Shown piece by piece: positions 1 to 64,000 of a stretch of DNA of 64,000 bases (the first letter of the stretch is position 1; every line of letters begins with the position of its first letter). The position numbers were made by a program, and so were the translations under genes. The notes beneath the pieces are model-generated. The model saw nothing but the letters and a program-made list of their open reading frames with translations. It did not search any database and had not been told where the DNA came from. The DNA is from Nitrosotalea devaniterrae (GTDB lineage: Archaea > Thermoproteota > Nitrososphaeria > Nitrososphaerales > Nitrosopumilaceae), in the NCBI GenBank assembly GCA_900065925.1, contig LN890280.1:1-64000 (forward strand). Reading direction: 5' to 3'.

Positions 1-1242
1 TTACACAAGATCTTCCAAAGTTAGATCTTCTTTGAATGCTTTTTTCACAGTATCAGCATTTAATGTTAGATTGAATTTTTTTGTCCTACCATGCATTCCT
101 TGATGAATAATTTTTCCTGTAATTAGTCCAGTCATTTCTATCTCGCTTAACATTTGTGTAATCCTGCGTTGTGTGAGTTCCTTTTGTCTTGTAATTTTAC
201 AGAGGTTTTTGTATGATTGGTATATCTCACCGGTAGTATTTCCACTTGCCTTCATTACTGCAAGTATGAGTAATTTTTCGTGTAATGGATATGAATTCAA
301 TGCCGTGGTTTCCTTGTCTTCTTCCATCTTAAGGGCGGCTCTTCGTATTTGGTCCTCTTTTACAGTATCAGATTGTTCACGCTCAGCAATCTCGCCTGCA
401 ACACGTAGAAGATCTATTGCTCTTCTTGCGTCACCATGCTCTTGGCCAGACATGGCAGAACAGAGGTTTACCGCAGCCTGCTCTACTGTATTTGGTATAA
501 AGGCGACTTTGATACGTTCTTCAAGAATTTCTTTGATCTGTCCGACAGTATAATTGGTAAAGATGACTTCTTCCTCACTTAGGCTGCTTAAGACCCTAGG
601 ATCTAGCCGTTCCTTGAATGTAAGATCGTTAGAAATTCCTATCAAAGTTAATGTGCCTTTTTTTAGCCTCTCATTAGCTCTTGTTAATGAATAGAATACA
701 TCCTTGCCTGACTTAGAAACAAGTTCTACAAGATAGTCGATTTCATCTATTACAAACACTGTATTTAGGCCATTTTTTTCAATTGTTGAAATAATACGGT
801 TGAATACTTCACTAATTGAAAGTCCTGTGGAAGGTAGTTCTTTTTGAGATAAAAGGCCTAACTGCCTGCCTAATTTTACTAATAATCCATAGAGAGTGGT
901 TTCCTCTTTTGCATTTGCATAAAGTAATTGGATAGGAAAAGAATTCTCCTTTACTCTTTCCTGTATTTTACCCAGAACTTTTTTGACTACAAGAGTTTTA
1001 CCTGTACCTGGTTTTCCATAAACCAATAAGTTGGAAGGACGTGATTTTTTTAATAATGGTAATAATGATTGGGTGACCTTTTTTTGTTCATCTTCACGGT
1101 GTAAAATTATATCTGGAATAAACGAAAAATGTAGGACTTCACGGTTTTTGAATAATGATTTACCACTCTGTGCATCATCAAGTAATTTATCAATCGGATC
1201 CTTTGTCATAGACCCACACACCACTGTTTCGTCTCTATCCAC
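1..1242 (-). CDS. cdc6: Cdc6/Orc1 replication initiator
   Basis: Archaeal Orc1/Cdc6 AAA+ ATPase that binds origin recognition boxes and loads MCM. The 413-residue frame has Walker A (GKPGTGKT, about residues 77-84), Walker B (VFVIDEIDYL, about 162-171), a sensor-1 region (LIGISND) and a C-terminal winged-helix domain (about 310-400), which is the normal family length and order. The stop codon is the first three bases of the window. The start shown is GTG at 1242; an ATG at 1209 is an equally good start because the TATA-like element near 1262 would begin a transcript near 1236. The gene points away from the adjacent intergenic region, which holds canonical ORB elements, so it is very likely the initiator of that origin. 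Confidence 0.95.
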   Translation of the reverse strand: MDRDETVVCGSMTKDPIDKLLDDAQSGKSLFKNREVLHFSFIPDIILHREDEQKKVTQSLLPLLKKSRPSNLLVYGKPGTGKTLVVKKVLGKIQERVKENSFPIQLLYANAKEETTLYGLLVKLGRQLGLLSQKELPSTGLSISEVFNRIISTIEKNGLNTVFVIDEIDYLVELVSKSGKDVFYSLTRANERLKKGTLTLIGISNDLTFKERLDPRVLSSLSEEEVIFTNYTVGQIKEILEERIKVAFIPNTVEQAAVNLCSAMSGQEHGDARRAIDLLRVAGEIAEREQSDTVKEDQIRRAALKMEEDKETTALNSYPLHEKLLILAVMKASGNTTGEIYQSYKNLCKITRQKELTQRRITQMLSEIEMTGLITGKIIHQGMHGRTKKFNLTLNADTVKKAFKEDLTLEDLV

Positions 1243-1254
1243 ATATGGATTCTA

Positions 1255-1352
1255 CTATACTAATTAGATTAGAATAGAATAACTAAACCAAATTTAGTAT
1301 ATCATTAATTATTTTTATTTTATTTTTCATTAAAAAAATAATTTTAAAAAAG
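1255..1352. other. AT-rich stretch, candidate duplex unwinding element
   Basis: Nearly pure A/T sequence with long A and T runs, lying between the cdc6 start and the first ORB-like site. Its place beside the ORBs suggests the melting site of the origin. It also overlaps the cdc6 promoter (a TATA-like element near 1262), so part of the bias may simply be promoter. Confidence 0.5.
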
Positions 1353-1379
1353 CTAGAGTGGAAGTATAGGTGTGTGGGT
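1353..1379 (+). repeat. ORB-like element, degenerate, opposite orientation
   Basis: Reads CTAGAGTGGAAGTATAGG followed by TGTGTGGGT on the plus strand. The GAGTGGAA core and a G-rich tail match the complement of the ORB at 1509-1536, with an insertion before the G tract. It faces the two good ORBs, as expected for boxes flanking an unwinding site. The match is partial. Confidence 0.45.
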
Positions 1380-1446
1380 CTTCCTAGGATGATCTTAACA
1401 ATTAGTGAACTTTCTGTTAACTTTTGGTCCAGAAGAGCCCAAAATG

Positions 1447-1474
1447 ACCCCTTTATTTCCAGTCTAGGCGTGAA
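1447..1474 (-). repeat. Origin recognition box 1
   Basis: On the minus strand this reads CTGGAAATAAAGGGGT at its core. That is the archaeal ORB pattern (dyad TCCA..GGAAA, then AAAGGGGT, the G-string). It aligns over 27 bases with the box at 1509-1536 in the same orientation. Confidence 0.75.
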
Positions 1475-1508
1475 GATAGGTCTTAACATTGTTAATATCC
1501 TAAAGAAT

Positions 1509-1536
1509 ACCCCTTTGTTTCCACTCCAGGCATGAG
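1509..1536 (-). repeat. Origin recognition box 2
   Basis: On the minus strand the core is GGAGTGGAAACAAAGGGGT, an almost perfect match to the canonical archaeal ORB (dyad element plus G-string) known from Pyrococcus and Sulfolobus origins. This is the best initiator site in the window. Confidence 0.85.
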
Positions 1537-1588
1537 TTTTAGGGGTATTTGGATATAAAGTCCAGAGAGGCTGTTAAGATGCTAAAAA

Positions 1589-1614
1589 CACTCCTTCGTG
1601 ACCTAGGCAGTGAA
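1589..1614 (-). repeat. ORB-like element, degenerate
   Basis: Shares the CCTAGGCAGTGA / CTCCAGGCATGA flank and a CTT(C/T)GT core with the two good boxes, but the G-string complement is broken (CACTCCTT instead of CCCCTTT). Possibly a weak third site in the same orientation. Confidence 0.35.
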
Positions 1615-1687
1615 TGTTAACAAACCTAGGTGTTAACAATTCTTCTATGATCTATTCAAGTGTTAACTGGTTACCAGATCGATCCCA

Positions 1688-2083
1688 ATGGCCCGAAAAA
1701 GAATCAGAATAGACTTGGAAGACTCAGATGGAGCCAAGTACAACTTTAGCCTAGAGGGTAATGTTACCCGTGAAAAGATGCTAAAGATATTCGAATTGAT
1801 GAATCTAATGAACATAGAAGAGCCTGAGGCTGCAACCCAATTGGATTCCATTGGTGCCAAGATATGGAATGTCATAGACAAGAACTTTCCAATAGGTAAG
1901 TTTACCTCTTCAATGATATTGGAAAAGTACGAAGACGAGTATGAAGAGCCAATCAAATTAAGCGTGATTTCCACATATCTTTCCAGGTTTGCGGTAAAGG
2001 GAAGAGTGGCTAGGGAAAAACAAGGAAAAGAATGGGCCTACCAAATACTAAAGATAGCCCAGAGAGAGAAAAACCCAACTTAG
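1688..2083 (+). CDS. Small basic/acidic DNA-binding-like protein next to the origin
   Basis: 131-residue protein that I do not recognise as a named family. The N-terminus (residues 1-25) is a short strand-rich segment with a basic MARKRIRIDL start. The middle and C-terminal part (about 45-125) looks like a winged helix: a helix pair with YLSRFAVKGRV as a possible recognition helix, then a wing ending EWAYQILKIA. It begins 151 bp after the second ORB, and a GTTAAC element at 1662-1667 sits where a TATA box would lie for a leaderless ATG. Its position suggests a regulator of, or partner in, the origin region, but that is inference from context only. Confidence 0.8.
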   Translation: MARKRIRIDLEDSDGAKYNFSLEGNVTREKMLKIFELMNLMNIEEPEAATQLDSIGAKIWNVIDKNFPIGKFTSSMILEKYEDEYEEPIKLSVISTYLSRFAVKGRVAREKQGKEWAYQILKIAQREKNPT

Positions 2084-2232
2084 GAGATTACTACCTTTTT
2101 GACTACTAGGTGATCGCCATCTATTGTGATCTTGACATAATCTCCTTTCTGAAGCTCCAAGAATTTTCTAAAGTCCTTAGGAATTGAGATTGTTCCTGCA
2201 GTGGTAATTTTGATTAATTGCTCATTAGGCAT
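2080..2232 (-). CDS. AbrB/SpoVT-fold DNA-binding protein, 50 aa
   Basis: Short gene translated by hand: MPNEQLIKITTAGTISIPKD start, then a segment ending LVVKKVVIS. The KITTAGTISIPKDFRKFLEL pattern followed by GDYVKI is the swapped-hairpin AbrB/MazE fold, common in archaea as small antitoxin-like or transition regulators. It converges on the upstream 131-aa gene and the two stop codons overlap by 3 bases. No partner toxin gene is adjacent. ATG at 2232 has a TATA-like run (TTATAATATTAT) just upstream on the minus strand. Confidence 0.75.
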   Translation of the reverse strand: MPNEQLIKITTAGTISIPKDFRKFLELQKGDYVKITIDGDHLVVKKVVIS

Positions 2233-2406
2233 GATATAATATTATAATAACAATAATTTAAGAATTTAGTATTATCTAGGATTATTAATTTACTATGATT
2301 TTAGACGACTTTGACAGAAAAAGTGAAGGGATTGAAGATTAACCAACTGGAAAATTACTAAAATAAAGTCTTAATTTCTTGATCTGAAAACTAATGATGC
2401 GCTAAA

Positions 2407-2964
2407 TTATTGGGCTGGTGCCATCTTGACAACCCCTATTCTTGTGAGACCCTTGTCAGTTATTTTATAGGAAAATGGCTTTGTTGACATGTCTCTTTCA
2501 ACCAAACCGTCCTCAAACAACTTCTTTAACATACGTGATGTATGTTCTCGAGTCCTTCCTATTGTGACCTGGATATCACGTGATGTCATAGGCTTCTCTG
2601 TGATTAATCGCAGAATGTGATCAGTCGCACTACCAAACTGCATATTTTGGATTCTTTCCTTTGGCTTGTCTTCTTTGACCATAACCGGAGGCTCTTGCTG
2701 CACTTTCTGCTCCTTTGGCCTTGGAATTTGCGCCTGAGGAATTTCCTCTGTTTCTTGTGTCATTTCTAGTGAATCTAAACGAATTTTCATATCTATTAGT
2801 AAGTTTTCATAATATTGTAAGCGTTCTGTTAGAATTTTTGCATTTTCAGACTCTGATACTAGTCGTGGTTTTATCTTATTGTAGACTGTAATAGCTACAA
2901 GCCCACCAATGAATGAAGCAAAGACGCCTAGAATGACACCTATATCTGGTATGTCTACTAACAT
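2407..2964 (-). CDS. Membrane-anchored coiled-coil winged-helix protein
   Basis: 185-residue protein with three parts. An N-terminal transmembrane helix (about residues 7-28, IGVILGVFASFIGGLVAI) comes first. A predicted coiled coil follows (about 38-70), then a Pro/Gln/Lys-rich linker. The C-terminal winged helix (about 110-180) contains SRDIQVTIGRTREHTSRMLKKL as helix-turn-helix and a DKG-type wing. The DNA-binding domain would face the cytoplasm, giving a membrane-tethered regulator. A GTG precedes the ATG by one codon; I take the ATG at 2964. Ligand or target genes are not evident. Confidence 0.85.
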   Translation of the reverse strand: MLVDIPDIGVILGVFASFIGGLVAITVYNKIKPRLVSESENAKILTERLQYYENLLIDMKIRLDSLEMTQETEEIPQAQIPRPKEQKVQQEPPVMVKEDKPKERIQNMQFGSATDHILRLITEKPMTSRDIQVTIGRTREHTSRMLKKLFEDGLVERDMSTKPFSYKITDKGLTRIGVVKMAPAQ

Positions 2965-3099
2965 CACGGTGTTACATTAGATGATGTGATTTATCATATT
3001 TGAGTAAAATTATTTCACACCTTACACATCAATATCAGACATATTTTATCACAACTCATCACAACACCTTCCTGGAAACATGCCTATTTTGAAGCCAAA

Positions 3100-3462
3100 T
3101 CATAGTTTACAAGTTCGTTTTAGTAGTTCTCGTATCACAGACATGATTTCTTCCTCACGTTCAGAAAAAACATCACTACTTTTAATCACAGAAACTTGTT
3201 CGGAAAGGCGATTTATCACATCCATATCATCATCACTAAGTACGCCTAGGCCTCTAAGCAAGATCCACGAATAGCATAGTGCTGTCAACTTGTCTTTACA
3301 CTGAGTGACTTGTCGATAAAATGCCCCTTTACTGATAGTAAACTGTGAGTCTGTAAGGTTCTTACGTTTTAAAATAATTTCAATTTGTCTTTCAGTAAAT
3401 AATGATTTTTCTATTATTTGTCTTGTAATATTATTAAAATTATCATCTGGTGGAGTGCTCAT
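3100..3462 (-). CDS. Conserved helical protein, possible HTH regulator
   Basis: About 120 residues, not assigned to a named family. It begins MSTPPDDN and is almost wholly helical. LFTERQIEIILKRK followed by SKGAFYRQVTQCKDKL resembles a sigma-region-4/LuxR-like helix-turn-helix at about residues 20-55, followed by a second helical unit with an FSEREEEIM repeat of the same FTERQIE motif near the end. The longer frame would begin at 3492, but its extra 10 hydrophobic residues overlap the promoter, so I prefer the ATG at 3462. It is divergent from the GGGP synthase operon with 66 bp between starts. Confidence 0.75.
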   Translation of the reverse strand: MSTPPDDNFNNITRQIIEKSLFTERQIEIILKRKNLTDSQFTISKGAFYRQVTQCKDKLTALCYSWILLRGLGVLSDDDMDVINRLSEQVSVIKSSDVFSEREEEIMSVIRELLKRTCKL

Positions 3463-3528
3463 AGCTATACAAATCTGTATAACTATATTCAATTAAACTT
3501 TTAATCAATAGGTATTCAACCACTTCGT

Positions 3529-4278
3529 ATGCAAAAGACAGAAAATTATCTTCATGTTATCAGGAAGAAAAAGGGCACACTTCTCTTTGTATTGATTGAC
3601 TCTGAAAATTCTGCAGGACACTCTGCTTCAACTTTAGCCAAAGAAGCAGAAAAGAGTGGTGCCTCGGCAATTTTGGTTGGTGGTTCATCAGCCACTGATC
3701 AACTCACCATGACTGAGACTGTATCTAGCATTAAAAAAGCAGTAAAGATACCTGTAATTCTCTTTCCTGGTAACGTTACAGGCGTGGTTCCTGGTGCTGA
3801 TGCAATACTATTTAGCTCACTTTTGAACTCTGATAATCCCTACTTTATCTCACAGGCACAGGCCTTGGGAGCACCAAGTGTTCTAAGATTTGGTCTTGAA
3901 CCTCTTCCTACCGCCTATATCATTATTGGTGAGGGAACTACTGTCTGGCATGTCGGTTCAGTAAGAACAATTCCATTTGACAAACCTAGCCTGGCCGTCA
4001 TGTATGCCCTATCGGCCCAGTTCATGGGGATGAGATTCGTATATCTTGAAGCAGGTTCTGGAGCCAAATCTAATGTAAAACCCGAGATGGTTGCAGCAGT
4101 AAGAAAACTTTTCAAAGGATTTCTTATAGTAGGAGGAGGCATTCGTAGTCCAGAAACTGCTGAAGAGATAGCCAAAGCTGGTGCAGATGCCATAGTGATT
4201 GGAACCTTCATTGAGAAGGGTGGAAGTTTCAAAACGATTTCCGATATCGTAAAAGCCATCCAATCTGTAAGGAAATAA
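3529..4278 (+). CDS. Geranylgeranylglyceryl phosphate synthase
   Basis: Makes the first ether bond of archaeal lipids by joining geranylgeranyl diphosphate to sn-glycerol-1-phosphate. The 249-residue TIM barrel shows the family signatures: FVLIDSENSAG at strand 1, ILVGGSSATD for the phosphate site, PVILFPGNVTGVVPGADAIL, YLEAGSGA, and a C-terminal VGGGIRSPE then GADAIVIGTFIE phosphate-binding region. Length is typical for the larger archaeal group. It is followed after one base by the PolD large-subunit gene, so lipid synthesis and replication genes share a transcript here. Confidence 0.95.
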   Translation: MQKTENYLHVIRKKKGTLLFVLIDSENSAGHSASTLAKEAEKSGASAILVGGSSATDQLTMTETVSSIKKAVKIPVILFPGNVTGVVPGADAILFSSLLNSDNPYFISQAQALGAPSVLRFGLEPLPTAYIIIGEGTTVWHVGSVRTIPFDKPSLAVMYALSAQFMGMRFVYLEAGSGAKSNVKPEMVAAVRKLFKGFLIVGGGIRSPETAEEIAKAGADAIVIGTFIEKGGSFKTISDIVKAIQSVRK

Positions 4279-4279
4279 C

Positions 4280-7200
4280 ATGTCTGAGAACCTAGCATTG
4301 CGACTCAAAGAAGTCCCAATGCCTCAAGACTATTTTGACTATTACACCAAGATATCAGAAGAAGTTTTTACTATTTTTGGACAGGCCGCATCTGCCAAGG
4401 CAACACTTGCAGATTCTTCTGGTATGGTAGAACCAAAGATTGCATTTGATCTTGCAGATCGTGTATCCAAAATGCACGACATTGATGTAACTGACAATCT
4501 TAGGTCTCTCATTCAAAATACTACCAAAGAATTGGCTGCCCTCAAGCTTGCAGAGGACATAGCTCAAGGCAAGTATTCTGGGCCTGATACTGGGCTTCAG
4601 GAAAAACTTGATCTTGCCGTGCGTGTGGCTTTGGCTATAGTTACAGAAGGAGTCACCATTGCACCTCTCCAAGGAATAAGTGAGGTACAAATCAAAAAAA
4701 ATGCAGATGGTTCTGAATATCTATCTGTATCATTTGCAGGTCCTATTAGATCAGCAGGAGGAACAGAAGCTGCCTCTACCATGCTTATTGCAGATCATGT
4801 GCGAAAGATAGCTGGACTTGCAAAATATCAGGCAAATTCATTTGATGATGAGACTGGTCGATTTGTGGAAGAGTTAAGGGTATACGAGAGAGAAGTTGGA
4901 AGCTTTCAATTCCATGTTCCAGATCAAGATGTGATAAATGTTATCTCTAATCTTCCAGTTGAACTTGATGGTGTAGATACCGACCTAGTTGAGATTGTAA
5001 GCCATAGAAACATGGTACGAATAGGTACCAATAGAGTACGAGGCGGAGCCCTTCGTGTACTAAATGATGGACTCATTGGAAGATCCCGTAAACTACTCAA
5101 ACTCATTGAATTGTACAAGCTTGATGGCTGGGATTGGCTCAAAGACCTCAAAGGGGCTATCCAGACAGGTGATGCAGATGCAGCAGCTCACAGAATGAGA
5201 GAGGTGATTACAGGAAGATCAGTACTTTCCATGCCTAAAAAACTTGGGGGATTTCGATTAAGATATGGCCGTTCATGCAATACTGGCTTTGCCTCAATTG
5301 GTATTCATCCTGTAGTTGCAGAGATACTTGACCATGCCATAGCCGTGGGGACTCAGATTAAACTTGATGTCCCTGGAAAAGCTTCTACTGTAGCCTTTGT
5401 GGATTCTATTGATACACCAATTGTCAGACTAACCAACGGTAATGTTGTAAAAATAAAAGATACTGCTCATGGGATTCATCTAAAACCACACATTGCAAAA
5501 ATTCTACATCTTGGAGATATTTTGATCAGTTATGGAGATTTTCTGGAAAACAATGCAGAGCTTGTACCTACCGGATATGTGGAAGAGTTCTGGTCCCAGG
5601 AACTATTAGACAAAGTAACCAAGTATGAACCAAATGATACTGAACTTCTAGGTTATGTAAACAAGATTCCAGAACTAGAGGAAGCATTTAGGATATCATT
5701 GAATTTTGGAATTGGTCTTCATCCACATTATCTCTATTATTGGGATCAAATCACAATTGAGGAATTTGAAAAAATTCTCAAACCTACAAAATATGAATCA
5801 GATCTTATTATTTACCCAACTGAGGCAAAAGATATTCTGGAAAAATTGGGTGTTCCTCATGAAGTTGCAGGCAACACCATTATCCTAAAAGATGTAGAGG
5901 CAAAAGTTTTCTTTTATTTATTATTTAGAAAACCAGTACAACTTGAAAAAGATCTTTCTGTTCCTCAAATCATAACAAACTCATCTGGCATAAAAATACC
6001 AAACAAGTTTTCAACCTCTATTGGAGTAAGGGTTGGGAGGCCAGAAAAAGCTGCACTCCGAAAAATGAAACCGCCGGTTCATACTTTGTTTCCAGTTGGA
6101 AACAAAGGTGGAGCATCCAGAGATTTGCTCAAGGCAGCAAAGCAACCAAACTTTTACTGTAACATATACAATAGATTCTGCAAAACGTGTAACGTACCTT
6201 CCATTAGCATAGCATGTCCAAAATGTCACACAAAAACAAGTACGATTTTCATATGTAACAAATGCAGAGATGAACTTGATACAGACTATTGTGCAAAATG
6301 CAAATCACGAACACATGCACACTCATACCGCTCATTTCCTCTCAAAGATCTACTATATGCAGCCCAAGAGAGGACTGGATTTAGGGCACAGGAACCATTC
6401 AAGGGCGTAAAGGAGCTCATAAACCAAGACAGAGTGCCAGAGCCGCTTGAAAAAGGCCTGATAAGGCAAAGTCTTGGACTCAATGTCTTCAAGGACGGCA
6501 CAATTAGATTTGATACAACAAATGCTCCACTCTCACACTTCAAACCTTCTTGGATTGGAACAACACCGGAAAAACTGGTTAAACTTGGATACACTCATGA
6601 TACCAACGGCAATCCACTTGAAAACTCTGATCAGCTTGTTGAACTCCGAGTACAAGATGTGATAATTCCTAAAGAATGTGGAGACAGCCTTGTTTTTGTC
6701 TGTCAATATATTGACCGAGAGCTTGCAAAACTCTTTGGGCGCCAATCATTTTACAATGTAAAAAGTAGTGATGATCTGGTAGGTCATCTTATCATTGGTC
6801 TTGCACCGCATACATCTGTTGGAATTGTGGGCAGAATAATTGGATACACCAATACTCAAGTGTGTCTTGGAACTGCAGTATGGCATTCTGCAAAAAGGCG
6901 TGATGCTGATGGTGATGCAGACTCTATAATGTTGTTAATGGATAGTTTACTTAATTTTTCAAGGCTGTTTTTGTCTGACAGAATTGGTGGGTTGATGGAT
7001 GCTCCACTACTTGTTCAACCTATTGTAATTCCCCAAGAAGTACAAAGACAAGCTCACAACTTTGAGGTTGTAAAGGCATATCCACTTTCATTCTTTGAAT
7101 CTACTCTCAAAAAGGAGAAAGCAAGTGAGATCAAAGATGTTGAGATTCTAAAATCAAGATTAGAAACAGAAAGGCAATTTCTTGGACATGACTTTACACA

Positions 7201-7654
7201 TCCTACATCTACTCTGACCACATCAAAATCAAGAAGTGCCTACTCTACACTTGGTTCGCTGCTTGAGAAGCTTGACATGCAAATCAGAACTGCAGATATC
7301 ATAAACGCGGTTGATCCAAGTGAAGTGGTATCAATGGTAATGACCACTCACCTACTTCCGGATATCATGGGTAACCTCAGAGCTTATTCCGGCCAGTCTT
7401 TTCGTTGTACTGCATGTGGCGCAAGTTATAGGAGAGTTCCTCTCATAGGAAAATGCCTTGAATGCGACAATAAACTAATTCAAACCATGACAAGGCCATC
7501 TGTACAAAAATATCTCAAACTTGCAAGAAGAATGCTAAACAAGTATACAATCACGCCATATCTTCGAGGACGTGTACTTTCACTCTTGGATGAATTGGAG
7601 CTAGTATTTGGTAAAGAAGAAAGTAGTCAGTCTATTCTTACAGACTTTGCCTAG
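4280..7654 (+). CDS. polC: DNA polymerase D large subunit DP2
   Basis: Catalytic subunit of the archaeal D-family replicative polymerase; the partner DP1 is not in this window. At 1124 residues it is near the normal intein-free length. Visible features are the N-terminal EGVTIAPLQGISEV and GPIRSAGGTEAA segments, and a cysteine-rich zinc-binding region at about 627-672 (several C-x2-C pairs). The active-site loop RRDADGDADS at about 873-882 has the conserved aspartates. A second zinc finger lies at about 1043-1062 (C-x2-C ... C-x2-C), with the clamp-binding tail region after it. No intein interrupts the active site. The stop overlaps the glyA stop by 4 bp, tail to tail. Confidence 0.97.
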   Translation: MSENLALRLKEVPMPQDYFDYYTKISEEVFTIFGQAASAKATLADSSGMVEPKIAFDLADRVSKMHDIDVTDNLRSLIQNTTKELAALKLAEDIAQGKYSGPDTGLQEKLDLAVRVALAIVTEGVTIAPLQGISEVQIKKNADGSEYLSVSFAGPIRSAGGTEAASTMLIADHVRKIAGLAKYQANSFDDETGRFVEELRVYEREVGSFQFHVPDQDVINVISNLPVELDGVDTDLVEIVSHRNMVRIGTNRVRGGALRVLNDGLIGRSRKLLKLIELYKLDGWDWLKDLKGAIQTGDADAAAHRMREVITGRSVLSMPKKLGGFRLRYGRSCNTGFASIGIHPVVAEILDHAIAVGTQIKLDVPGKASTVAFVDSIDTPIVRLTNGNVVKIKDTAHGIHLKPHIAKILHLGDILISYGDFLENNAELVPTGYVEEFWSQELLDKVTKYEPNDTELLGYVNKIPELEEAFRISLNFGIGLHPHYLYYWDQITIEEFEKILKPTKYESDLIIYPTEAKDILEKLGVPHEVAGNTIILKDVEAKVFFYLLFRKPVQLEKDLSVPQIITNSSGIKIPNKFSTSIGVRVGRPEKAALRKMKPPVHTLFPVGNKGGASRDLLKAAKQPNFYCNIYNRFCKTCNVPSISIACPKCHTKTSTIFICNKCRDELDTDYCAKCKSRTHAHSYRSFPLKDLLYAAQERTGFRAQEPFKGVKELINQDRVPEPLEKGLIRQSLGLNVFKDGTIRFDTTNAPLSHFKPSWIGTTPEKLVKLGYTHDTNGNPLENSDQLVELRVQDVIIPKECGDSLVFVCQYIDRELAKLFGRQSFYNVKSSDDLVGHLIIGLAPHTSVGIVGRIIGYTNTQVCLGTAVWHSAKRRDADGDADSIMLLMDSLLNFSRLFLSDRIGGLMDAPLLVQPIVIPQEVQRQAHNFEVVKAYPLSFFESTLKKEKASEIKDVEILKSRLETERQFLGHDFTHPTSTLTTSKSRSAYSTLGSLLEKLDMQIRTADIINAVDPSEVVSMVMTTHLLPDIMGNLRAYSGQSFRCTACGASYRRVPLIGKCLECDNKLIQTMTRPSVQKYLKLARRMLNKYTITPYLRGRVLSLLDELELVFGKEESSQSILTDFA

Positions 7655-8973
7655 CGGATCTTGATATAGTCATAGCCGCCATGCTTGCTTTCAAAACAAT
7701 AGCGAACCTTTTGGAAGTCTTTTCTAAATTTCTTAACTTCTAATGCGATTTTTTTCTTATCTTTTTTGTCTACTACTACCTTTTTGATAAATTCTGCCAC
7801 TTGTTTCATGTCTGATTCCTTCATACCAAGTCGTGTGAGCTCTGCTACACCAAGTCTCATTCCACCTGGATGGAAATAATTGCGTCCAGCCTTAATGTCT
7901 CCTGGTATGAGCTGTCTGTTTACGATAATGTTTGCTTTTTCAAGATCTGCTTCAATTGATCCACCATCACCAAATGAAAGTACATTTACAACTATCTGAT
8001 GAGATTTTGTAAATCCTCGTTTTTCACCAAGTACTGAAAACCCAAACGAGTTAAGTGCTTCTGCAAGTGCCTTTGCGTTCTTTATGACTTGGACTGCATA
8101 TTTTTTACCAAATTCCAACATCTCTGCATAAGCAATTGCCTTTCCTGCCATGTGGTGCAAGTGATGGTTACTGGTCATTCCTGGGAATGTGGCTCTCTTG
8201 ATGCCCTCACCATATTTTTCAAATGAGCAGACCATTCCACCCTGAGGACCAAACAAAGTCTTGTGTGTACTCATTGTCATTGCATCTGCACCTTCTCTTA
8301 GTGGATCTTGAAATTGTCCACCTGCAATGAGGCCTGCAACATGAGCACCATCATAATTGATAAACATATTATAACTTTTCAAAAAGTCTGCAAGTTCTTT
8401 AACTGGATGTGGGAACAAGAACACAGAACCTCCAAACATTGCTAATTTAGGAATCTTTCCAGCTTTTTCAAGTTCCTTGACTTTTTCTTTTGTCTTATCT
8501 ACATCAATTGTCATCTCTTCTACATCAAATGGATAGAATTCAATGTCTAGTCCATGTACAAGACCTGCAGTACCTGCATGTTCTTTCTTTCCATGTGATA
8601 TGTGACCTCCAGATGGAATGGATGGAGCAAGCATTGTATCTCCTGGATTTGTAAATGCTGAATAGATAGCTAGATTGGCAACAACACCAGAAATTGGTCT
8701 TACATCAACAAACTCTGCCTTGAATAGTTTTTTTGCAAGTGCCATGCACTTGAATTCTACTTCATCAATGTAGATGCAGCCTGCATAGACTCGCTCACCT
8801 GGCCAACCTTCTGCATATCTATTAGCAAAGTCTGAAATTGTTGCCTCGCGGACTGCCGGACTCGTGACATTTTCACTTGCAATTAGAGGAATTGAATTTG
8901 CAAACCATTGATTGTGAGTCTTTAGCAAAGAAAGTACTTCATTGTAAGATGATCGCGGTGAAGAACGAGACAT
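7651..8973 (-). CDS. glyA: Serine hydroxymethyltransferase
   Basis: PLP enzyme interconverting serine and glycine with a pterin one-carbon carrier. Key segments are PLIASENVTSPAVREA, the substrate and cofactor region PSGGHISHG, NYDGAHVAG, and the Schiff-base lysine in MSTHKTLFGPQGG (about residue 237 of this start). The frame extends to a TTG at 9015, but a TATA-like element centred near 9027 would begin the transcript near 9001, so the ATG at 8973 is favoured; homology also begins just after it. Single gene, convergent with PolD DP2 and divergent from the thermosome gene. Confidence 0.95.
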   Translation of the reverse strand: MSRSSPRSSYNEVLSLLKTHNQWFANSIPLIASENVTSPAVREATISDFANRYAEGWPGERVYAGCIYIDEVEFKCMALAKKLFKAEFVDVRPISGVVANLAIYSAFTNPGDTMLAPSIPSGGHISHGKKEHAGTAGLVHGLDIEFYPFDVEEMTIDVDKTKEKVKELEKAGKIPKLAMFGGSVFLFPHPVKELADFLKSYNMFINYDGAHVAGLIAGGQFQDPLREGADAMTMSTHKTLFGPQGGMVCSFEKYGEGIKRATFPGMTSNHHLHHMAGKAIAYAEMLEFGKKYAVQVIKNAKALAEALNSFGFSVLGEKRGFTKSHQIVVNVLSFGDGGSIEADLEKANIIVNRQLIPGDIKAGRNYFHPGGMRLGVAELTRLGMKESDMKQVAEFIKKVVVDKKDKKKIALEVKKFRKDFQKVRYCFESKHGGYDYIKIR

Positions 8974-9097
8974 GTCTAGTTCCGATAGTTTTCCTAATTT
9001 AAAAACATCGTTCAACAGTGTTAAAAATTAACTATTTCAAGTGTAAAGGCTTTTGATCTCATAAGACATAATAAGGGAAAATCGACCTCTTGCAAAT

Positions 9098-10798
9098 ATG
9101 TCAATTCAGTCTTCTTCTGGCGGTATACCAGTTGTTATTCTAAAGGACGGTGCTCAACAGACCAAGGGTCGTGATGCACAGAAAAACAATATTGCAGCAG
9201 CAAAACTGATTGCAGAAATCGTTCATTCTAGTCTTGGTCCACGTGGAATGGACAAAATGCTTGTCGATTCCCTAGGTGACGTTACAATTACAAATGACGG
9301 TGCTACTATTCTAAAAGAAATTGACGTTCAGCATCCAGCTGCAAAGATGCTAGTTGAAATCTCAAAAGCAACTGATAACGAAGTAGGCGATGGAACAACA
9401 TCAGCTGTAGTATTAGCAGGTGCATTATTGGAAAATGCCGAGTCTTTAATTTTGCAAGATGTACATCCAACGATTGTTGTTGATGGTTATAGAAAAGCTG
9501 CTCAAAAAGCAGTAGAACTCTTAGAGAAGATTGCAGACAAAGTTTCTGCAACTGACAAGGATGTGCTTGAAAGAATTGCAAGAACATCTATGCAGACAAA
9601 ACTTGTTAGAAGAGATTCTGCAAACCTTGCTGACATGATTGTAAAATCTGTAATTGCAGTAGCAGAAAAGAAAGAAGATGGATATCTAGTTGATATTGAT
9701 GATATTAAAGTAGAAAAGAAGGCAGGTGGCTCTATCAAGGATTGTGCAATCATAAAGGGAATAGTACTTGACAAAGAGATTGTCCATAGTGGAATGCCAA
9801 AGAAAATCGATAATGCAAAGATTGCTCTAGTTAACAATGCACTAGAGATTGACAAAACAGAATTTGATGCAAAGATAAACATCACAAACCCACAACAGAT
9901 GAAGTCATTTCTTGATGAAGAACAAAGAATGATCAAAAATATGGTAGACAAAGTAATTGCTTCTGGTGCAAATGTTCTATTCTGCCAAAAGGGAATTGAT
10001 GATATGGCACAACATTATCTTGCAAAGGCTGGAATACTTACAGTAAGAAGAATAAAAGAAAGTGATATGACAAAACTTGCAAAAGCAACAGGTGCAAGAT
10101 TGATAAGCAATTTCGATGATTTATTTGAAAAAGATCTCGGTTCTGCTCAACTAGTAGAAGAAAGAAAAGTAGAAACTGACAAGTGGGTTTTTGTTGAAGG
10201 TTGCAAACATCCCAAGGCAGTTACTCTTCTTCTAAGAGGCGGTTCTCAAAGAGTAGTTGATGAAGTAGAGAGATCAGTTCACGATGCACTAATGGTTGTA
10301 AAAGATGTTATGGAAAAACCATTCATAGTAGCAGGTGGAGGCGCACCAGAAACTTATGCTGCAACAAAACTACGAGAGTGGGCAAAGACACTTGAAGGCA
10401 GAGAACAGCTTGCAGTAGAAAAATTTGCAGACTCTTTAGAAGTAATCCCAATTACACTTGCTGAGAATGCAGGAATGGATCCAATTGATACATTGGCATC
10501 CTTGCGCTCAAAACAACTCAAAGGAAACAAGTGGACAGGTATTGATGTTATGAAAGCCCAAGTTGCTAGCATGCATGCTAGTGATATATTTGAGCCACTC
10601 TCTGTCAAGATCCAGATAATTACATGCGCAACAGAAGCAGCATCCATGATACTAAGAATTGATGATGTTATTGCCACTGCAAAATCTGCAGGAGGACCAC
10701 CGCCAGGAGCTGAAGGCATGGGAGGTATGGGTGGAATGGGCGGTATGGGAGGCATGGGCGGAATGGGTGGTATGGGCATGCCTGGCATGGATATGTAA
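9098..10798 (+). CDS. Thermosome (group II chaperonin) subunit
   Basis: 566-residue subunit of the archaeal cytosolic ATP-driven folding chamber. It has the chaperonin signatures [21 protein letters not shown] and [12 protein letters not shown] at the N-terminal equatorial domain, a middle apical region with a helical lid, and AGGGAPE in the second equatorial part. The C-terminus is a run of GGM repeats (seven or more) ending MPGMDM, as in other group II chaperonins and human HSP60. A TATA-like element near 9071 places the transcript start at the ATG, so the message is probably leaderless. Confidence 0.97.
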
Positions 10799-10856
10799 TT
10801 AACAGATCCAACATTTTTCTCTCAAAGTTTATTTGACTATTCTAGGTAGGAATTCT

Positions 10857-11135
10857 ATGCAAATAGGCGGAACTAAAATTCTAGCTAGTGCAAAGTACAT
10901 CTACCTTGTAGCATTCTTTGCACTGCTTTCTGGAATGTTCTATCCTATAATCACCCATAGCACATGGGATCCAGTAATTTCCGGAACACTAATTCTCTTT
11001 GTTGGTCTTGCAGGAACTGTTTCTATATACAAAGCTGCTACTGCTGAAAAACACAAAAAGGCCTATCTCATCATTGGTCTAGCTGTTACTTCACTTGCAC
11101 TGTTCCTTGTGTATGGTGCAATAGGAAGAATTTAG
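10857..11135 (+). CDS. Small three-helix membrane protein
   Basis: 92-residue protein with three predicted membrane segments (about residues 13-32, 40-56, 69-88) separated by short loops and a basic AEKHKKAY turn. I do not recognise the family. The ATG at 10857 is preceded 27 bases upstream by a TATA-like AGTTTATTTG, so I prefer it to the TTG at 10833. It follows the thermosome gene and may be co-expressed, but it has its own promoter-like sequence. Confidence 0.75.
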   Translation: MQIGGTKILASAKYIYLVAFFALLSGMFYPIITHSTWDPVISGTLILFVGLAGTVSIYKAATAEKHKKAYLIIGLAVTSLALFLVYGAIGRI

Positions 11136-11189
11136 ATTATCAGATTTTCAAAAATTTATTGTTTGTATATTTTGTGTTTTTCAGTGCGT

Positions 11190-12674
11190 CTAGATATCAA
11201 AGTAAAGATAGAACTCATGAGGATGAGGTCTTATTGATATCTCATGATCATCTGCCCTTTCTATCTCAATTATTCTATCAATAGTCTCATTTGAGAATAT
11301 TGGTGCAAGGAACTTTCTATCATTTTCCAATTCATCAAGTGCTTCTCCCAAAGTTGCTGGCAAATCCTTGATTCCTTTTGCAACTCGTTGAGCTTTTGTC
11401 ATCTTGTAAATATCTTCATAAACTGGGTCACCAGGATCCATCTTCTTCTTAATTCCATCTAATCCTGCTGCCTGCACTGCTGCAAACACTAGATATGGAT
11501 TTGATGATGGGTCTGGTGCTCTAAATTCGATTCTCTTAATCTTGGAATATTTTTCTCCCTTGAAGTGAGATGGAATTCTAATTATTGCTGATCTGTTACT
11601 TGGGCTCCATGCAATATACACTGGTGCCTCGTAACCCGGAACTAATCTATGATAGGAGTTTGTAGTAGGAGCAACAATTGCAGATAATGCTCTTGCATGA
11701 TTCATGATTCCTCCACAATAATATCTTGCAATTTGGCTAACCTCTTCCTTGTCATCTTTATCATAAAACATGTTCTTGTCATTTTTCCACAAGCTTACGT
11801 TTGTGTGCATTCCAGAACCTGCATCCATTGAAATTGGTTTTGGCATCATGGTTGCAACTTTGTCATATTTTTTGGCAATGTTTCTTATGACATACTTGTA
11901 TGTCTGTGCTCCATCTGCAGCGTTTGTCAGGTTGTCATATCGTATATCGATCTCACATTGTCCTGCCGTAGCTACTTCATGGTGATGATTATCACATAAA
12001 ATTCCAAAATATTCATTCAAACACTCGACACAATCATTTCTAAATTCTGTTAAAGTATCAGCAGGTGTGCTTGGATAGTATCCTTTCTTTAATGCCATTG
12101 GATAGCCCTTGCCCTCCTGATTCCAAGGTGCCTCTTTGGACTCTATTGAATACGACTGTCCCTTGTATGGAGTAAGTACATCCCATGTAATTTTATCAAA
12201 TACAAAGAATTCGACCTCTGGGCCCCAGTAGCTATTGTCAAATCCTTGAGTTTTTAGATACTTTTCTGCCTTTTGCGCAATACCTCTTGGGTCTGATTCT
12301 AATCTACCCTTGTCTTTTCCCCAATAAACATCACAAATCAATCTAGCAGTCTTTGCATTTCCCATCCAAGGAATTATCGCAAAAGTAGTAGGGTCTGGTT
12401 TTAAGACCATATCGGAATCTTCTATTGATGCAAATCCTACAATTGAGGAACCGTCAAGTTTTGGTAGACCATCTTGCATTTGTTGTGGGGTAAACAGATT
12501 TGCAGAAATTGTAGTATGGTGGAACCTTCCTCTAAGACCAGTAAATTGTAAATCGATAAATTTTATCTGATCGTGCTTTATTTTTGAGAAAACATCTTCA
12601 GCAGAATAGGAAACGGGTACTGGTTCTCCACCAATCACTTTATATGGCAATTTTGCACCTTGATCATAACACAA
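11190..12674 (-). CDS. glnA: Glutamine synthetase, type I
   Basis: Assimilates ammonia into glutamine. The 494-residue frame has the GS beta-grasp N-terminus, the GPEVEFFVF metal-site segment, the ATP and glutamate-site region GSGMHTNVSLW, NSYHRLVPGYEAP, and IEFRAPDPSSNPYL. The start is unclear. The open frame begins with TTG at 12674, yet the TATA box (minus-strand ATACTTAAATC, centre near 12690) predicts a transcript start near 12664-12667. An ATG at 12667 lies exactly there but in another frame, opening a 10-codon reading frame. A downstream in-frame TTG at 12650 (then PYKVIGGE) is the other candidate. Confidence 0.93.
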   Translation of the reverse strand: MCYDQGAKLPYKVIGGEPVPVSYSAEDVFSKIKHDQIKFIDLQFTGLRGRFHHTTISANLFTPQQMQDGLPKLDGSSIVGFASIEDSDMVLKPDPTTFAIIPWMGNAKTARLICDVYWGKDKGRLESDPRGIAQKAEKYLKTQGFDNSYWGPEVEFFVFDKITWDVLTPYKGQSYSIESKEAPWNQEGKGYPMALKKGYYPSTPADTLTEFRNDCVECLNEYFGILCDNHHHEVATAGQCEIDIRYDNLTNAADGAQTYKYVIRNIAKKYDKVATMMPKPISMDAGSGMHTNVSLWKNDKNMFYDKDDKEEVSQIARYYCGGIMNHARALSAIVAPTTNSYHRLVPGYEAPVYIAWSPSNRSAIIRIPSHFKGEKYSKIKRIEFRAPDPSSNPYLVFAAVQAAGLDGIKKKMDPGDPVYEDIYKMTKAQRVAKGIKDLPATLGEALDELENDRKFLAPIFSNETIDRIIEIERADDHEISIRPHPHEFYLYFDI

Positions 12675-12684
12675 AGGGGTCTAT

Positions 12685-12695
12685 GATTTAAGTAT
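12685..12695. promoter_or_regulatory. Shared TATA element between glnA and GINS
   Basis: The only promoter-like sequence between the two divergent genes is GATTTAAGTAT, which reads as ATACTTAAATC toward glnA. It is well placed for glnA. For the GINS gene it lies 15-25 bases from the ATG choices, so the two genes must use overlapping promoter elements. Confidence 0.5.
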
Positions 12696-12703
12696 TGTTG
12701 GAT

Positions 12704-13267
12704 ATGGAAATGTCAGAAACAAAAAAAATTGATGTAAATTCATTGTATGCTATTCTTCTTCGCGAAGTAGAAAACGATACGGTTCAAGAGGTAGACCCTA
12801 ACTTGTATCATAACATTGCAGAATTTCTTGGTAACATAAAGAACCATGATTATGATGGAATAGAATCTAAGATTACTGAATCACTAGTAAAAATGATAAC
12901 AGAAATGACTTCAATTCTTTTGAAGATTAGAATTGAAAAGGCAACATCACTTGATGAAATTGATTATTCTAATCTACTTGATGAAGAGAGATTCATCCTA
13001 GATTCTGAAGATGAGCTACGACAAAGAAAAGAAACTATTCTTTCTGCAACACTCAATGGGAGACTAAAACTTTTAGAGACTGTAGGAGAAAACCATCGAG
13101 CCAGATCAATCGTAGTACGATTTCTCAAACCCATGGATCAGATAATGGGTACAGACCTTCAGTCATATGGACCATTTGATGCAGAAGATGTCGCTACTCT
13201 GCCTTTTGAAAATGCAAGGTCACTGATTGGAAAGAAAATAGCAGTAAAAGTAAGCTGGGAAGACTAG
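12704..13267 (+). CDS. GINS complex protein (archaeal Gins51-type)
   Basis: Subunit of the GINS complex that couples MCM helicase to the replication fork. The N-terminal helical A domain (about residues 8-120) has LYAILLREVEN, then ITESLVKMITEMTSILLKIR and EERFILDSE. The small C-terminal B domain (about 130-185) has VVRFLKPMDQIMG and ENARSLIGKKIAVKV. The A-then-B order is that of Gins51 (Sld5/Psf1 class). ATG codons at 12704 and 12710 are both possible; a TTG at 12695 also keeps the frame. It sits within the origin-proximal replication block. Confidence 0.88.
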   Translation: MEMSETKKIDVNSLYAILLREVENDTVQEVDPNLYHNIAEFLGNIKNHDYDGIESKITESLVKMITEMTSILLKIRIEKATSLDEIDYSNLLDEERFILDSEDELRQRKETILSATLNGRLKLLETVGENHRARSIVVRFLKPMDQIMGTDLQSYGPFDAEDVATLPFENARSLIGKKIAVKVSWED

Positions 13268-13297
13268 AAATTAGACAGCTAATATCGTGAGGATTGT

Positions 13298-13570
13298 ATG
13301 CATAACGGAATAGATCTAGATGTCTACTTTGAAATCATACTGTATCCGGTTGCTGGGCTATTTATCATAGAAATGATCTGTAGAACAGCTAAGATTGCAA
13401 ACTGGATAAAACTTTTGACCCAGGCCGTAATGTGTGTGGGATTTGGCATAGCATATCTTGTAATGCAAGTAGCTCATTGGCTCACAGCTGGTGTATTGCT
13501 TGCACTGGCAATAGCTCTATTTTATCAAGCGAAGCGCTCAAAACTTGATCCACAAAAAGCACTGTACTAA
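13298..13570 (+). CDS. Small three-helix membrane protein
   Basis: 90 residues with three predicted membrane helices (about 10-28, 38-56, 61-77) and a basic tail AKRSKLDPQKALY. Not a family I can name. It begins 30 bp after the GINS gene on the same strand and may be in its transcript. Its stop overlaps the stop of the AN1 zinc-finger gene by 4 bp. Confidence 0.75.
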   Translation: MHNGIDLDVYFEIILYPVAGLFIIEMICRTAKIANWIKLLTQAVMCVGFGIAYLVMQVAHWLTAGVLLALAIALFYQAKRSKLDPQKALY

Positions 13571-13791
13571 CCAAACTTTCCAAAAATTCTCTTGATGAAA
13601 CTCTGTCTTCCTATTCCCTTTTTCCTTTGGATCTTTTTTTCTCCAAATTTCTTTGCTCTTATTTGGAATAACTTGACACATCTATGTGATTCAGGTAATC
13701 TATGTTCTGCGCAAAACTTGTCGTTACAGTAATTGCACTCAAAAGGCAAGTCCTGTGTTTCTCCACAATATGCACAGTCAAATTGTTCCAT
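13567..13791 (-). CDS. AN1-type zinc finger protein
   Basis: 74-residue protein whose first half is a compact AN1-like zinc finger: C-x2-C at CAYC, then C-x2-C at CNYC, then CAEHRLPESHRC, the diagnostic C/H pattern of AN1 fingers. The second half is strongly basic (RAKKFGEKKIQRKKG) and could bind nucleic acid. I take the ATG at 13791 (MEQFDCAYC); the longer frame adds only MIII. Archaeal AN1 proteins are common but their role is not settled. Confidence 0.88.
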   Translation of the reverse strand: MEQFDCAYCGETQDLPFECNYCNDKFCAEHRLPESHRCVKLFQIRAKKFGEKKIQRKKGIGRQSFIKRIFGKFG

Positions 13792-13899
13792 GATTATAAT
13801 CAATTGAGATCCTAAATTAGTGTTAGTGAGAAAAACTACTTTTCATTAATTAACAAAACTTATTTACGCAAGACAGTGTGATGAAAAATAGTTTTCAGT

Positions 13900-14640
13900 A
13901 TGATAAAAGGCCAAGTTGCTGTAGTCACAGGCGCTAGTAGCGGAATAGGATATGCAACTGCCATGGCAATAGCAAAAGCTGGTGCAAAGGTTGCAGTTGG
14001 TGCAAGAAGAGTTGACAAATTAGAACAACTCAAAAAAGATATTGAGAAAATTGGCGGAGAATGTATTACGATATCATGTGATGTAACAAAACGCAGTGAT
14101 TGTGAAAATTTAATCAATGCTGCAATAAAAAAATGGAATAAAATTGATATGCTTGTAAATAACGCGGGATTGATGCCCTTGAGCTTTGTCAAGAACCTCA
14201 AAATAGATGAATGGGACCAAATGATTGACGTAAACATCAAAGGTGTAATGTACTGCACTGCAGCTGCAATTCCTCACATGCTTCAACAAAAATCTGGTCA
14301 CATCGTAAACATTTCATCAATTGCAGGCAGAGTTGTATTTCCTGCAGGCAGTGTTTACTGTGCAACAAAGTTTGCAGTATGGGCCTTTAGTGAAGGACTC
14401 AGACAGGAACTATCTGTTAGAAACAATATCCGAGTTACAACAATAGAACCTGGAATCGTAGATACAGAACTTACCAATACCATAACTGACAAATCTCTTG
14501 AATCATTTGTGACACATTCAAAAACAATTCAATCTCTCAAGGCAGAAGATATTGCAAATTCTATTCTTTTTGCACTTGAATCTCCACCTCACATGAATGT
14601 AAACGAAATCACAATCAGACCGACTACACAAGAAAAATAG
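13900..14640 (+). CDS. Short-chain dehydrogenase/reductase
   Basis: Classical 246-residue SDR. It has the NAD(P) site TGASSGIG at residues 9-16, NNAG at about 88-91, and catalytic Ser in NISSIAG with the YCATK Tyr-Lys pair. GARRVDK after strand 2 suggests NADP preference through its arginines. It is followed 15 bp later by a flavoprotein gene, so the two are likely co-transcribed. The substrate cannot be read from the sequence. Confidence 0.93.
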   Translation: MIKGQVAVVTGASSGIGYATAMAIAKAGAKVAVGARRVDKLEQLKKDIEKIGGECITISCDVTKRSDCENLINAAIKKWNKIDMLVNNAGLMPLSFVKNLKIDEWDQMIDVNIKGVMYCTAAAIPHMLQQKSGHIVNISSIAGRVVFPAGSVYCATKFAVWAFSEGLRQELSVRNNIRVTTIEPGIVDTELTNTITDKSLESFVTHSKTIQSLKAEDIANSILFALESPPHMNVNEITIRPTTQEK

Positions 14641-14655
14641 TGATAGTGCTCTGAC

Positions 14656-15798
14656 GTGAGACCAATAAACATTGTAATTTTGGGAGGAGGCTTTGGAGGC
14701 CTTGCCGCTGCAAACGAACTTCGGGAGAATCTTACACAAGATACACGAATCACGATAATTGATAAAAAAGACTGGTTCATGATGGACCTAGTCAAACTCT
14801 GGATAATTAATGGAACAAGAGAATTTGAACATTCAAAAAGACAGCTAGAAAATGTTACCAAAAAAGGTATAGAGTTTGTAAATGAAGATGTGCTAAAAAT
14901 AGATCCTGTCAACAGATCAGTTAGAACAAAGTATAGACAATTTCATTATGATTATCTGATAATCGCACTAGGGGTAGAGCTTGCACCAGATCAAATTCCT
15001 GGATTGAAGGAAAATGGTTTTATCCTTTATGACATCAATGATGTTCCAAAAATTAGAGATGCAATAAGACAGATGAAATCAGGCAAAATTGTAATGGCAA
15101 TCACTGGCCTTCCATACAAATGTCCGCCTGCTCCATTTGAGGCTGCTCTTCTAATCAGATCTGTCCTTGAAGAAACAGGAACAAGTGATTCTATCCAGAT
15201 CGATTTCTACAGCCCAACTCCAATTACACTACCAGCAGGAGGACCGCAAGTAAGTGAGGAAATATTTCAAATTCTAAAATCAAAGAAAATAGAGTTTCTG
15301 GGAAATCACAAAACTATTGCAGTTGAGCCAAATAAAATAAAATTTGAGAACGGTGAGGCAAACTTTGACATTTTAATTTCTGTTCCTCCTCATAAAGTTC
15401 CCTCGGTTGTAATAGAATCTGGTTTTGCAGAAAATGGAAAATTTGTTCTAGTTGATAAAACTTGCAAGACAAAACATGATCGTGTATATGCAATAGGTGA
15501 TGTAAACCAAATAATGGTCACAGACAAGATTGCTGTGCCAAAAGCAGGAATTTTTGCAGAAGCTGAAGGAGTAACTGTTGCAAGAAACATCATTTCACAA
15601 ATAAAAAATGAGCTTGAGAATTCAGTCTTTGACGGAAAAGGCGGATGTTTTCTTGAAACTGGAAAGGGGACTGCAGGATATCTTCAAGTTGACATGTTTG
15701 CAGCTCCAGATCCTCTTACGCAATTAAAATCTGCATCAACAGAACACTTTGCAGAAAAAGAAAAATTTGAACAGGAAAGACTGAAAAAATGGCTATAA
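14656..15798 (+). CDS. FAD-dependent pyridine nucleotide/quinone oxidoreductase
   Basis: 380-residue flavoprotein of the NDH-2 / sulfide:quinone oxidoreductase superfamily. The N-terminal FAD dinucleotide motif is ILGGGFGGLAAANEL. A second Rossmann domain begins near VMAITGLPYKCPPAP, and the second FAD contact is YAIGDVN near residue 285. The cysteine in KCPPAP and a later DKTCK cysteine recall the SQR family, but the full set of catalytic cysteines is not proven. The start is GTG at 14656. The C-terminal tail is charged and lacks a clear amphipathic membrane helix. Confidence 0.88.
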   Translation: MRPINIVILGGGFGGLAAANELRENLTQDTRITIIDKKDWFMMDLVKLWIINGTREFEHSKRQLENVTKKGIEFVNEDVLKIDPVNRSVRTKYRQFHYDYLIIALGVELAPDQIPGLKENGFILYDINDVPKIRDAIRQMKSGKIVMAITGLPYKCPPAPFEAALLIRSVLEETGTSDSIQIDFYSPTPITLPAGGPQVSEEIFQILKSKKIEFLGNHKTIAVEPNKIKFENGEANFDILISVPPHKVPSVVIESGFAENGKFVLVDKTCKTKHDRVYAIGDVNQIMVTDKIAVPKAGIFAEAEGVTVARNIISQIKNELENSVFDGKGGCFLETGKGTAGYLQVDMFAAPDPLTQLKSASTEHFAEKEKFEQERLKKWL

Positions 15799-15871
15799 TT
15801 TCTAAACCATAAATTTTCTGACATTAATTCAATACTACAATTTAATAATTTCACAATAATCAGCACCTTGA

Positions 15872-15948
15872 GGGGCCGTAGTCTAGCTTGGTATGATACT
15901 AGCCTGGGGTGCTAGAGGTCGCCGGTTCAAGTCCGGCCGGCCCCACCA
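15872..15948 (+). tRNA. tRNA-Pro (GGG)
   Basis: Full cloverleaf. The acceptor stem GGGGCCG (15872-15878) pairs with CGGCCCC (15938-15944). The anticodon stem CTAGC/GCTAG surrounds loop CTGGGGT with anticodon GGG at 15906-15908. The T arm is GCCGG-TTCAAGT-CCGGC, followed by discriminator A at 15945 and an encoded CCA. No intron. A TTTAATAATT TATA-like box lies 22-31 bases upstream. Confidence 0.97.
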
Positions 15949-15996
15949 TTGTACAAAAATAGTTGCATGCACAAATAATCAAAGATAAACAAATCC

Positions 15997-16395
15997 ATGA
16001 AAATATCATATCTAATAAATCCTGATTTGAAACCAAAGGAGGTATCTACATTATTTATCAATTCAGGCATAAAAAGGCCTGTAAAAAATATTAAAAGAAT
16101 AAAACACATGATTGAAAATGCAAATCTGACAATATGTGCAAGAGATGACAAGAAGCTAGTTGGAATACTACGTGCTGTGACTGATTTTAGTTATTGTTGT
16201 TATGTATCTGATCTGGCAGTTGATAAAAAATATCAACGTCTTGGGATTGGAAAAAAACTACTCAAGACAGCACAAAAAACACTTGGAGATAAAGTCATGA
16301 TACTTTTGTTATCTGCACCCGAAGCAGATTCGTTTTATTCGCATATTGGAATGGAAAACATACAAAATGCCTGGAAGATTGCTCGAAAGAGATAA
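15997..16395 (+). CDS. GNAT family N-acetyltransferase
   Basis: 132-residue acetyltransferase fold. The acetyl-CoA pyrophosphate loop is YQRLGIGKKLL (about residues 80-90), preceded by the beta-4 strand YVSDLAVDKK and followed by the usual C-terminal AEADSFYSHIGME segment. Resembles small-molecule or protein GNATs; the acceptor is unknown. Lies just after tRNA-Pro on the same strand. Confidence 0.88.
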   Translation: MKISYLINPDLKPKEVSTLFINSGIKRPVKNIKRIKHMIENANLTICARDDKKLVGILRAVTDFSYCCYVSDLAVDKKYQRLGIGKKLLKTAQKTLGDKVMILLLSAPEADSFYSHIGMENIQNAWKIARKR

Positions 16396-16499
16396 TCGTC
16401 TCATTGTACGTATAAGCAAATTTTGTCATAATTTACAATCTACTTGCTAATGTCAAGTTGTCAAGCCATTTTTTGTAGAATTACGATCGTATCTAGGGT

Positions 16500-16808
16500 A
16501 TGGGAAAACGAAAATTCACTATTGACCTTGGCAAAGAGAAAATTGAGGTAGAAGGACACATGCACAAGAATGTTGCAATCAAGTACCTCATGAAGAGACG
16601 AAGATCCCTGCTTATGACAAGAGACAAGGAAAAGGTAGAGAATCTCTTCAAAGATGTGCCAAAGACGATCTCAATAGTGGGTGGTCACCTGATAAAATCT
16701 TACAAGATAAACTGGGAAAGAGAAGGAACAACAGAATTTGAGGGTTCTAGATTTGTCTTTACCTTGACTGAACTACCTGACAAATCAGTACATACCGTTG
16801 CAAATTAA
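16500..16808 (+). CDS. Conserved hypothetical protein
   Basis: 102 residues, rich in basic residues (MKRRRSLLMTRDKEKVEN), with alternating short strands and one central helix. It has no signal peptide or membrane segment. I cannot assign a family. It is followed tail to tail by the XPD-like helicase gene. Confidence 0.7.
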   Translation: MGKRKFTIDLGKEKIEVEGHMHKNVAIKYLMKRRRSLLMTRDKEKVENLFKDVPKTISIVGGHLIKSYKINWEREGTTEFEGSRFVFTLTELPDKSVHTVAN

Positions 16809-16847
16809 TTTCCCATAAGTGCTTTTTTTGAAAGCAAACAAATTTTC

Positions 16848-18554
16848 TTACAATGTGGATTTGATACTTGAATTATAGCTTGGAAATCCCAATACATCCT
16901 GGTATGCTTTTGGAATCATAAATTTTGATTGAAGCAAGAGATCACTTGCAGCAGAGTCCAGAACATATGTGACTGCCCAGTCATTCTCACTTCGAATTGA
17001 TCTGCCAAATCCCTGTAGAAGTTTTGTCAGTGTCTGTGACTTGTACCATAGTGGAAATTTTTTCATCTTGTCTTTTGTTCGCTTTTCACTTAGGTTTGGA
17101 TATGGTACCTTTGCAATTATCTGAAACCTTGACAGGTCATCTTTTAGGTCAACTCCTTCCCACAATGACGATGACAATAATACGCCGTCTTCATCAAAAG
17201 AATGCTCTTGTAGTACCTCATCCTGAGTCATACCGTTTTCATTTCTACTATGACATATCCTGATTCGTTGTCTATTTTTCTCAGACAGATTGTTTCTTAT
17301 GTCAATACATCTCTTCTCTGAAGAAGTAAGTATCAAACCTCTTTCGGTACTATGTTGTGACAATATCTCATCAATTTTTTTAATTACAGCAAGCTCATCA
17401 TCTTTACTTGAAGAGTAGCTGAGTTTTTTTGTATTAAGAAAGTTAATTCTTCTCCTGTCTGGGGGAAACGGAGATCTTGGAGTGTCAACAAATCCGACCT
17501 TAGATGGATCAAGGCCTGCATTTTCACAAAAACTATCTTTGTCTATTGTTGCTGACATGAAAACTTGATTCTCGATATCAAAGAATGTCTTGACATATTT
17601 TGAAATGTCAAGTGGCTTGACTGAAACTGATCTGAAATTTCCTCGCTCGTCGTTGAATGGATCATTTACAACAAAATTATTTTTGTTCAAGAATATCTCT
17701 GCGTGAGCATTTGCCATCTTTTCATATCTTGATTCTAATTTTGCAAGTAAGGCATAGTCAGGATTTAAAATAAACGCTCTACTGTCCAACAATTCCTTGA
17801 TCTGTTCTGAATATGATCTTGCCAAATCATCAAGCAATTTTGCTACCATGCTCATTTCTGTTAGATTGTATGGCTTTTCATCAATGTGGCATTCAGAAAG
17901 ATATGCATTGTAAATATCGACACCAATGAATTGAATTATCTGATCTTCCACCTTGTGAGCCTCGTCAAAAATTGCGATTGGTTTTGAGACATATTCTGCA
18001 TAGGCCTTTCTGTTGAACTTCATCAGCTGAAAATATGCGGCATAGTTCCAGATTGAATGAGGCGAAGTCAGTGCACGATATTTTTGTTCATAGTAATAAC
18101 ATGAATCCTTGGTAACATCTTGTGGTTCACCAAGCTTTGGCTTGAACTGACATGATTCCTTGACTTTTTTGCCATTCTTCATTGTTGTCTCTTCACAGAG
18201 ACCTTTCTCACAAGTGAGGCCTTTCTGGATTGCACTTCTTGTATCTGATTTGAGGATTGATTCTTGGTCCATCAATTTGAGACAGGCAAAATTTGACTTA
18301 CCCTTTACTGGCATGAGAAATTTCAAGTCCTTGGCATACTGGTCCTGCAATTGCTTGGAAGCAGTAACTATGAAAGAGCTACCAAAATATCTTGCAAGAG
18401 TTGCAGCAATAAGTGATTTTCCGACTCCAGTTGGTGCTGATAAAATGATTGTCTTGTATCCTGATTTGATTTTTTCTTCTATTCCCTGTATGATTTCTTT
18501 TTGTATTTCTCTTGGTTTGAATTCCTCTGGAAAGTGTTCAAGAATAGTAGTCAT
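16848..18554 (-). CDS. XPD/DinG-like iron-sulfur DNA helicase
   Basis: 568-residue superfamily-2 helicase of the XPD/Rad3 type that unwinds 5' to 3', acting in repair. It has Walker A APTGVGKS (about residues 40-47) and then a cysteine-rich insertion (cysteines in NFACLK, LTCEKGLC, ESCQ and DSCYYY), which is the Fe-S cluster region of this family. The DEAH box is IFDEAHKVED, and motif VI is QGFGRSIRSENDW near the C-terminus. It stands alone on the minus strand. Confidence 0.93.
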   Translation of the reverse strand: MTTILEHFPEEFKPREIQKEIIQGIEEKIKSGYKTIILSAPTGVGKSLIAATLARYFGSSFIVTASKQLQDQYAKDLKFLMPVKGKSNFACLKLMDQESILKSDTRSAIQKGLTCEKGLCEETTMKNGKKVKESCQFKPKLGEPQDVTKDSCYYYEQKYRALTSPHSIWNYAAYFQLMKFNRKAYAEYVSKPIAIFDEAHKVEDQIIQFIGVDIYNAYLSECHIDEKPYNLTEMSMVAKLLDDLARSYSEQIKELLDSRAFILNPDYALLAKLESRYEKMANAHAEIFLNKNNFVVNDPFNDERGNFRSVSVKPLDISKYVKTFFDIENQVFMSATIDKDSFCENAGLDPSKVGFVDTPRSPFPPDRRRINFLNTKKLSYSSSKDDELAVIKKIDEILSQHSTERGLILTSSEKRCIDIRNNLSEKNRQRIRICHSRNENGMTQDEVLQEHSFDEDGVLLSSSLWEGVDLKDDLSRFQIIAKVPYPNLSEKRTKDKMKKFPLWYKSQTLTKLLQGFGRSIRSENDWAVTYVLDSAASDLLLQSKFMIPKAYQDVLGFPSYNSSIKSTL

Positions 18555-18732
18555 ATTGATTCAAGATGATTTATCGTTCAAAAACCACGTTACTTAATTC
18601 CTTGTTTTGTTTTCTGATGATTTCAAGGTAAAATATGATCATATTATTTTCTAATTAAAATATTTCAGATAAATTGATTTTTCTACCATGTGATCAAAAA
18701 CAGTAACAAATGTCTATTTCAACTAGATACAA

Positions 18733-20283
18733 TTATTCAGTAGCTATTTTTATCAAGTCAGAAATTTGTTTGCCTTTTCCTTGAGAGATTGCAGATATGC
18801 CTCCAGTCAAACTTTCAGCTGCAATGCCCTTTTTGCCAAATACTTGCACCGCATTTAATGAAGTATAACCGGCCATGCAAATAATCAATGATTTGTGAGA
18901 TCCTTCAAGAGCTTTATTCAAATCTTCAGGGATTTGTTGTGCCATTAACAATCGTTCCGCATCCCTTGCCTTTGGTACGATGATCTTACTCTTGTCAATG
19001 CCCAGAGTTTTTGCAAGTAATTCTATGCCTTCCTCACGTGGAGTATACTGTGTGTGAATCCAAATTACTTTGTCATAGTCACCTACGCTTGATACGGCTT
19101 CTTCCAAGGAAACCTGGGTTCGACTCTGCTTCTTTGCCATCGATTCAAGATTCTTTTTGTACTTTTGTATCCCGTCTGCAATTATTACAACAAACTTTCC
19201 TCCAACATTGCCAAAGTTTGCCATCTGCATTACTGCATATAGTGCAAGGGCGCTGCTTTCACCCATGTCATGACCTTTGTCTATAAAGAATTTCATCAAA
19301 CGCTTTGCCTGTTCAAAATCCATTTCATGTTGTCCTGCGTATTGTTGGGGTTCGTAAAACTTGAGACCTTCTGCCTTGCTTTTTGTTCTAATCCCTGCAA
19401 CATCCTGAGCTGCAATAGGAAATACTACATGTACTGATTTCTTACCATATTTTTCAGACATGTATCTATTCAAACCACCAGATGTTCCACCTGTACCAAA
19501 CGTGCAGACAATTCTAAAATCTTCTAGAGAAAGTCCTTTCTCATGTAATTGTTGATCTATCTCTGCTGCAGTAACAGTTCTATGGATTTCAATATTTGAT
19601 TCGTTATCATATTGTTCTGGGCAGTAGCAGTTGTAGATCTTTGCAAGAAGCTTTGCCAAGTTTATGATATCTTGTTTAGCTAACAGTTCTTGAGCCTCAG
19701 TTATTGCATTTTCAAAAATGGTTGGATCAAATCCAAGCTCAGATAACTGTGATCTAATATTGGCAGCAGTTGCTTTTGCAGCCAAAACATTTGGACTGTC
19801 TTTCATACCTGGAGCTGGGCATATGTCCATGTCAAGATTTATGATGCGAATTTTTTCATTTCGTAATTCCTCAAACACCCCATCCTGCAGCTTTCTTGAG
19901 ACTAGGGCAACTACATCAAGTCCAATCTTTGATAATTGTCCAAGTGCAATTCCAAAGTTACCTGAAGTAGCTTCGAATATTGTCTGTCCACTTTTTAGCT
20001 TACCTGTAGTAATGGCATCATGGATTATGTTAACTGCGGGTCTTACCTTAATCGATCCTGTAAGCAAGTTAGAATCAAACTTGCCAAAAATTTTCAGATC
20101 TTTATCATCCAAATTTACGTTAAATTCTTTTTTTGCACATTCTTTCAAATCTTGCGTGATGTCAGTCAATGGTGTTGCGTTAACCACTTCGGATCCATTT
20201 TCTAGATGGGGGATCTTACTCCAAATTTCTCTTTCAAAACGCTCAAGTAAATTACTGTCAACATTAGCTGTATTTTGTTCCAT
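18733..20283 (-). CDS. Cysteine-synthase-like PLP enzyme fused to a rhodanese domain
   Basis: 516-residue fusion. Residues about 35-385 are a fold-type II PLP enzyme of the cysteine synthase/threonine synthase class: Schiff-base lysine K79 in TGSIKVRP, the substrate loop ATSGNFG, and the phosphate loop GTGGTSGG. An extra helical insertion at about 170-240 is absent from ordinary CysK. Residues about 395-510 look like a rhodanese domain, with the active-site loop CMAGYTS (cysteine near 467) and the closing LTGGISA motif. This suggests a sulfur donor built into a beta-substitution enzyme, perhaps for cysteine synthesis, but the substrate is not shown. It begins with ATG after a TATA-poor spacer and is not in an operon. 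Confidence 0.85.
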   Translation of the reverse strand: MEQNTANVDSNLLERFEREIWSKIPHLENGSEVVNATPLTDITQDLKECAKKEFNVNLDDKDLKIFGKFDSNLLTGSIKVRPAVNIIHDAITTGKLKSGQTIFEATSGNFGIALGQLSKIGLDVVALVSRKLQDGVFEELRNEKIRIINLDMDICPAPGMKDSPNVLAAKATAANIRSQLSELGFDPTIFENAITEAQELLAKQDIINLAKLLAKIYNCYCPEQYDNESNIEIHRTVTAAEIDQQLHEKGLSLEDFRIVCTFGTGGTSGGLNRYMSEKYGKKSVHVVFPIAAQDVAGIRTKSKAEGLKFYEPQQYAGQHEMDFEQAKRLMKFFIDKGHDMGESSALALYAVMQMANFGNVGGKFVVIIADGIQKYKKNLESMAKKQSRTQVSLEEAVSSVGDYDKVIWIHTQYTPREEGIELLAKTLGIDKSKIIVPKARDAERLLMAQQIPEDLNKALEGSHKSLIICMAGYTSLNAVQVFGKKGIAAESLTGGISAISQGKGKQISDLIKIATE

Positions 20284-20377
20284 TTTTGCCTTCAGAGCTT
20301 GATGGATAAAATGATCTTATAAAATGTACACTAACTTTCTATAGGTGTTTTAAGGGTTCAAAGCAGGAAAATCCGCA

Positions 20378-20986
20378 TCATCCAATCTTGTCAAACTGTC
20401 GCAAACTCTTCCAGAGATACCAAGTTGCTGCAGTTCTGTGTGGTTTCCACCTTTGACCAAGTTTTTCAGCCTCTTTTGGTTTTGGCATCTCGGGCAACGA
20501 AAACAGCATCTGGACACCTTTTCTCAAAGCAAGATCGCCAACAGGAAAAATATCTTGTCTTCCAAGAGAAAAAATAAGGAACATCTCTGCAGTCCACCTC
20601 CCTATTCCCTTGACCTGAGTTAGGTGGATTATCACATCCTCATCACTCATCCTTGAAATTGTTCTCATGTTCAACCTCCCTTCTTCTACGTGCTTTGCTA
20701 AGTCCTTCAGGTACTCTATCTTCATACTAGATAGACCAACTGTACGAAGTTTGGATTTTCTTGTAGCAAGAATATCAGAGGCGGTTGGAAATTTTGGATA
20801 CAAGTCCTTGAACCTCTTAAAAATTGCATCTGCTGCACTGGTTGCAAGCTGCTGAGAGATTATTGATTCTACAAGTACAGCAAAGTGACCACTTCTCTTC
20901 TTTAGTTTATACTTGCCAACTACATCTATGATGTTAGACAACGCTGGATCCTTTTGAAGAAATGTTATTGCGTCATCAACTGTCAT
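20378..20986 (-). CDS. AlkA-like DNA-3-methyladenine glycosylase
   Basis: 202-residue helix-hairpin-helix base-excision glycosylase. The HhH motif is VKGIGRWTAEM (about residues 125-135), with the catalytic aspartate in VGDLALRKG about 18 residues later. ESIISQQLATSAADAIF at the N-terminal helical core is typical of 3-methyladenine DNA glycosylase II. It ends one base before the CDF transporter start region and probably shares its transcript. Confidence 0.93.
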   Translation of the reverse strand: MTVDDAITFLQKDPALSNIIDVVGKYKLKKRSGHFAVLVESIISQQLATSAADAIFKRFKDLYPKFPTASDILATRKSKLRTVGLSSMKIEYLKDLAKHVEEGRLNMRTISRMSDEDVIIHLTQVKGIGRWTAEMFLIFSLGRQDIFPVGDLALRKGVQMLFSLPEMPKPKEAEKLGQRWKPHRTAATWYLWKSLRQFDKIG

Positions 20987-20987
20987 A

Positions 20988-22346
20988 CTAGCTTGGCTCT
21001 GGATGTATAGTAACTATGGCATTTTTTATTTGATTTTTAATTTTATCTTCTATATCTGAAACAATATCGTGAACCTCTTCTATGGTAAGATCTTTTTCAA
21101 ATGAACAATCAATATCTACCTTGAATATATCCTGCAAGTGTAATGTTATAACCCTGCCAATTTTTTTCACCTTGGGATATTCCTTTATGATATTAGTTAC
21201 CTGCTCCTCTATTGTTATGTCTTCTACTGGGGTACTCTTTGGAATTGAAACATATGGTTCAAGATGGATGGTAATGTGATTTACATCTATAACAGATTTT
21301 TTTATCTGAGATTCTATTTCATCTGATACATTATGTGCATCTTCAAGTGACATGTTTCGATCAACCATTACATGCAGGCTTATGAAAACACCATTTTCTG
21401 CAGTAAACGAGCTTACGTTGTGGATTTCTTTTACTCCCTGTACTGAAGTTGCAACTTTATTTATGATATAATCTGCAGGTACATCCTTCCAAGTTGGTTC
21501 AAAGTGGATAGTGACATTGGAATTTGCAATGGCATTTTTGATATTTCTTTCTACATTAGCACTAATTTTGTGAGCTTCTTCAAAGCTTGATGCCGCGCTT
21601 AACGATATTGTAATTTCTGTAAAAATATCGCTTCCTGATCTACGTATCTGAACAGATTCTGTTTTCATAACTCCGGCAGTGTTACTTACAATATCTTGTA
21701 CCCTTTTGACCATATTTGCAGGAACTGCATCAGTTAGCTCAAGGCCACTTTTGTGGATTAACTTCAGACTCAATGCAGCAAGCAAGCCTCCAAGGATGAG
21801 TGCAGCAATATTATCACCCTGATAGAATCCCATGATAACAAACACAATTCCTACCAAGGCAACAGATGTGGCACCCATGTCCATGAGAGCATGATACAGG
21901 TCCACTCTAAGCGTAGAGCCATCTGTTTTCTGCAGGGCTCTTCTCAGGATTGCTATTCTAAAGAAGATTGACCCAAGAGTATACACTGCTGCTATTATTG
22001 CAAGAATTCCAGGTACAACTAGGGGCTTTGGTTCCTGGAATCTTGATACAGATTCGTAAACAAAAAACAATGAAATTACAAGAATTATGATTCCTGCAAC
22101 AAAACTACCCATCGTCTCAATTTTTCCATGACCATAGGTATGTTCTCTATCCGGTGGTTTTGTAGACCATTTTGCTGCAACAAGCAAAACTACAGTTACG
22201 ATAGAATCCAATATTGCATGAACACTGTCTGTGATAAGGGCAAGACTGTTGGAAGAAACTCCGATCAAAAATTCTACTGCAAAAGCAGAAAGTATTACAG
22301 CAAGGGAAATTTTTAATGCATTTGTCTTGATATTGTGCAAGCTCAA
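20988..22346 (-). CDS. Cation diffusion facilitator with three ZT-dimer domains
   Basis: 452-residue metal exporter. Residues 1-205 form the six-helix CDF core. The metal site is TDSVHAILD in TM2 and YHALMD in TM5, giving an H-x3-D pair in each helix as in zinc-type carriers. The cytoplasmic part repeats the ZT-dimer fold three times (about 212-285, 292-365 and 375-450), each ending NVTIHFEP, HITIHLEP or IVTIHPEP. Most CDF proteins have a single such domain. The start is TTG at 22346, overlapping the kinase stop. Transported ion unknown, likely Zn, Mn or Fe. Confidence 0.92.
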   Translation of the reverse strand: MSLHNIKTNALKISLAVILSAFAVEFLIGVSSNSLALITDSVHAILDSIVTVVLLVAAKWSTKPPDREHTYGHGKIETMGSFVAGIIILVISLFFVYESVSRFQEPKPLVVPGILAIIAAVYTLGSIFFRIAILRRALQKTDGSTLRVDLYHALMDMGATSVALVGIVFVIMGFYQGDNIAALILGGLLAALSLKLIHKSGLELTDAVPANMVKRVQDIVSNTAGVMKTESVQIRRSGSDIFTEITISLSAASSFEEAHKISANVERNIKNAIANSNVTIHFEPTWKDVPADYIINKVATSVQGVKEIHNVSSFTAENGVFISLHVMVDRNMSLEDAHNVSDEIESQIKKSVIDVNHITIHLEPYVSIPKSTPVEDITIEEQVTNIIKEYPKVKKIGRVITLHLQDIFKVDIDCSFEKDLTIEEVHDIVSDIEDKIKNQIKNAIVTIHPEPS

Positions 22347-23110
22347 CTCTTGTCCAACCCCAACATCTTTAGTATCTCATCAAAATTTTCTCTTGACTGG
22401 TCGTGTTTGTATTTTTTAAGAGGACCTATCATTTTTTTCTTGTTTGGTATTTTTATAATATTTTTAACAATACTTGAAAGAGCAGAGCCTATGAAGATTG
22501 ATTGAGTAGCAGATGTAACATTTGAAGTTCTTCTGTTTGTACTGGCACTTTCAAAATCAATTATGCATGGAGATTTTCCTACAATCACATGCTTGTGGAT
22601 ATAGCTTAGCTCTCCATGATCAAGATGAATTGTATCAAGTGTGTGACAGTCTTCTAGAACTTGTCTTACAATAGACTTTAGCTTTGCAGCACTTCCCCTA
22701 CCCTTTAGATCTTTTACCCAGTCAGTTATTTTTTTACCTTCTACATATTCCATTATCAAGAAATTTTTACTGCTGTCTACAAGTTTTGGACCTACACTTG
22801 CCTTGTTTGCAATCTTTAGCAATTTTGCCTCGCTTTTCATCTCTTGTCTGCTTGAATCTATTCTGCGAATCTTGAGGGCTACATCTTTTTTGCCAAGTCG
22901 TGATAATACAACAACTCCAACATAGCCTTTGCCAAGTACATGGATATTATTCAGAGTTGTCTCACCCTGAAATGATACACCTGTAATCCCGAGTTTTTTA
23001 AGCTCGGCAAGTCTTTTGGCAAGTTCACTTTTTGTGGCCTTGGGGTATCCTAGTATGAGAGAATATGGTTCTTTGACAAGCTTACTTGCTGGAACCAAAG
23101 ATGAGTTCAT
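22343..23110 (-). CDS. RIO-like serine/threonine protein kinase (COG2112 type)
   Basis: 255-residue small protein kinase. It has a glycine loop GKGYVGVV, ATP lysine in VALKIRR, hinge IMEYVEGKK, catalytic loop HLDHGELSYIHKHVI and metal-binding IIDFESAS in place of DFG. Its order and size match the archaeal predicted Ser/Thr kinases of COG2112. The first 29 bases overlap the end of the CCA-enzyme gene, so the two are translationally coupled. Targets are unknown; the operon partners concern RNA ends. Confidence 0.88.
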   Translation of the reverse strand: MNSSLVPASKLVKEPYSLILGYPKATKSELAKRLAELKKLGITGVSFQGETTLNNIHVLGKGYVGVVVLSRLGKKDVALKIRRIDSSRQEMKSEAKLLKIANKASVGPKLVDSSKNFLIMEYVEGKKITDWVKDLKGRGSAAKLKSIVRQVLEDCHTLDTIHLDHGELSYIHKHVIVGKSPCIIDFESASTNRRTSNVTSATQSIFIGSALSSIVKNIIKIPNKKKMIGPLKKYKHDQSRENFDEILKMLGLDKS

Positions 23111-24416
23111 TGGTAGAGGTTAACTCCGCCAGAGCCTTTTTAATGGATTTGCTTGTCACCTGATTGCCCCCTAGCACCCTAAAACTACGTTTCATGTCTG
23201 GGATTATTCCACTTGGAATGCCTGCCTTTGACAAATTTTTCTTCAAAAGGGACTGTAAGAATTTTTTTGCTTCATGGAACTCTCTTTGTTGTAAAGACAG
23301 GATTCTTCCATCATCGTCAACCCATGTTAGCTTGTTCTTGGAATTTCGCAAAATAAAATTCTCTGATTCTGCTTTTCTAAATACATCTGGACCATTTTTG
23401 ACAAGTGCTTTTTCAATTGTTGTAGAATGTAAAAGAAAAAGCATTGCAGCCTCTGATGTTTCATCTGTTGTTGCACTCTTACGCAATACCTGAAACCCTC
23501 CAAGTTCGAGTTGGCCTGAAAGAGCAGTTGCTCCCCTTTTTACCTGACCCCAGATTATGTCAGGACTTCTAGATTTGTAATCAAACTTGACAACTAGAAT
23601 ATTTTGTAGGTTTTTTGTGTCTACAATTGGTTTTTTTCCGTTGAAAAATATCATGGATGGTTTTTTCAGATATGCTCTTGCTGCAAGTATGAACTTGCCA
23701 CAATTTTGTGCAGAAATTGCAGTTCCGAGGTTTCTGTTACTATCTACTGGATCTATTAGTACTAATGCAGTCTCAAATTTTTTTGTGGGACTTCCTATCA
23801 CTTGTCCCTGAGCAAAGTTTGCAGCAGCTTCTAAAACTTTTATAAAACTACCATAATGATAAATCAAAACTTCAGAAACATATCCACCAAATCCCTCCCT
23901 GGCTATCTCTGCTCCATAAATGTTGATTCCTCTCAGAAACTTTTTGAGCAGTCTTACCTCATTCTTTTTTTGCTCATCTAGTTGTTCCAGTATGAATCTA
24001 GTATGAAATGATGATCTATCCGCTGCACTCTTCCACTGTCCTTTTTCTACATCATAGCAAGGAACAACATTTACTTTGGTACCTTCAACCACTGCCTCAA
24101 CGTATGGATGTTCTGAATATCTGACATAAGGATGAAATTTTTCCATAGATTTTTTGCCAATTTTATTTCCAATTTCTTCAAATCGTTTTTCATTTGTATC
24201 TTTTTTGATCTTGACAAAGATATCAAGATCCAACTTACCCTTGAGCCAAGTTCCCTTTGCAAAAGACCCGCCAAGCTCAACAGAAATAACTTCTGGATGA
24301 TTTGTGGCTTCCTTTTTTACCAAGGCAAGCAACTTTTCTGCAAGTGCTCCTATCTCTTCTTGTTCTTGCCTTGCAGGAATTGATATTTTTCTTGCCTGCT
24401 CCAAAATATTACTCAT
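23082..24416 (-). CDS. cca: CCA tRNA nucleotidyltransferase, archaeal class I
   Basis: Adds or repairs the 3' CCA of tRNA. The 444-residue protein has the class I nucleotidyltransferase head GGSFAKGTWLKGKLDLDIF with both catalytic aspartates (about residues 50-68), then a central domain, a body and a tail domain (about 285-440). The ATG overlaps the stop of the upstream gene by 4 bp (ATGA). It sits in an RNA-end-processing operon with a 2',3'-cyclic phosphodiesterase and a kinase. The single tRNA of this window already encodes CCA, so the enzyme may act mainly in repair. Confidence 0.95.
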   Translation of the reverse strand: MSNILEQARKISIPARQEQEEIGALAEKLLALVKKEATNHPEVISVELGGSFAKGTWLKGKLDLDIFVKIKKDTNEKRFEEIGNKIGKKSMEKFHPYVRYSEHPYVEAVVEGTKVNVVPCYDVEKGQWKSAADRSSFHTRFILEQLDEQKKNEVRLLKKFLRGINIYGAEIAREGFGGYVSEVLIYHYGSFIKVLEAAANFAQGQVIGSPTKKFETALVLIDPVDSNRNLGTAISAQNCGKFILAARAYLKKPSMIFFNGKKPIVDTKNLQNILVVKFDYKSRSPDIIWGQVKRGATALSGQLELGGFQVLRKSATTDETSEAAMLFLLHSTTIEKALVKNGPDVFRKAESENFILRNSKNKLTWVDDDGRILSLQQREFHEAKKFLQSLLKKNLSKAGIPSGIIPDMKRSFRVLGGNQVTSKSIKKALAELTSTNELIFGSSK

Positions 24417-24952
24417 TGAGCCAAAACCACCTGTAAATCAGAGTATATTGGGCCATTAGGAGTTAAGATGCTTTGCTTGAACTTTAACTCTGTCATGGTA
24501 TAGTTTCCCAGATCAATTTTCTTGAATTTTTCTATCATACCTGAAATGTCATCTATCCTGTTTTTGATTCTAAATATTGTCAGATGTGCCTTGAAAGGCT
24601 TGTCTGATTTGAATCCTATGGGTTCAAGTTTTTTTTCTACCTGTGATGCAAGCTCTACTAATTTCTTTGATGCTGTCTCATCTACCCCAATCCATATCAC
24701 TCGAGGAGATCTTGGATTTGGAAATGCACCAACATGAGTAAATCTCACCTCAATTGGCTTGAATGAAATAGTAGACAAGGCTTTTTTTACATTCGATGCA
24801 GCTTCTTCGGTTATCTCTCCTAGGAACAAAAGCGTAAAGTGCATATTTTTTTTGTTTACAGCAGTTGCCTTTATCTTAAATTCAGATTGTACTTTGGCAA
24901 TTGCATCTAAAATATTGTCATCTTGAATTTCTACTGCAACAAAGGCACGCAT
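24413..24952 (-). CDS. thpR: RNA 2',3'-cyclic phosphodiesterase (ThpR/LigT)
   Basis: 179-residue 2H phosphoesterase that hydrolyses 2',3'-cyclic RNA ends. The two catalytic H-x-T-x motifs are HFTL (about residue 42) and HLTI (about residue 124), spaced as in the family. First gene of a minus-strand run that continues with cca, the kinase, the CDF transporter and the AlkA-like gene. Confidence 0.93.
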   Translation of the reverse strand: MRAFVAVEIQDDNILDAIAKVQSEFKIKATAVNKKNMHFTLLFLGEITEEAASNVKKALSTISFKPIEVRFTHVGAFPNPRSPRVIWIGVDETASKKLVELASQVEKKLEPIGFKSDKPFKAHLTIFRIKNRIDDISGMIEKFKKIDLGNYTMTELKFKQSILTPNGPIYSDLQVVLAQ

Positions 24953-25010
24953 TAGTGGAATTCAGATTATGGCATCTATAATGATTTTCGGTAGCTTCAT
25001 AGACTAGGGA

Positions 25011-25571
25011 ATGAAATTTGTGAGTGTGAAACTAATCGTATGTCTTACGGGAATGCCCGGTGCTGGAAAAACCACTATTGCCGAGGGCCTAAAATCAAAA
25101 GGCTTTGATAAAATTACAATGGGAGATGCAGTAAGAGCAGAGGCAACAAGAAGAAAGATAGAGCCTACTGGAGAAAATCTTGGAAAGCTCATGATTGAGC
25201 TACGAGAAAAAAATGGTCCAGGGGCAGTAGCAGAGCTCATAAAAGATGGTATCCAAAATTCCGAGTCCGATGTTGTACTTGTAGATGGAGTACGCTCACT
25301 TGCAGAAGTCAATGTACTGAAAAAAATTGGCACAGTCAAAGTTCTTGCAATACATGCATCTGGTGATACAAGGTACAAGTTTCTAACAGGACGTGGCAGA
25401 TCTGATGCCCCTTCTGATCGCGAAGATTTTACAAAAAGGGATTCAAGGGAGATTGGAGTTGGCATGAGTGAATCAATTGCACTTGCGGATGAAACAATCT
25501 CAAACAACAATATGACAATTGAAGAATTGGTCGGCACTGCGTATCAAGTTATCAAAGGCTGGATGACTTGA
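25011..25571 (+). CDS. UPF0200-type nucleotide kinase-like ATPase
   Basis: 186-residue P-loop protein resembling dephospho-CoA kinase and archaeal UPF0200. Walker A is LTGMPGAGKTT (about residues 11-21), there is a MGDAVR substrate loop, VVLVDGVRS for Walker B, and a lid-like RSDAPSDREDF segment. Biochemical role in archaea is not fixed by sequence. The stop overlaps the TTG start of the UPF0201 gene, a pairing seen widely in archaea. Confidence 0.88.
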   Translation: MKFVSVKLIVCLTGMPGAGKTTIAEGLKSKGFDKITMGDAVRAEATRRKIEPTGENLGKLMIELREKNGPGAVAELIKDGIQNSESDVVLVDGVRSLAEVNVLKKIGTVKVLAIHASGDTRYKFLTGRGRSDAPSDREDFTKRDSREIGVGMSESIALADETISNNNMTIEELVGTAYQVIKGWMT

Positions 25572-25981
25572 AGATTCCAAAAGTTGCCTGCAAAATTGAG
25601 GTCTATGCTGCAGTAAATCCATCTGAAGATCCAGACAAGGTAAGGCTTGCAGTATCCAAAGTCATATTGGAAACAGACTATCAATACAAGGAAGGAAGCA
25701 TCAAGGCAATATCTCATGAACTAGAATCCATTTCAAAGATACAAGAGACAATCAAAAAACATCGAAGCAACCGAGTTTACCGAAGGCAGATGCGATACAA
25801 TACCAAGGGAGACACTACATGGTTTTACCTCAACAAACAGGCAGCATTTGTAGATGTAATTGCGATATGTGAAGAGGCAGAAGAGTCTGCCATGGGTCCA
25901 ATCAAGGTGATACTTCACTCCAAGGATCTGGACAAGATAATGGATTGGCTTGCTCCTGACGACAGGGAAATAACTGGATAA
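25568..25981 (+). CDS. UPF0201 RNA-binding-like protein (COG1325)
   Basis: 137-residue alpha-beta protein with the UPF0201 pattern: VYAAVNPSEDPDKVRLAV at the start, a charged central helix, and RVYRRQMRYNTKGDTTWFYLNKQAA in the middle. COG1325 members were proposed as exosome-associated RNA-binding proteins. The start is TTG at 25568 within the upstream stop (TTGA). Confidence 0.85.
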   Translation: MKIPKVACKIEVYAAVNPSEDPDKVRLAVSKVILETDYQYKEGSIKAISHELESISKIQETIKKHRSNRVYRRQMRYNTKGDTTWFYLNKQAAFVDVIAICEEAEESAMGPIKVILHSKDLDKIMDWLAPDDREITG

Positions 25982-26050
25982 ATTTTATCACACTTGCTCA
26001 ACTAGTGTACATTTGCACTTTTTTATGAAAACCCCACGAGATAAAATTGC

Positions 26051-26893
26051 TTGATAGGAAAATTAATCATAATCGGAATCATAATCGCTACTCTAGTCAT
26101 CTTGATACCAAACTCTTCAAAATTATTCCAGAGCGTACCATCACTTGATACAGTAAAGGACAAAATTGATCAGGCCACAAGCGACAAGGGAGTCATTAAT
26201 GCATCAAAGTCTGCCATCAAAGACATAAGCATGGGTGGAAAACTTCTTGATGCAAATTATGCAGGATCAAATAATGCTCCGACTTCTGTTTACCAACTTG
26301 CCCCACAGTATGTAACCCAGAAAAACTATACTGGACAAGTCTTTGAGAAGACTGGTAACACATGTCAGATCTCTGTTCCTGATTTGGCTCAAACAATAAA
26401 TGGAAAAACACAACTAACAGGAATAATTCAACTTGATCAATGTCCAGCAAAAGTAGGCGATCCTGTTCAAGTAATTCAATTGACAGCAAAACCCAATTCT
26501 CCACCGGTCAATGTTACAAGTGGTCTTACGATTTATCCTTATTCTAGTAGTGATGGTACAACTACAAGTACAACCGCCCTGCCAACTCTACCATCCTATT
26601 ACAGTACAGTCCAGCTAACTACAGTAAATCAAGGAAATAATGCCATGCTAAATTTTGATGATACATCTGGCCAGACAAGATCAGTTACAGTCACAATGAG
26701 AAACAGCGACACTGTACTGTTTACTGGCACATTTTATTCTTCAAAGTTTACAGCTGAAGTAAAAGATGTTCCAAACACACCACATATCATAGAAATGACA
26801 ATAGACAATTCTGTTTATGGAATATTACATGCATCTGCATACGCCCCGTCTAATGCACAAAACTCTACCATAACCGGAATACTATCACAATAA
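26051..26893 (+). CDS. Secreted or membrane-anchored Thr/Ser-rich protein
   Basis: 280-residue protein with an N-terminal hydrophobic anchor (about residues 2-21, IGKLIIIGIIIATLVILI) and no clear cleavage site, then an all-beta, Thr/Ser/Asn-rich external part. The last third (about 180-280) looks like an immunoglobulin-type beta sandwich, and a conserved pair of cysteines (CQI, QCP) could form a disulfide. Family unknown. Start TTG at 26051 because an in-frame stop lies three codons upstream; a TATA-like TTTTTATG sits about 27 bases before it. Confidence 0.75.
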   Translation: MIGKLIIIGIIIATLVILIPNSSKLFQSVPSLDTVKDKIDQATSDKGVINASKSAIKDISMGGKLLDANYAGSNNAPTSVYQLAPQYVTQKNYTGQVFEKTGNTCQISVPDLAQTINGKTQLTGIIQLDQCPAKVGDPVQVIQLTAKPNSPPVNVTSGLTIYPYSSSDGTTTSTTALPTLPSYYSTVQLTTVNQGNNAMLNFDDTSGQTRSVTVTMRNSDTVLFTGTFYSSKFTAEVKDVPNTPHIIEMTIDNSVYGILHASAYAPSNAQNSTITGILSQ

Positions 26894-26929
26894 GAATACA
26901 AGCAGATTTTGTTGCATTTGATTTAGAAT

Positions 26930-26939
26930 TTTATAAAAA
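26930..26939 (+). promoter_or_regulatory. TATA box of candidate RNA gene
   Basis: TTTATAAAAA centred at about 26934. Archaeal transcription would begin about 25 bases downstream, at the first base of the stem that closes the structured RNA. Confidence 0.6.
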
Positions 26940-26957
26940 CATGAAAAGGGTATAATG

Positions 26958-27045
26958 GCGTGACCCTGTATAGGCTAAAGCATTCTCTTGCCGTTCGTAC
27001 AAACACATTGTACTTGACTATGTACAGTTTTTCGCAGGGTCACGC
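26958..27045 (+). ncRNA. Candidate structured RNA closed by an 11-bp stem
   Basis: GCGTGACCCTG (26958-26968) pairs perfectly with CAGGGTCACGC (27035-27045). Inside lies a second perfect hairpin, GTACAA/TTGTAC (26997-27002 with 27008-27013). A strong TATA box lies about 25 bases upstream of the 5' arm. No open reading frame and no tRNA, 5S, SRP or RNase P signature is visible. It could alternatively be a terminator of the upstream gene, but the promoter position argues for a separate transcript. The rest of 26894-27233 shows nothing further. Confidence 0.5.
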
Positions 27046-27233
27046 AAATTCATTTGTCATAATTTGCATCTTTCCGCATTGTTTCTTATATGTTATCATC
27101 TTATTTAATAATTAGTGTGATTTATTTCATGAATTAATTTTAATTTGTATAAATTATTGTTACTAAACCCCAATTAATTCGAGTTTTATCTCATCTTTGT
27201 AGAATTAATCTGAAAACTGCAGATTATTCATTC

Positions 27234-27956
27234 CTAGGAACCTGATATGGTATCAACAAGTCCCGGAAGGGCTTTTGCGGCAGATTCCCTCAGGGAAAGG
27301 TCCATGCTTGATGACATGTGGGTCTGCTCTACGTTTACCTCAATTATTATTGCACCATTCTGCTTGGCATAGACTGGCAAAAGGTTTGCAGGAGAGACTT
27401 CAAGCGAGGTTCCAACAACAATCATGGTATCACAAGTGCTTGCCTGTACCATTGCAGACTCCCACGCATCTTGGGGAAGAGCTTCTCCAAACCAGACAAC
27501 ATCAGGTCTTAGAATATTTCCACATTTGCAAAGCGGTGGAAGCTGCAAAAATCTTGATGTTATTTTATTTTTAAAATCACAGACAGTACACTTGATTGTA
27601 ATGATACTACCATGTAATTCATAGACATTTGTGCTTCCGGCTCTCTGGTGGAGCCCATCAATGTTTTGTGTCAAAATAGAAACCTGTTTGAATTTTTCAA
27701 GCTCTGTAATTGCGACATGTCCCGAATTTGGACTGGCATTTAAAATATTCTGCCTTCTTTCTTCATACCATTCCCATACAAGTTTTGGATCTTCATAGAA
27801 TGCATCTATTGTTGCAAGCTTCATTGGGTCATATTTTCTCCAGAGACCATCTTTTCCACGAAATGTTGGAATTCCACTCTCTTGTGAAATTCCAGCACCT
27901 GTAACAAATACGATTTTTTCTGCCTTTCTTAATTTATCAGATATTGTATCCCACAT
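27234..27956 (-). CDS. Sir2-family NAD-dependent protein deacylase
   Basis: 240-residue sirtuin. It has GAGISQESGIPTFRG for NAD binding, the catalytic histidine and NAD site in TQNIDGLHQRAG, a C-x2-C ... CKC zinc module at about 120-145, and VVGTSLEVSPA. The Y-x2-R pair (EWYEERR) after strand 2 matches the SIRT5-like class that removes acidic acyl groups. Last gene of the rnz, trmG10 and prs run. Confidence 0.93.
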   Translation of the reverse strand: MWDTISDKLRKAEKIVFVTGAGISQESGIPTFRGKDGLWRKYDPMKLATIDAFYEDPKLVWEWYEERRQNILNASPNSGHVAITELEKFKQVSILTQNIDGLHQRAGSTNVYELHGSIITIKCTVCDFKNKITSRFLQLPPLCKCGNILRPDVVWFGEALPQDAWESAMVQASTCDTMIVVGTSLEVSPANLLPVYAKQNGAIIIEVNVEQTHMSSSMDLSLRESAAKALPGLVDTISGS

Positions 27957-27958
27957 TT

Positions 27959-28858
27959 TTATTTAATGTCAATCTCTAAGAGATCCTTTGCAGCAGTAAC
28001 GAAACCATGAATTGTCTTTGCCTCACTTACAAGCTCGGCTACATCTTCATATCTTGCAGAAAAGTGTGTCAGGATCAAATTTGAAACTCCTGCTTTTTTA
28101 GCAAGCTCTGCTGCTTCTTTTGCAGTAGAATGATAGTTGTCCTTTGCTTTATCCCGTAATGTATCAGAATATGTAGAATCAAATGTCATGTAATTACACC
28201 CCTTGAAAAATTCTACTAGTTTTTCAGTAGGTCTTGTATCACCTGATATGCCAATCTTGATGCCTTGTCGCTTTTCTCCCATTACATCAGAGGGCCTCAC
28301 AAGTTTTCCATCTATTGTAACCTCCTTGTCACTTTGTAATTCGTGCCATAATTTTCCCTCTGGAATGCCAAGCGCTTTTGCTTTATCTGGATAAAACTTG
28401 CCAGGCTTGTCTTTTTCTGTAAAAAGGTACGAGTATGCAGGAATCGAGTGTTCTGCCTCACATACATGCACACTGTACCCCGAATCATCAAAGACCAATC
28501 CCTCCTTTATCCTAGTTATTCTAACAGGAAATGTCAAGCCAAAATTTAGTATCTTCAAATTTGCAGCAATAAATTCCTCAATTCCAGTTGGGCCGTAGAT
28601 ATCAACAGACTCTGTCCTATTCTGCAACGACATGGTTTGCAACAGGCCAAGTATTCCTACACAATGGTCACCATGCAAGTGTGTTACAAAGATCTTGATC
28701 TTTTTGTTCCATCCAAGCTTTGCCTTTTGAAATGCAATCTGTGCACCTTCTCCTGCATCAAACATCAAAATTTCCCTGTCAAGCACTAGACAGATACAAG
28801 TCATGCCACGCTCTGCTGTTGGCTGCGCTGCCGATGTTCCCAAAAATACTAGTTTCAT
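27959..28858 (-). CDS. rnz: Ribonuclease Z
   Basis: tRNA 3'-trailer endonuclease of the short (about 300-residue) class. It has the metallo-beta-lactamase motif THLHGDHCVG (about residues 59-68), the aspartate motif near SGDTRPT, and the later THFSARY metal histidine. Overlaps the TrmG10 stop by 4 bp, so tRNA processing and modification genes are coupled. Confidence 0.95.
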   Translation of the reverse strand: MKLVFLGTSAAQPTAERGMTCICLVLDREILMFDAGEGAQIAFQKAKLGWNKKIKIFVTHLHGDHCVGILGLLQTMSLQNRTESVDIYGPTGIEEFIAANLKILNFGLTFPVRITRIKEGLVFDDSGYSVHVCEAEHSIPAYSYLFTEKDKPGKFYPDKAKALGIPEGKLWHELQSDKEVTIDGKLVRPSDVMGEKRQGIKIGISGDTRPTEKLVEFFKGCNYMTFDSTYSDTLRDKAKDNYHSTAKEAAELAKKAGVSNLILTHFSARYEDVAELVSEAKTIHGFVTAAKDLLEIDIK

Positions 28859-29781
28859 GATACTGCAATCACTCTTGTCAGGCTCTTATGCCTGTAAATC
28901 TCGTATTTCTTTGCTTTGCTAATTTCATCCACTTCAAGACCTTTCTTGTATACCATTACAAGTTTTTTTCTTTTTGGTATGATGGACACAAAGTCCTTGA
29001 TCAACTTTTTTGGGGATACAGATGCCCTTGATGATATACCATAAGGCAGGTCAGTCACAATTGCATTTGATTTTACGTTTAGCATCTCTTCGTAGCCAGA
29101 ATTTATCACCTTGGAATCAAACCCATTTGCAGCAAGATTCTTTTTTGTTATTTTACACATAATTTTATCAAAATCAATTCCAACAGACTGTATCCCCATG
29201 GATTCTGCTTCAAGCAAAATTGTGCCAGTGCCACAGAATGGATCACAGAGTATTTTTCCTTCTTTTAGCTGTGATAGATTCACAAGACACCTGCTGAGCT
29301 TCATGTCAAGCTCATGTGGATGCTTGATTATCTTTACTGGAAGCTTTGGTCTAACCTGACGATCTAAATATCCTAGATATTTTTTCGAGTCTGTAATGAT
29401 TAGGTATACTGTAAGACAAGGATCTGAGAGTGATACCTTGGAGCCCCATTTTCTTGAGAGTATTCCGCCAGCTTGCCTTTCAAGTGCAGACGAGCCAATG
29501 TTTTTTGATGACAGGTTTATTGTTCTGCAGACAAATGATGCGGGTTTTGGTATGGAAAGTTCGATTTTTGTAATATCATCAAATGTGCCTGCAATTTTTC
29601 CAGAATATCTTGCAAATGTTGCCCTATTTGCTATCTTGTGCCAGGGTACCTTTGATGATATCATGACAAGTCTTGGCTCTGATTTTACATCTATCTTGGA
29701 GTCATAGCTTTTAGATATTGAAATTATTTCGTCTCTTGCCAAGTCTTCGTATTGGCTTTGCAATACAAAAAAGCTTGACAT
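28855..29781 (-). CDS. tRNA guanosine N2-methyltransferase (TrmG10/Trm11 type)
   Basis: 308-residue enzyme with an N-terminal THUMP-like RNA-binding region (about 20-150) and a C-terminal class I methyltransferase. The SAM site is DPFCGTGTILLEA (about 200-212) and the catalytic motif is TDLPYG (about 256-261), the D-(L)-P-Y/F-G signature of N2-guanine methylation at tRNA position 10. In an operon between prs and rnz. Confidence 0.9.
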   Translation of the reverse strand: MSSFFVLQSQYEDLARDEIISISKSYDSKIDVKSEPRLVMISSKVPWHKIANRATFARYSGKIAGTFDDITKIELSIPKPASFVCRTINLSSKNIGSSALERQAGGILSRKWGSKVSLSDPCLTVYLIITDSKKYLGYLDRQVRPKLPVKIIKHPHELDMKLSRCLVNLSQLKEGKILCDPFCGTGTILLEAESMGIQSVGIDFDKIMCKITKKNLAANGFDSKVINSGYEEMLNVKSNAIVTDLPYGISSRASVSPKKLIKDFVSIIPKRKKLVMVYKKGLEVDEISKAKKYEIYRHKSLTRVIAVS

Positions 29782-30657
29782 TCAGGTTATTGCCTTTGCA
29801 ATTATTGGCGATACATCAACAACAGATGTCTTGCCTGGTATGGTATTTGCACTGATTATTTTTGTAACTCCAGCTTTTATGATATTTTTTTCTGCATCTC
29901 CAATCAAAAGAGCATGTGTGCAGCAGGCATAGACTTTGCCGCTCTTTTGTTTCTTTAAAAATTCTGCAGCTTTTACGATACTTCCACCAGTGCTTATCAT
30001 GTCATCAACTAGTATGATGTCTCTTCCCTTGACTCCGTCAAGGCCCTTTGACTTTATTGTTACATTTCCAGTTTTCCTATCTCTTTGTTTTTCTAGTGCG
30101 GTATAATCAACACCAAGAAATTTTGCAAAGTTTTTTGCCCTTTCCATTCCTCCCTTGTCAGGTGATACCACAAGAGGATCATGCAAAGACATTTTCTTGA
30201 AATGTTTTGCAAGCTCTTCTACTGCACTGATATTTTTTGCAGAAATCTGGAAGTGATCTAGTGCAGTAATACTGTGGATATCTACTACAATTACCTTGGT
30301 TGCCCCTGCAGCCTTGAACATCTTGGCAACATGCTTCATTGTGATTATTTCTCCTGGGAGGAACTGCCTGTCTTGTCTTGCATATCCCATGTATGGTATT
30401 ATCACATACACTTGCGAGGAAAATGTCCTTGCCTGTGATGTAATTGCCAAGCAGCGAAGCAGGTTAGAGTCAACTGGGGGATAGATTGATTGTATCACCA
30501 GTATCTTTCCATCTGGTTTTCCTTTTAGTGTAATCTTGCTTTCCCCGTCTGGGAAGACACGCAGTTCACATCCGATAAATTTTGATTTTAATTTAGAGGC
30601 AATCTTTTTTGCCAGTTGTTCTGAAGACGGGCCTCCAATAACTGTAAAATCAGTCAT
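29782..30657 (-). CDS. prs: Ribose-phosphate pyrophosphokinase
   Basis: PRPP synthetase, 291 residues, normal for the archaeal short class. It has the ATP-site YARQDRQFLPGE, the ribose-5-phosphate region, VSPDKGG, and the PRPP loop ILVDDMISTGGSI. ATG at 30657 is used; a TTG one codon upstream is possible. First gene of the run leading to trmG10, rnz and the sirtuin. Confidence 0.95.
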   Translation of the reverse strand: MTDFTVIGGPSSEQLAKKIASKLKSKFIGCELRVFPDGESKITLKGKPDGKILVIQSIYPPVDSNLLRCLAITSQARTFSSQVYVIIPYMGYARQDRQFLPGEIITMKHVAKMFKAAGATKVIVVDIHSITALDHFQISAKNISAVEELAKHFKKMSLHDPLVVSPDKGGMERAKNFAKFLGVDYTALEKQRDRKTGNVTIKSKGLDGVKGRDIILVDDMISTGGSIVKAAEFLKKQKSGKVYACCTHALLIGDAEKNIIKAGVTKIISANTIPGKTSVVDVSPIIAKAIT

Positions 30658-30813
30658 CAATCAAATCGAGCCTTGGGCCATTCTTAAGTTTTGAGGGATT
30701 GGGTAAGAACTTGAATCCATGTTACAATAGCATGTTCCAGAGTTTTAGTATGATTATTCTTGGTATCTACAGCAAAATGTAATTATCGCAATCAAAAATT
30801 TCACTCTTAATTT

Positions 30814-30853
30814 TGCGTCATTTTTTAGGAACAAATTTTGACGCAGTGCGTCA
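30814..30853. promoter_or_regulatory. Operator with three TGCGTCA half-sites
   Basis: TGCGTCA occurs at 30814-30820 and 30847-30853 on the plus strand and at 30839-30845 on the minus strand. The last two form the palindrome TGACGCAGTGCGTCA (30839-30853). They lie about 38-77 bases before the TATA box (GTTTAAAG, 30891-30898) of the corrinoid-binding protein gene, a typical activator or repressor spacing. Confidence 0.6.
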
Positions 30854-30922
30854 TTTTCAGCGATTCAAATCATCCAAAACTTGAAGACATGTTTAAAGTG
30901 GATATCACTAGTTGATACCTGT

Positions 30923-31840
30923 ATGAGACTAGTATCATTTCTTCCAAGTGCAACTGAAATATTATATGAACTAGGAGTGGGAAACGATGTATTGGCAGTA
31001 ACACATGAATGCAATTATCCTACGGACGCCAAAACAAAACCAAGGGTAATTCATTCTTCTTTTGACCCACAAAAAATGTCAAGCCAAGAAATTGACAATA
31101 AAGTAGTAGAACTTGTCAATACAGGGAAAGATATCTACATCTTGGATGAACAAGTTCTAAAAAAAGCAAACCCAGATTTGATTATTGCACAGGGAATATG
31201 CGAAGTGTGTTCTCCCTATACTCGAGAAATAAGCAAAGCAGTTACATTACTTGGAGGAAAACCAGAAGTTCTTGTTTTAGATCCAAAAAATCTTGATGAT
31301 ATATTGCAAAATATCATTGAAGTAGGAAATAGAGTAGAAAAACAAGAAAAAGCAAAGGACTTTACCATAAAACTACAGAAAAGAATTGATTACATCAAAA
31401 GCATTCCAAAAATCTCACAACCCAAAGTGCTTTGTATAGAGTGGCTTGATCCGCTTTTCTCTGCAGGTCATTGGGTTCCCCAGATGGTCCAAATTGCGGG
31501 AGGCATAAATGGAATAAGTTCAACTGGAGACAAGTCAAGAAGAATGCCAATTGATGAAATAATAAAATTTGATCCTGACATTGTAATCTTGATGCCATGC
31601 GGATTTGACATAAACAGAACAATTCTTGAATACGAAAAATTGCTTGAAAACAACAGCTGGAGAAAAATCAAGGCGGTAAATAGAGGAGAAGTTTATGCAG
31701 TAAATGCAAATGAGTATTTTAGCAAACCCGGCCCAAGAACTGTGGTGGGTCTTGAGATTCTAGCCAAGATAATTCATCCTGATACATTTAGAGATCTTCA
31801 GGTTCCAAAACAATCTATTCAAAAAATAGATCCTGAATAA
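30923..31840 (+). CDS. Corrinoid/iron-complex binding protein, BtuF-like
   Basis: 305-residue periplasmic-binding-protein fold of the BtuF/FhuD class: MRLVSFLPSATEILYELG, then THECNYP, ILDEQVLKKANPDLII, GICEVCSPY, and VQIAGGINGISS. I start it at the ATG at 30923, with a TATA box 25-32 bases upstream; the longer frame adds 14 residues that fall inside the promoter. No signal peptide or lipobox is present, so it appears to be cytosolic, unlike transport-linked BtuF. No ABC permease is adjacent. A palindromic operator lies upstream. Confidence 0.88.
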   Translation: MRLVSFLPSATEILYELGVGNDVLAVTHECNYPTDAKTKPRVIHSSFDPQKMSSQEIDNKVVELVNTGKDIYILDEQVLKKANPDLIIAQGICEVCSPYTREISKAVTLLGGKPEVLVLDPKNLDDILQNIIEVGNRVEKQEKAKDFTIKLQKRIDYIKSIPKISQPKVLCIEWLDPLFSAGHWVPQMVQIAGGINGISSTGDKSRRMPIDEIIKFDPDIVILMPCGFDINRTILEYEKLLENNSWRKIKAVNRGEVYAVNANEYFSKPGPRTVVGLEILAKIIHPDTFRDLQVPKQSIQKIDPE

Positions 31841-31849
31841 TAAATTGCC

Positions 31850-31881
31850 GCATCCTCAAAGGGTAGCGATAATGAGGATGC
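31850..31881 (+). terminator. Hairpin after the BtuF-like gene
   Basis: GCATCCTCA pairs with TGAGGATGC (9 bp, 14-nt loop), starting 10 bases after the stop. T-rich sequence follows about 40 bases later. It could be a terminator or the end of the leader region of the phosphatase gene; strand assignment follows the flanking genes. Confidence 0.4.
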
Positions 31882-32007
31882 AAGCTGATTATTGATAATG
31901 CTGCCAAACTTGATTTATTTAATTGAGATCTAACTTTTACTTTCTTATTCTAAAATCCTAGAATAACCTTGTGTTGATTCTAATCAAGAAATGAATCAAA
32001 TTTGCAC

Positions 32008-32913
32008 ATGTATATGCATAAATCAGTTTATGGCACAAAAAATTTCAAATTAGGCCAAAAAACCATCAGTTCAATGGACCTAGTTTTTTCTGATATTCAT
32101 GCAGATCTAAACGCACTTGATTTGATAATCAAGACTGCATCAAGTGATGAGTTTGTAAAAAAATATGGTTCTTTTTCACGAATCATAAATCTAGGTGACT
32201 TGCTTGAGCGTGGCATATATCCAAAAGAAGTCCTAGCAAAACTTCGATCACTTGAAAAAAATTATCCAATATTTTCTGTTATGGGTAATCATGATGAAGG
32301 ATTTCTAAGTGGGAAAAAAGTAAGTGCAAGTTCTCTTGAAAGCATGGATGCTCATGAAAAGCTTGGCGTTGAAGACTTGTCATTTTTCAAGCATAACAAG
32401 GATGGTACATTTGGTAATCAAGAATTTATTGATACAAAAAATGGCCTTTTCTGTGTCCATGGTGGACCATTGGATCCCATGAAAATAACCCCAAAGAATG
32501 CAGACGGTGAGGCCTGGCTCTACCAAAGGAATTGGCAGCGACTAACAGATGAGGGCTTTGAATTCTTTAGCTATCATGGATATCATTACAAGGCATCATC
32601 TGCTTTTGGAGAGGTAGGAAGGCATATCAAAAATCACATTATTTTATGTGGGCATCAACACATGGAAGCCGCACTAGTTCACCAAGGCGGTAAAATTCAA
32701 GAAATTTATTCTAAACTTGAACCAAAAAAAGAAAAGATTTCAGGATATGTACTAGAAAGTAAAGAAATCGACATACATCCAACAAGTGATTATCTAATAA
32801 GATTAGGTCTTGGTGGACCTGCTGGATATTATGGTGTTGGTTCATCCGTACCACATTTTGCCATAATCCAGTACGATCCAAAAAAGGTAATGCTATTTAC
32901 AGCAAATCCATGA
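32008..32913 (+). CDS. Calcineurin-like metallophosphoesterase
   Basis: About 302 residues with the two-metal phosphoesterase motifs in order: FSDIHADLNAL, LGDLLERG, GNHDEG, FCVHGGPLD and LCGHQHMEAA. That set matches the PPP/ApaH-like superfamily. Substrate unknown. Start choices are ATG at 32008 and 32014 (after a TTG at 32002); the conserved domain begins only at an internal methionine (MDLVFSDIHAD), so a shorter protein is possible. Confidence 0.88.
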   Translation: MYMHKSVYGTKNFKLGQKTISSMDLVFSDIHADLNALDLIIKTASSDEFVKKYGSFSRIINLGDLLERGIYPKEVLAKLRSLEKNYPIFSVMGNHDEGFLSGKKVSASSLESMDAHEKLGVEDLSFFKHNKDGTFGNQEFIDTKNGLFCVHGGPLDPMKITPKNADGEAWLYQRNWQRLTDEGFEFFSYHGYHYKASSAFGEVGRHIKNHIILCGHQHMEAALVHQGGKIQEIYSKLEPKKEKISGYVLESKEIDIHPTSDYLIRLGLGGPAGYYGVGSSVPHFAIIQYDPKKVMLFTANP

Positions 32914-32932
32914 AATACCAATAGAACATGAT

Positions 32933-33475
32933 ATGAGTGGAACTGATATTCTTAGAAATGATCACCGACAAATACGTAGACTAGAAAAAATAGTTGTTAG
33001 ATGTTATACTAAACTCAATGAAGGTACAGATATTCCATTTTCTGATATTGACATAATGGTTTTAATAATGTCGGAATTTTTGGATGCGATACATTATGCA
33101 AGAGAAGAAGACCAGTATTTTCCATGTGTTGCAAGCTATGATTCACTAAAACAAGAAATTCGAGTATTTATGATTGAGCATGAGTTTGGAAGAAGGATAG
33201 CGGCAAACATTTCAAAATATCTACAAAAGTGGAAATCAGGAGAAAATCAACGAGAGCCTGTTACAAGATTCCTCAAGGCATATGCTGTATACCTTAATGA
33301 TCATCTAACTAAGGAAGACAAGTTCTTTGATGCAGCGGAAAAGCAAGTTCTATCGCAAGATGAAGAAAAAATGATGTATGAAGAATTTCAAGCAATAACT
33401 GCAGTTGCAACAAAGCTTGATGATATGATAAAATCTATAGATTATCTAGAATCTACATCCTGGGCGAAGACCTAG
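32933..33475 (+). CDS. Hemerythrin-like HHE-domain protein
   Basis: 180-residue four-helix protein with a full diiron ligand pattern: H11, H54-x3-E58, H83 and H124-x3-E128. This is the hemerythrin HHE arrangement used for O2, NO or iron sensing. It lies 19 bp after the phosphatase gene and is probably co-transcribed with it. There is no extra domain, so signalling output would need a partner. Confidence 0.88.
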   Translation: MSGTDILRNDHRQIRRLEKIVVRCYTKLNEGTDIPFSDIDIMVLIMSEFLDAIHYAREEDQYFPCVASYDSLKQEIRVFMIEHEFGRRIAANISKYLQKWKSGENQREPVTRFLKAYAVYLNDHLTKEDKFFDAAEKQVLSQDEEKMMYEEFQAITAVATKLDDMIKSIDYLESTSWAKT

Positions 33476-33569
33476 TTTTCAAAAACTGATCTTACTCTAG
33501 GATAAACAGATACTTCATTTTGTTCTGATGCGAGTTTTTGTTGCATGTTTTTACATGGTGAACACAATT

Positions 33570-33578
33570 ATTATATAT
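33570..33578 (+). promoter_or_regulatory. TATA box of CARF regulator gene
   Basis: ATTATATAT centred near 33574. It predicts a start near 33600, a short leader before the ATG at 33612. Confidence 0.55.
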
Positions 33579-33582
33579 GATC

Positions 33583-33595
33583 ACCATAGTATGGT
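33583..33595. promoter_or_regulatory. Palindromic operator ACCATAGTATGGT
   Basis: A perfect 13-base palindrome between the TATA box and the predicted transcript start of the CARF-HTH gene. A further ATGGTG half-site lies upstream at 33555-33560. The position would block initiation, which suggests autorepression. Confidence 0.6.
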
Positions 33596-33611
33596 AACTA
33601 TACATACTAAC

Positions 33612-34355
33612 ATGAGTAAAATAGTAAATCTTCGTGTGCATGTAGCGCCTGTTGGCTTTGAAATTGACCGAATCGCAATTCCTGCAAAACAAATGAAAGC
33701 AGATAGGGTGTGGTTACTAATGCATGCAGAACCATCAAAGGATCAAGCTCAAGGATACATGGAAAAAATTCGAACTCAGCTAAAAAAAGAAAAGATCGAA
33801 GTACAAGTCGCACATTCCAATAGATTTGATCTCTTCAAGATCTTGAGGGCATTACGAGAAATTGTACAGAAAGAAGATGGCAATGATATTTTTGTAAACT
33901 GCTCTTCTGGATCAAAGATCCAAGCAATTGCATGTATGATGGCATGTATGATGTTTCAAGGAAAAACAAAACTGACTCCATATTATGCGGAGCCAGAAAG
34001 TTATTCTAGCGTAAAAGGGGAACAACTTTCATCAGGCCTCAAGTCAGTTGTCAAGTTACCAGCTTATGAAATCCATACTCCAAAACCTATCTTGGTACAG
34101 GCTTTGAAAATAATACAAGAAAATGGAGGAAAAATAACTAAAAAAGAGATGGCAAAGATTGCTTACGAAAAAAAGATCATCTTGGTAAATGCAAGGGAAG
34201 AAAATTTCCAACAAGCAAGATTTGCAAGTCTTGATAAAAATATCATACAACCACTTCTAAATGAGTGGAAGTTTATTGAAGTTGAAAGGGTTGGAAGGAC
34301 TAGATGGATTAAAACAACACCGGAAGGACAAGGGGCAGTAGAGTTTCTTGGTTAA
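33612..34355 (+). CDS. CARF-domain winged-helix regulator (DUF6293/HFX_2341 type)
   Basis: 247-residue standalone regulator. The N-terminal half (about 1-150) is a CARF/Rossmann-like ligand domain with the family opening VNLRVHVAPVGFEIDRI and the loop NCSSGSKIQAIA, which in CARF proteins contacts cyclic oligonucleotides. The C-terminal half (about 165-245) is a winged helix. The ATG at 33612 follows a TATA box and palindromic operator; upstream in-frame codons lie inside the promoter. No CRISPR array or cas gene is in the window, so it may answer another nucleotide signal. Confidence 0.88.
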   Translation: MSKIVNLRVHVAPVGFEIDRIAIPAKQMKADRVWLLMHAEPSKDQAQGYMEKIRTQLKKEKIEVQVAHSNRFDLFKILRALREIVQKEDGNDIFVNCSSGSKIQAIACMMACMMFQGKTKLTPYYAEPESYSSVKGEQLSSGLKSVVKLPAYEIHTPKPILVQALKIIQENGGKITKKEMAKIAYEKKIILVNAREENFQQARFASLDKNIIQPLLNEWKFIEVERVGRTRWIKTTPEGQGAVEFLG

Positions 34356-34570
34356 CCACGTGTAGTAAGTTCGGGCTTGAGAGTCCAAGCAATACCCATT
34401 GCAACAAACGGCACAGAAATCAATGCAGCTATTTCCAAATAAGTCCTGAACTGCTCAGACTGCTGTGGGCTTGGATTGGACCATATGAAAGGTACAGGTA
34501 ATGCAGATGCAAACCAAACAATTGAAAGCATGATAATTACCTTAAGTGCACTCTTCTTCTTTGGGGTCAC
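34352..34570 (-). CDS. Two-helix small membrane protein
   Basis: 72 residues with two predicted membrane helices (about 9-29 and 44-64), a basic N-terminus TPKKKSALK and a short external NPSPQQSEQF loop. Start GTG at 34570. Not a family I recognise. Convergent with the CARF regulator (4-bp overlap). Confidence 0.7.
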   Translation of the reverse strand: MTPKKKSALKVIIMLSIVWFASALPVPFIWSNPSPQQSEQFRTYLEIAALISVPFVAMGIAWTLKPELTTRG

Positions 34571-34611
34571 ACTTAACCTTAGAATAGGTTCTATTAATTT
34601 TATTAGTATAA

Positions 34612-35355
34612 TTATTTAGTAATGATACCGCCATCTACAGGCAAAATTGCACCTGTTACCCATGAGGAATCGTCTGAAACAAGATAAAATATTGCCTTTG
34701 CAACATCTTCTGGAATTCCTATTCTTCCAATTGGGTGCTCTGCTACTGCCATTGCTCTATCAGCTTCATTTTCAAGGTAAGGTCTTGTCATATCTGTTTC
34801 CACAATTCCAGGACAGACGCAATTTACACGTATTTTATACTTGGCATATTCTATTGCCCATGCCTTTGTAAGAAGAACCAGTGCTCCTTTTGAAGCAGTA
34901 TATGCATCTGCTTCAAAATTTTCAAATGATTTTAGTCCAGCGTCTGATGATACATTAACAATGCAACCATTTGTCTTCATCAAATGAGGAATTGCAGCTT
35001 TTGTAAAACGAAACTGTCCAGTTAAATTTACATCAATTGTTTCATTCCATTCTTCTTCAGAAATTTCATGTAGAGGTTTTACTTTGGGAAAAATGCCTGC
35101 ATTATTTACAAGAATATCAATTTTACCAAACGCCTCAAGAGTATTTTTTATAACATTTTCTACATCAGTCATATTTTTAATGTCTCCAGAAATGGCTATC
35201 GCATTTTTGATTTCATTTGCAGTATTTTCAAGACCCGTCTTGTCTTTTGATGTAATTACTACACTTGCTCCATGTTGTGCAAGTAGTGCTGCTGTAGCTT
35301 TTCCAATCCCTCTACTACCTCCCGTGACAATTGCAACTTTACCAGAGAGTTTCAT
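34612..35355 (-). CDS. Short-chain dehydrogenase/reductase
   Basis: 247-residue SDR of the FabG-like class: TGGSRGIG at the N-terminus, NNAG, catalytic Ser in NVSSDAG and YTASKGA Tyr-x3-Lys, and the PGIVETDM and AILPVDGG family tail. The product is probably a 3-oxoacyl or sugar reductase, but the substrate is unresolved. It stands alone. Confidence 0.92.
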   Translation of the reverse strand: MKLSGKVAIVTGGSRGIGKATAALLAQHGASVVITSKDKTGLENTANEIKNAIAISGDIKNMTDVENVIKNTLEAFGKIDILVNNAGIFPKVKPLHEISEEEWNETIDVNLTGQFRFTKAAIPHLMKTNGCIVNVSSDAGLKSFENFEADAYTASKGALVLLTKAWAIEYAKYKIRVNCVCPGIVETDMTRPYLENEADRAMAVAEHPIGRIGIPEDVAKAIFYLVSDDSSWVTGAILPVDGGIITK

Positions 35356-35590
35356 CTGTTTCTGATTTAATGCTGTACCAGATTAGTTTGTCGAAGATTG
35401 AAACAATACAATTTTTGAATCTTCAAAAAAACACATTATAATGATACGGTGATCATGGTTTACGTCAATGTTTGTTGAAATATTTTATTGAAATACTTTG
35501 TAAATATGAAAAAATATATGTAAAATAATAAATACAATGATGTATTATTATGAATAATGCAGAAAGATGTAAAATCTACTGCTTAAGAGA

Positions 35591-35678
35591 GCGTGGCTCC
35601 GTAGACTTGAATTGTGAATCCCACTTGGGTGTGGATTAAAAGAGGTAATCTCTGTCTGTCTACGAACAAGGGCCACGC
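35591..35678 (+). ncRNA. Candidate three-way-junction RNA
   Basis: Nested pairing: GCGTGGC/GCCACGC (35591-35597 with 35672-35678, plus a U-G and a C-G pair). Inside it CGTAGAC/GTCTACG (35600-35606 with 35658-35664). Within that are two hairpins: AATCCCAC with GTGTGGATT (35617-35637) and AGAG/CTCT (35641-35653). The U-G pair favours the plus strand. No convincing TATA box is at the right distance. No tRNA features. The rest of 35356-35741 is AT-rich with no other feature. Confidence 0.45.
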
Positions 35679-35741
35679 CATTAATTTCAAAATACTATCA
35701 AGTAAAATTGGTTTTAATTAAAAAGATAATTTTACAAAAAC

Positions 35742-36656
35742 TTAAAGCTTGAGAGATTCCTTTAATCCCTTGTATCTATTTCTGATTGTGACTTCAGTTA
35801 CTCCTGCAGCTTGAGCAACATCCTTTTGAGTTTTATTTTCTCCATTCATAACACACGATAGGTAAAGTGCAGCAGCTGCAAGTCCCATTGGATCCTTTCC
35901 AGCAGAAATTTCAATTTCAGCTGCATCTTTTAAAATCTGCAAAGCTCTTCTTTTTGTCTTTTCACTCAAGCCTGCCTTGCTTGCAATTCTTGCAACACAT
36001 TTTATTGGATCAACAACAGGCATTTTCAAGTCAAGTTCTCGTAACAACAATCTGTAACATCTTGCTACATCCTTTCGCTTTATGTTGATTCCATTTGCAA
36101 CATCGGTAAGTGTTCTTGGAGTTTCAGTATCTCTACATGCTGCATATAGTGCAGCAGCAACAAGTCCTGGGATTGATCTACCTCTAACAAGACCTTTGTC
36201 AAGTGCTTTTCTGTAAATATAGGCAGTCTTTTCAATTACTGCATCAGATAATGCAAGTTTGTCCTTTAATCTATCAAGTTCACTGAAAGCTTGTCTAAAG
36301 TTTCTGTCTACTGGTTCATGGACCTGACTTCTACTATCCCAAGTTCTTAGTCTTTCTATTGTACTCTTCATTGATGCAGAAAGTGGTTTTCCTGATGCAT
36401 CTTTGTCAGCAGGACCAATTATTGTTGCAAGTCCCATGTCATGCATTGCAAGTGAAGTAGGAGTTCCAGTTCTACTTCGATCTTCATGTTCTTCTTTTGA
36501 AAATGATCTCCATTCTGGGCCGGATTCTTCTACACGTTCAGTAAGTACAAAACCGCAACCTCCACAAAACATTTCTCCTGTAGTATTATCAGTTACCATC
36601 GGACCTTTTCCACAACGAGGACAACGTCCGCCAGAACCAAAAGATTCACGAGTCAT
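35742..36656 (-). CDS. tfb: Transcription initiation factor B (TFB)
   Basis: 304-residue TFIIB homologue. It has an N-terminal zinc ribbon (CPRCG ... CGGCG, about residues 12-32), a linker B-finger region, and two cyclin folds (about 105-200 and 205-300). A TVPRTL-like segment is at PRTLTDV, and a C-terminal helix-turn-helix recognises the BRE: AAGVTEVTIRNRYKGL. ATG at 36656 is used; the longer frame from 36686 adds a run of hydrophobic residues from the promoter. Thaumarchaea carry several TFBs, so this may be one of a set. Confidence 0.95.
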   Translation of the reverse strand: MTRESFGSGGRCPRCGKGPMVTDNTTGEMFCGGCGFVLTERVEESGPEWRSFSKEEHEDRSRTGTPTSLAMHDMGLATIIGPADKDASGKPLSASMKSTIERLRTWDSRSQVHEPVDRNFRQAFSELDRLKDKLALSDAVIEKTAYIYRKALDKGLVRGRSIPGLVAAALYAACRDTETPRTLTDVANGINIKRKDVARCYRLLLRELDLKMPVVDPIKCVARIASKAGLSEKTKRRALQILKDAAEIEISAGKDPMGLAAAALYLSCVMNGENKTQKDVAQAAGVTEVTIRNRYKGLKESLKL

Positions 36657-37010
36657 ATAATATCTTATAAGAATTTCGATTAACATAAATAAAAAGGTTT
36701 AACTATAAGTATTTGTTCTATAAAACCATAGTTTTATAATTAAAATATATAAAAATTACAAGTTTTATCTATCTAATATCTAAATACTGGAATCAGTAGA
36801 TTGTAATCTGGCAAAACAATTTATTTTTTGAATGCTGATTATGAGATAAAATGTAATCTTCTCAAATAATATTTTTTGATTTATTTTTATAAAATTATTC
36901 TTTAAATTTTTTTTAGCAATTATTTTTCAAAAAATCTGTTTTAAAATTATTTTTATGGGTTTAAGCAAAACCTTAAATACATTTGTTTTGAAGAACCCGC
37001 ATTAAATAAA
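36657..37010. other. AT-rich promoter spacer between tfb and a zinc-finger gene
   Basis: No gene. It holds the divergent promoters: a TATA-like TTTTTATTTATG toward tfb (about 36685-36697), a perfect inverted repeat ATAAAAC/GTTTTAT at 36720-36737, and CTTAAATAC (about 36972-36980) toward the zinc-finger gene. Otherwise long T and A runs. Confidence 0.5.
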
Positions 37011-37121
37011 ATGGAACAATGTCCACTTTGTTGTGAATCCCAGCCGTCGAATCAGGCACTGGCTATTCACCTAAAGAAAATCCATCCACAGAGAAACACT
37101 GCTATTCAAATAATGCAATAA
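37011..37121 (+). CDS. C2H2 zinc-finger microprotein, 36 aa
   Basis: Hand-translated single zinc finger: C4-x2-C7 then H20-x4-H25, giving C-x2-C-x12-H-x4-H, the classic C2H2 spacing. It starts MEQCPLCC and ends AIQIMQ. A TATA-like CTTAAATAC lies about 35 bases upstream. Haloarchaea and other archaea use such tiny zinc fingers as regulators. It precedes the division gene cdvB by 187 bp on the same strand. Confidence 0.75.
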   Translation: MEQCPLCCESQPSNQALAIHLKKIHPQRNTAIQIMQ

Positions 37122-37307
37122 AACTCTGACTGGGGATTAGTCGTAGGATGTATCCAATCGAGGTTATCCACGAATTTTTGATTTTTATTAAAAATGAAAA
37201 CTGAGCCTACGCTAAATTAGTCTAATGGTATTTTGTCAGCTAAATTTAGTATACTGTTAACCGTATTTCACACCTGAAATTAAAAACCAACTTTATCAGT
37301 GGTATCC

Positions 37308-37946
37308 ATGACAACATTTACAAACAATTGGCAAAGGCCTCAAACACCAAGCCTTGGTGAGAAATTCAATGATGTAATAAAGCCAAAAGGCGCGCTAAAA
37401 CCAAGATTAGAAACTGGAATAAAAAGACTCCAGACTCAAATTGGAAAACTTGATGGAATGATTACAAAGCTAAAACAAAGAGATGAAAAGTTATTCAAAA
37501 GAATTGTGGTTGCAACACAAAACCATGACATTACTACCAGCAAGGTATTATCAAAAGAATTATCCGAAGTTAGAAAAGTAACAAAGCTATTAGGAAATGC
37601 TAGAATTGCTCTAGAACAAATCGAGCTAAGACTAAGCACCTTCCACGATCTAGGAGACACAGTGGTAACAATCATGCCAACAATTGGCTTGATGAAGAAC
37701 CTCAAGTCTTCTCTAGTCAAATTCATGCCAGAGGCAGACCGTGAGCTAACTGGAATGACAGAGATGCTCGGTGGCCTTATGACTGATACATTCCACAGTG
37801 GAGACTTTGGAATTGACTCCAGTGCTACAAGTGAAGAATCAGAAAAGATCCTTCAAGAAGCTTCAGCAGTTGCAGAGGCAGCAATCAACGACAAACTGCC
37901 CTCAATGCCTGTAGATCAGTCTTCCTCCTCAGCCCGTTACGTCTAG
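37308..37946 (+). CDS. cdvB: ESCRT-III-like cell-division protein CdvB
   Basis: 212-residue Snf7-fold protein of the archaeal ESCRT-III/Cdv division machinery. Residues about 15-150 are the long basic helical hairpin (GIKRLQTQIGKLDGMITKLK, then KELSEVRKVTKLLGNARIAL) that assembles into filaments. An acidic C-terminal part (about 150-212, with TSEESEKILQEA) is a likely MIM-type site for CdvC. It has no extra winged helix, so it is one of the shorter paralogues. GTG at 37299 precedes the preferred ATG at 37308. A GTTAAC and AAATTTAGTATA block upstream resembles the cdc6 promoter region. Confidence 0.9.
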   Translation: MTTFTNNWQRPQTPSLGEKFNDVIKPKGALKPRLETGIKRLQTQIGKLDGMITKLKQRDEKLFKRIVVATQNHDITTSKVLSKELSEVRKVTKLLGNARIALEQIELRLSTFHDLGDTVVTIMPTIGLMKNLKSSLVKFMPEADRELTGMTEMLGGLMTDTFHSGDFGIDSSATSEESEKILQEASAVAEAAINDKLPSMPVDQSSSSARYV

Positions 37947-39206
37947 ACTATTGTGTGATAGTTTGTAACGAAAGTATGCCTGGTACAAGACTAAGGATAC
38001 CACTAGTATAGCTGAAGCAGAAAGGAACATCGCTGCATATCCTACAATTTTTGTCAATTCTCCTGTAACAAGTGAGCCTGCAAATATCCCAACACCGGTT
38101 ACTGCACTATTTACTCCAAGATACTTTCCTTCAAATCCCTGAGGAATGCTCTTGAAAAATATCACAGAACTAGATGTACTAAAAATTGAGAATGCAATTA
38201 CCATCAGGCAAGATGATGTTATTGTAACTGGAAAACCCAGAGTTCCTACCATCGAAAGTAATGAAATAGCAGGAATCATTACTGCTAAAATTCGTGGTAT
38301 GTGGGCCAGGATAGTTGATCGTTCTTCTCCAAATCTTGATATTATTTTTGGAGCAATGAAAAAGACTAGTAACATAGTTATCATTTGAATAGTATAATTC
38401 AGAAAGACGTCTGCATTTGAAAAATTCTGATTTTTCAAAAATGGTGTCCATGCAGTAAAATACATGTTACTTCCAAAATAAAAAAAGAAAGATGCTAGGT
38501 AGAATATGCCTATCTCATTGCTTATTTTTCCTTTGAATAATATGATTATGTGCCTGAAATCATATGCTTCTAGAATCTTTGGAAAAACAAAATGATGGTG
38601 ACTGATTGAATAGCGTAAACCGTGTAAGGAATGAGCAATACTACTTCTTTCAAGTTGAATACCGTCTCCTCTTACTGATGTACTCAAAACCATAGCTATG
38701 CCGCTTGATACAGCACATATCAAAAAATATGGTCTTAGATCAAAATAAAAACTTCCAACCGTTCCAATTATCATAGAAACTAACATCCCAAGAGTACTGA
38801 TGATTGATGTACGTGCAAATAGCCAACTCCAGAGATTCTTTTGCACTGATTCCATCACAAGAAGTTGTGTAACTGGACTTCTTGCAACCATGAAAAATCC
38901 AAGTACTATTGCTAATCCATAAAGAATGTAAACTGAACTGGTAAAATACATTCCAAGACTACAAAGTAGTACAAAAAAGAATGAAAGAACAAGTATTGGT
39001 CTTTTAGAATGAAATCTGTCAATTATTCTTCCCCAAGCCAATGAACCAATGGCTATTGCTCCATTTTGTAGAGCTGAAATTATAGCTACTTCTCCTATGT
39101 CACCTCCCAGAAATATTACATATAATGGAATTACAGTGCTTAATCCTTGAGCAGTAATTTGGGCTGGTAGCAAATACCACATCCATCGCTTATTTTGAAG
39201 TTGCAT
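37929..39206 (-). CDS. Major facilitator superfamily transporter
   Basis: 425-residue MFS carrier with twelve predicted membrane helices and the characteristic loop 2-3 motif GRIIDRFHSKRP (G-x3-D-R-x3-K/R). A second, weaker copy lies after helix 8. Substrate unknown. ATG at 39206 follows its own TATA-like TTATACAAT (39236-39245), so the structured RNA further upstream is probably not its leader. Overlaps the cdvB end convergently by 18 bp. Confidence 0.88.
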   Translation of the reverse strand: MQLQNKRWMWYLLPAQITAQGLSTVIPLYVIFLGGDIGEVAIISALQNGAIAIGSLAWGRIIDRFHSKRPILVLSFFFVLLCSLGMYFTSSVYILYGLAIVLGFFMVARSPVTQLLVMESVQKNLWSWLFARTSIISTLGMLVSMIIGTVGSFYFDLRPYFLICAVSSGIAMVLSTSVRGDGIQLERSSIAHSLHGLRYSISHHHFVFPKILEAYDFRHIIILFKGKISNEIGIFYLASFFFYFGSNMYFTAWTPFLKNQNFSNADVFLNYTIQMITMLLVFFIAPKIISRFGEERSTILAHIPRILAVMIPAISLLSMVGTLGFPVTITSSCLMVIAFSIFSTSSSVIFFKSIPQGFEGKYLGVNSAVTGVGIFAGSLVTGELTKIVGYAAMFLSASAILVVSLVLYQAYFRYKLSHNSLDVTG

Positions 39207-39299
39207 TGTTCTAGGTAATCAGAGTCCAGGCATTATTGTATAATGCATTTGAAAAATTTCCATAGTTTTGTCTATTCTTTGCTATATGTGGAAAAATTC

Positions 39300-39477
39300 T
39301 ATCATGCAGAAGTGTGGAAGCCACACATCGTGTATGAGTGTGATGCACTCATAGCATGCTGACCTTTGTCATCATTTCCTTCGGGGGTACCTTGGGATGC
39401 TATATGTGAAAAGAGTGATCTTTTCACATCACACATTGTCTGCATGATACCTATCTCGGAGGATGTCCTTTGATAGG
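39300..39477 (-). ncRNA. Candidate independent structured RNA gene, about 180 nt
   Basis: Five helices. On the minus strand the first hairpin is CCTATC/GATAGG (39450-39477). Then comes an outer 11-bp stem TATCATGCAGA/TCTGCATGATA (39300-39310 with 39439-39449). It encloses three perfect hairpins of 10, 8 and 6 bp (39404-39429, 39333-39353, 39312-39326) and a fourth small stem GCAT/ATGC. A TATA element TTAAATATTTTA (centre near 39503, minus) would start transcription at about 39477, the first base of the structure. A T-run (GAATTTTTC) follows the last stem. No coding frame. It lacks RNase P, SRP and tRNA signatures. Confidence 0.6.
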
Positions 39478-39494
39478 GAGTATTAATACGTGAA

Positions 39495-39508
39495 TAAAAT
39501 ATTTAAGG
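39495..39508 (-). promoter_or_regulatory. TATA box of the 39300-39477 RNA gene
   Basis: Minus-strand CCTTAAATATTTTA, centred near 39503, 26 bases from the first nucleotide of the predicted structure. Confidence 0.55.
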
Positions 39509-39566
39509 TTTGTGTATTATTTAGTACTTGAAATTTTGAATTTTCTTAATAATTCAAAGTTGTTAC

Positions 39567-39971
39567 ATGATTTTAGAACATATTTCAAATTTTTTAATGA
39601 AAGCTTTTATGATACGATGCTGTAATTTAGTCATGAAAAAGGATGGGGATGTGTATCAGCTTATTTATGAATCAAATCTAGACAGCAAGCTAGAGCAGAT
39701 TCTAATTGGATTGGTAAAGGACAATCCTTCTCCGAAGATTGAGTCAATAATTCAGAAATTCCTTCTATATGTTCAACACTCTACAGAAAATTTCTGGACT
39801 ACTTACTACAGTGCAAAAACATATGAGGAAAAGCTAGATTGTTACTATCAATACTCCAAGAACCAGTGTCTTGCAACTGAGGTGTTGGTCAGAGATCTTG
39901 GCTCATTATCCTCAGATGATGAAATAAAGGAAAATCTGGATGCTCTAGTAAAAGAGAGTTTTACATTCTAG
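39567..39971 (+). CDS. Conserved hypothetical protein, helical
   Basis: 134 residues, mostly alpha-helical, acidic toward the C-terminus and with a Tyr-rich centre (FWTTYYSAKTYEEKLDCYYQY). No domain is recognised and no membrane helix. ATG at 39567 is leaderless-like with a TATA-like CTTAATAATT before it; an internal ATG at 39633 (MKKDGDVYQL) could be the real start if the first 22 hydrophobic residues are not translated. Convergent with the coiled-coil gene. Confidence 0.65.
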   Translation: MILEHISNFLMKAFMIRCCNLVMKKDGDVYQLIYESNLDSKLEQILIGLVKDNPSPKIESIIQKFLLYVQHSTENFWTTYYSAKTYEEKLDCYYQYSKNQCLATEVLVRDLGSLSSDDEIKENLDALVKESFTF

Positions 39972-40552
39972 GTTAGAGAAGATTCCGCCTTTGGTCTGGT
40001 CTCTTTGAATTTTGCTATCTTGGTACCTTCTTCGTTTACCACTTGATCAATAGTAATTAGTTTTTCCCGTAGATTGGTGATCATTACAGCAACATCATCT
40101 GCTTCTTTCTCAACCTCGCCTCTTTTCTGTTGCAAAGTCTTGATACCCTGTTTTTCTTCTTCTATGTATTGACCAACTTTGACAAGTTTCTCTTTCAGAT
40201 TCTTGATATCCACTGATTCATCTTCTATGTTTTTTTCTAGGTTAGTTCGCTTGTCTTTCAGATCCTTGATCATTAGACCTACATAGTCTATGGCTTCTTC
40301 TAACTTGGTTCTCTTATCCATCAATGCCTTAATTCCTATATCTTCGCCTGATGTGCTCATACGAGTTTGTTGAATAGGTTCCGGTATTTTTACTTGTTCT
40401 GAAGGGCGAAAACGGGATTCTTCTATGACTTCTGATGCATTTGTCCTCTCTGGTTCATATTGAAAAATCTTGCCTGATTGATCCGTTTTATCCTCAGTTT
40501 CTGGAGAAACAGAGCCAAATTCATCCTTTTTCTTTCGGAATTTGTCAAACAT
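39968..40552 (-). CDS. Coiled-coil protein with five 21-residue repeats
   Basis: 194 residues starting at MFDKFRKKKDEFGS. An N-terminal charged, Pro/Gln-containing linker runs to about residue 75. Then five tandem units of exactly 21 residues each begin I-K/T-x-L: IKALMDKR, IKDLKDKR, IKNLKEKL, IKTLQQKR, ITNLREKL. Three heptads per unit gives a continuous coiled coil about 105 residues long. No membrane segment, so it is a soluble scaffold. Function unknown. The track-length frame would add 33 residues from the promoter. Confidence 0.8.
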   Translation of the reverse strand: MFDKFRKKKDEFGSVSPETEDKTDQSGKIFQYEPERTNASEVIEESRFRPSEQVKIPEPIQQTRMSTSGEDIGIKALMDKRTKLEEAIDYVGLMIKDLKDKRTNLEKNIEDESVDIKNLKEKLVKVGQYIEEEKQGIKTLQQKRGEVEKEADDVAVMITNLREKLITIDQVVNEEGTKIAKFKETRPKAESSLT

Positions 40553-40704
40553 ATTGCTTATAGTTATTGTTATTTTTAATATATAAAAAGTTAATAAGTA
40601 AAAAAACTGATTTTGAGAAACTCGGATGGTCTGTTGAGCAACCTGAAACAAAATGGTGCGGATGAGATTGAGATATATTTAGAGACTTGAATCCTTGGTT
40701 CGAG

Positions 40705-41082
40705 TTGAAGAATAACAAAGTAAACTTACTCCCAATAGTTGAGAACATAATTGGATTAGATCCAATGATGAGATTTGCAGCAATAATAGACCTAAAGGGA
40801 AACATATCTGAAGCAATAATGAAAGAAGGTAAAACCTCATTAAAATCTCAAAAAGAAGAAGAACATTTTTGTAAACAAGTAGCTATGAGAAGAAAAATCA
40901 GACAACAGTTTGACAAAAGTCTTGGACCGGTAAATTATGTACATATTGAACGACTAAAGATTACCCAAATTGTAGTCTATCCAAAACGCAAGACTGTCTA
41001 TGTTACAATGGAGCCAAACATGGACATCAAACGAAAGCTGAAAATTGTAGAATTAATCAAAAAGAAAACTGCAAAATTATAA
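40705..41082 (+). CDS. Conserved thaumarchaeal hypothetical protein
   Basis: About 125 residues with an alpha-beta fold. PMMRFAAIIDLKGNISEAI has the look of a roadblock/LC7 or PAS-like strand-helix-strand, followed by a basic helix and a strand pair IVVYPKRKTVYVTMEP. Related proteins occur in other Nitrososphaerota; I cannot name the role. A TATA box (AGATATATTT, 40671-40680) would place the start near the in-frame TTG at 40705 rather than the TTG at 40687. Confidence 0.65.
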   Translation: MKNNKVNLLPIVENIIGLDPMMRFAAIIDLKGNISEAIMKEGKTSLKSQKEEEHFCKQVAMRRKIRQQFDKSLGPVNYVHIERLKITQIVVYPKRKTVYVTMEPNMDIKRKLKIVELIKKKTAKL

Positions 41083-41086
41083 AAAA

Positions 41087-41432
41087 TTAAGGAGAATAAA
41101 TTTCTCCCAGATGACTAGATTTACTCTGTCGCTGGCTGATGGTTCCTTCGCCTACATCTGCAGTAGCAAAGCGTCCGCCTACCTGTGTACTTTTTATTTT
41201 TGCGTTTTAACCTACTTGCCCGCCTTTGACAAATATTACATTCTACTCTTGCAATACCGTCTCCTTTTCTACTGATTTCAGTTATGGATACATCATATTC
41301 CTTGCCAGTTTCTACTGGTTTTGGTCTATTATCTTCAAATCTTTGACCTTCGTCAAATCTTCTACCACCTCCATATCTTCTATCTCTACCATATTCTCGG
41401 CTTTCACCAAAACCACTGTCGTTAAAGCTCAC
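41087..41432 (-). pseudogene. Broken TRAM-domain protein gene
   Basis: The frame from GTG at 41432 codes a Gly/Arg-rich lead and then TGKEYDVSITEISRKGDGIARVE, the start of a TRAM RNA-binding domain. After that it turns into unrelated Cys/Arg-rich sequence. The missing half of the domain is readable in another frame: FVKGGQVG, then a TAA stop where TRAM proteins have Gln, then KIKSTQVGGRFATADVGEG ending near 41087. So at least one frameshift (next to VE) and one nonsense change have occurred. Thaumarchaea have several TRAM proteins, so loss could be tolerated; an assembly error is the alternative. Confidence 0.75.
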
Positions 41433-41527
41433 CGTTGCACCTCCTTCTTGGTCAATTATTTTTTAAACCATATGAAATCCCTACTTGATTTTCTTTCCCC
41501 CGCTTCATAATAACTGAAAAATTAACT

Positions 41528-41568
41528 GTTTCAAGGCCTGAAACTGCTGTTCCGCTATGTGTTCCGCT
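41528..41568. promoter_or_regulatory. Operator-like repeats before the winged-helix gene
   Basis: An inverted repeat GTTTCA-AGGCC-TGAAAC (41528-41544) is followed by a direct repeat TGTTCCGCT at 41548-41556 and 41560-41568, exactly 12 bp apart. They lie 20-60 bases before the TATA-like TGATAAAA (near 41590) of the adjacent winged-helix gene. Confidence 0.45.
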
Positions 41569-41616
41569 GTGGAATTTCATACCATCCCTGATAAAACATC
41601 GATTCTATAATACCTC

Positions 41617-41904
41617 ATGTCAAAACAACAATACAGATCTGAAATGGGTATCATAGCCGATATCCTAGGCGTAACCATGGATGGAGGAACACAAGGGGTA
41701 ATCGTCTCAGCCATATCCCGACGAGCAAATCTATCACATTATGCAGTGCTTGAGAAGTGCCAAAAATTGATAGATGCGGGGTTGGTGGAATCAATGAAAG
41801 CCGATAGAAACAGGCTTTTTAGGGTTACAGAGAAAGGAATTAGATTCTTTCAGGAATTCCAAAGGTTCCAAGGTGTTATGCAAGGACTTAATCTCAGGTA
41901 TTAG
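41617..41904 (+). CDS. Winged-helix transcriptional regulator (ArnR1-like)
   Basis: 95 residues forming a single winged helix: helix 1 RSEMGIIADILG, HTH SAISRRANLSHYAVLEKCQKLIDAGLVE and wing ADRNRLFRVTEKG. The pattern is that of the small ArnR1-type archaeal wHTH proteins. ATG at 41617 is about 27 bases from a TATA-like element, so it is leaderless. Followed by a membrane sensor gene on the same strand. Confidence 0.85.
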   Translation: MSKQQYRSEMGIIADILGVTMDGGTQGVIVSAISRRANLSHYAVLEKCQKLIDAGLVESMKADRNRLFRVTEKGIRFFQEFQRFQGVMQGLNLRY

Positions 41905-41993
41905 ATATGCATCAGGAATACCAAATGATTGAGATACAAGAAGTATTGCCGGAAGGAATACTTTTTGTAAGGATAAATCATATTCTGACAACA

Positions 41994-43097
41994 ATGGTTA
42001 GAGCACCAGTTGTAGCAGTATGCTTTCTTTTGCTTACTCTCTCCTCATTTGTACAATATGCTATGGGTAGTCCTAAATCTCTTGATTTTACAATTTATGC
42101 AGATGGAACTACTCATGTTCTCTATCAAACTGATGTAGATTCCCAGTCGCCTGATTTCATTCTAAATGTATACGGTAACAACATTGAAAATCTTGTAGTA
42201 CAAGATGGGAACGGAACATTACTTTCAAGCAAGGTAAATGCAAGTACTATATCAGTAGCAACTCTGGGAGCTTCTACGATAAAGGTAGATTACGACACTC
42301 CTGATTTGATATCAAAAAATGGGAAAACGTGGACTTTTCGTATGGATTCTCCTATTGATTATTCCATGCTCTTACCAAAAAATACGGTAATTGTTGGAAT
42401 GAATGTATCACCTCTGGGTATGCAGGTAGTAGATGATCAATCTCTCATATCATTACCAAGCGGTTCATCAGAAATTAGCTATGTCATTGGCGTATTGGGG
42501 ACAAGTCAGACTGCTACTTTGGCAATCCAAAAAGCTCAAGACTTTATTAATACTGTAAACTCTGCAGGAGTAAAAACTCCTATGGCTCTAACAAAGCTTG
42601 AAGAAGCAAGATCAGATTTTAATCAAGGAAAATACTCTGATGCAGAATCTCTTGCAAACTTGGCAAAGAATACTGCTCTCCAAGAACAACAATCCGCTAA
42701 TTCTATACCTGATAGTTCATCTAACAATACGTCAATCTATCTCCTGATTGGAGGCATTATTGCAGCAACAGTAGCTGGAATCATAATCGTGAAAAAAATA
42801 AAATCTACTAATGTTATAACTACAAATGAGATTCCAGTAAATAATGTTTCATCAGACAAGGAAACAATTTACAAACTTAAACCGGAATTACGACAAGATG
42901 ACAAGGAAATTGTAGCATTTATCTCTGAAAAAGGCGGCCAGGTATTTGAAAGTGAATTACGCAAAAAATTTTTGATGCCACGCACAACTATGTGGCGTGC
43001 TGTTAAACGACTTGAAAGGGAGGATATTGTTGAAATTGAAAAGATTGATCAGCAAAATCTCATTAAACTTCGAAAAACTGAGGAGAATCTAGAATGA
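41994..43097 (+). CDS. Membrane protein with external beta domain and cytosolic winged helix
   Basis: About 367 residues. An N-terminal signal peptide (PVVAVCFLLLTLSSFVQYAMG) comes first, then an external beta-rich domain (about 25-180) and a short helical segment rich in Ala/Gln. A transmembrane helix follows (about 245-268, IYLLIGGIIAATVAGIIIV), then a cytoplasmic winged helix (about 295-365, with RTTMWRAVKRLERE). This is a one-protein sensor that could carry an outside signal to DNA. ATG at 41994 matches a TATA-like GGATAAATC; the ORF also reaches to 41907 with another ATG. Confidence 0.85.
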   Translation: MVRAPVVAVCFLLLTLSSFVQYAMGSPKSLDFTIYADGTTHVLYQTDVDSQSPDFILNVYGNNIENLVVQDGNGTLLSSKVNASTISVATLGASTIKVDYDTPDLISKNGKTWTFRMDSPIDYSMLLPKNTVIVGMNVSPLGMQVVDDQSLISLPSGSSEISYVIGVLGTSQTATLAIQKAQDFINTVNSAGVKTPMALTKLEEARSDFNQGKYSDAESLANLAKNTALQEQQSANSIPDSSSNNTSIYLLIGGIIAATVAGIIIVKKIKSTNVITTNEIPVNNVSSDKETIYKLKPELRQDDKEIVAFISEKGGQVFESELRKKFLMPRTTMWRAVKRLEREDIVEIEKIDQQNLIKLRKTEENLE

Positions 43098-43762
43098 AAA
43101 TCTTACTAATTATCTTCTTGGCTTTAGTTGGAACACTAATCTTGAATGGCCCAATTCAATCCTATGCAGATCCTCAACTAGATGCCTTACTACGAATTGC
43201 TACACAAGCACGAGATAATCTAAATATGAATATTTCACAAATCAATAATGCTCCTGTTGAAATTACTAGTCTATTCAAACAAGGATCTAGTGAAACTGAT
43301 GCGCTATCAAAAGCAATAGATAAACAAGATATTGTATCTGCTAGACAACACTTCCTTTCTGCTATGAATTTCTTTAAAGCCACAAATGATAAAATAAATT
43401 CTCTTAATGCAACGGTAGGGAATGATCAGCAGCCAGTAGATGCTATACAACTACAAAGTGAAATTACAAGATTAGAAAAGTTTGGGCAAACACTTCGAAC
43501 TATAGCAATAACAAATAATATTAATTTTGACTTTACACCGTTTGATAAATTAATTCAGAAAGCTACACAGGATCTTGATGCTGGAAAAATTACTGAAGCA
43601 TCAAAGTCGATTGCATCTGCAAACCAGTTTATGAATGATGCTCATGATTCACTTGCAACAGTAGCAAAACAAAGAACTTCTGATAAAACTATAACCAAAA
43701 CTAATTCTACATCACTTGAAAGTCTAAAAGATACTACAAAGCTAAAGAAACATGTTTCATAG
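43094..43762 (+). CDS. Secreted helical protein
   Basis: 222 residues: signal peptide (about 1-25, LLIIFLALVGTLILNGPIQSYA) and a long helical ectodomain made of two similar segments (about 30-110 and 120-200), ending in a basic Ser/Thr tail. No anchor is seen. It overlaps the stop of the membrane sensor gene by 4 bp, so the two form a functional pair, perhaps receptor and ligand-binding partner. Confidence 0.78.
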   Translation: MKILLIIFLALVGTLILNGPIQSYADPQLDALLRIATQARDNLNMNISQINNAPVEITSLFKQGSSETDALSKAIDKQDIVSARQHFLSAMNFFKATNDKINSLNATVGNDQQPVDAIQLQSEITRLEKFGQTLRTIAITNNINFDFTPFDKLIQKATQDLDAGKITEASKSIASANQFMNDAHDSLATVAKQRTSDKTITKTNSTSLESLKDTTKLKKHVS

Positions 43763-43805
43763 AGTTAAAATCAATAATATCTGTAACCGAAATATCTTAA
43801 ACTGA

Positions 43806-43952
43806 GCAAAAGAAAAATTAGAAACTAATGAGAGTTATGGTTTTCAACCTCAAATTAATGACGTTGGAGAACTGATTACCAGATTACGTGAAACTGAAAA
43901 TATTGCTTCAGAAATTATCATTTTTGATATTTGTTCATGGCTAAAACAATAA
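43806..43952 (+). pseudogene. Short open frame without a start codon, possible gene remnant
   Basis: From just after a stop, 48 codons read AKEKLETNESYG and end IIIFDICSWLKQ with no ATG, GTG or TTG in frame. The composition looks protein-like. It may be the C-terminal end of a decayed gene, or chance. The rest of 43763-44022 is AT-rich intergenic sequence. Confidence 0.2.
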
Positions 43953-44022
43953 AATTTGTTCTTCTCACATACACCAACAATTACATAAAATTCATATAGA
44001 TTTTTACCAGAACCAAGGCTAG

Positions 44023-44220
44023 ATGGCTTCAAAGCAAATTTCTGTAGGAGTGGGAATTCCGATGATAATAGTAGGCGTTATACTTGCTTTTATTTTAGCG
44101 CCATTGCAAGCTGATCTAAAGGATACCGTAGAATTTGTAGGAAGTCTTATTGGAATCCTAGGAGTATTGATCTTCATAGCAGGATTCCTTTCAAGAAAAG
44201 TAACCAAAATCACATCTTAG
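44023..44220 (+). CDS. Two-helix small membrane protein
   Basis: 65 residues with two predicted membrane helices (about 6-26 and 36-55), and short basic ends (SRKVTKITS). No family recognised. Convergent with the NHL protein gene, 4-bp overlap of stops. Confidence 0.65.
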   Translation: MASKQISVGVGIPMIIVGVILAFILAPLQADLKDTVEFVGSLIGILGVLIFIAGFLSRKVTKITS

Positions 44221-46574
44221 CTTTTCATAATTCCAGTTGATATCAGATGTTGAATGGCTGACCAGAAAGTATTATCATCAATCTGGCCTGAGGACCATTG
44301 CCTTACATTTCCCTTTAACCAATTTGGAATTTTCACAATATCACTTTGACTTATTGATGATGTTTTGATTACACCCTGATTTATTGCATATCTGACTGCT
44401 TGTGAAAAATCCTTTTTATCCAAAGCTCCCTCTTCCCACCATATAGCTGTATTTTTTATCCAACTGGGCAAAACACTCTTGTTTGTTTCTCCATATAGTG
44501 CAAATTTTTGTATGTTGTTATTCTTATCTACAACATAGATGTTGTTTGTAGTATCAATTGCAAGACCTACTGGTTGCTCAAACTGACCTTGTTCAGTTAT
44601 CTTTATGCCCCAACTCAAAAGAAAATTTCCATTGGAATCAAATTTTTGTATTCTATGATTCCCAGTATCAGCTACGTAAATATTGTCTTTAGAGTCTACT
44701 GCTATTGCTGATGGATTAGTAAACCTGCCCTCTTCAGTTCCAATTGAGCCGTAAAAATTTAGGTACTTTCCAATACTGGAATATTTTAATATCTTATTGT
44801 CTGTAGAAATGGCATACAAGTTATCTTGTGAATCAAATGCTAGTGCTTTGATGCCTGAGAAACTTGCTCCCTCTGTAAATGAGGAATCTATCTCATCTCT
44901 GTAGATACCTTTAGTATCAAATAGTTGAATGGATTGCTGTTCAATATCTCCTACAAAAAGTTCTCCCTTATGATCTGAATTTATAGAAACAGGTATTTGG
45001 AACATGCCTGGGTTATTTCCGCGTGTACCCCACGAATAAACAAAATTTCCAGTCTTGTCAAACATGACTATTCTTGAATTTCCCGTATCTGCTACGTAAA
45101 CATATTTTTCATTTACAAATATGCCTGATGGGTTTTTTAATTGCCCGTTTGCTGAACCTGCCTCACCCCATGAAAGAAGCATATCACCCTTTACATTAAA
45201 TTTTTTTATTTTTGAATTCCCGGTATCAGTCACATAGGTATTGTTATCATTATCAATAGCAATATTGGTCGGAGACTTGAATGTAGTAGAATTGATTACT
45301 GAAACAAATATTGGTATGTCATATTGATCTGCATCAAGAATACTTTCATTGCTAACAGGTGAGCCATCTACGTAAAAAGATGAATCTCTTACAATTCCAT
45401 CATAATCCACATTTACCTTCCATTGGCCCTTGGTATCATTTTGAGCAATCTTGTGAGGTATGATTATGTCATCTGTGTCTATTGGTACTGATATTTCTCG
45501 GCTGACTTTACCGCTGGGATCTGTAAACCACACACCTATCGAATTTGTGGTAATATTTGATGTATGTATTCTAAAGTTAGCCATTTCTCCTGGTCTGTAA
45601 TTTAGTTTGTTTGGAAACATGTCTAACTGGATATTTGGAAGCTCATGAGAATTTTGGACTACTTTGTAAGAACCTGCTTCTGTTACACCAGCATAATCAA
45701 CTTCAAATTTGTAAGTACCAATTGTTTTTGACAGGTTTTTGAGTACAATGGCATCATGTGCAGATTGTGGATGAAATTGAACACTAGTTGTATTTCCTAA
45801 AGGATCTGTTACCTTTACAGTACCAGTTGATTCTGTTAATCTAGTAAATATTAGATCAAGTGTCACGTCACTTCCTGGATAATATGTGGCTGAGTTCATT
45901 ATTGATATCTCCATTAGTTTGTTTACGTCTCCTAAAAGAAATGGTATCTCGCTTACAGAATTAAAATATTGAATTTTTAATTGATATAATCCTGGAGGAT
46001 TATATTTTGAAAGCTGTAACATTGGAAAATGGTATAATATGCTGGGTCTATCTGCTTTTACCTCTATTTCTGTTACACCGATTGCACTATTTCCATCCTG
46101 ATCATAAAAATCCAAAAAATAAGAGTGCGCAAATTTCGCATATGGTGTATAATAAGATGAAGTTATGTTGATATTCATTATGTCCGGTTCATAGTATGTT
46201 ATCTTGTCTGTTATCACAGTTAAGGCAAGGGGCTTGACATTAAAATGAACTGTCTGATTGATATTTCCATATTGATAATTAATTGACCAAGGACCAAACT
46301 CATTATCGTTAGCATCTCGTATAATTTGGTGCGTTATTTTTTCTGATTTTATTTGTTGCTCAATTATTCCTGATATTACTGAATTATCTGGTCTATGAGC
46401 AACCCAATTTATCTGGCCTCCATTGTATCCATGAATTGTAACATTGACTTTTATCCAATCATTTGCGCTAAACTCTTGTTTTTGAGGAACAGCATTTATT
46501 GTTAAAGCGCTCGCATTTTGACAAGTTACAAATATCAATACTAAAGGTAGAAATAAGAAAACTAATTTTTTCAC
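44217..46574 (-). CDS. Secreted NHL beta-propeller surface protein
   Basis: 785-residue exported protein. Signal peptide (about 1-23, ending ASA). Residues about 24-410 are repeated immunoglobulin-like or macroglobulin-like beta domains. Residues about 425-700 are six NHL-type propeller blades with the recurring pattern P-x-x-I/A, DNIYVADTGNHRIQKF and LSWG. The C-terminus (about 705-785) has two copies of a 40-residue thaumarchaeal repeat (WIKNTAIWWEEG and WLKGNVRQWSSG), which I take as a cell-surface attachment or interaction motif. Start GTG. Likely an S-layer-associated extracellular protein. Confidence 0.85.
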   Translation of the reverse strand: MKKLVFLFLPLVLIFVTCQNASALTINAVPQKQEFSANDWIKVNVTIHGYNGGQINWVAHRPDNSVISGIIEQQIKSEKITHQIIRDANDNEFGPWSINYQYGNINQTVHFNVKPLALTVITDKITYYEPDIMNINITSSYYTPYAKFAHSYFLDFYDQDGNSAIGVTEIEVKADRPSILYHFPMLQLSKYNPPGLYQLKIQYFNSVSEIPFLLGDVNKLMEISIMNSATYYPGSDVTLDLIFTRLTESTGTVKVTDPLGNTTSVQFHPQSAHDAIVLKNLSKTIGTYKFEVDYAGVTEAGSYKVVQNSHELPNIQLDMFPNKLNYRPGEMANFRIHTSNITTNSIGVWFTDPSGKVSREISVPIDTDDIIIPHKIAQNDTKGQWKVNVDYDGIVRDSSFYVDGSPVSNESILDADQYDIPIFVSVINSTTFKSPTNIAIDNDNNTYVTDTGNSKIKKFNVKGDMLLSWGEAGSANGQLKNPSGIFVNEKYVYVADTGNSRIVMFDKTGNFVYSWGTRGNNPGMFQIPVSINSDHKGELFVGDIEQQSIQLFDTKGIYRDEIDSSFTEGASFSGIKALAFDSQDNLYAISTDNKILKYSSIGKYLNFYGSIGTEEGRFTNPSAIAVDSKDNIYVADTGNHRIQKFDSNGNFLLSWGIKITEQGQFEQPVGLAIDTTNNIYVVDKNNNIQKFALYGETNKSVLPSWIKNTAIWWEEGALDKKDFSQAVRYAINQGVIKTSSISQSDIVKIPNWLKGNVRQWSSGQIDDNTFWSAIQHLISTGIMKS

Positions 46575-46671
46575 TGCTAATTATTGTATTTACTATTATA
46601 TTCACTTTGGCAAAAAATCATTCATAAGAAGATCCAATTAAATAAATAATGAACAAGTACAGAGTGAACAC

Positions 46672-47385
46672 TTGAACGTAAGACTTTATGAAATATTTAC
46701 ATCTGTTGAAGGGGAAGGAATCTTGTACGGCACCAAAACTCTCTTTGTAAGACTATCCGGTTGCCCTTTCAAGTGTTTTTACTGTGATACCAAAGACTCA
46801 CTTCCTATGAATTCTGGAAAAGAATATTCAATTAGAGAGGCAAAAGAGATAATCCGAAAAAATCTTAAGAAAAATACATACAAAGTTAATTTCACAGGTG
46901 GTGATCCTCTTGCTCAGTCAAAGGCTGTTGCAGAATTAGCAAAGTTTGTTCAAGGTAAGAAAATTCCTACCTACTTAGAATCATCTTGCTATGACTCATC
47001 AAAGTTTGCTGAAGTTCTTCCTTTCATTAATTTTATAAAAATTGAATTCAAGACTCCCGAATCTGGTTTTGTTGATTCAAAACATTATTCTAAACTTTTA
47101 GAAAATGAACTTGAGTGTCTTAGACTAGCTAAAAAATCCAAGAAAACGACATACGTCAAAGTAGTAATAAGTTCTAAAACTCAATTGAATCCATTTAAGA
47201 AACTCCTCAGGCAGATATTCAAAATAATATCAAAAACAGAGCTTGCAGGATTTATAATACAGCCTACGTACGGTATTTCAGAGCCTAGTTTGGAACAACT
47301 ATTCAGCTTTTATGATTCCGTTTATGCGTATGATGATCAAGTTAGAATAGTACCTCAGCTTCATAAATTCATAGGTGCTCCTTGA
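46672..47385 (+). CDS. queE: 7-carboxy-7-deazaguanine synthase
   Basis: Radical SAM enzyme of the deazapurine (queuosine/archaeosine) path. The Fe-S motif is CPFKCFYC (C-x3-C-x2-C) after LFVRLSG, and the opening GEGILYGTKTLFVRL is the QueE signature. It provides CDG for preQ0, needed for archaeosine in tRNA. Start TTG at 46672, 26 or so bases after AAATAAATAA, so leaderless. The stop overlaps the folE start. Confidence 0.93.
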   Translation: MNVRLYEIFTSVEGEGILYGTKTLFVRLSGCPFKCFYCDTKDSLPMNSGKEYSIREAKEIIRKNLKKNTYKVNFTGGDPLAQSKAVAELAKFVQGKKIPTYLESSCYDSSKFAEVLPFINFIKIEFKTPESGFVDSKHYSKLLENELECLRLAKKSKKTTYVKVVISSKTQLNPFKKLLRQIFKIISKTELAGFIIQPTYGISEPSLEQLFSFYDSVYAYDDQVRIVPQLHKFIGAP

Positions 47386-47945
47386 TGAATAAAGAAAGAG
47401 TAAAACGATTAATTCGAGAAATAATTGCAGAGATAGGTGAAGATCCAACAAGAGAGGGTCTTGTAGATACTCCAAGCAGAATAGCAGACATGTATGAAGA
47501 AATCTTCAAGGGATATGAGGGTGAGTCTGAATTGTCAGTAAAGTTTTCTGAGGATTCTGATATTGTAATTGCAAAAGATATCCAATTTTATTCCATGTGT
47601 GAACATCACATGTTACCATTCTATGGAAAAGTGAGTGTAGCATATGCTCCAGATGGAAAAGTATTTGGAATATCAAAATTGGTCCGTCTTGTAGAAAAAT
47701 ACTCTGCTAGATTGCAAATACAAGAACGAATCACAAAAAATATCGCTGATGAACTGTATTCAGAAGGAGTCAAAGGTGTAATTGTCATTGCAGAAGGTGA
47801 GCATCTTTGTATGAAAATGCGAGGAGTGCGAAATGATGCTGTAGTGACAACAATAGCATCAAGAGGAGTTTATGATAAAAAAGAAGCAAGATCAGATGTT
47901 CTAAATTTGATCTATAGCGGAAAATCTAAACCAAATATTGGTTAA
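47385..47945 (+). CDS. folE: GTP cyclohydrolase I
   Basis: Makes dihydroneopterin triphosphate from GTP, the first step of preQ0 and pterin synthesis. It has the zinc ligands in MCEHHMLPFYGKV and GEHLCMKMRG and the active-site segment QERITKNIADEL. 186 residues. The ATG at 47385 shares its A with the queE stop (TGATG); this is the second gene of the preQ0 operon. Confidence 0.95.
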   Translation: MNKERVKRLIREIIAEIGEDPTREGLVDTPSRIADMYEEIFKGYEGESELSVKFSEDSDIVIAKDIQFYSMCEHHMLPFYGKVSVAYAPDGKVFGISKLVRLVEKYSARLQIQERITKNIADELYSEGVKGVIVIAEGEHLCMKMRGVRNDAVVTTIASRGVYDKKEARSDVLNLIYSGKSKPNIG

Positions 47946-47984
47946 CCTAAAAAATTAAATAATAACAGTTAATGCAGAACTAAT

Positions 47985-48239
47985 GTGGGAGCACACAACA
48001 ACATTCATGTTCCAAAAGAATCTTGGCCTGCCTTTATGTGGTATGCCATAGAATTTTTCATTGTATTGGGAGCAGGATTGGGAATTTCTCTGAATTCAAT
48101 GGATTTCTTCAAGAAAATGGGTTTTGATATCTCTATGACAACTTGGGCATTTTGGGGAATCATCGGTGTTGTGTTTCTAGCTTATTATCTAATTGTCAGA
48201 CCAATAATATTAAGAAGACCAATCTTATCTAAAATCTAA
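47985..48239 (+). CDS. Small two-helix membrane protein
   Basis: 84 residues with two predicted membrane helices (about 17-35 and 54-73) and a basic C-terminus (RPIILRRPILSKI). Start GTG at 47985, at the expected distance from the TATA-like AAATTAAATAATAAC. It lies between folE and queC in the preQ0 gene block; an involvement is inferred only from position. Confidence 0.7.
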   Translation: MGAHNNIHVPKESWPAFMWYAIEFFIVLGAGLGISLNSMDFFKKMGFDISMTTWAFWGIIGVVFLAYYLIVRPIILRRPILSKI

Positions 48240-48904
48240 GCATATCTGGTTTTATCCAAGATCTTAGACTTGAGAAATGCCAACTTTCTGTTATTGCATG
48301 ATTCACACTTTCCACAATGAATTTTACCATTCCCATAGCAACTCCAACTTTTGAAGATCTGCTCACCTAATTCTTTGTATCCCTTTTTTAGAAGATCACT
48401 CTTTGAGAGATTGTCCATAAATGGACTCCAAATCTCTATCTTCTTTCTAATGCCTGAGTTTATCCCGTCAATTTCTCCCTCATTCAAAGTCTTTGTAAGC
48501 AATTTTGTAAATGGCGGTCTGCAGTCTGGATATCTAGTATCTCCAGTGTGTGCACCATATGCAACAACTTCAGCTTTTTTTGAGAATGCCCACGCAGAAG
48601 CTATACTCAAAAAAATGGCATTTCTTATTGGAGCTACTATGGAATAATCAAATTTTGCAGGAATTATTATTTTGTTATTGGTGAGAGCATTTGTGTTTTC
48701 GTACAAATCTTTCATAAATCCTATATCCACTATCTTGTGTTCTTTAAATTTTAATAATTTTGAAAATTGCTGTGCAATTTTTACTTCTTTATCTGCTTTT
48801 TGACCATAAGAAAAAGTTATTCCATAGAGATCATATCGTTTTTGAAGATAGGTGGCAGTACATACTGAATCCAAACCTCCACTAAATACTATAACAGATT
48901 TCAA
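48236..48904 (-). CDS. queC: 7-cyano-7-deazaguanine synthase (preQ0 synthase)
   Basis: ATP-dependent enzyme converting CDG to preQ0. It has the PP-loop SGGLDSVCTATYL at the N-terminus and the C-terminal zinc motif CYGNGKIHCGKCESC. 222 residues, normal length. Start TTG at 48904. It converges on the small membrane gene (4-bp overlap). QueD, the remaining pathway step, is not in the window. Confidence 0.95.
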   Translation of the reverse strand: MKSVIVFSGGLDSVCTATYLQKRYDLYGITFSYGQKADKEVKIAQQFSKLLKFKEHKIVDIGFMKDLYENTNALTNNKIIIPAKFDYSIVAPIRNAIFLSIASAWAFSKKAEVVAYGAHTGDTRYPDCRPPFTKLLTKTLNEGEIDGINSGIRKKIEIWSPFMDNLSKSDLLKKGYKELGEQIFKSWSCYGNGKIHCGKCESCNNRKLAFLKSKILDKTRYA

Positions 48905-48942
48905 TTTGAAAATAGTTTGATTAGACCAAATAAAATGCTTGA

Positions 48943-49770
48943 CTAGGCAATAGAGAGTAATATTGCACCAGACAAAATCATGACAGAACCAGTAACAACT
49001 CTGAGTATATTGCGCTTATGTGCTATTTCTTTAAAATACAAAACTCCCCAGGATACAGCAAAAAGTGTGGCAGTCTGAGAAATAGGATATGCTACTGTAA
49101 TTCCTATTGATGCTATGGCCATCAAGACAAATAAACTGCCTGTATTGAATAAACTCCCTGAAACTATTCCTGCAACAATCTCTTTTCGAATCCATCTTCG
49201 AGATAAAAATAACAGTGGTATTCCTATTGCAAAAATCGATAAACTACATGAAAAGAATCCAGATTGAAGCGTATGAGTTGCCTGCATTGGTATGACATAA
49301 GAGCCTCCTATGATACCTGATGCTGCGGCAATAAAATACCCCTTTCGTTGTATAGTTGAAGTCTTTGTAGCACTTGTAACAAATGGTAAACCGGCTAGTA
49401 GTAATCCAATTGCACAAATTGCTAATATCATATAACCAAACTTTTCTTCAAAAAATAAAATTCCCCAGAGAAATGAAACTAGGATACTAAAACCTGCAAG
49501 AAGTGGAGAAGTTCTTGAAAGTCCAATCAACTTAACTGAATAAAGTGCAAGGATATTTCCTACGGTCCATATGACTCCGCTGAAAAGTCCACTGGGTAAA
49601 ATTCCAAATCCCCAAAAAAAACCAATTGGTATTGCAAAAAGAAGGACTCCTATACCAGTAGATCCTTGGAGTTGCCAAATGCTTGCAACGTTTACCTTTC
49701 TAACTGGAACAAAGAAAGTACCCCAACAAACGGCTGATCCAATAGATGACATCAACCCAAATGGATTCAA
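48943..49770 (-). CDS. DMT/GRP-type ten-helix transporter
   Basis: 275 residues with ten predicted helices, in the drug/metabolite transporter superfamily and near the GRP sugar-uptake branch: it starts SSIGSAVCWGTFFVPVRKV and has a repeat near SGIIGGSYVIPMQ. Substrate is unassigned. Start is TTG at 49770 (a leaderless position 26 bases from GTTATATTGCC) or ATG at 49752. Confidence 0.78.
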   Translation of the reverse strand: MNPFGLMSSIGSAVCWGTFFVPVRKVNVASIWQLQGSTGIGVLLFAIPIGFFWGFGILPSGLFSGVIWTVGNILALYSVKLIGLSRTSPLLAGFSILVSFLWGILFFEEKFGYMILAICAIGLLLAGLPFVTSATKTSTIQRKGYFIAAASGIIGGSYVIPMQATHTLQSGFFSCSLSIFAIGIPLLFLSRRWIRKEIVAGIVSGSLFNTGSLFVLMAIASIGITVAYPISQTATLFAVSWGVLYFKEIAHKRNILRVVTGSVMILSGAILLSIA

Positions 49771-49862
49771 TTATGGGTTCACTGTGAAAATGGCAATATA
49801 ACTCGATTTCTATCTAAAATGTACCCTCTAAAGTTTAATTTCTGCTAAAATATTTTTCTTGC

Positions 49863-50615
49863 ATGACATATCTGAAAGTTGAACGAGAAGAAGGTATTGT
49901 CCAAATTACAATCAATAGGCAAGATAAACTAAATGCAATGAATTTGGATGTCATGGATGAATTTATTTCGCTACTTGATATTTTGGAGAAAGATTCTTCA
50001 CGTGTCATTATTATCACTGGTGATGGCCAAAAAGCTTTCTCAGCTGGTGCAGATATTGAATATATGAGTAGTATAGGACCAACAGAGGCAGAAAAATATG
50101 CACTTCGAGGACACGAAGTTTTGAATAGAATTGAAAAATTAGAAAAACCTGTCATTGCTGCAGTAAATGGATATGCTTTGGGTGGAGGATGTGAGCTTGC
50201 ACTCTCATGCGATATTAGATTTGCATCACCTAATGCACAACTTGGTCAACCTGAGGTTACACTAGGAATTTGTCCAGGTTGGGGTGGTACACAAAGACTG
50301 TTGCGAATCATTGGTCCAGCCAGAGCTAAAGACCTCATATTTTCTGGTAGAAAAATTACTGCAGAAGAAGCACTCTCAATGGGGCTAGTCAATAAAATAT
50401 TTCCTTCTGAGAGTTTACTTTTTGAAACCAGAGCATATGCAAAGGCAATATCAAAAAACAGTAATTTTGCAATAGGGGTTTCCAAGATGCTTGTAAACAG
50501 AGGGACTGATGCTAATCTTGATACTGGATTAAAACTTGAAATATATTCATGGGCAGTGTGCTTCTCGACTAAAGACAGAGAAGAGCGAATGCGTAAATTT
50601 GTTGAAAAAAAATAA
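49863..50615 (+). CDS. Enoyl-CoA hydratase (3-hydroxypropionyl-CoA/crotonyl-CoA type)
   Basis: 250-residue crotonase. The oxyanion-hole segments are FSAGADIEYM and ALGGGCELALSCD; both catalytic glutamates are in place (GCELALS and GQPEVTLGICPG). In ammonia-oxidising archaea one such enzyme acts as a promiscuous dehydratase for both 3-hydroxypropionyl-CoA and crotonyl-CoA in the HP/HB carbon fixation cycle; this sequence is compatible with that, but the specific assignment is inference. Confidence 0.9.
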   Translation: MTYLKVEREEGIVQITINRQDKLNAMNLDVMDEFISLLDILEKDSSRVIIITGDGQKAFSAGADIEYMSSIGPTEAEKYALRGHEVLNRIEKLEKPVIAAVNGYALGGGCELALSCDIRFASPNAQLGQPEVTLGICPGWGGTQRLLRIIGPARAKDLIFSGRKITAEEALSMGLVNKIFPSESLLFETRAYAKAISKNSNFAIGVSKMLVNRGTDANLDTGLKLEIYSWAVCFSTKDREERMRKFVEKK

Positions 50616-51530
50616 CTATAATACAAAAGCGCCTTTACTTGGTCTGCAAATTACTGTAATACATTCCGTATTAGCTGACGCAAATCCTTTTTTCATTGCT
50701 TTACAGATCTTTTTGTGATCTGCAAATTTTGATGTAAATGAAATTACTGATGGCCCAGCACCGCTTATTGTTACACCTAACGCACCAGCTTGCAATGCAC
50801 CTGATTTAACTTTATCAAAACCTGGGATTAGATGTTTTCTAGCAGGCTCTACAATTATGTCCTTTATTGAATGACCTATCAACTCTACATCTTTTTTTAT
50901 GAACCCTGTTGTTATTGCAGATGCATTAGAAAGATTCTTCACATAATCTGATAATTTCACTTGTTGAGGAAGTACTCCTCTTGATACTTCTGTCTTTTTC
51001 TTTGGAACACTAATTTTTGGTATGGCAACACATAACACCAAATCCTTTGGAGGATCAATTCTTAGCACATCCAGTGGATCAGTTCTTACTATTACAAATC
51101 CACCCAAAACTGATGCACTTACGTTATCATAATGGATAGACCCGGCACTAGCTTTTTCTCCAATTCCTGCAAATTCTATTAGAGTATTATGATCCAAATC
51201 AAGCTCAAATAATGCATTGAATGCAACTGCAGCAGCTGCAGCAGATGCAGCACTACTGCCCATTCCAAATCCAGCTGGAACTCCTTTCTTAATTTTAATT
51301 AAAAGTCCAGACTTTATCTTGAATTTTTTTGACATTTCTTTAATTACTAATCCGGCTGAATTTTTTGCTGGTTCAAGAGGGATAGAATCTGAGCTCTCAA
51401 TAATGATTTCTTTCCCTTTTTTTATTACCTGAATTTCATCATAATATGCATCAAGAGCTAATCCAAACACATCAAAACCAGGACCCAAATTAGCAGTAGA
51501 GCAAGGGGCTCTTACAATGACGCTTTTCAT
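50616..51530 (-). CDS. thrB: Homoserine kinase
   Basis: 304-residue GHMP kinase making O-phosphohomoserine for threonine. The ATP loop is GVPAGFGMGSSAASAAAA (about residues 85-102), the N-terminus APCSTANLGPGFDVFGLAL is ThrB-like, and the C-terminal GHMP segment is SGAGPSVISFT. It overlaps the GPN-loop GTPase gene stop (TAATG), so the two are co-translated. Confidence 0.93.
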   Translation of the reverse strand: MKSVIVRAPCSTANLGPGFDVFGLALDAYYDEIQVIKKGKEIIIESSDSIPLEPAKNSAGLVIKEMSKKFKIKSGLLIKIKKGVPAGFGMGSSAASAAAAAVAFNALFELDLDHNTLIEFAGIGEKASAGSIHYDNVSASVLGGFVIVRTDPLDVLRIDPPKDLVLCVAIPKISVPKKKTEVSRGVLPQQVKLSDYVKNLSNASAITTGFIKKDVELIGHSIKDIIVEPARKHLIPGFDKVKSGALQAGALGVTISGAGPSVISFTSKFADHKKICKAMKKGFASANTECITVICRPSKGAFVL

Positions 51531-52288
51531 TAATCTTCTACCTCTTCGCCCAAATTGAGTACTCGACTTAGTGCAGCTTGAAGGTTAGCCATACCTTCTC
51601 CAGTAGAATTTGAAATTGGGATCATTCCCTGAGCAAATCCGCCTAAATTTAAGCTTCTAAGAATGTTGATTGCAAGAGTATAATTTTCACCATCTGAATT
51701 TTTTGCAAGAGCATCTTCCAGACTTGTCATATTTGTTGACCATTTTAGTATGTCTTTAATCTTATCTTCAATAAGATCAATTTTTGTTAGGACATTTATC
51801 TGCGGCAACCCAAGTCTTAATTTTATTGAAGTGGCAAGTAATGCAATCGAAACAAAATTGCTAGGTGATGTCATCAGTGATCCGTCGTGAAGAAATATTG
51901 ATGATTTTTCTTCTATATTCAAATTTTGTATGATAAACGGTCCACTTGCTCTATATGCAAACAACTCAACTTGACCTGGTGTATCTATTATGAGATAATC
52001 GGGATTTACATTATCTATTTCATTTTGTAGATCATCTATTTTTGATGCAATAAGATCACTTGCCATGATCATTGATCCATTAGGTCCTAGATCATATTGT
52101 TTCATAATTTGTACAATATCGATATAGTCTCTAACATCTATGTCACATGTATATGGTAAATTCTCAACACCTGGATCTAAATTTAGCATTCCTACAAACG
52201 CGCCATTTCTAGAATAATAGTCAAGAATTTTGGAAGCTAACAGTGACTTTCCAGCCCCAGCAGTTCCAACTAAGAAAATTGCCTTCAT
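51530..52288 (-). CDS. GPN-loop GTPase
   Basis: 252-residue P-loop GTPase of the GPN/XAB1 class, whose eukaryotic members assemble RNA polymerase. It has Walker A GTAGAGKSLL at the N-terminus, the family-specific Gly-Pro-Asn in YDLGPNGSM, the Walker B-like IIDTPGQVELF, and TKID for guanine recognition. Head gene of the two-gene run with thrB. Confidence 0.94.
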   Translation of the reverse strand: MKAIFLVGTAGAGKSLLASKILDYYSRNGAFVGMLNLDPGVENLPYTCDIDVRDYIDIVQIMKQYDLGPNGSMIMASDLIASKIDDLQNEIDNVNPDYLIIDTPGQVELFAYRASGPFIIQNLNIEEKSSIFLHDGSLMTSPSNFVSIALLATSIKLRLGLPQINVLTKIDLIEDKIKDILKWSTNMTSLEDALAKNSDGENYTLAINILRSLNLGGFAQGMIPISNSTGEGMANLQAALSRVLNLGEEVED

Positions 52289-52346
52289 TTTTCTAATAAT
52301 TTATTTTATGTTGAGCTTATATTTCCATCCATGAGTAAGGCAGGCA

Positions 52347-53363
52347 ATGAATTGGAAACTTCTTGCCATTCCTGTTAGTGTAATTCCATTCCTTATCATT
52401 GCTGCCACATTTAATGTTAGTTTTGAGAATCTTCTTGCAATTGGTATTCTACCTTTCATAGGTGCTTCAATAGCTATGGCTGGTAAATTATTCACTCAAG
52501 GACTGAAATTCAATTATCTTGTAAAGAAATTTCTGGGTCCTGTAGATGTAAACTGGAGAACAATTTCTGTAAGAATAGGTAGTGAGTTTGTAACATCCAC
52601 AACTCCTTCTTTTGTAGGAGGTGAATTGGTCAGAATAATGTGGTTGGGTAAAAAAGGTGTTCCAATAGGCAAAGCATCTTGGGTAACAATAATAGAAATT
52701 GTAACTGAAGTACTAGTTTCTGGAGTATTTGCAATTGTCGCAGCTGTAATTTCGTTTGTATATGGTGCTTATGCAATAGGAATCACAATTCTTGCAATTA
52801 GTATTCCCATAACCGGACTCTGGTCTACCTTATTCTTTTTGTCATCAAAAAGAACATTCCAAATACCTGGATGGGCAGCACGAATTGCCACAAGAGTAGG
52901 AAAAGAACGTTCGCTAAAGTACATTGATAAAACTAATCTTTGGATGAAAGAAATTTGTGATATGAGTAGACAAACTCTTCATACAAAAGAAATCAAAAAA
53001 GCATTTACAGTTTCAATAATAATTTCTATATTTACATGGTCACTTTATGGTCTCTCATTTATGATAATTGCAAATGGTGCAGGTTATGTGATAGACTTTT
53101 TCCATTCTCTTATGGCTACGATGGCATCAATTGCAGTTGGTAATCTACCAATTACTATTGGTGGTTCTGGTCTAACTGAATTTTCAATTTGGGCATATTT
53201 GGGCCACTTGAATAATTTGACATTTGAAGCTGCCAAGAATAGTCTACAATGGAATATTGTGATTGGATGGAGAATTGCTACTTATCATGTTGGGCTTGTA
53301 ATAAGCTGGCTCTTTCTTATGAAAGTAGTCTACCCAAGCATAAAGAAAGCCAAAACTGTATAG
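52347..53363 (+). CDS. Flippase-like integral membrane protein (UPF0104/AglD type)
   Basis: 338 residues with eight or so membrane helices, in the lysylphosphatidylglycerol synthetase transmembrane/UPF0104 family. The conserved segments are TTPSFVGGELVRIMWL in the second third and TIGGSGLTEFSI near the C-terminus. Archaeal members such as AglD act in lipid-linked sugar or polyprenyl transfer. Divergent from the GPN gene. Confidence 0.86.
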   Translation: MNWKLLAIPVSVIPFLIIAATFNVSFENLLAIGILPFIGASIAMAGKLFTQGLKFNYLVKKFLGPVDVNWRTISVRIGSEFVTSTTPSFVGGELVRIMWLGKKGVPIGKASWVTIIEIVTEVLVSGVFAIVAAVISFVYGAYAIGITILAISIPITGLWSTLFFLSSKRTFQIPGWAARIATRVGKERSLKYIDKTNLWMKEICDMSRQTLHTKEIKKAFTVSIIISIFTWSLYGLSFMIIANGAGYVIDFFHSLMATMASIAVGNLPITIGGSGLTEFSIWAYLGHLNNLTFEAAKNSLQWNIVIGWRIATYHVGLVISWLFLMKVVYPSIKKAKTV

Positions 53364-53399
53364 AAAGCACTTTATTTTCAGGCTTTTAATTTTTAATTA

Positions 53400-54197
53400 T
53401 TGAATTATTCTGGTAAAGTAGTTGTTGTTACAGGTGCATCAAGTGGAATTGGAGAACAGTCAGCTGAAGAATTTGCAAAATTACATGCTAATGTAATACT
53501 TGTATCTAGAAATGAAGAGCAATTACAGAAAGTAGCTATAAAATTATCAAAATATCAGACTACAACTTTTGTCTATGCATGTGATGTATCTAATAAGGAA
53601 CAAGTAGATAAAATGGGAAAAACCATAATCGAAAAATTTGGTACAATTGATGTGCTTGTAAACAATGCAGGTTTTGGAATATACAATACTGTAGAAAAAA
53701 CAAAAATAGATGAAATGGAATCACAAATATCTACAAATTTTCTTGGAATGATGTATTGTACAAAGACATTTCTGCCAACAATGTTACAACAAAGATCTGG
53801 ACATATTGTTAATGTAGCATCTGTAGCAGGAAGCATTGGAATTCCTGGAATGGCATCTTACTGTGCATCAAAATTTGCCATGTTGGGGTTCTCAGAATCG
53901 TTATTTCATGAGCTAAAGGGAACTGGAGTGGGAATAACTGTAGTAAGTCCTATAATGGTAAGAACTAATTTTTTTAATCACGAGTCTTTTGGCAAAATGC
54001 CACGATATTCAACTACATCACTTAATCCAAAGACCGTGGCAAATGCTGTAGTAAAAGCTGCCTCATCACCCAGACTTGAGATCGTTGTCCCACAATTTGT
54101 AAGATTTGTAGTATGGCTAAAACAAACTTTTCCATATTTGATAAATCCCATAGTGGGAGGAATCTTTAGAAGATCAATGAAATCTACGATGGATTGA
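53400..54197 (+). CDS. Short-chain dehydrogenase/reductase
   Basis: 265-residue SDR: TGASSGIGEQ cofactor loop, NNAGFG, the NVASVAGS serine and YCASKFA Tyr-Lys pair. It has a longer C-terminal extension than the shorter SDRs here, with a hydrophobic segment (PQFVRFVVWLKQTFPYLIN) that could sit at the membrane. Start TTG at 53400, leaderless with a TATTTT box near 53374. Confidence 0.9.
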   Translation: MNYSGKVVVVTGASSGIGEQSAEEFAKLHANVILVSRNEEQLQKVAIKLSKYQTTTFVYACDVSNKEQVDKMGKTIIEKFGTIDVLVNNAGFGIYNTVEKTKIDEMESQISTNFLGMMYCTKTFLPTMLQQRSGHIVNVASVAGSIGIPGMASYCASKFAMLGFSESLFHELKGTGVGITVVSPIMVRTNFFNHESFGKMPRYSTTSLNPKTVANAVVKAASSPRLEIVVPQFVRFVVWLKQTFPYLINPIVGGIFRRSMKSTMD

Positions 54198-54202
54198 ATA
54201 GT

Positions 54203-54604
54203 CTACTCTTCTTCGGATTCTTCTTCTCCTGAAGAATCCGAGTCTACATCCATTAGTTCAAGATTTGTAAGTTCAAACTGATAAATGGCATCCATGTCAA
54301 TATCCATTTCTTTTTTCAAAAACTCTATAACTTTTTTACTTAATGGAGCCTTGAATGAATTTATTGTAAACTCATAAACAACTCCCTTCATGAGACTGGA
54401 AGGCTTTACTTTCTTTGGTAAATTCATTCCTTCTATTATCTTTCTTCCATCTTCAATGGCCTCATAAAGTTGAGAATCTATTTTCATATCCTTTTCATAA
54501 ATTTCAAGTATGTAACCAGTTCTTGTAATGGACCCTGGCTTGCCAAACTTGGCATCCTTTATTTCATCTTGTACCCATTTTGGAATTTCTTTTTCTTTTC
54601 CCAT
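54203..54604 (-). CDS. Conserved acidic-tailed hypothetical protein
   Basis: 133 residues: a basic N-terminus (MGKEKEIPKWVQDEI), an alpha-beta central part (about 20-115) and a C-terminal tail of Asp/Glu/Ser (DVDSDSSGEEESEEE). Family not recognised. It is 15 bp downstream of the zinc-ribbon gene on the minus strand, so co-transcription is likely. Confidence 0.7.
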   Translation of the reverse strand: MGKEKEIPKWVQDEIKDAKFGKPGSITRTGYILEIYEKDMKIDSQLYEAIEDGRKIIEGMNLPKKVKPSSLMKGVVYEFTINSFKAPLSKKVIEFLKKEMDIDMDAIYQFELTNLELMDVDSDSSGEEESEEE

Positions 54605-54619
54605 TGTAACTCACTGTAA

Positions 54620-54841
54620 CTAGCCTTGTTTTTCTTTTTTACTTGTTGTCCACCAATCACGGTATTCATCATGTTTGTCTTCTCGTGTTTTCTCTCGTTT
54701 GTTTAATCTGTATCTTATATCACTTACTTGTTCTCTAGTAGCAAACAAACCGCACTTTTTACAAATGAAATGTTTTGTATTGGCATCAAATTTCATTTCT
54801 ATGACCACTTCTTTAGCTGCGCATTCGGGGCATTCAGTCAA
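54620..54841 (-). CDS. Small zinc-ribbon protein
   Basis: 73 residues. Two cysteine pairs C-x2-C (CPEC near residue 4 and CKKC near residue 27) form a zinc ribbon, then a basic helix (YRLNKREKTREDKHDEYRDW). It may bind nucleic acid. Start TTG at 54841. Leads the two-gene run with the acidic-tailed protein. Confidence 0.75.
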   Translation of the reverse strand: MTECPECAAKEVVIEMKFDANTKHFICKKCGLFATREQVSDIRYRLNKREKTREDKHDEYRDWWTTSKKEKQG

Positions 54842-54886
54842 CGACGGCGATCATCAAAGTTATCCATAAAAGCTTTTGGTCAGTTT

Positions 54887-54951
54887 CTGGTACGCGGTCT
54901 ATGTCTTCATCCCTAAAAGGTCAGTTCGCCCATCTAAGTGCCGCGTACCAG
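54887..54951 (-). ncRNA. Candidate structured RNA closed by an 11-bp stem
   Basis: CTGGTACGCGG pairs with CCGCGTACCAG at both ends of a 65-nt element, leaving a 43-nt loop. On the minus strand a TATA-like AATTATAATTTTT (centre near 54977) lies 26 bases before the first nucleotide of the stem. The minus-strand sequence has two CTGA motifs and GATGAAGA, which could be a C/D-type box arrangement, but the terminal stem is far longer than a C/D RNA's. No open frame. Confidence 0.5.
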
Positions 54952-54986
54952 GACATTATGTCTGATTTAAAAAATTATAATTCTTT

Positions 54987-56219
54987 CTAGTTTCCTAACA
55001 TCTCTGAGATTATTTTTACTGTATTTTTTGTACCGTCTGTATTGTAGTTTCTTGAAAATTCAGAAAGATTCTCTTGATACTTGTTATAATCATCATGTAT
55101 CAAAGATACTGCTTTAACCGTCTGTTTAACAGTTGTAGATAAGATTCCTAGATTCTTGTCCTGTGCCCATTTTATCTGATTAGTATGTTCATCGTATACT
55201 GGTATTCCTATGATTGGCTTTGCCTTTCCTCCTAATATCTCTCCCATCGCTGTATGGGAACCATTTATCACTGCATATTTACACAAATTAAGAACAGTAT
55301 CTTTTTCCTGTTCTGAGAGGAATCCGATATCTATCTGAATCCAATCTATCTTTTTTTCTACAGCTTCGGAAATCGTATATGTCTTTCCGTCTTTTCCTAG
55401 AACTTTGTCTAAGGATGGGTCTGCACTTGCGTGTGAAATTATTCTTCTCTCACTAGTCATCTCAGAACTATGAAAAGCTGTTTTATAATTTTCCAGAGTT
55501 ATTTTCTTTGTTGATTTATTGCCTGTTATCATCCAGTATCCAAAATTATCTACGTTTTCAATTAGTCTTTCTGTATCCGACTTGGGCTTGGAATGTACTA
55601 TTCCACTATTTGAAAAATGGCCTACATACGCAACTTTTTCTTTTAGCCTGTCAGGAAAGTTGAGATTATACTCACATATGGTATAAGGCGGAGGAGAGTC
55701 TGCAACTACTATCTTTGTTGCTTTTTCAATATTTTTTGAAACATATACCACTCCAGGATAAAGATAAAATCTTGAAGCCCATAGCTTTGGTCTAAATTGA
55801 TTTGTAATGAAAATACATTTGATATTCCTTCTTTGTGCTATTGCATTTGATCCTACATCACCATCATTTATCACAAGATCAAATTTTTGATTATTGTAAA
55901 GTTTTCCTTCCTTTCTTAGGTAGTTGGTTACAACTGAGAGAAGTGGTGGTCTTCCAGATATTGGTAAGAGGAAATTAAGTGAAGACAGGGTAATACTTGG
56001 ACCCTTCTTACCATCTATTGGTGTAGGCATTTCAATATCGTGAATTCTATCTTTATTTTGCGGAAATTTTTGTAACAGTTTTTGATAAATTTCACCACTA
56101 CTTGTATAATGCATTTCAACATCATCTCTCATTTCATCCTGAATTGTCTTGTCTAAATGCATCATTCGTGTAAAGTGGCCATTTCCCCAAGGATATACAA
56201 ATCCGCCTATCTTTTTCAT
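54987..56219 (-). CDS. GT28-like glycosyltransferase
   Basis: 410-residue glycosyltransferase-B fold, similar to MJ1255-type proteins. The N-terminal MKKIGGFVYPWGNGHFTRMM has the glycine loop of acceptor-binding GT-B enzymes. The C-terminal half has INGSHTAMGEILGGKAKPI for donor binding. It may add a sugar to lipids or surface components. Its neighbour on the minus strand is the ThiI-like THUMP gene, 32 bp upstream. Confidence 0.82.
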   Translation of the reverse strand: MKKIGGFVYPWGNGHFTRMMHLDKTIQDEMRDDVEMHYTSSGEIYQKLLQKFPQNKDRIHDIEMPTPIDGKKGPSITLSSLNFLLPISGRPPLLSVVTNYLRKEGKLYNNQKFDLVINDGDVGSNAIAQRRNIKCIFITNQFRPKLWASRFYLYPGVVYVSKNIEKATKIVVADSPPPYTICEYNLNFPDRLKEKVAYVGHFSNSGIVHSKPKSDTERLIENVDNFGYWMITGNKSTKKITLENYKTAFHSSEMTSERRIISHASADPSLDKVLGKDGKTYTISEAVEKKIDWIQIDIGFLSEQEKDTVLNLCKYAVINGSHTAMGEILGGKAKPIIGIPVYDEHTNQIKWAQDKNLGILSTTVKQTVKAVSLIHDDYNKYQENLSEFSRNYNTDGTKNTVKIISEMLGN

Positions 56220-56250
56220 AATAGAAAGTAAATTTGACCTGTTTAAATTC

Positions 56251-57375
56251 TCAATGATTTGATTTTAATGAATCAATTATATCGTGTATATTTTTTGGAC
56301 CGATAGTAACTGGAATACACTTGAGGGTCTTTAGTGCACCTTTTGCATATCTTGTTACCTCAGACATGGAGATTTTATTATAACTGAGATGTTTTTTACA
56401 CAAATCTTCCAAATCTGCAATATATTTTTCAAGTCCAATCTCCCTCGCATTTTCAAAAATTCCCGAATCAATACCGGAAAGAGAAAACCATGGAATAATC
56501 TTGCTCTGTAGTACCAAATTTGAGTTGTATTCACAAAATGATGCAGGAAACATCATAGGCGATATTCCCAAAGAAATTCGCTCAATTTTTTCTTTTGATG
56601 CTACTGATATCATCACTTGAGTTATGGCAGTAATAGTGGTCAATATACCGGCAGACCAATTCATCTTACAGATGTGCAGAATAACATTTTTTTCAATAAT
56701 TCGTGACAGTATTTTATTTATGATCTTGATTAATTTGAGCAAATCAGACTCATTACGGTAACAAACCAGTATCTTGACCTCAAAACCCATCTTTATAGTC
56801 TGAAGACAAGATATTGCAGAAAGTTCATCATGAATGCAGCATAGGATTTTTTCTTTTTGTGAGTTGTATGGAAGACCGCTTAATCCTTTGTCTACAAAAA
56901 TGCAAACATAGACATGTGAATTTGTTAAATGCACGTATACAAGTCTGTCATGGTTTGATTCTGATCCAGGTTTTGCCCCGAGAGACATGCTCTTATCTAC
57001 CAACATGGTAGTTGCAGCAATTTCCAAATCTTTTGCTAGAAAATCCTTTGTTTTTCCATCCACCTTGACATAAAATTTTTCTCCTTTTAAGAGTAAACTC
57101 AAGGCAGTATTTGTTATGATTGATAAAGCAGAGTCAAAATTGATATCTGTTTCTTTTGCAATTGCAATCTTGTCTATTCCAAATAAAAGATTTACTGCAG
57201 ATGAAGCAAGTACTGGATCAATTGCTTCTACGATAATTAATGATTCATTTTTTCTTATGTTATCATATTGTTGATTTTTAATCTTGAGAATTTTTGCTAT
57301 ACTTGTTTCAAGGTTATTTATTTTATTCAAAGAATAAATTGACGGAAAAACAACAAGCACTGTTTTTTCTGACAT
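56251..57375 (-). CDS. ThiI-like THUMP protein with degenerate PP-loop
   Basis: 374 residues whose layout follows ThiI, the tRNA 4-thiouridine synthase. An N-terminal ferredoxin-like and THUMP region (about 60-165) includes EKFYVKVDGKT. A link GLPYNSQ precedes the place of the ATP pyrophosphatase domain (about 175-370). The PP-loop S-G-G-x-D-S of ThiI reads CIHDELS here (about 180-186), so it cannot bind ATP in the ordinary way. It may be a tRNA-binding paralogue with a new role. It is divergent from the APS reductase gene, linking it to sulfur metabolism by context. Confidence 0.8.
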   Translation of the reverse strand: MSEKTVLVVFPSIYSLNKINNLETSIAKILKIKNQQYDNIRKNESLIIVEAIDPVLASSAVNLLFGIDKIAIAKETDINFDSALSIITNTALSLLLKGEKFYVKVDGKTKDFLAKDLEIAATTMLVDKSMSLGAKPGSESNHDRLVYVHLTNSHVYVCIFVDKGLSGLPYNSQKEKILCCIHDELSAISCLQTIKMGFEVKILVCYRNESDLLKLIKIINKILSRIIEKNVILHICKMNWSAGILTTITAITQVMISVASKEKIERISLGISPMMFPASFCEYNSNLVLQSKIIPWFSLSGIDSGIFENAREIGLEKYIADLEDLCKKHLSYNKISMSEVTRYAKGALKTLKCIPVTIGPKNIHDIIDSLKSNH

Positions 57376-57461
57376 TATGTTTTCATGGTTTAGCTCATTT
57401 ATAACTCTAGAATGAATACTTTACCTAAATAATTATATGACGAATAGTGACAAATTTTATC

Positions 57462-58181
57462 ATGTCAAAGTTTACTGCTGAGCAAGTACAGCAGCTAAAT
57501 GTAAATCTGAAAACTCCTCAAGAAGTTTTACAATGGTCACTGGATAATCTACATCCAAGGATAGCAATGGCATCAAGTTTTGGTGCAGAAGATGTAGTTG
57601 TAATTGATATGATGATGAAAATAAACCCAAAAGCAAGAATCTTTACTCTTGATACTGGTAGACTTAATCAGGAAACATATGATGTGATGGATGAAATACG
57701 AAAAAAATACAATATGAACATAGAAGTAATGTTTCCAGATCAGAATGAAGTAGAACAGATGGTTCGTGTAAATGGATTGAATTTATTTTATCACAGTGTA
57801 GGCAACAGAAAACTATGTTGTGGTATAAGAAAAGTTCATCCTCTCAACAGAATCCTTTCAACATTGGATGGATGGATTACTGGATTAAGAGCAGATCAAA
57901 CTGAGGTAAGACTAAATGCAAATAAAATAGAATTTGATGAGCAACATAATGGCATCATAAAGATAAATCCAATAATAGAATGGACTTGGGATCAAACCTG
58001 GGATTATATCAAGAAAAATAATATTCCATATAATAAATTACATGACAATGGATTTCCTAGCATTGGATGTGAACCATGTACGCGTGCAATCAAATCTGGA
58101 GAACCGCTACGAGCTGGACGTTGGTGGTGGGAATCTGATTCCCAAAAAGAATGTGGATTGCATGCTGACCACAGTAAGTGA
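57462..58181 (+). CDS. cysH: Adenylyl-sulfate (APS) reductase, assimilatory
   Basis: 239-residue thioredoxin-dependent reductase that turns adenylyl sulfate into sulfite. It has the PP-loop-like SSFGAEDVV, FTLDTGRLNQET, the cluster cysteines in KLCCGIRKV (CC) and GCEPC (C-x2-C), and the catalytic cysteine in ECGLH. The CC...CxxC pair marks the 4Fe-4S APS class rather than the cluster-free PAPS class. ATG at 57462 matches a TATA near 57434; a GTG at 57447 keeps the frame. The sat gene follows 5 bp after the stop. Confidence 0.93.
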   Translation: MSKFTAEQVQQLNVNLKTPQEVLQWSLDNLHPRIAMASSFGAEDVVVIDMMMKINPKARIFTLDTGRLNQETYDVMDEIRKKYNMNIEVMFPDQNEVEQMVRVNGLNLFYHSVGNRKLCCGIRKVHPLNRILSTLDGWITGLRADQTEVRLNANKIEFDEQHNGIIKINPIIEWTWDQTWDYIKKNNIPYNKLHDNGFPSIGCEPCTRAIKSGEPLRAGRWWWESDSQKECGLHADHSK

Positions 58182-58186
58182 TATAA

Positions 58187-59326
58187 TTGGCAAATATTGG
58201 TGTAGCAAAACCACATGGTGGTAAATTAGTAAGCAGAATTACAGAAAAAGATCCAAGCCAATTGTTTTCTATTTCTATTAATGCTGATCTTGGAAATGAC
58301 ATCGAAAATATTGCAGATGGGATTTTTAGTCCGCTCGAGGGATTTTTAGTACAAGAAGATTTTGAAAAAGTAGTTTCTCATGGTAGACTAGCCAATGATT
58401 TGCCATGGACAGTTCCAATTGTACTTGATGTGGACAAAGATACTGCAACAAAGATGAAAGATGCAGGAGATGTTGCTCTAAATGTGGGAGGGAAAAATTT
58501 TGCCATCTTACATGTGGACGATGTTTACAATTTTGATAAAAATATGGTTTCAACCAAAATCTATGGAACATCTGATCTAAAACACCCCGGTGTGGCAAAA
58601 ACTATGAATATGAAGGAATTTCTTGTTGGTGGAAAAATTGACTATGTAAAAAGACCAGACGAAACTCAGATCAGACGATATAGGAAGACCCCTCTTGAAA
58701 CAAGAGATTTTTTTCAAAAGGCTGGATGGAAAACAATTGTAGCATTTCAAACAAGAAATGTACCACATGTAGCGCATGAGATGCTTCAAAAAGCGTCTCT
58801 TAACACACACGATGGATTATTTGTCAATCCTCTCATAGGAAAAAAGAAATCTGGAGATTATACGGACGAGGCAATTGTTACCTCTTATGAAACTCTCATA
58901 GAGCACTATTATCCTTTAAACCGATGTTATCTTGGTACCTTGCATACAGAGATGAGATATGCAGGACCCAAAGAAGCAATACATCACTCTATAATGAGAA
59001 AAAACTTTGGATGCACTAATATCATAATAGGACGAGATCATGCGGGTGTAGGTACATACTATGATCCATTTGCTTCACAAAAGATATTTGATTCATATCC
59101 TGACATTGGTATCGAACCAATCTTCTTTCCGGCATTTTTCTATTGTAGAAAATGTTTGTCATTTGCAAGTGAACGAAATTGTCCACATGGTACAGAATAT
59201 CAAGAAAGTCTAAGTGGAACTAAACTTAGGGCAATGATTCTTGATAAACAGAATCCATCTGAATATATGATGAGGCCAGAGGTATTCAAAGTACTAACAA
59301 AATTAGATAATCCCTTTGTGGACTAG
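58187..59326 (+). CDS. sat: ATP sulfurylase
   Basis: 379-residue sulfate adenylyltransferase that makes APS. The active-site motif is [10 protein letters not shown] (about residues 188-197) and GRDHAGVG (about 281-288) is the second ATP/APS loop. TTG start at 58187. It sits in an operon with APS reductase and together they take sulfate to sulfite; sulfite reductase and PAPS enzymes are not in the window. Confidence 0.95.
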
Positions 59327-59338
59327 ATTTTTATTGAA

Positions 59339-60064
59339 ATGATATCATTGCAGATCATGCGTCTCTTGCTCGTTGTACTTTTACTGGCAGGTTCATTTTT
59401 ACCCGTTTATGCTCAGGAATCAACCATGAACAAGTCTGAGCGTTATGATTCTGTCCAAGTTCCATATAGCGCATTTAATGTGTATACCAAAAATGCAACA
59501 GTTTTCAAACTTGATCATGAGCATGTAACTAACTGGGAAATTGAAATGCAAAACAAACTCCAGTATGCAGACAAGGAGGGAAATGCAGTAGTTAGACTAT
59601 ATGAAAATCTTAACACACCAAAGTTTATAGAAATTGGCATGGGTGGTCCGCCTGATTATCGATTCTGGGTGGCAGTAAATACTCCAGAAGATGGATACTT
59701 TATGATTCACGATGAAAAAAAGATAGGTTGGACTCCTGACAAACTTATCACTGCAACTCATTCAAGTAGTGGTGGTCTCACTGTTAGTGTCGGATCAAAA
59801 GAAGCAGTTTCTAACTTGGATGTTGCGGGTTTTACAATGAGAGAATTTACTGTTTCTGGAATGAATTCAGCTTCTGATTCTCCTCCAGTAAACGCTGGTG
59901 CATTAACATTTAGCATTATTTCTGGAGATCCTTCTCAAAATCTAATATTTTACATGCCATTTATGGTACTTGCAGTAACATTGGTGTTGATTGTCGCATT
60001 GTTAAAAACTAAGAAGAGAACTTCAGAAGAAACAAAAAAGATCTCTGAGAATAAACCATCTTAG
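59339..60064 (+). CDS. Exported beta-rich protein with C-terminal anchor
   Basis: 241 residues. Signal peptide (MRLLLVVLLLAGSFLPVYAQ) followed by a beta-rich domain (about 30-190) and a C-terminal transmembrane helix (about 203-222, YMPFMVLAVTLVLIVAL), ending in a Lys/Glu tail. Not a named family. It follows sat by 12 bp on the same strand, so it may share its transcript. Confidence 0.75.
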   Translation: MISLQIMRLLLVVLLLAGSFLPVYAQESTMNKSERYDSVQVPYSAFNVYTKNATVFKLDHEHVTNWEIEMQNKLQYADKEGNAVVRLYENLNTPKFIEIGMGGPPDYRFWVAVNTPEDGYFMIHDEKKIGWTPDKLITATHSSSGGLTVSVGSKEAVSNLDVAGFTMREFTVSGMNSASDSPPVNAGALTFSIISGDPSQNLIFYMPFMVLAVTLVLIVALLKTKKRTSEETKKISENKPS

Positions 60065-60717
60065 TTTGTAGTCTTGTAATAATTACATTCTTTTTTTATT
60101 TGACAGACAGAACACATGGGTGAAATTGGCTTGCAAATATTTTGGCCATACATGACAAATGTATCATTTATTCTAATCCAATATTTTTTTGGGATTTTTT
60201 TCATTAATTCAATCTCTGTTTCTTCTGGAATTTTTGTTTGTACTAACCCAAGCCGATTGGAAATTCTATGTACATGTGTATCAACAGGTATTGCTGGTTC
60301 ATCAAAGGCATAAACTAGGACACAATTTGCGGTTTTTCTTCCGACTCCAGGCAAACTCAACAACTCCTCCATAGTTTTAGGAACCTTGTCTGAATATTTT
60401 GAATTTATAATTGATGCAACTTCGATTATTCTTTTTGCTTTAACATGATAGAAACCTGTTCTTTTGATTATCTTTTCTACATCTGATAATTTTGCACCTG
60501 CAAGTGAACTAGCTGTTTTATATTTTGAGAATAGTATCTTGACTACAGATGCAGTACTTTCATCTCTTGTTCTGGCAGAAAGTATTGTTCCTATTAGGAT
60601 ACTCAAAGGACTCCCATTTTCAGCCTCACGCAGTTCTCTGAGTGCTGTCATACGAGGCGGCTTGACAGAATTCATTGTAGACATCATGCCATCTAAAATT
60701 CTTTTAATTTTTTCCAA
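60061..60717 (-). CDS. nth: Endonuclease III
   Basis: 218-residue bifunctional DNA glycosylase/AP lyase. The helix-hairpin-helix motif LPGVGRKTANCVL (lysine nucleophile), the catalytic aspartate in VDTHVHRISN, and the C-terminal Fe-S cluster (C-x6-C-x2-C-x5-C) are all present. Start TTG at 60717. Convergent with the exported protein. Confidence 0.94.
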   Translation of the reverse strand: MEKIKRILDGMMSTMNSVKPPRMTALRELREAENGSPLSILIGTILSARTRDESTASVVKILFSKYKTASSLAGAKLSDVEKIIKRTGFYHVKAKRIIEVASIINSKYSDKVPKTMEELLSLPGVGRKTANCVLVYAFDEPAIPVDTHVHRISNRLGLVQTKIPEETEIELMKKIPKKYWIRINDTFVMYGQNICKPISPMCSVCQIKKECNYYKTTN

Positions 60718-60770
60718 TTGATTTTATGTTAACCACACAAGTATTATATCTGTTATAACAAAGTTGAGTA

Positions 60771-61925
60771 TTGGAATTAACAAAAGAAGAAGAGAATGCA
60801 CTAGATGGAAAGCAAGGAGATACACTTGCACTTGCATATAGAACTCTTGTAGCAATTGGAGAAGCATCCGGTGCTGATAGATTAATTCCAATAGAATGGG
60901 CGCATCTGTCTGGAGTTAATTATAATACAATAGGGGATGCAGGAAAAGAATTTCTCTCACACCTAAGTCAAGATGCTAAATTCAAAGTAAAAACAACAGT
61001 TAATCCAATGGGATTTGATTTTGATTCCGTTTCACGCTATAATCTTGATGACAACTTTATTGAGAGTCAACGCAGCATAAAAAATTCGTATGAAAAAATG
61101 GGAGCCATTCCGTCATATTCTTGTATTCCGTATGAAATCTTTGATGTTCCAAAACAAGGAACTCATGTATCTTTTGCAGAAAGTAATGCTGCAATCTATG
61201 CAAATTCATTTTCTGGACTCAAGACAAACAAAGAAGGTGCATTCAGTGCCCTTGCAAGTGCAATAACGGGCAAAAGTCCATGCTCTGATCTAAGAGATGA
61301 TGATGTAAGAAAGCCGAACCTGACAATTCGCATGAAGATAGAGTCTCGTGATGAATTGACATATGGAATGCTTGGATACTTTGCAGGAAAAGTTGCAGGC
61401 AGCTCAGTTGCCTTGTCTGGCGTAAATGATCTTGATAGGCGAAGCTGCAAGTCTTTGTGTGCAGGTATGGGTACTTCGGGAGCCTGTGGCATGTTTACAT
61501 TCGGGGAAGAAGAGGGGGAAAAAATTGATTTTGATAAAAATGAGATGCAAAAAATTCATGACGAACTCAATACTTCTGAGAGTGGGGACTTGATTACACT
61601 TGGTAGTCCTCAACTTGGTCTTGAAGAGATTGGTGATCTGGCCTCAATGCTAAAGGGAAGATCATTTCAAAAACGCTGTATGGTATTCTGTCCTAGTGCA
61701 ATCAAGGGGCAGATACGAAACCTAGGTTATGCAAATGAGATAGAACGGGCTGGAGGAGAATTGTTGTTTGACTGCTGTACCTGTCTGTCTCCTCTGGTTG
61801 ATAACAAGGAAGTAGATTCTGTTATTACAAATAGTGTAAAGGGTGCATACTATCTGAAGACTTCAAACAATGTTGATGTAAATCTGAAGAGTTTGAAAAG
61901 AATAGTGCAAGAGGAAACAAGATGA
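60771..61925 (+). CDS. Aconitase X large subunit (mevalonate 5-phosphate dehydratase)
   Basis: 384-residue catalytic subunit of the AcnX (DUF521) family. It has IPIEWAHLSGVNYNTIG at the N-terminus and conserved cysteines for the Fe-S cluster (SYSCIPYE, DLRDDD region, and DCCTCLSP). In archaea this pair dehydrates mevalonate 5-phosphate in the alternative mevalonate pathway for isoprenoid lipids. TTG start at 60771. The small-subunit gene overlaps its end. Confidence 0.9.
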   Translation: MELTKEEENALDGKQGDTLALAYRTLVAIGEASGADRLIPIEWAHLSGVNYNTIGDAGKEFLSHLSQDAKFKVKTTVNPMGFDFDSVSRYNLDDNFIESQRSIKNSYEKMGAIPSYSCIPYEIFDVPKQGTHVSFAESNAAIYANSFSGLKTNKEGAFSALASAITGKSPCSDLRDDDVRKPNLTIRMKIESRDELTYGMLGYFAGKVAGSSVALSGVNDLDRRSCKSLCAGMGTSGACGMFTFGEEEGEKIDFDKNEMQKIHDELNTSESGDLITLGSPQLGLEEIGDLASMLKGRSFQKRCMVFCPSAIKGQIRNLGYANEIERAGGELLFDCCTCLSPLVDNKEVDSVITNSVKGAYYLKTSNNVDVNLKSLKRIVQEETR

Positions 61926-62305
61926 ATGTCAAAGTAATCGTGCGAGGAAACGCAAAGGGATCGTTACTCATAGCTAAAAGCCCAATAAACTTTCTTGGTG
62001 GAATTGATAAGAAAACAGGAATAGTGCATGACAAAAAACATGATCTCTTTGGAAAATCAGTTGGTGGTAAAATTCTTGCATTTCCTTTTGGGGTGGGCAG
62101 TAGTGTTGGGGCTTATACTCTATACTCTTTAAAATATAACAACTGTGCACCGCTTGCCATGATCTGTCTAAAGGCTGACTTGACAACAGCATCTGGATGT
62201 GCAATATCTAATATTCCTCTAGTCATTGCAAGCAAAGATGATTATGATCTACTGCAAGAAAACAAGGAAATAACACTTGATGCAGTTGATGGAAAAATTC
62301 TATAG
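61922..62305 (+). CDS. Aconitase X small subunit (swivel domain)
   Basis: 127-residue DUF126 swivel subunit that completes the AcnX enzyme with the large subunit just upstream (4-bp overlap). The motif VIVRGNAKGSLLIAKSPINF, then FPFGVGSSVGAYTLYSLK, is characteristic. Paired with the large subunit for mevalonate 5-phosphate dehydration. Confidence 0.9.
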   Translation: MNVKVIVRGNAKGSLLIAKSPINFLGGIDKKTGIVHDKKHDLFGKSVGGKILAFPFGVGSSVGAYTLYSLKYNNCAPLAMICLKADLTTASGCAISNIPLVIASKDDYDLLQENKEITLDAVDGKIL

Positions 62306-62899
62306 CTCTAATCTCTTGATTTTTCCATTTGGTTCTATTTCTTTGAATACAATTCCCTCAAATTTTAAAATTTTTACACTTTTTTGTTTCCAATAATTAA
62401 AAGGAGCTCCTGCTTTTTCACATGTATGGCTAAGAAACTCTTCCTCATTCCATTCGTATTCTACAGGAACTTGGGGAAGAAGTAAACCTGCTCCAAACTC
62501 CCATTTTACAATAAGGCCATCTCTACCTATCTTTATCATTCCTGGATATTCAGCTGGATCTTTGACCTTGATCTCAACTGGTGGGGTAAGGACAGTTACC
62601 TCAAATGTAATCTCACTCAATTCCTCAAATCTTACGGGTGGAAAACGTGGATCCTCTGTAGATGACGCAATGGCTGCATCTAAAAGAGATTCATGTAATA
62701 TTCTATCAGGGGTTGGAAATCCTATACAACCTCTTAGATCTTCTTTTTTGTTTAGCGTAACAAATACTCCTGACTTGTATGAAAACCTGGATTTGATCTC
62801 CTTTGATAATTCTATTTTCTTTCTTTCTTTGAGATATTCTGTAACAACTAGACGTGCAGTTTTTACCAATGTTTGACCATCATCATCTGATAAAATCAA
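62300..62899 (-). CDS. AMMECR1-domain protein
   Basis: 199 residues. The AMMECR1 domain is recognised by FVTLNKKEDLRGCIGFP (LRGCIG is the hallmark) and by EVTVLTPPVEI and DGLIVKW later on. Members are ubiquitous in archaea and eukaryotes and are suspected RNA-related. TTG start at 62899, directly overlapping the Mut7-C stop by 4 bp. Confidence 0.92.
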   Translation of the reverse strand: MILSDDDGQTLVKTARLVVTEYLKERKKIELSKEIKSRFSYKSGVFVTLNKKEDLRGCIGFPTPDRILHESLLDAAIASSTEDPRFPPVRFEELSEITFEVTVLTPPVEIKVKDPAEYPGMIKIGRDGLIVKWEFGAGLLLPQVPVEYEWNEEEFLSHTCEKAGAPFNYWKQKSVKILKFEGIVFKEIEPNGKIKRLEL

Positions 62900-63384
62900 T
62901 TCATCATATCATTTAGCTTTGTTGCAAATTCTCGCAGTTTTTCAAAATGAGTTCCTTCCCAGTAAATTTTTTTACAAGAATCACACATCCAAAACTTTTT
63001 CTCTCGTTCTAGTACTCCCTCTGGGATTTTTCCTATGATTCGATACTTTTCAACTGATTGTAAACTCCCATTACAGGAAATACAGCGAGAATTGTTTGTA
63101 TCCATCATAAATCTATCAAGCTTAATTTTTGCATTTATCTGCATAATTTGTTCAGATTCATCACTTCCCCTGATGAGAACAAAACCAATGTCCTGTTTTT
63201 CTGCATTTTTAGTAAGTTGTTCATCCTTTGTCAAAATTATACGCTTTTCATTTTTTGCTATTAAAATCAATTTATCGTCCTCAATTGAGGAAAAATATTT
63301 TGAATCATATCCGAGAATTCTTAATTTCTTTGCTAAATTGCCCAGCATTGAATCTACTACAAAAATTGGTTTGTATGTACTCAA
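62896..63384 (-). CDS. Mut7-C RNase-domain protein (DUF82)
   Basis: 162 residues of the Mut7-C/PIN-like fold: VVDSMLGNLAKKLRILGYDS at the N-terminus with acidic metal ligands, and a C-terminal zinc ribbon (CISCNG ... CDSC). Archaeal members form predicted ribonucleases. Start TTG at 63384. In an operon between the NFACT and AMMECR1 genes. Confidence 0.9.
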   Translation of the reverse strand: MSTYKPIFVVDSMLGNLAKKLRILGYDSKYFSSIEDDKLILIAKNEKRIILTKDEQLTKNAEKQDIGFVLIRGSDESEQIMQINAKIKLDRFMMDTNNSRCISCNGSLQSVEKYRIIGKIPEGVLEREKKFWMCDSCKKIYWEGTHFEKLREFATKLNDMMN

Positions 63385-64000
63385 TCGTATGCCTCTCCGT
63401 GACCAGATTCTACTATGTGGCTATCTCCAGCAGGAAGCATTCTTATAAAATCATCCATGGAAATTGCTTTTACTATTTCTTCCTTCTCTTTGAATTTCAT
63501 GAATTCTAATTTTACTTTTCTTGCCATCTCAGTCATGTCTACACCTGATGGTTCTATTGTTACAAAATAGATGCAGTGCTTTTTGATTGCAGATGGCGTT
63601 CCACACATCAATAGATAACTTTCATCTTTTTCATATAGGCCAATTGCCAACTGTAGCGTGGATACCTGTACAAAATTTCTAGATCCCTCAATGACAAATG
63701 ATCCCTTTGCAATGAACTGTCCACTTGGAGCCGCAGTCTTGACCTGGTCTGGCTTTATCCAGTATGCGTTTAATCCATACACTCCTGCTCTCCACGCTCT
63801 GCTAAAACACACAGTTGCCTGCGATACTTCTTTTACACTGGAAAGATCATTTTCTGTACTTTCCCTTAGAAGGAAAAATGGCGATCCCACAATCTCTGCA
63901 TGAAACACCATATCATTTTTGTTAAGATGTTTTCTTATTACAGCTGAATTTGAAGATGCATCACGTCCTCCTATTGCTAGGTGGCCATCTGAGGTGATAA
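63381..64000 (-). CDS. NFACT/RqcH protein, 3' part only
   Basis: Partial gene: the frame is open to the window edge, beyond the methionine at 63911. The upstream codons spell TSDGHLAIGGRDASSN and the protein continues MVFHAEIVGSPFFLL, VCFSRAWRAGVYGL and GQFIAKGSFVIEGSRNF, the NFACT-R domain of the RqcH/Rqc2 ribosome quality-control family. The N-terminal NFACT and coiled-coil parts lie outside. It leads a tight run with Mut7-C and AMMECR1, consistent with RNA or translation surveillance. Confidence 0.9.
   Translation of the reverse strand, partial: ITSDGHLAIGGRDASSNSAVIRKHLNKNDMVFHAEIVGSPFFLLRESTENDLSSVKEVSQATVCFSRAWRAGVYGLNAYWIKPDQVKTAAPSGQFIAKGSFVIEGSRNFVQVSTLQLAIGLYEKDESYLLMCGTPSAIKKHCIYFVTIEPSGVDMTEMARKVKLEFMKFKEKEEIVKAISMDDFIRMLPAGDSHIVESGHGEAYD

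Follow-up and report, generated by a model that had tools for sequence, protein, structure and literature searches.

Does the DNA between a divergent 134-aa gene (39567, plus strand) and an MFS transporter gene (39206, minus strand) of Nitrosotalea devaniterrae, a soil archaeon, encode an RNA of its own, and if so, what kind of RNA is it? To our knowledge, the structured RNAs known from ammonia-oxidising archaea, apart from rRNA, tRNA, RNase P RNA and SRP RNA, are few, and our literature search found no further ones. The locus lies within the window analysed here, a 64-kb stretch of a closed genome of 1,805,304 bases. A sequence-only reading of this window had proposed a structured RNA gene with a promoter and a T-run end. 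We find that positions 39479-39292 of the minus strand are a conserved structured RNA gene of ~188 nt, the exact 5′ and 3′ ends of which we infer. We have high confidence that the gene exists. Comparison among relatives shows that the gene, its predicted structure, and its putative promoter and terminator are conserved, and the gene is probably transcribed. The features of the locus, all on the minus strand, are as follows.

39496..39506, minus strand: TATA box TTAAATATTTT (TATA-like core TTAAATAT at 39506-39499), its first base 27 nt before the RNA
39487..39491, minus strand: conserved ACGTA between the TATA box and the RNA start, from the alignment; probably a proximal promoter or initiator element
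39292..39479, minus strand: structured RNA gene of ~188 nt, from covariance-model match, fold z and covariation
39450..39477, minus strand: P0, 5′ hairpin CCUAUC/GAUAGG with inner GGA/UCC; covarying pairs (helices 1 and 2)
39439..39449, minus strand: 5′ arm of the closing helix P1, UAUCAUGCAGA; near-invariant sequence, altered yet still paired in L123
39404..39429, minus strand: P3, 11-bp hairpin AUGUGAAAAGA/UCUUUUCACAU; strong covariation (helices 5 and 6)
39351..39403, minus strand: P7 (AUAGCAU/AUGCUAU), enclosing P4 (39378-39395) and P5; covariation in helix 8
39356..39375, minus strand: P5, hairpin with near-invariant apex GACAAAGGUC or GACAAUGGUC, from the alignment (helix 12)
39334..39352, minus strand: P6, hairpin AUGAGUG/CACUCAU; covariation (helices 13 and 14)
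39312..39326, minus strand: P8, hairpin GUGUGG/CCACAC (helix 15)
39300..39310, minus strand: 3′ arm of P1, UCUGCAUGAUA, from the alignment; pairs with 39449-39439
39292..39296, minus strand: T-run, likely an archaeal terminator; kept in the alignment, also in genomes without the downstream MFS gene

The putative promoter is held at a fixed distance from the fold. The first reading had counted 26 bases between TATA box and start; we find 27 nt, the value in 39 of the 41 homologues, while one of the remaining homologues has 26 nt and one has 28 nt. At zero mismatches, the TATA motif together with ACGTA is unique in the genome. A genome pattern scan for this promoter motif at other genes returned nothing above the reversed-pattern control, and the motif is absent from the regions upstream of the SRP, RNase P and tRNA-Pro genes. 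The RNA homologues also stand out in composition, with a mean GC content of 46% compared with 27% upstream and 34% downstream.

The locus folds more strongly than any other segment scanned. Positions 39292-39479 have a folding energy of -66.8 kcal/mol (z = -6.99; -5.8 for a slightly longer stretch). Among 188-nt windows scanned across the 64 kb on both strands at a step of 94, the fold ranks first (z = -7.35). The plus strand of the locus folds well too (z -4.5), as the complement of a base-paired sequence should. The positions of the TATA box and the T-run, together with an excess of G-U over A-C cells (86 vs 48), indicate the minus strand.

Relatives support a multi-helix fold that differs in detail from the single-sequence prediction. 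The 11-bp outer stem of the first reading is upheld as P1, UAUCAUGCAGA with UCUGCAUGAUA. Its 10-bp perfect hairpin is likewise present, as P3, although with 11 bp. Other helices deviate in detail from the single-sequence fold, and relatives support additional ones, including AUAGCAU/AUGCUAU, which encloses two hairpins. In the architecture that we propose, the P0 hairpin would be followed by P1, which closes P2, P3, P7 (around P4 and P5) and P6, while P8 would sit beside the 3′ arm of P1. P2 was positioned by comparing relatives, and the window's own sequence forms it weakly; P4 is poorly supported.

Covariation supports this structure as a whole. In a structure-blind alignment of 29 members (MAFFT, sequence only), 87% of cells pair, both sides change in 26 pairs, and covariation scores 0.179, compared with 0.112 for shuffled and at most 0.080 for slid controls. 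An alignment of 41 members fitted to the model, which leans towards structure, has both-side changes in 44 pairs and a score of 0.247 against at most 0.062 when slid. Mapped on the tree, the structure-blind alignment yields 17 compensatory double changes, spread over 15 pairs, compared with a mean of 1.1 and a maximum of 5 over 200 random re-pairings; the fitted alignment yields 41 compared with 2.2 by re-pairing. In an all-pairs covariation test modelled on R-scape, and stricter, no pair reached E ≤ 0.1; thus, support lies with the whole structure and not with individual pairs. A search for pseudoknots among extra covarying pairs gave no new contiguous helix. Conservation of this strength, with covariation, is what the first reading had asked of alignments from relatives.

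These patterns also bear on the idea that the locus is a DNA-level element, such as an operator pair or a cruciform, or that it conceals a gene for a small protein. The P1 arms are indeed nearly invariant inverted repeats, as such an element would have. However, the other helices show compensatory changes that include G-U pairs, no ORF of at least 60 aa overlaps 39292-39479, and length differences among members are not multiples of three. We consider this explanation highly improbable.

The RNA matches no known family that we searched, in agreement with the sequence-only reading. At the gathering threshold, an Rfam 15 covariance-model scan of the 64-kb window returned only a tRNA at 15872, and at E ≤ 10 the region 39200-39560 gave two chance matches far below gathering. 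We also judge it very unlikely that the RNA guides RNA modification (C/D or H/ACA type) or is a divergent form of RNase P or SRP RNA. The genome's only matches to archaeal RNase P RNA (RF00373) and archaeal SRP RNA (RF01857) lie elsewhere, at 625418-625694 and 1624238-1624550, respectively. A C/D guide should conserve boxes C (RUGAUGA) and D (CUGA). An AUGAUGA resembling box C is present, but it is not kept in L022 (GUGACGA), L023 and L026 (UUGUUGA), and it has no D partner. In an H/ACA guide, an ANA box should follow the stem, and a pocket should lie above the lower stem. Many members have A-N-A after the closing stem, but the letters following P1 vary (L014, L026 and L123) and P8 lies only about 2 nt from the P1 arm.

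The RNA has a restricted, Nitrosotalea-centred distribution. A DNA search recovered it in 35 of 101 relatives. Covariance model R1 found it in 37 of 400 Nitrososphaeria genomes, with one match per genome; these comprise nearly all Nitrosotalea plus genera g6, g8, g9 and g21 of Nitrosopumilaceae, and the other Nitrososphaeria genomes in that search gave no match. The window's own RNA scores 183 bits (E 5e-63), its sequence being itself part of the model. With the refined model R2 and laxer filters, a search of other genera and families returned only the diverged copy in G044; everything else scored at most 15 bits, and no genus was added. That copy reaches 68 bits (E 2e-21) with R2, which includes it, and 45 bits with R1, which does not. 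Named contigs carrying the RNA in a pattern scan are Nitrosotalea or unclassified Thaumarchaeota. Viral and bacterial pattern matches (L116, Chryseobacterium and others) are attributed to chance, with covariance-model scores of no more than about 14 bits or none.

Gene neighbourhoods indicate that the RNA is a gene in its own right. The RNA might be expected to serve the MFS transporter gene (39206-37929) as a 5′ leader or riboswitch, given that it lies on the same strand about 85 nt upstream and that synteny with the MFS gene holds in most genomes. However, three genomes that are 97-99% complete (G018, G021 and G035) have no MFS match, yet retain the RNA, the TATA box and the T-run. The next gene after the RNA in these genomes is instead CdvB-like (Snf7) and convergent. 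The RNA is also kept in a partial genome, G017, where the MFS gene was not found, and the G044 copy sits in another neighbourhood with neither flanking gene. Thus, the downstream gene is not constant, and the T-run separates the RNA from the MFS gene. The concern in the first reading that the RNA might be transcribed merely as an MFS leader is answered by these genomes, and a leader role is most improbable. The locus shows the features of a standalone trans-acting structured ncRNA: its own predicted promoter and terminator, a conserved fold, and no fixed downstream gene.

The RNA appears to be dispensable in at least one lineage. In G014, a 96% complete Nitrosotalea, we found neither the RNA nor the MFS and 134-aa genes. 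Its CdvB-like gene adjoins genes that we take to be electron-transfer flavoprotein-like, which suggests a deletion or rearrangement. Not every Nitrosotalea needs the RNA. The loss in this relative, and the survival of the RNA where its neighbouring gene was lost, provide natural experiments. The divergent 134-aa gene itself (39567-39971, plus strand) has no Pfam match; it is present in Nitrosotalea and, beyond that genus, in a few others of the family.

How might such an RNA act? We lean modestly towards a standalone, lineage-specific structured ncRNA of ~190 nt with a ribonucleoprotein (RNP)-type mechanism. Its own TATA promoter would drive transcription, and the RNA would end at the U-run. 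The transcript would close on itself through P1, with the P0 hairpin guarding the 5′ end and P2-P8 forming a multibranched core. Its action would most likely be in trans, with the folded RNA carrying or sequestering a protein as an RNP scaffold or decoy. The near-invariant P1 core (AUGCAG/CUGCAU) and P5 apex (GACAAWGGUC) are likely recognition sites. Both the protein partner and the biological role are putative.

Alternatively, the RNA could be a trans-acting antisense sRNA that pairs with mRNAs through exposed loops (the P0 inner loop, the P5 apex or the 5′ end), the remainder serving as a stabilising fold. A standalone gene with a promoter and a U-run end would suit such an sRNA, as would the short invariant apical sequences. 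However, conservation is chiefly structural: helix sequences drift while the fold is kept, and the most conserved letters fall in P1 and the P5 apex, not in a long single-stranded seed. Furthermore, the CCUCC of P0 is missing in L020 and L123, which also removes the candidate anti-Shine-Dalgarno mimic based on it. Antisense action is therefore possible but unlikely. An RNP-type RNA would fit better with a fold kept over sequence, both ends closed, a 5′ hairpin and a U-run. A bolder version of the RNP reading, in which the RNA founds a new RNP-forming class that is specific to Nitrosotalea and its related genera and fulfils a core cellular function served by no RNA in other archaea, is rather doubtful. 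If true, the RNA might, for instance, bind the machinery of transcription or of translation.

As far as tested, the RNA family and its architecture are new, while the kind, a standalone structured archaeal ncRNA, is already known. Our literature search found no description of this RNA; seven small RNAs are reported in the genome paper, whose text does not name them. Like RNase P RNA and SRP RNA, which work as RNPs, it is long, structured and single copy, although it matches neither. Hgc-type RNAs form GC-rich islands in AT-rich genomes, and their function is mostly unknown. HgcC and its relatives in Rfam are likewise archaeal, noncoding and discovered by computation first (HgcC: PMC4247193); in contrast, the Nitrosotalea RNA matches none of them and is a single-copy gene with its own predicted promoter, outside transposase genes, in a mesophilic ammonia oxidiser. 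The orphan structured RNAs of the Weinberg 2010 set (PMC2864571) were likewise found by covariation and are lineage-restricted and likely trans-acting; however, their architecture differs, and Rfam 15, which holds many of the set, gives no match. The family is now well bounded, with a covariance model, a consensus fold, a putative promoter and a Nitrosotalea-centred range; thus, its expression, partner and role are directly testable.

Other structured stretches occur in the window. A second conserved structured element lies just downstream of the TFB gene (35586-35678, minus strand; fold z about -5.6), with an outer stem GGCGUGGC/GCCACGC, an inner GUAGAC/GUCUAC and an invariant CAGAGAUUACCUCUU. 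It has matches in 23 of the 41 genomes searched, and the Rfam scan of the window returned nothing for it. Fold z values of about -5.4 and -4.4 are seen at 41831-42018 (plus strand), across the junction of the ORFs 41617-41904 and 41907-43097, and at 5923-6110 (minus strand), respectively.
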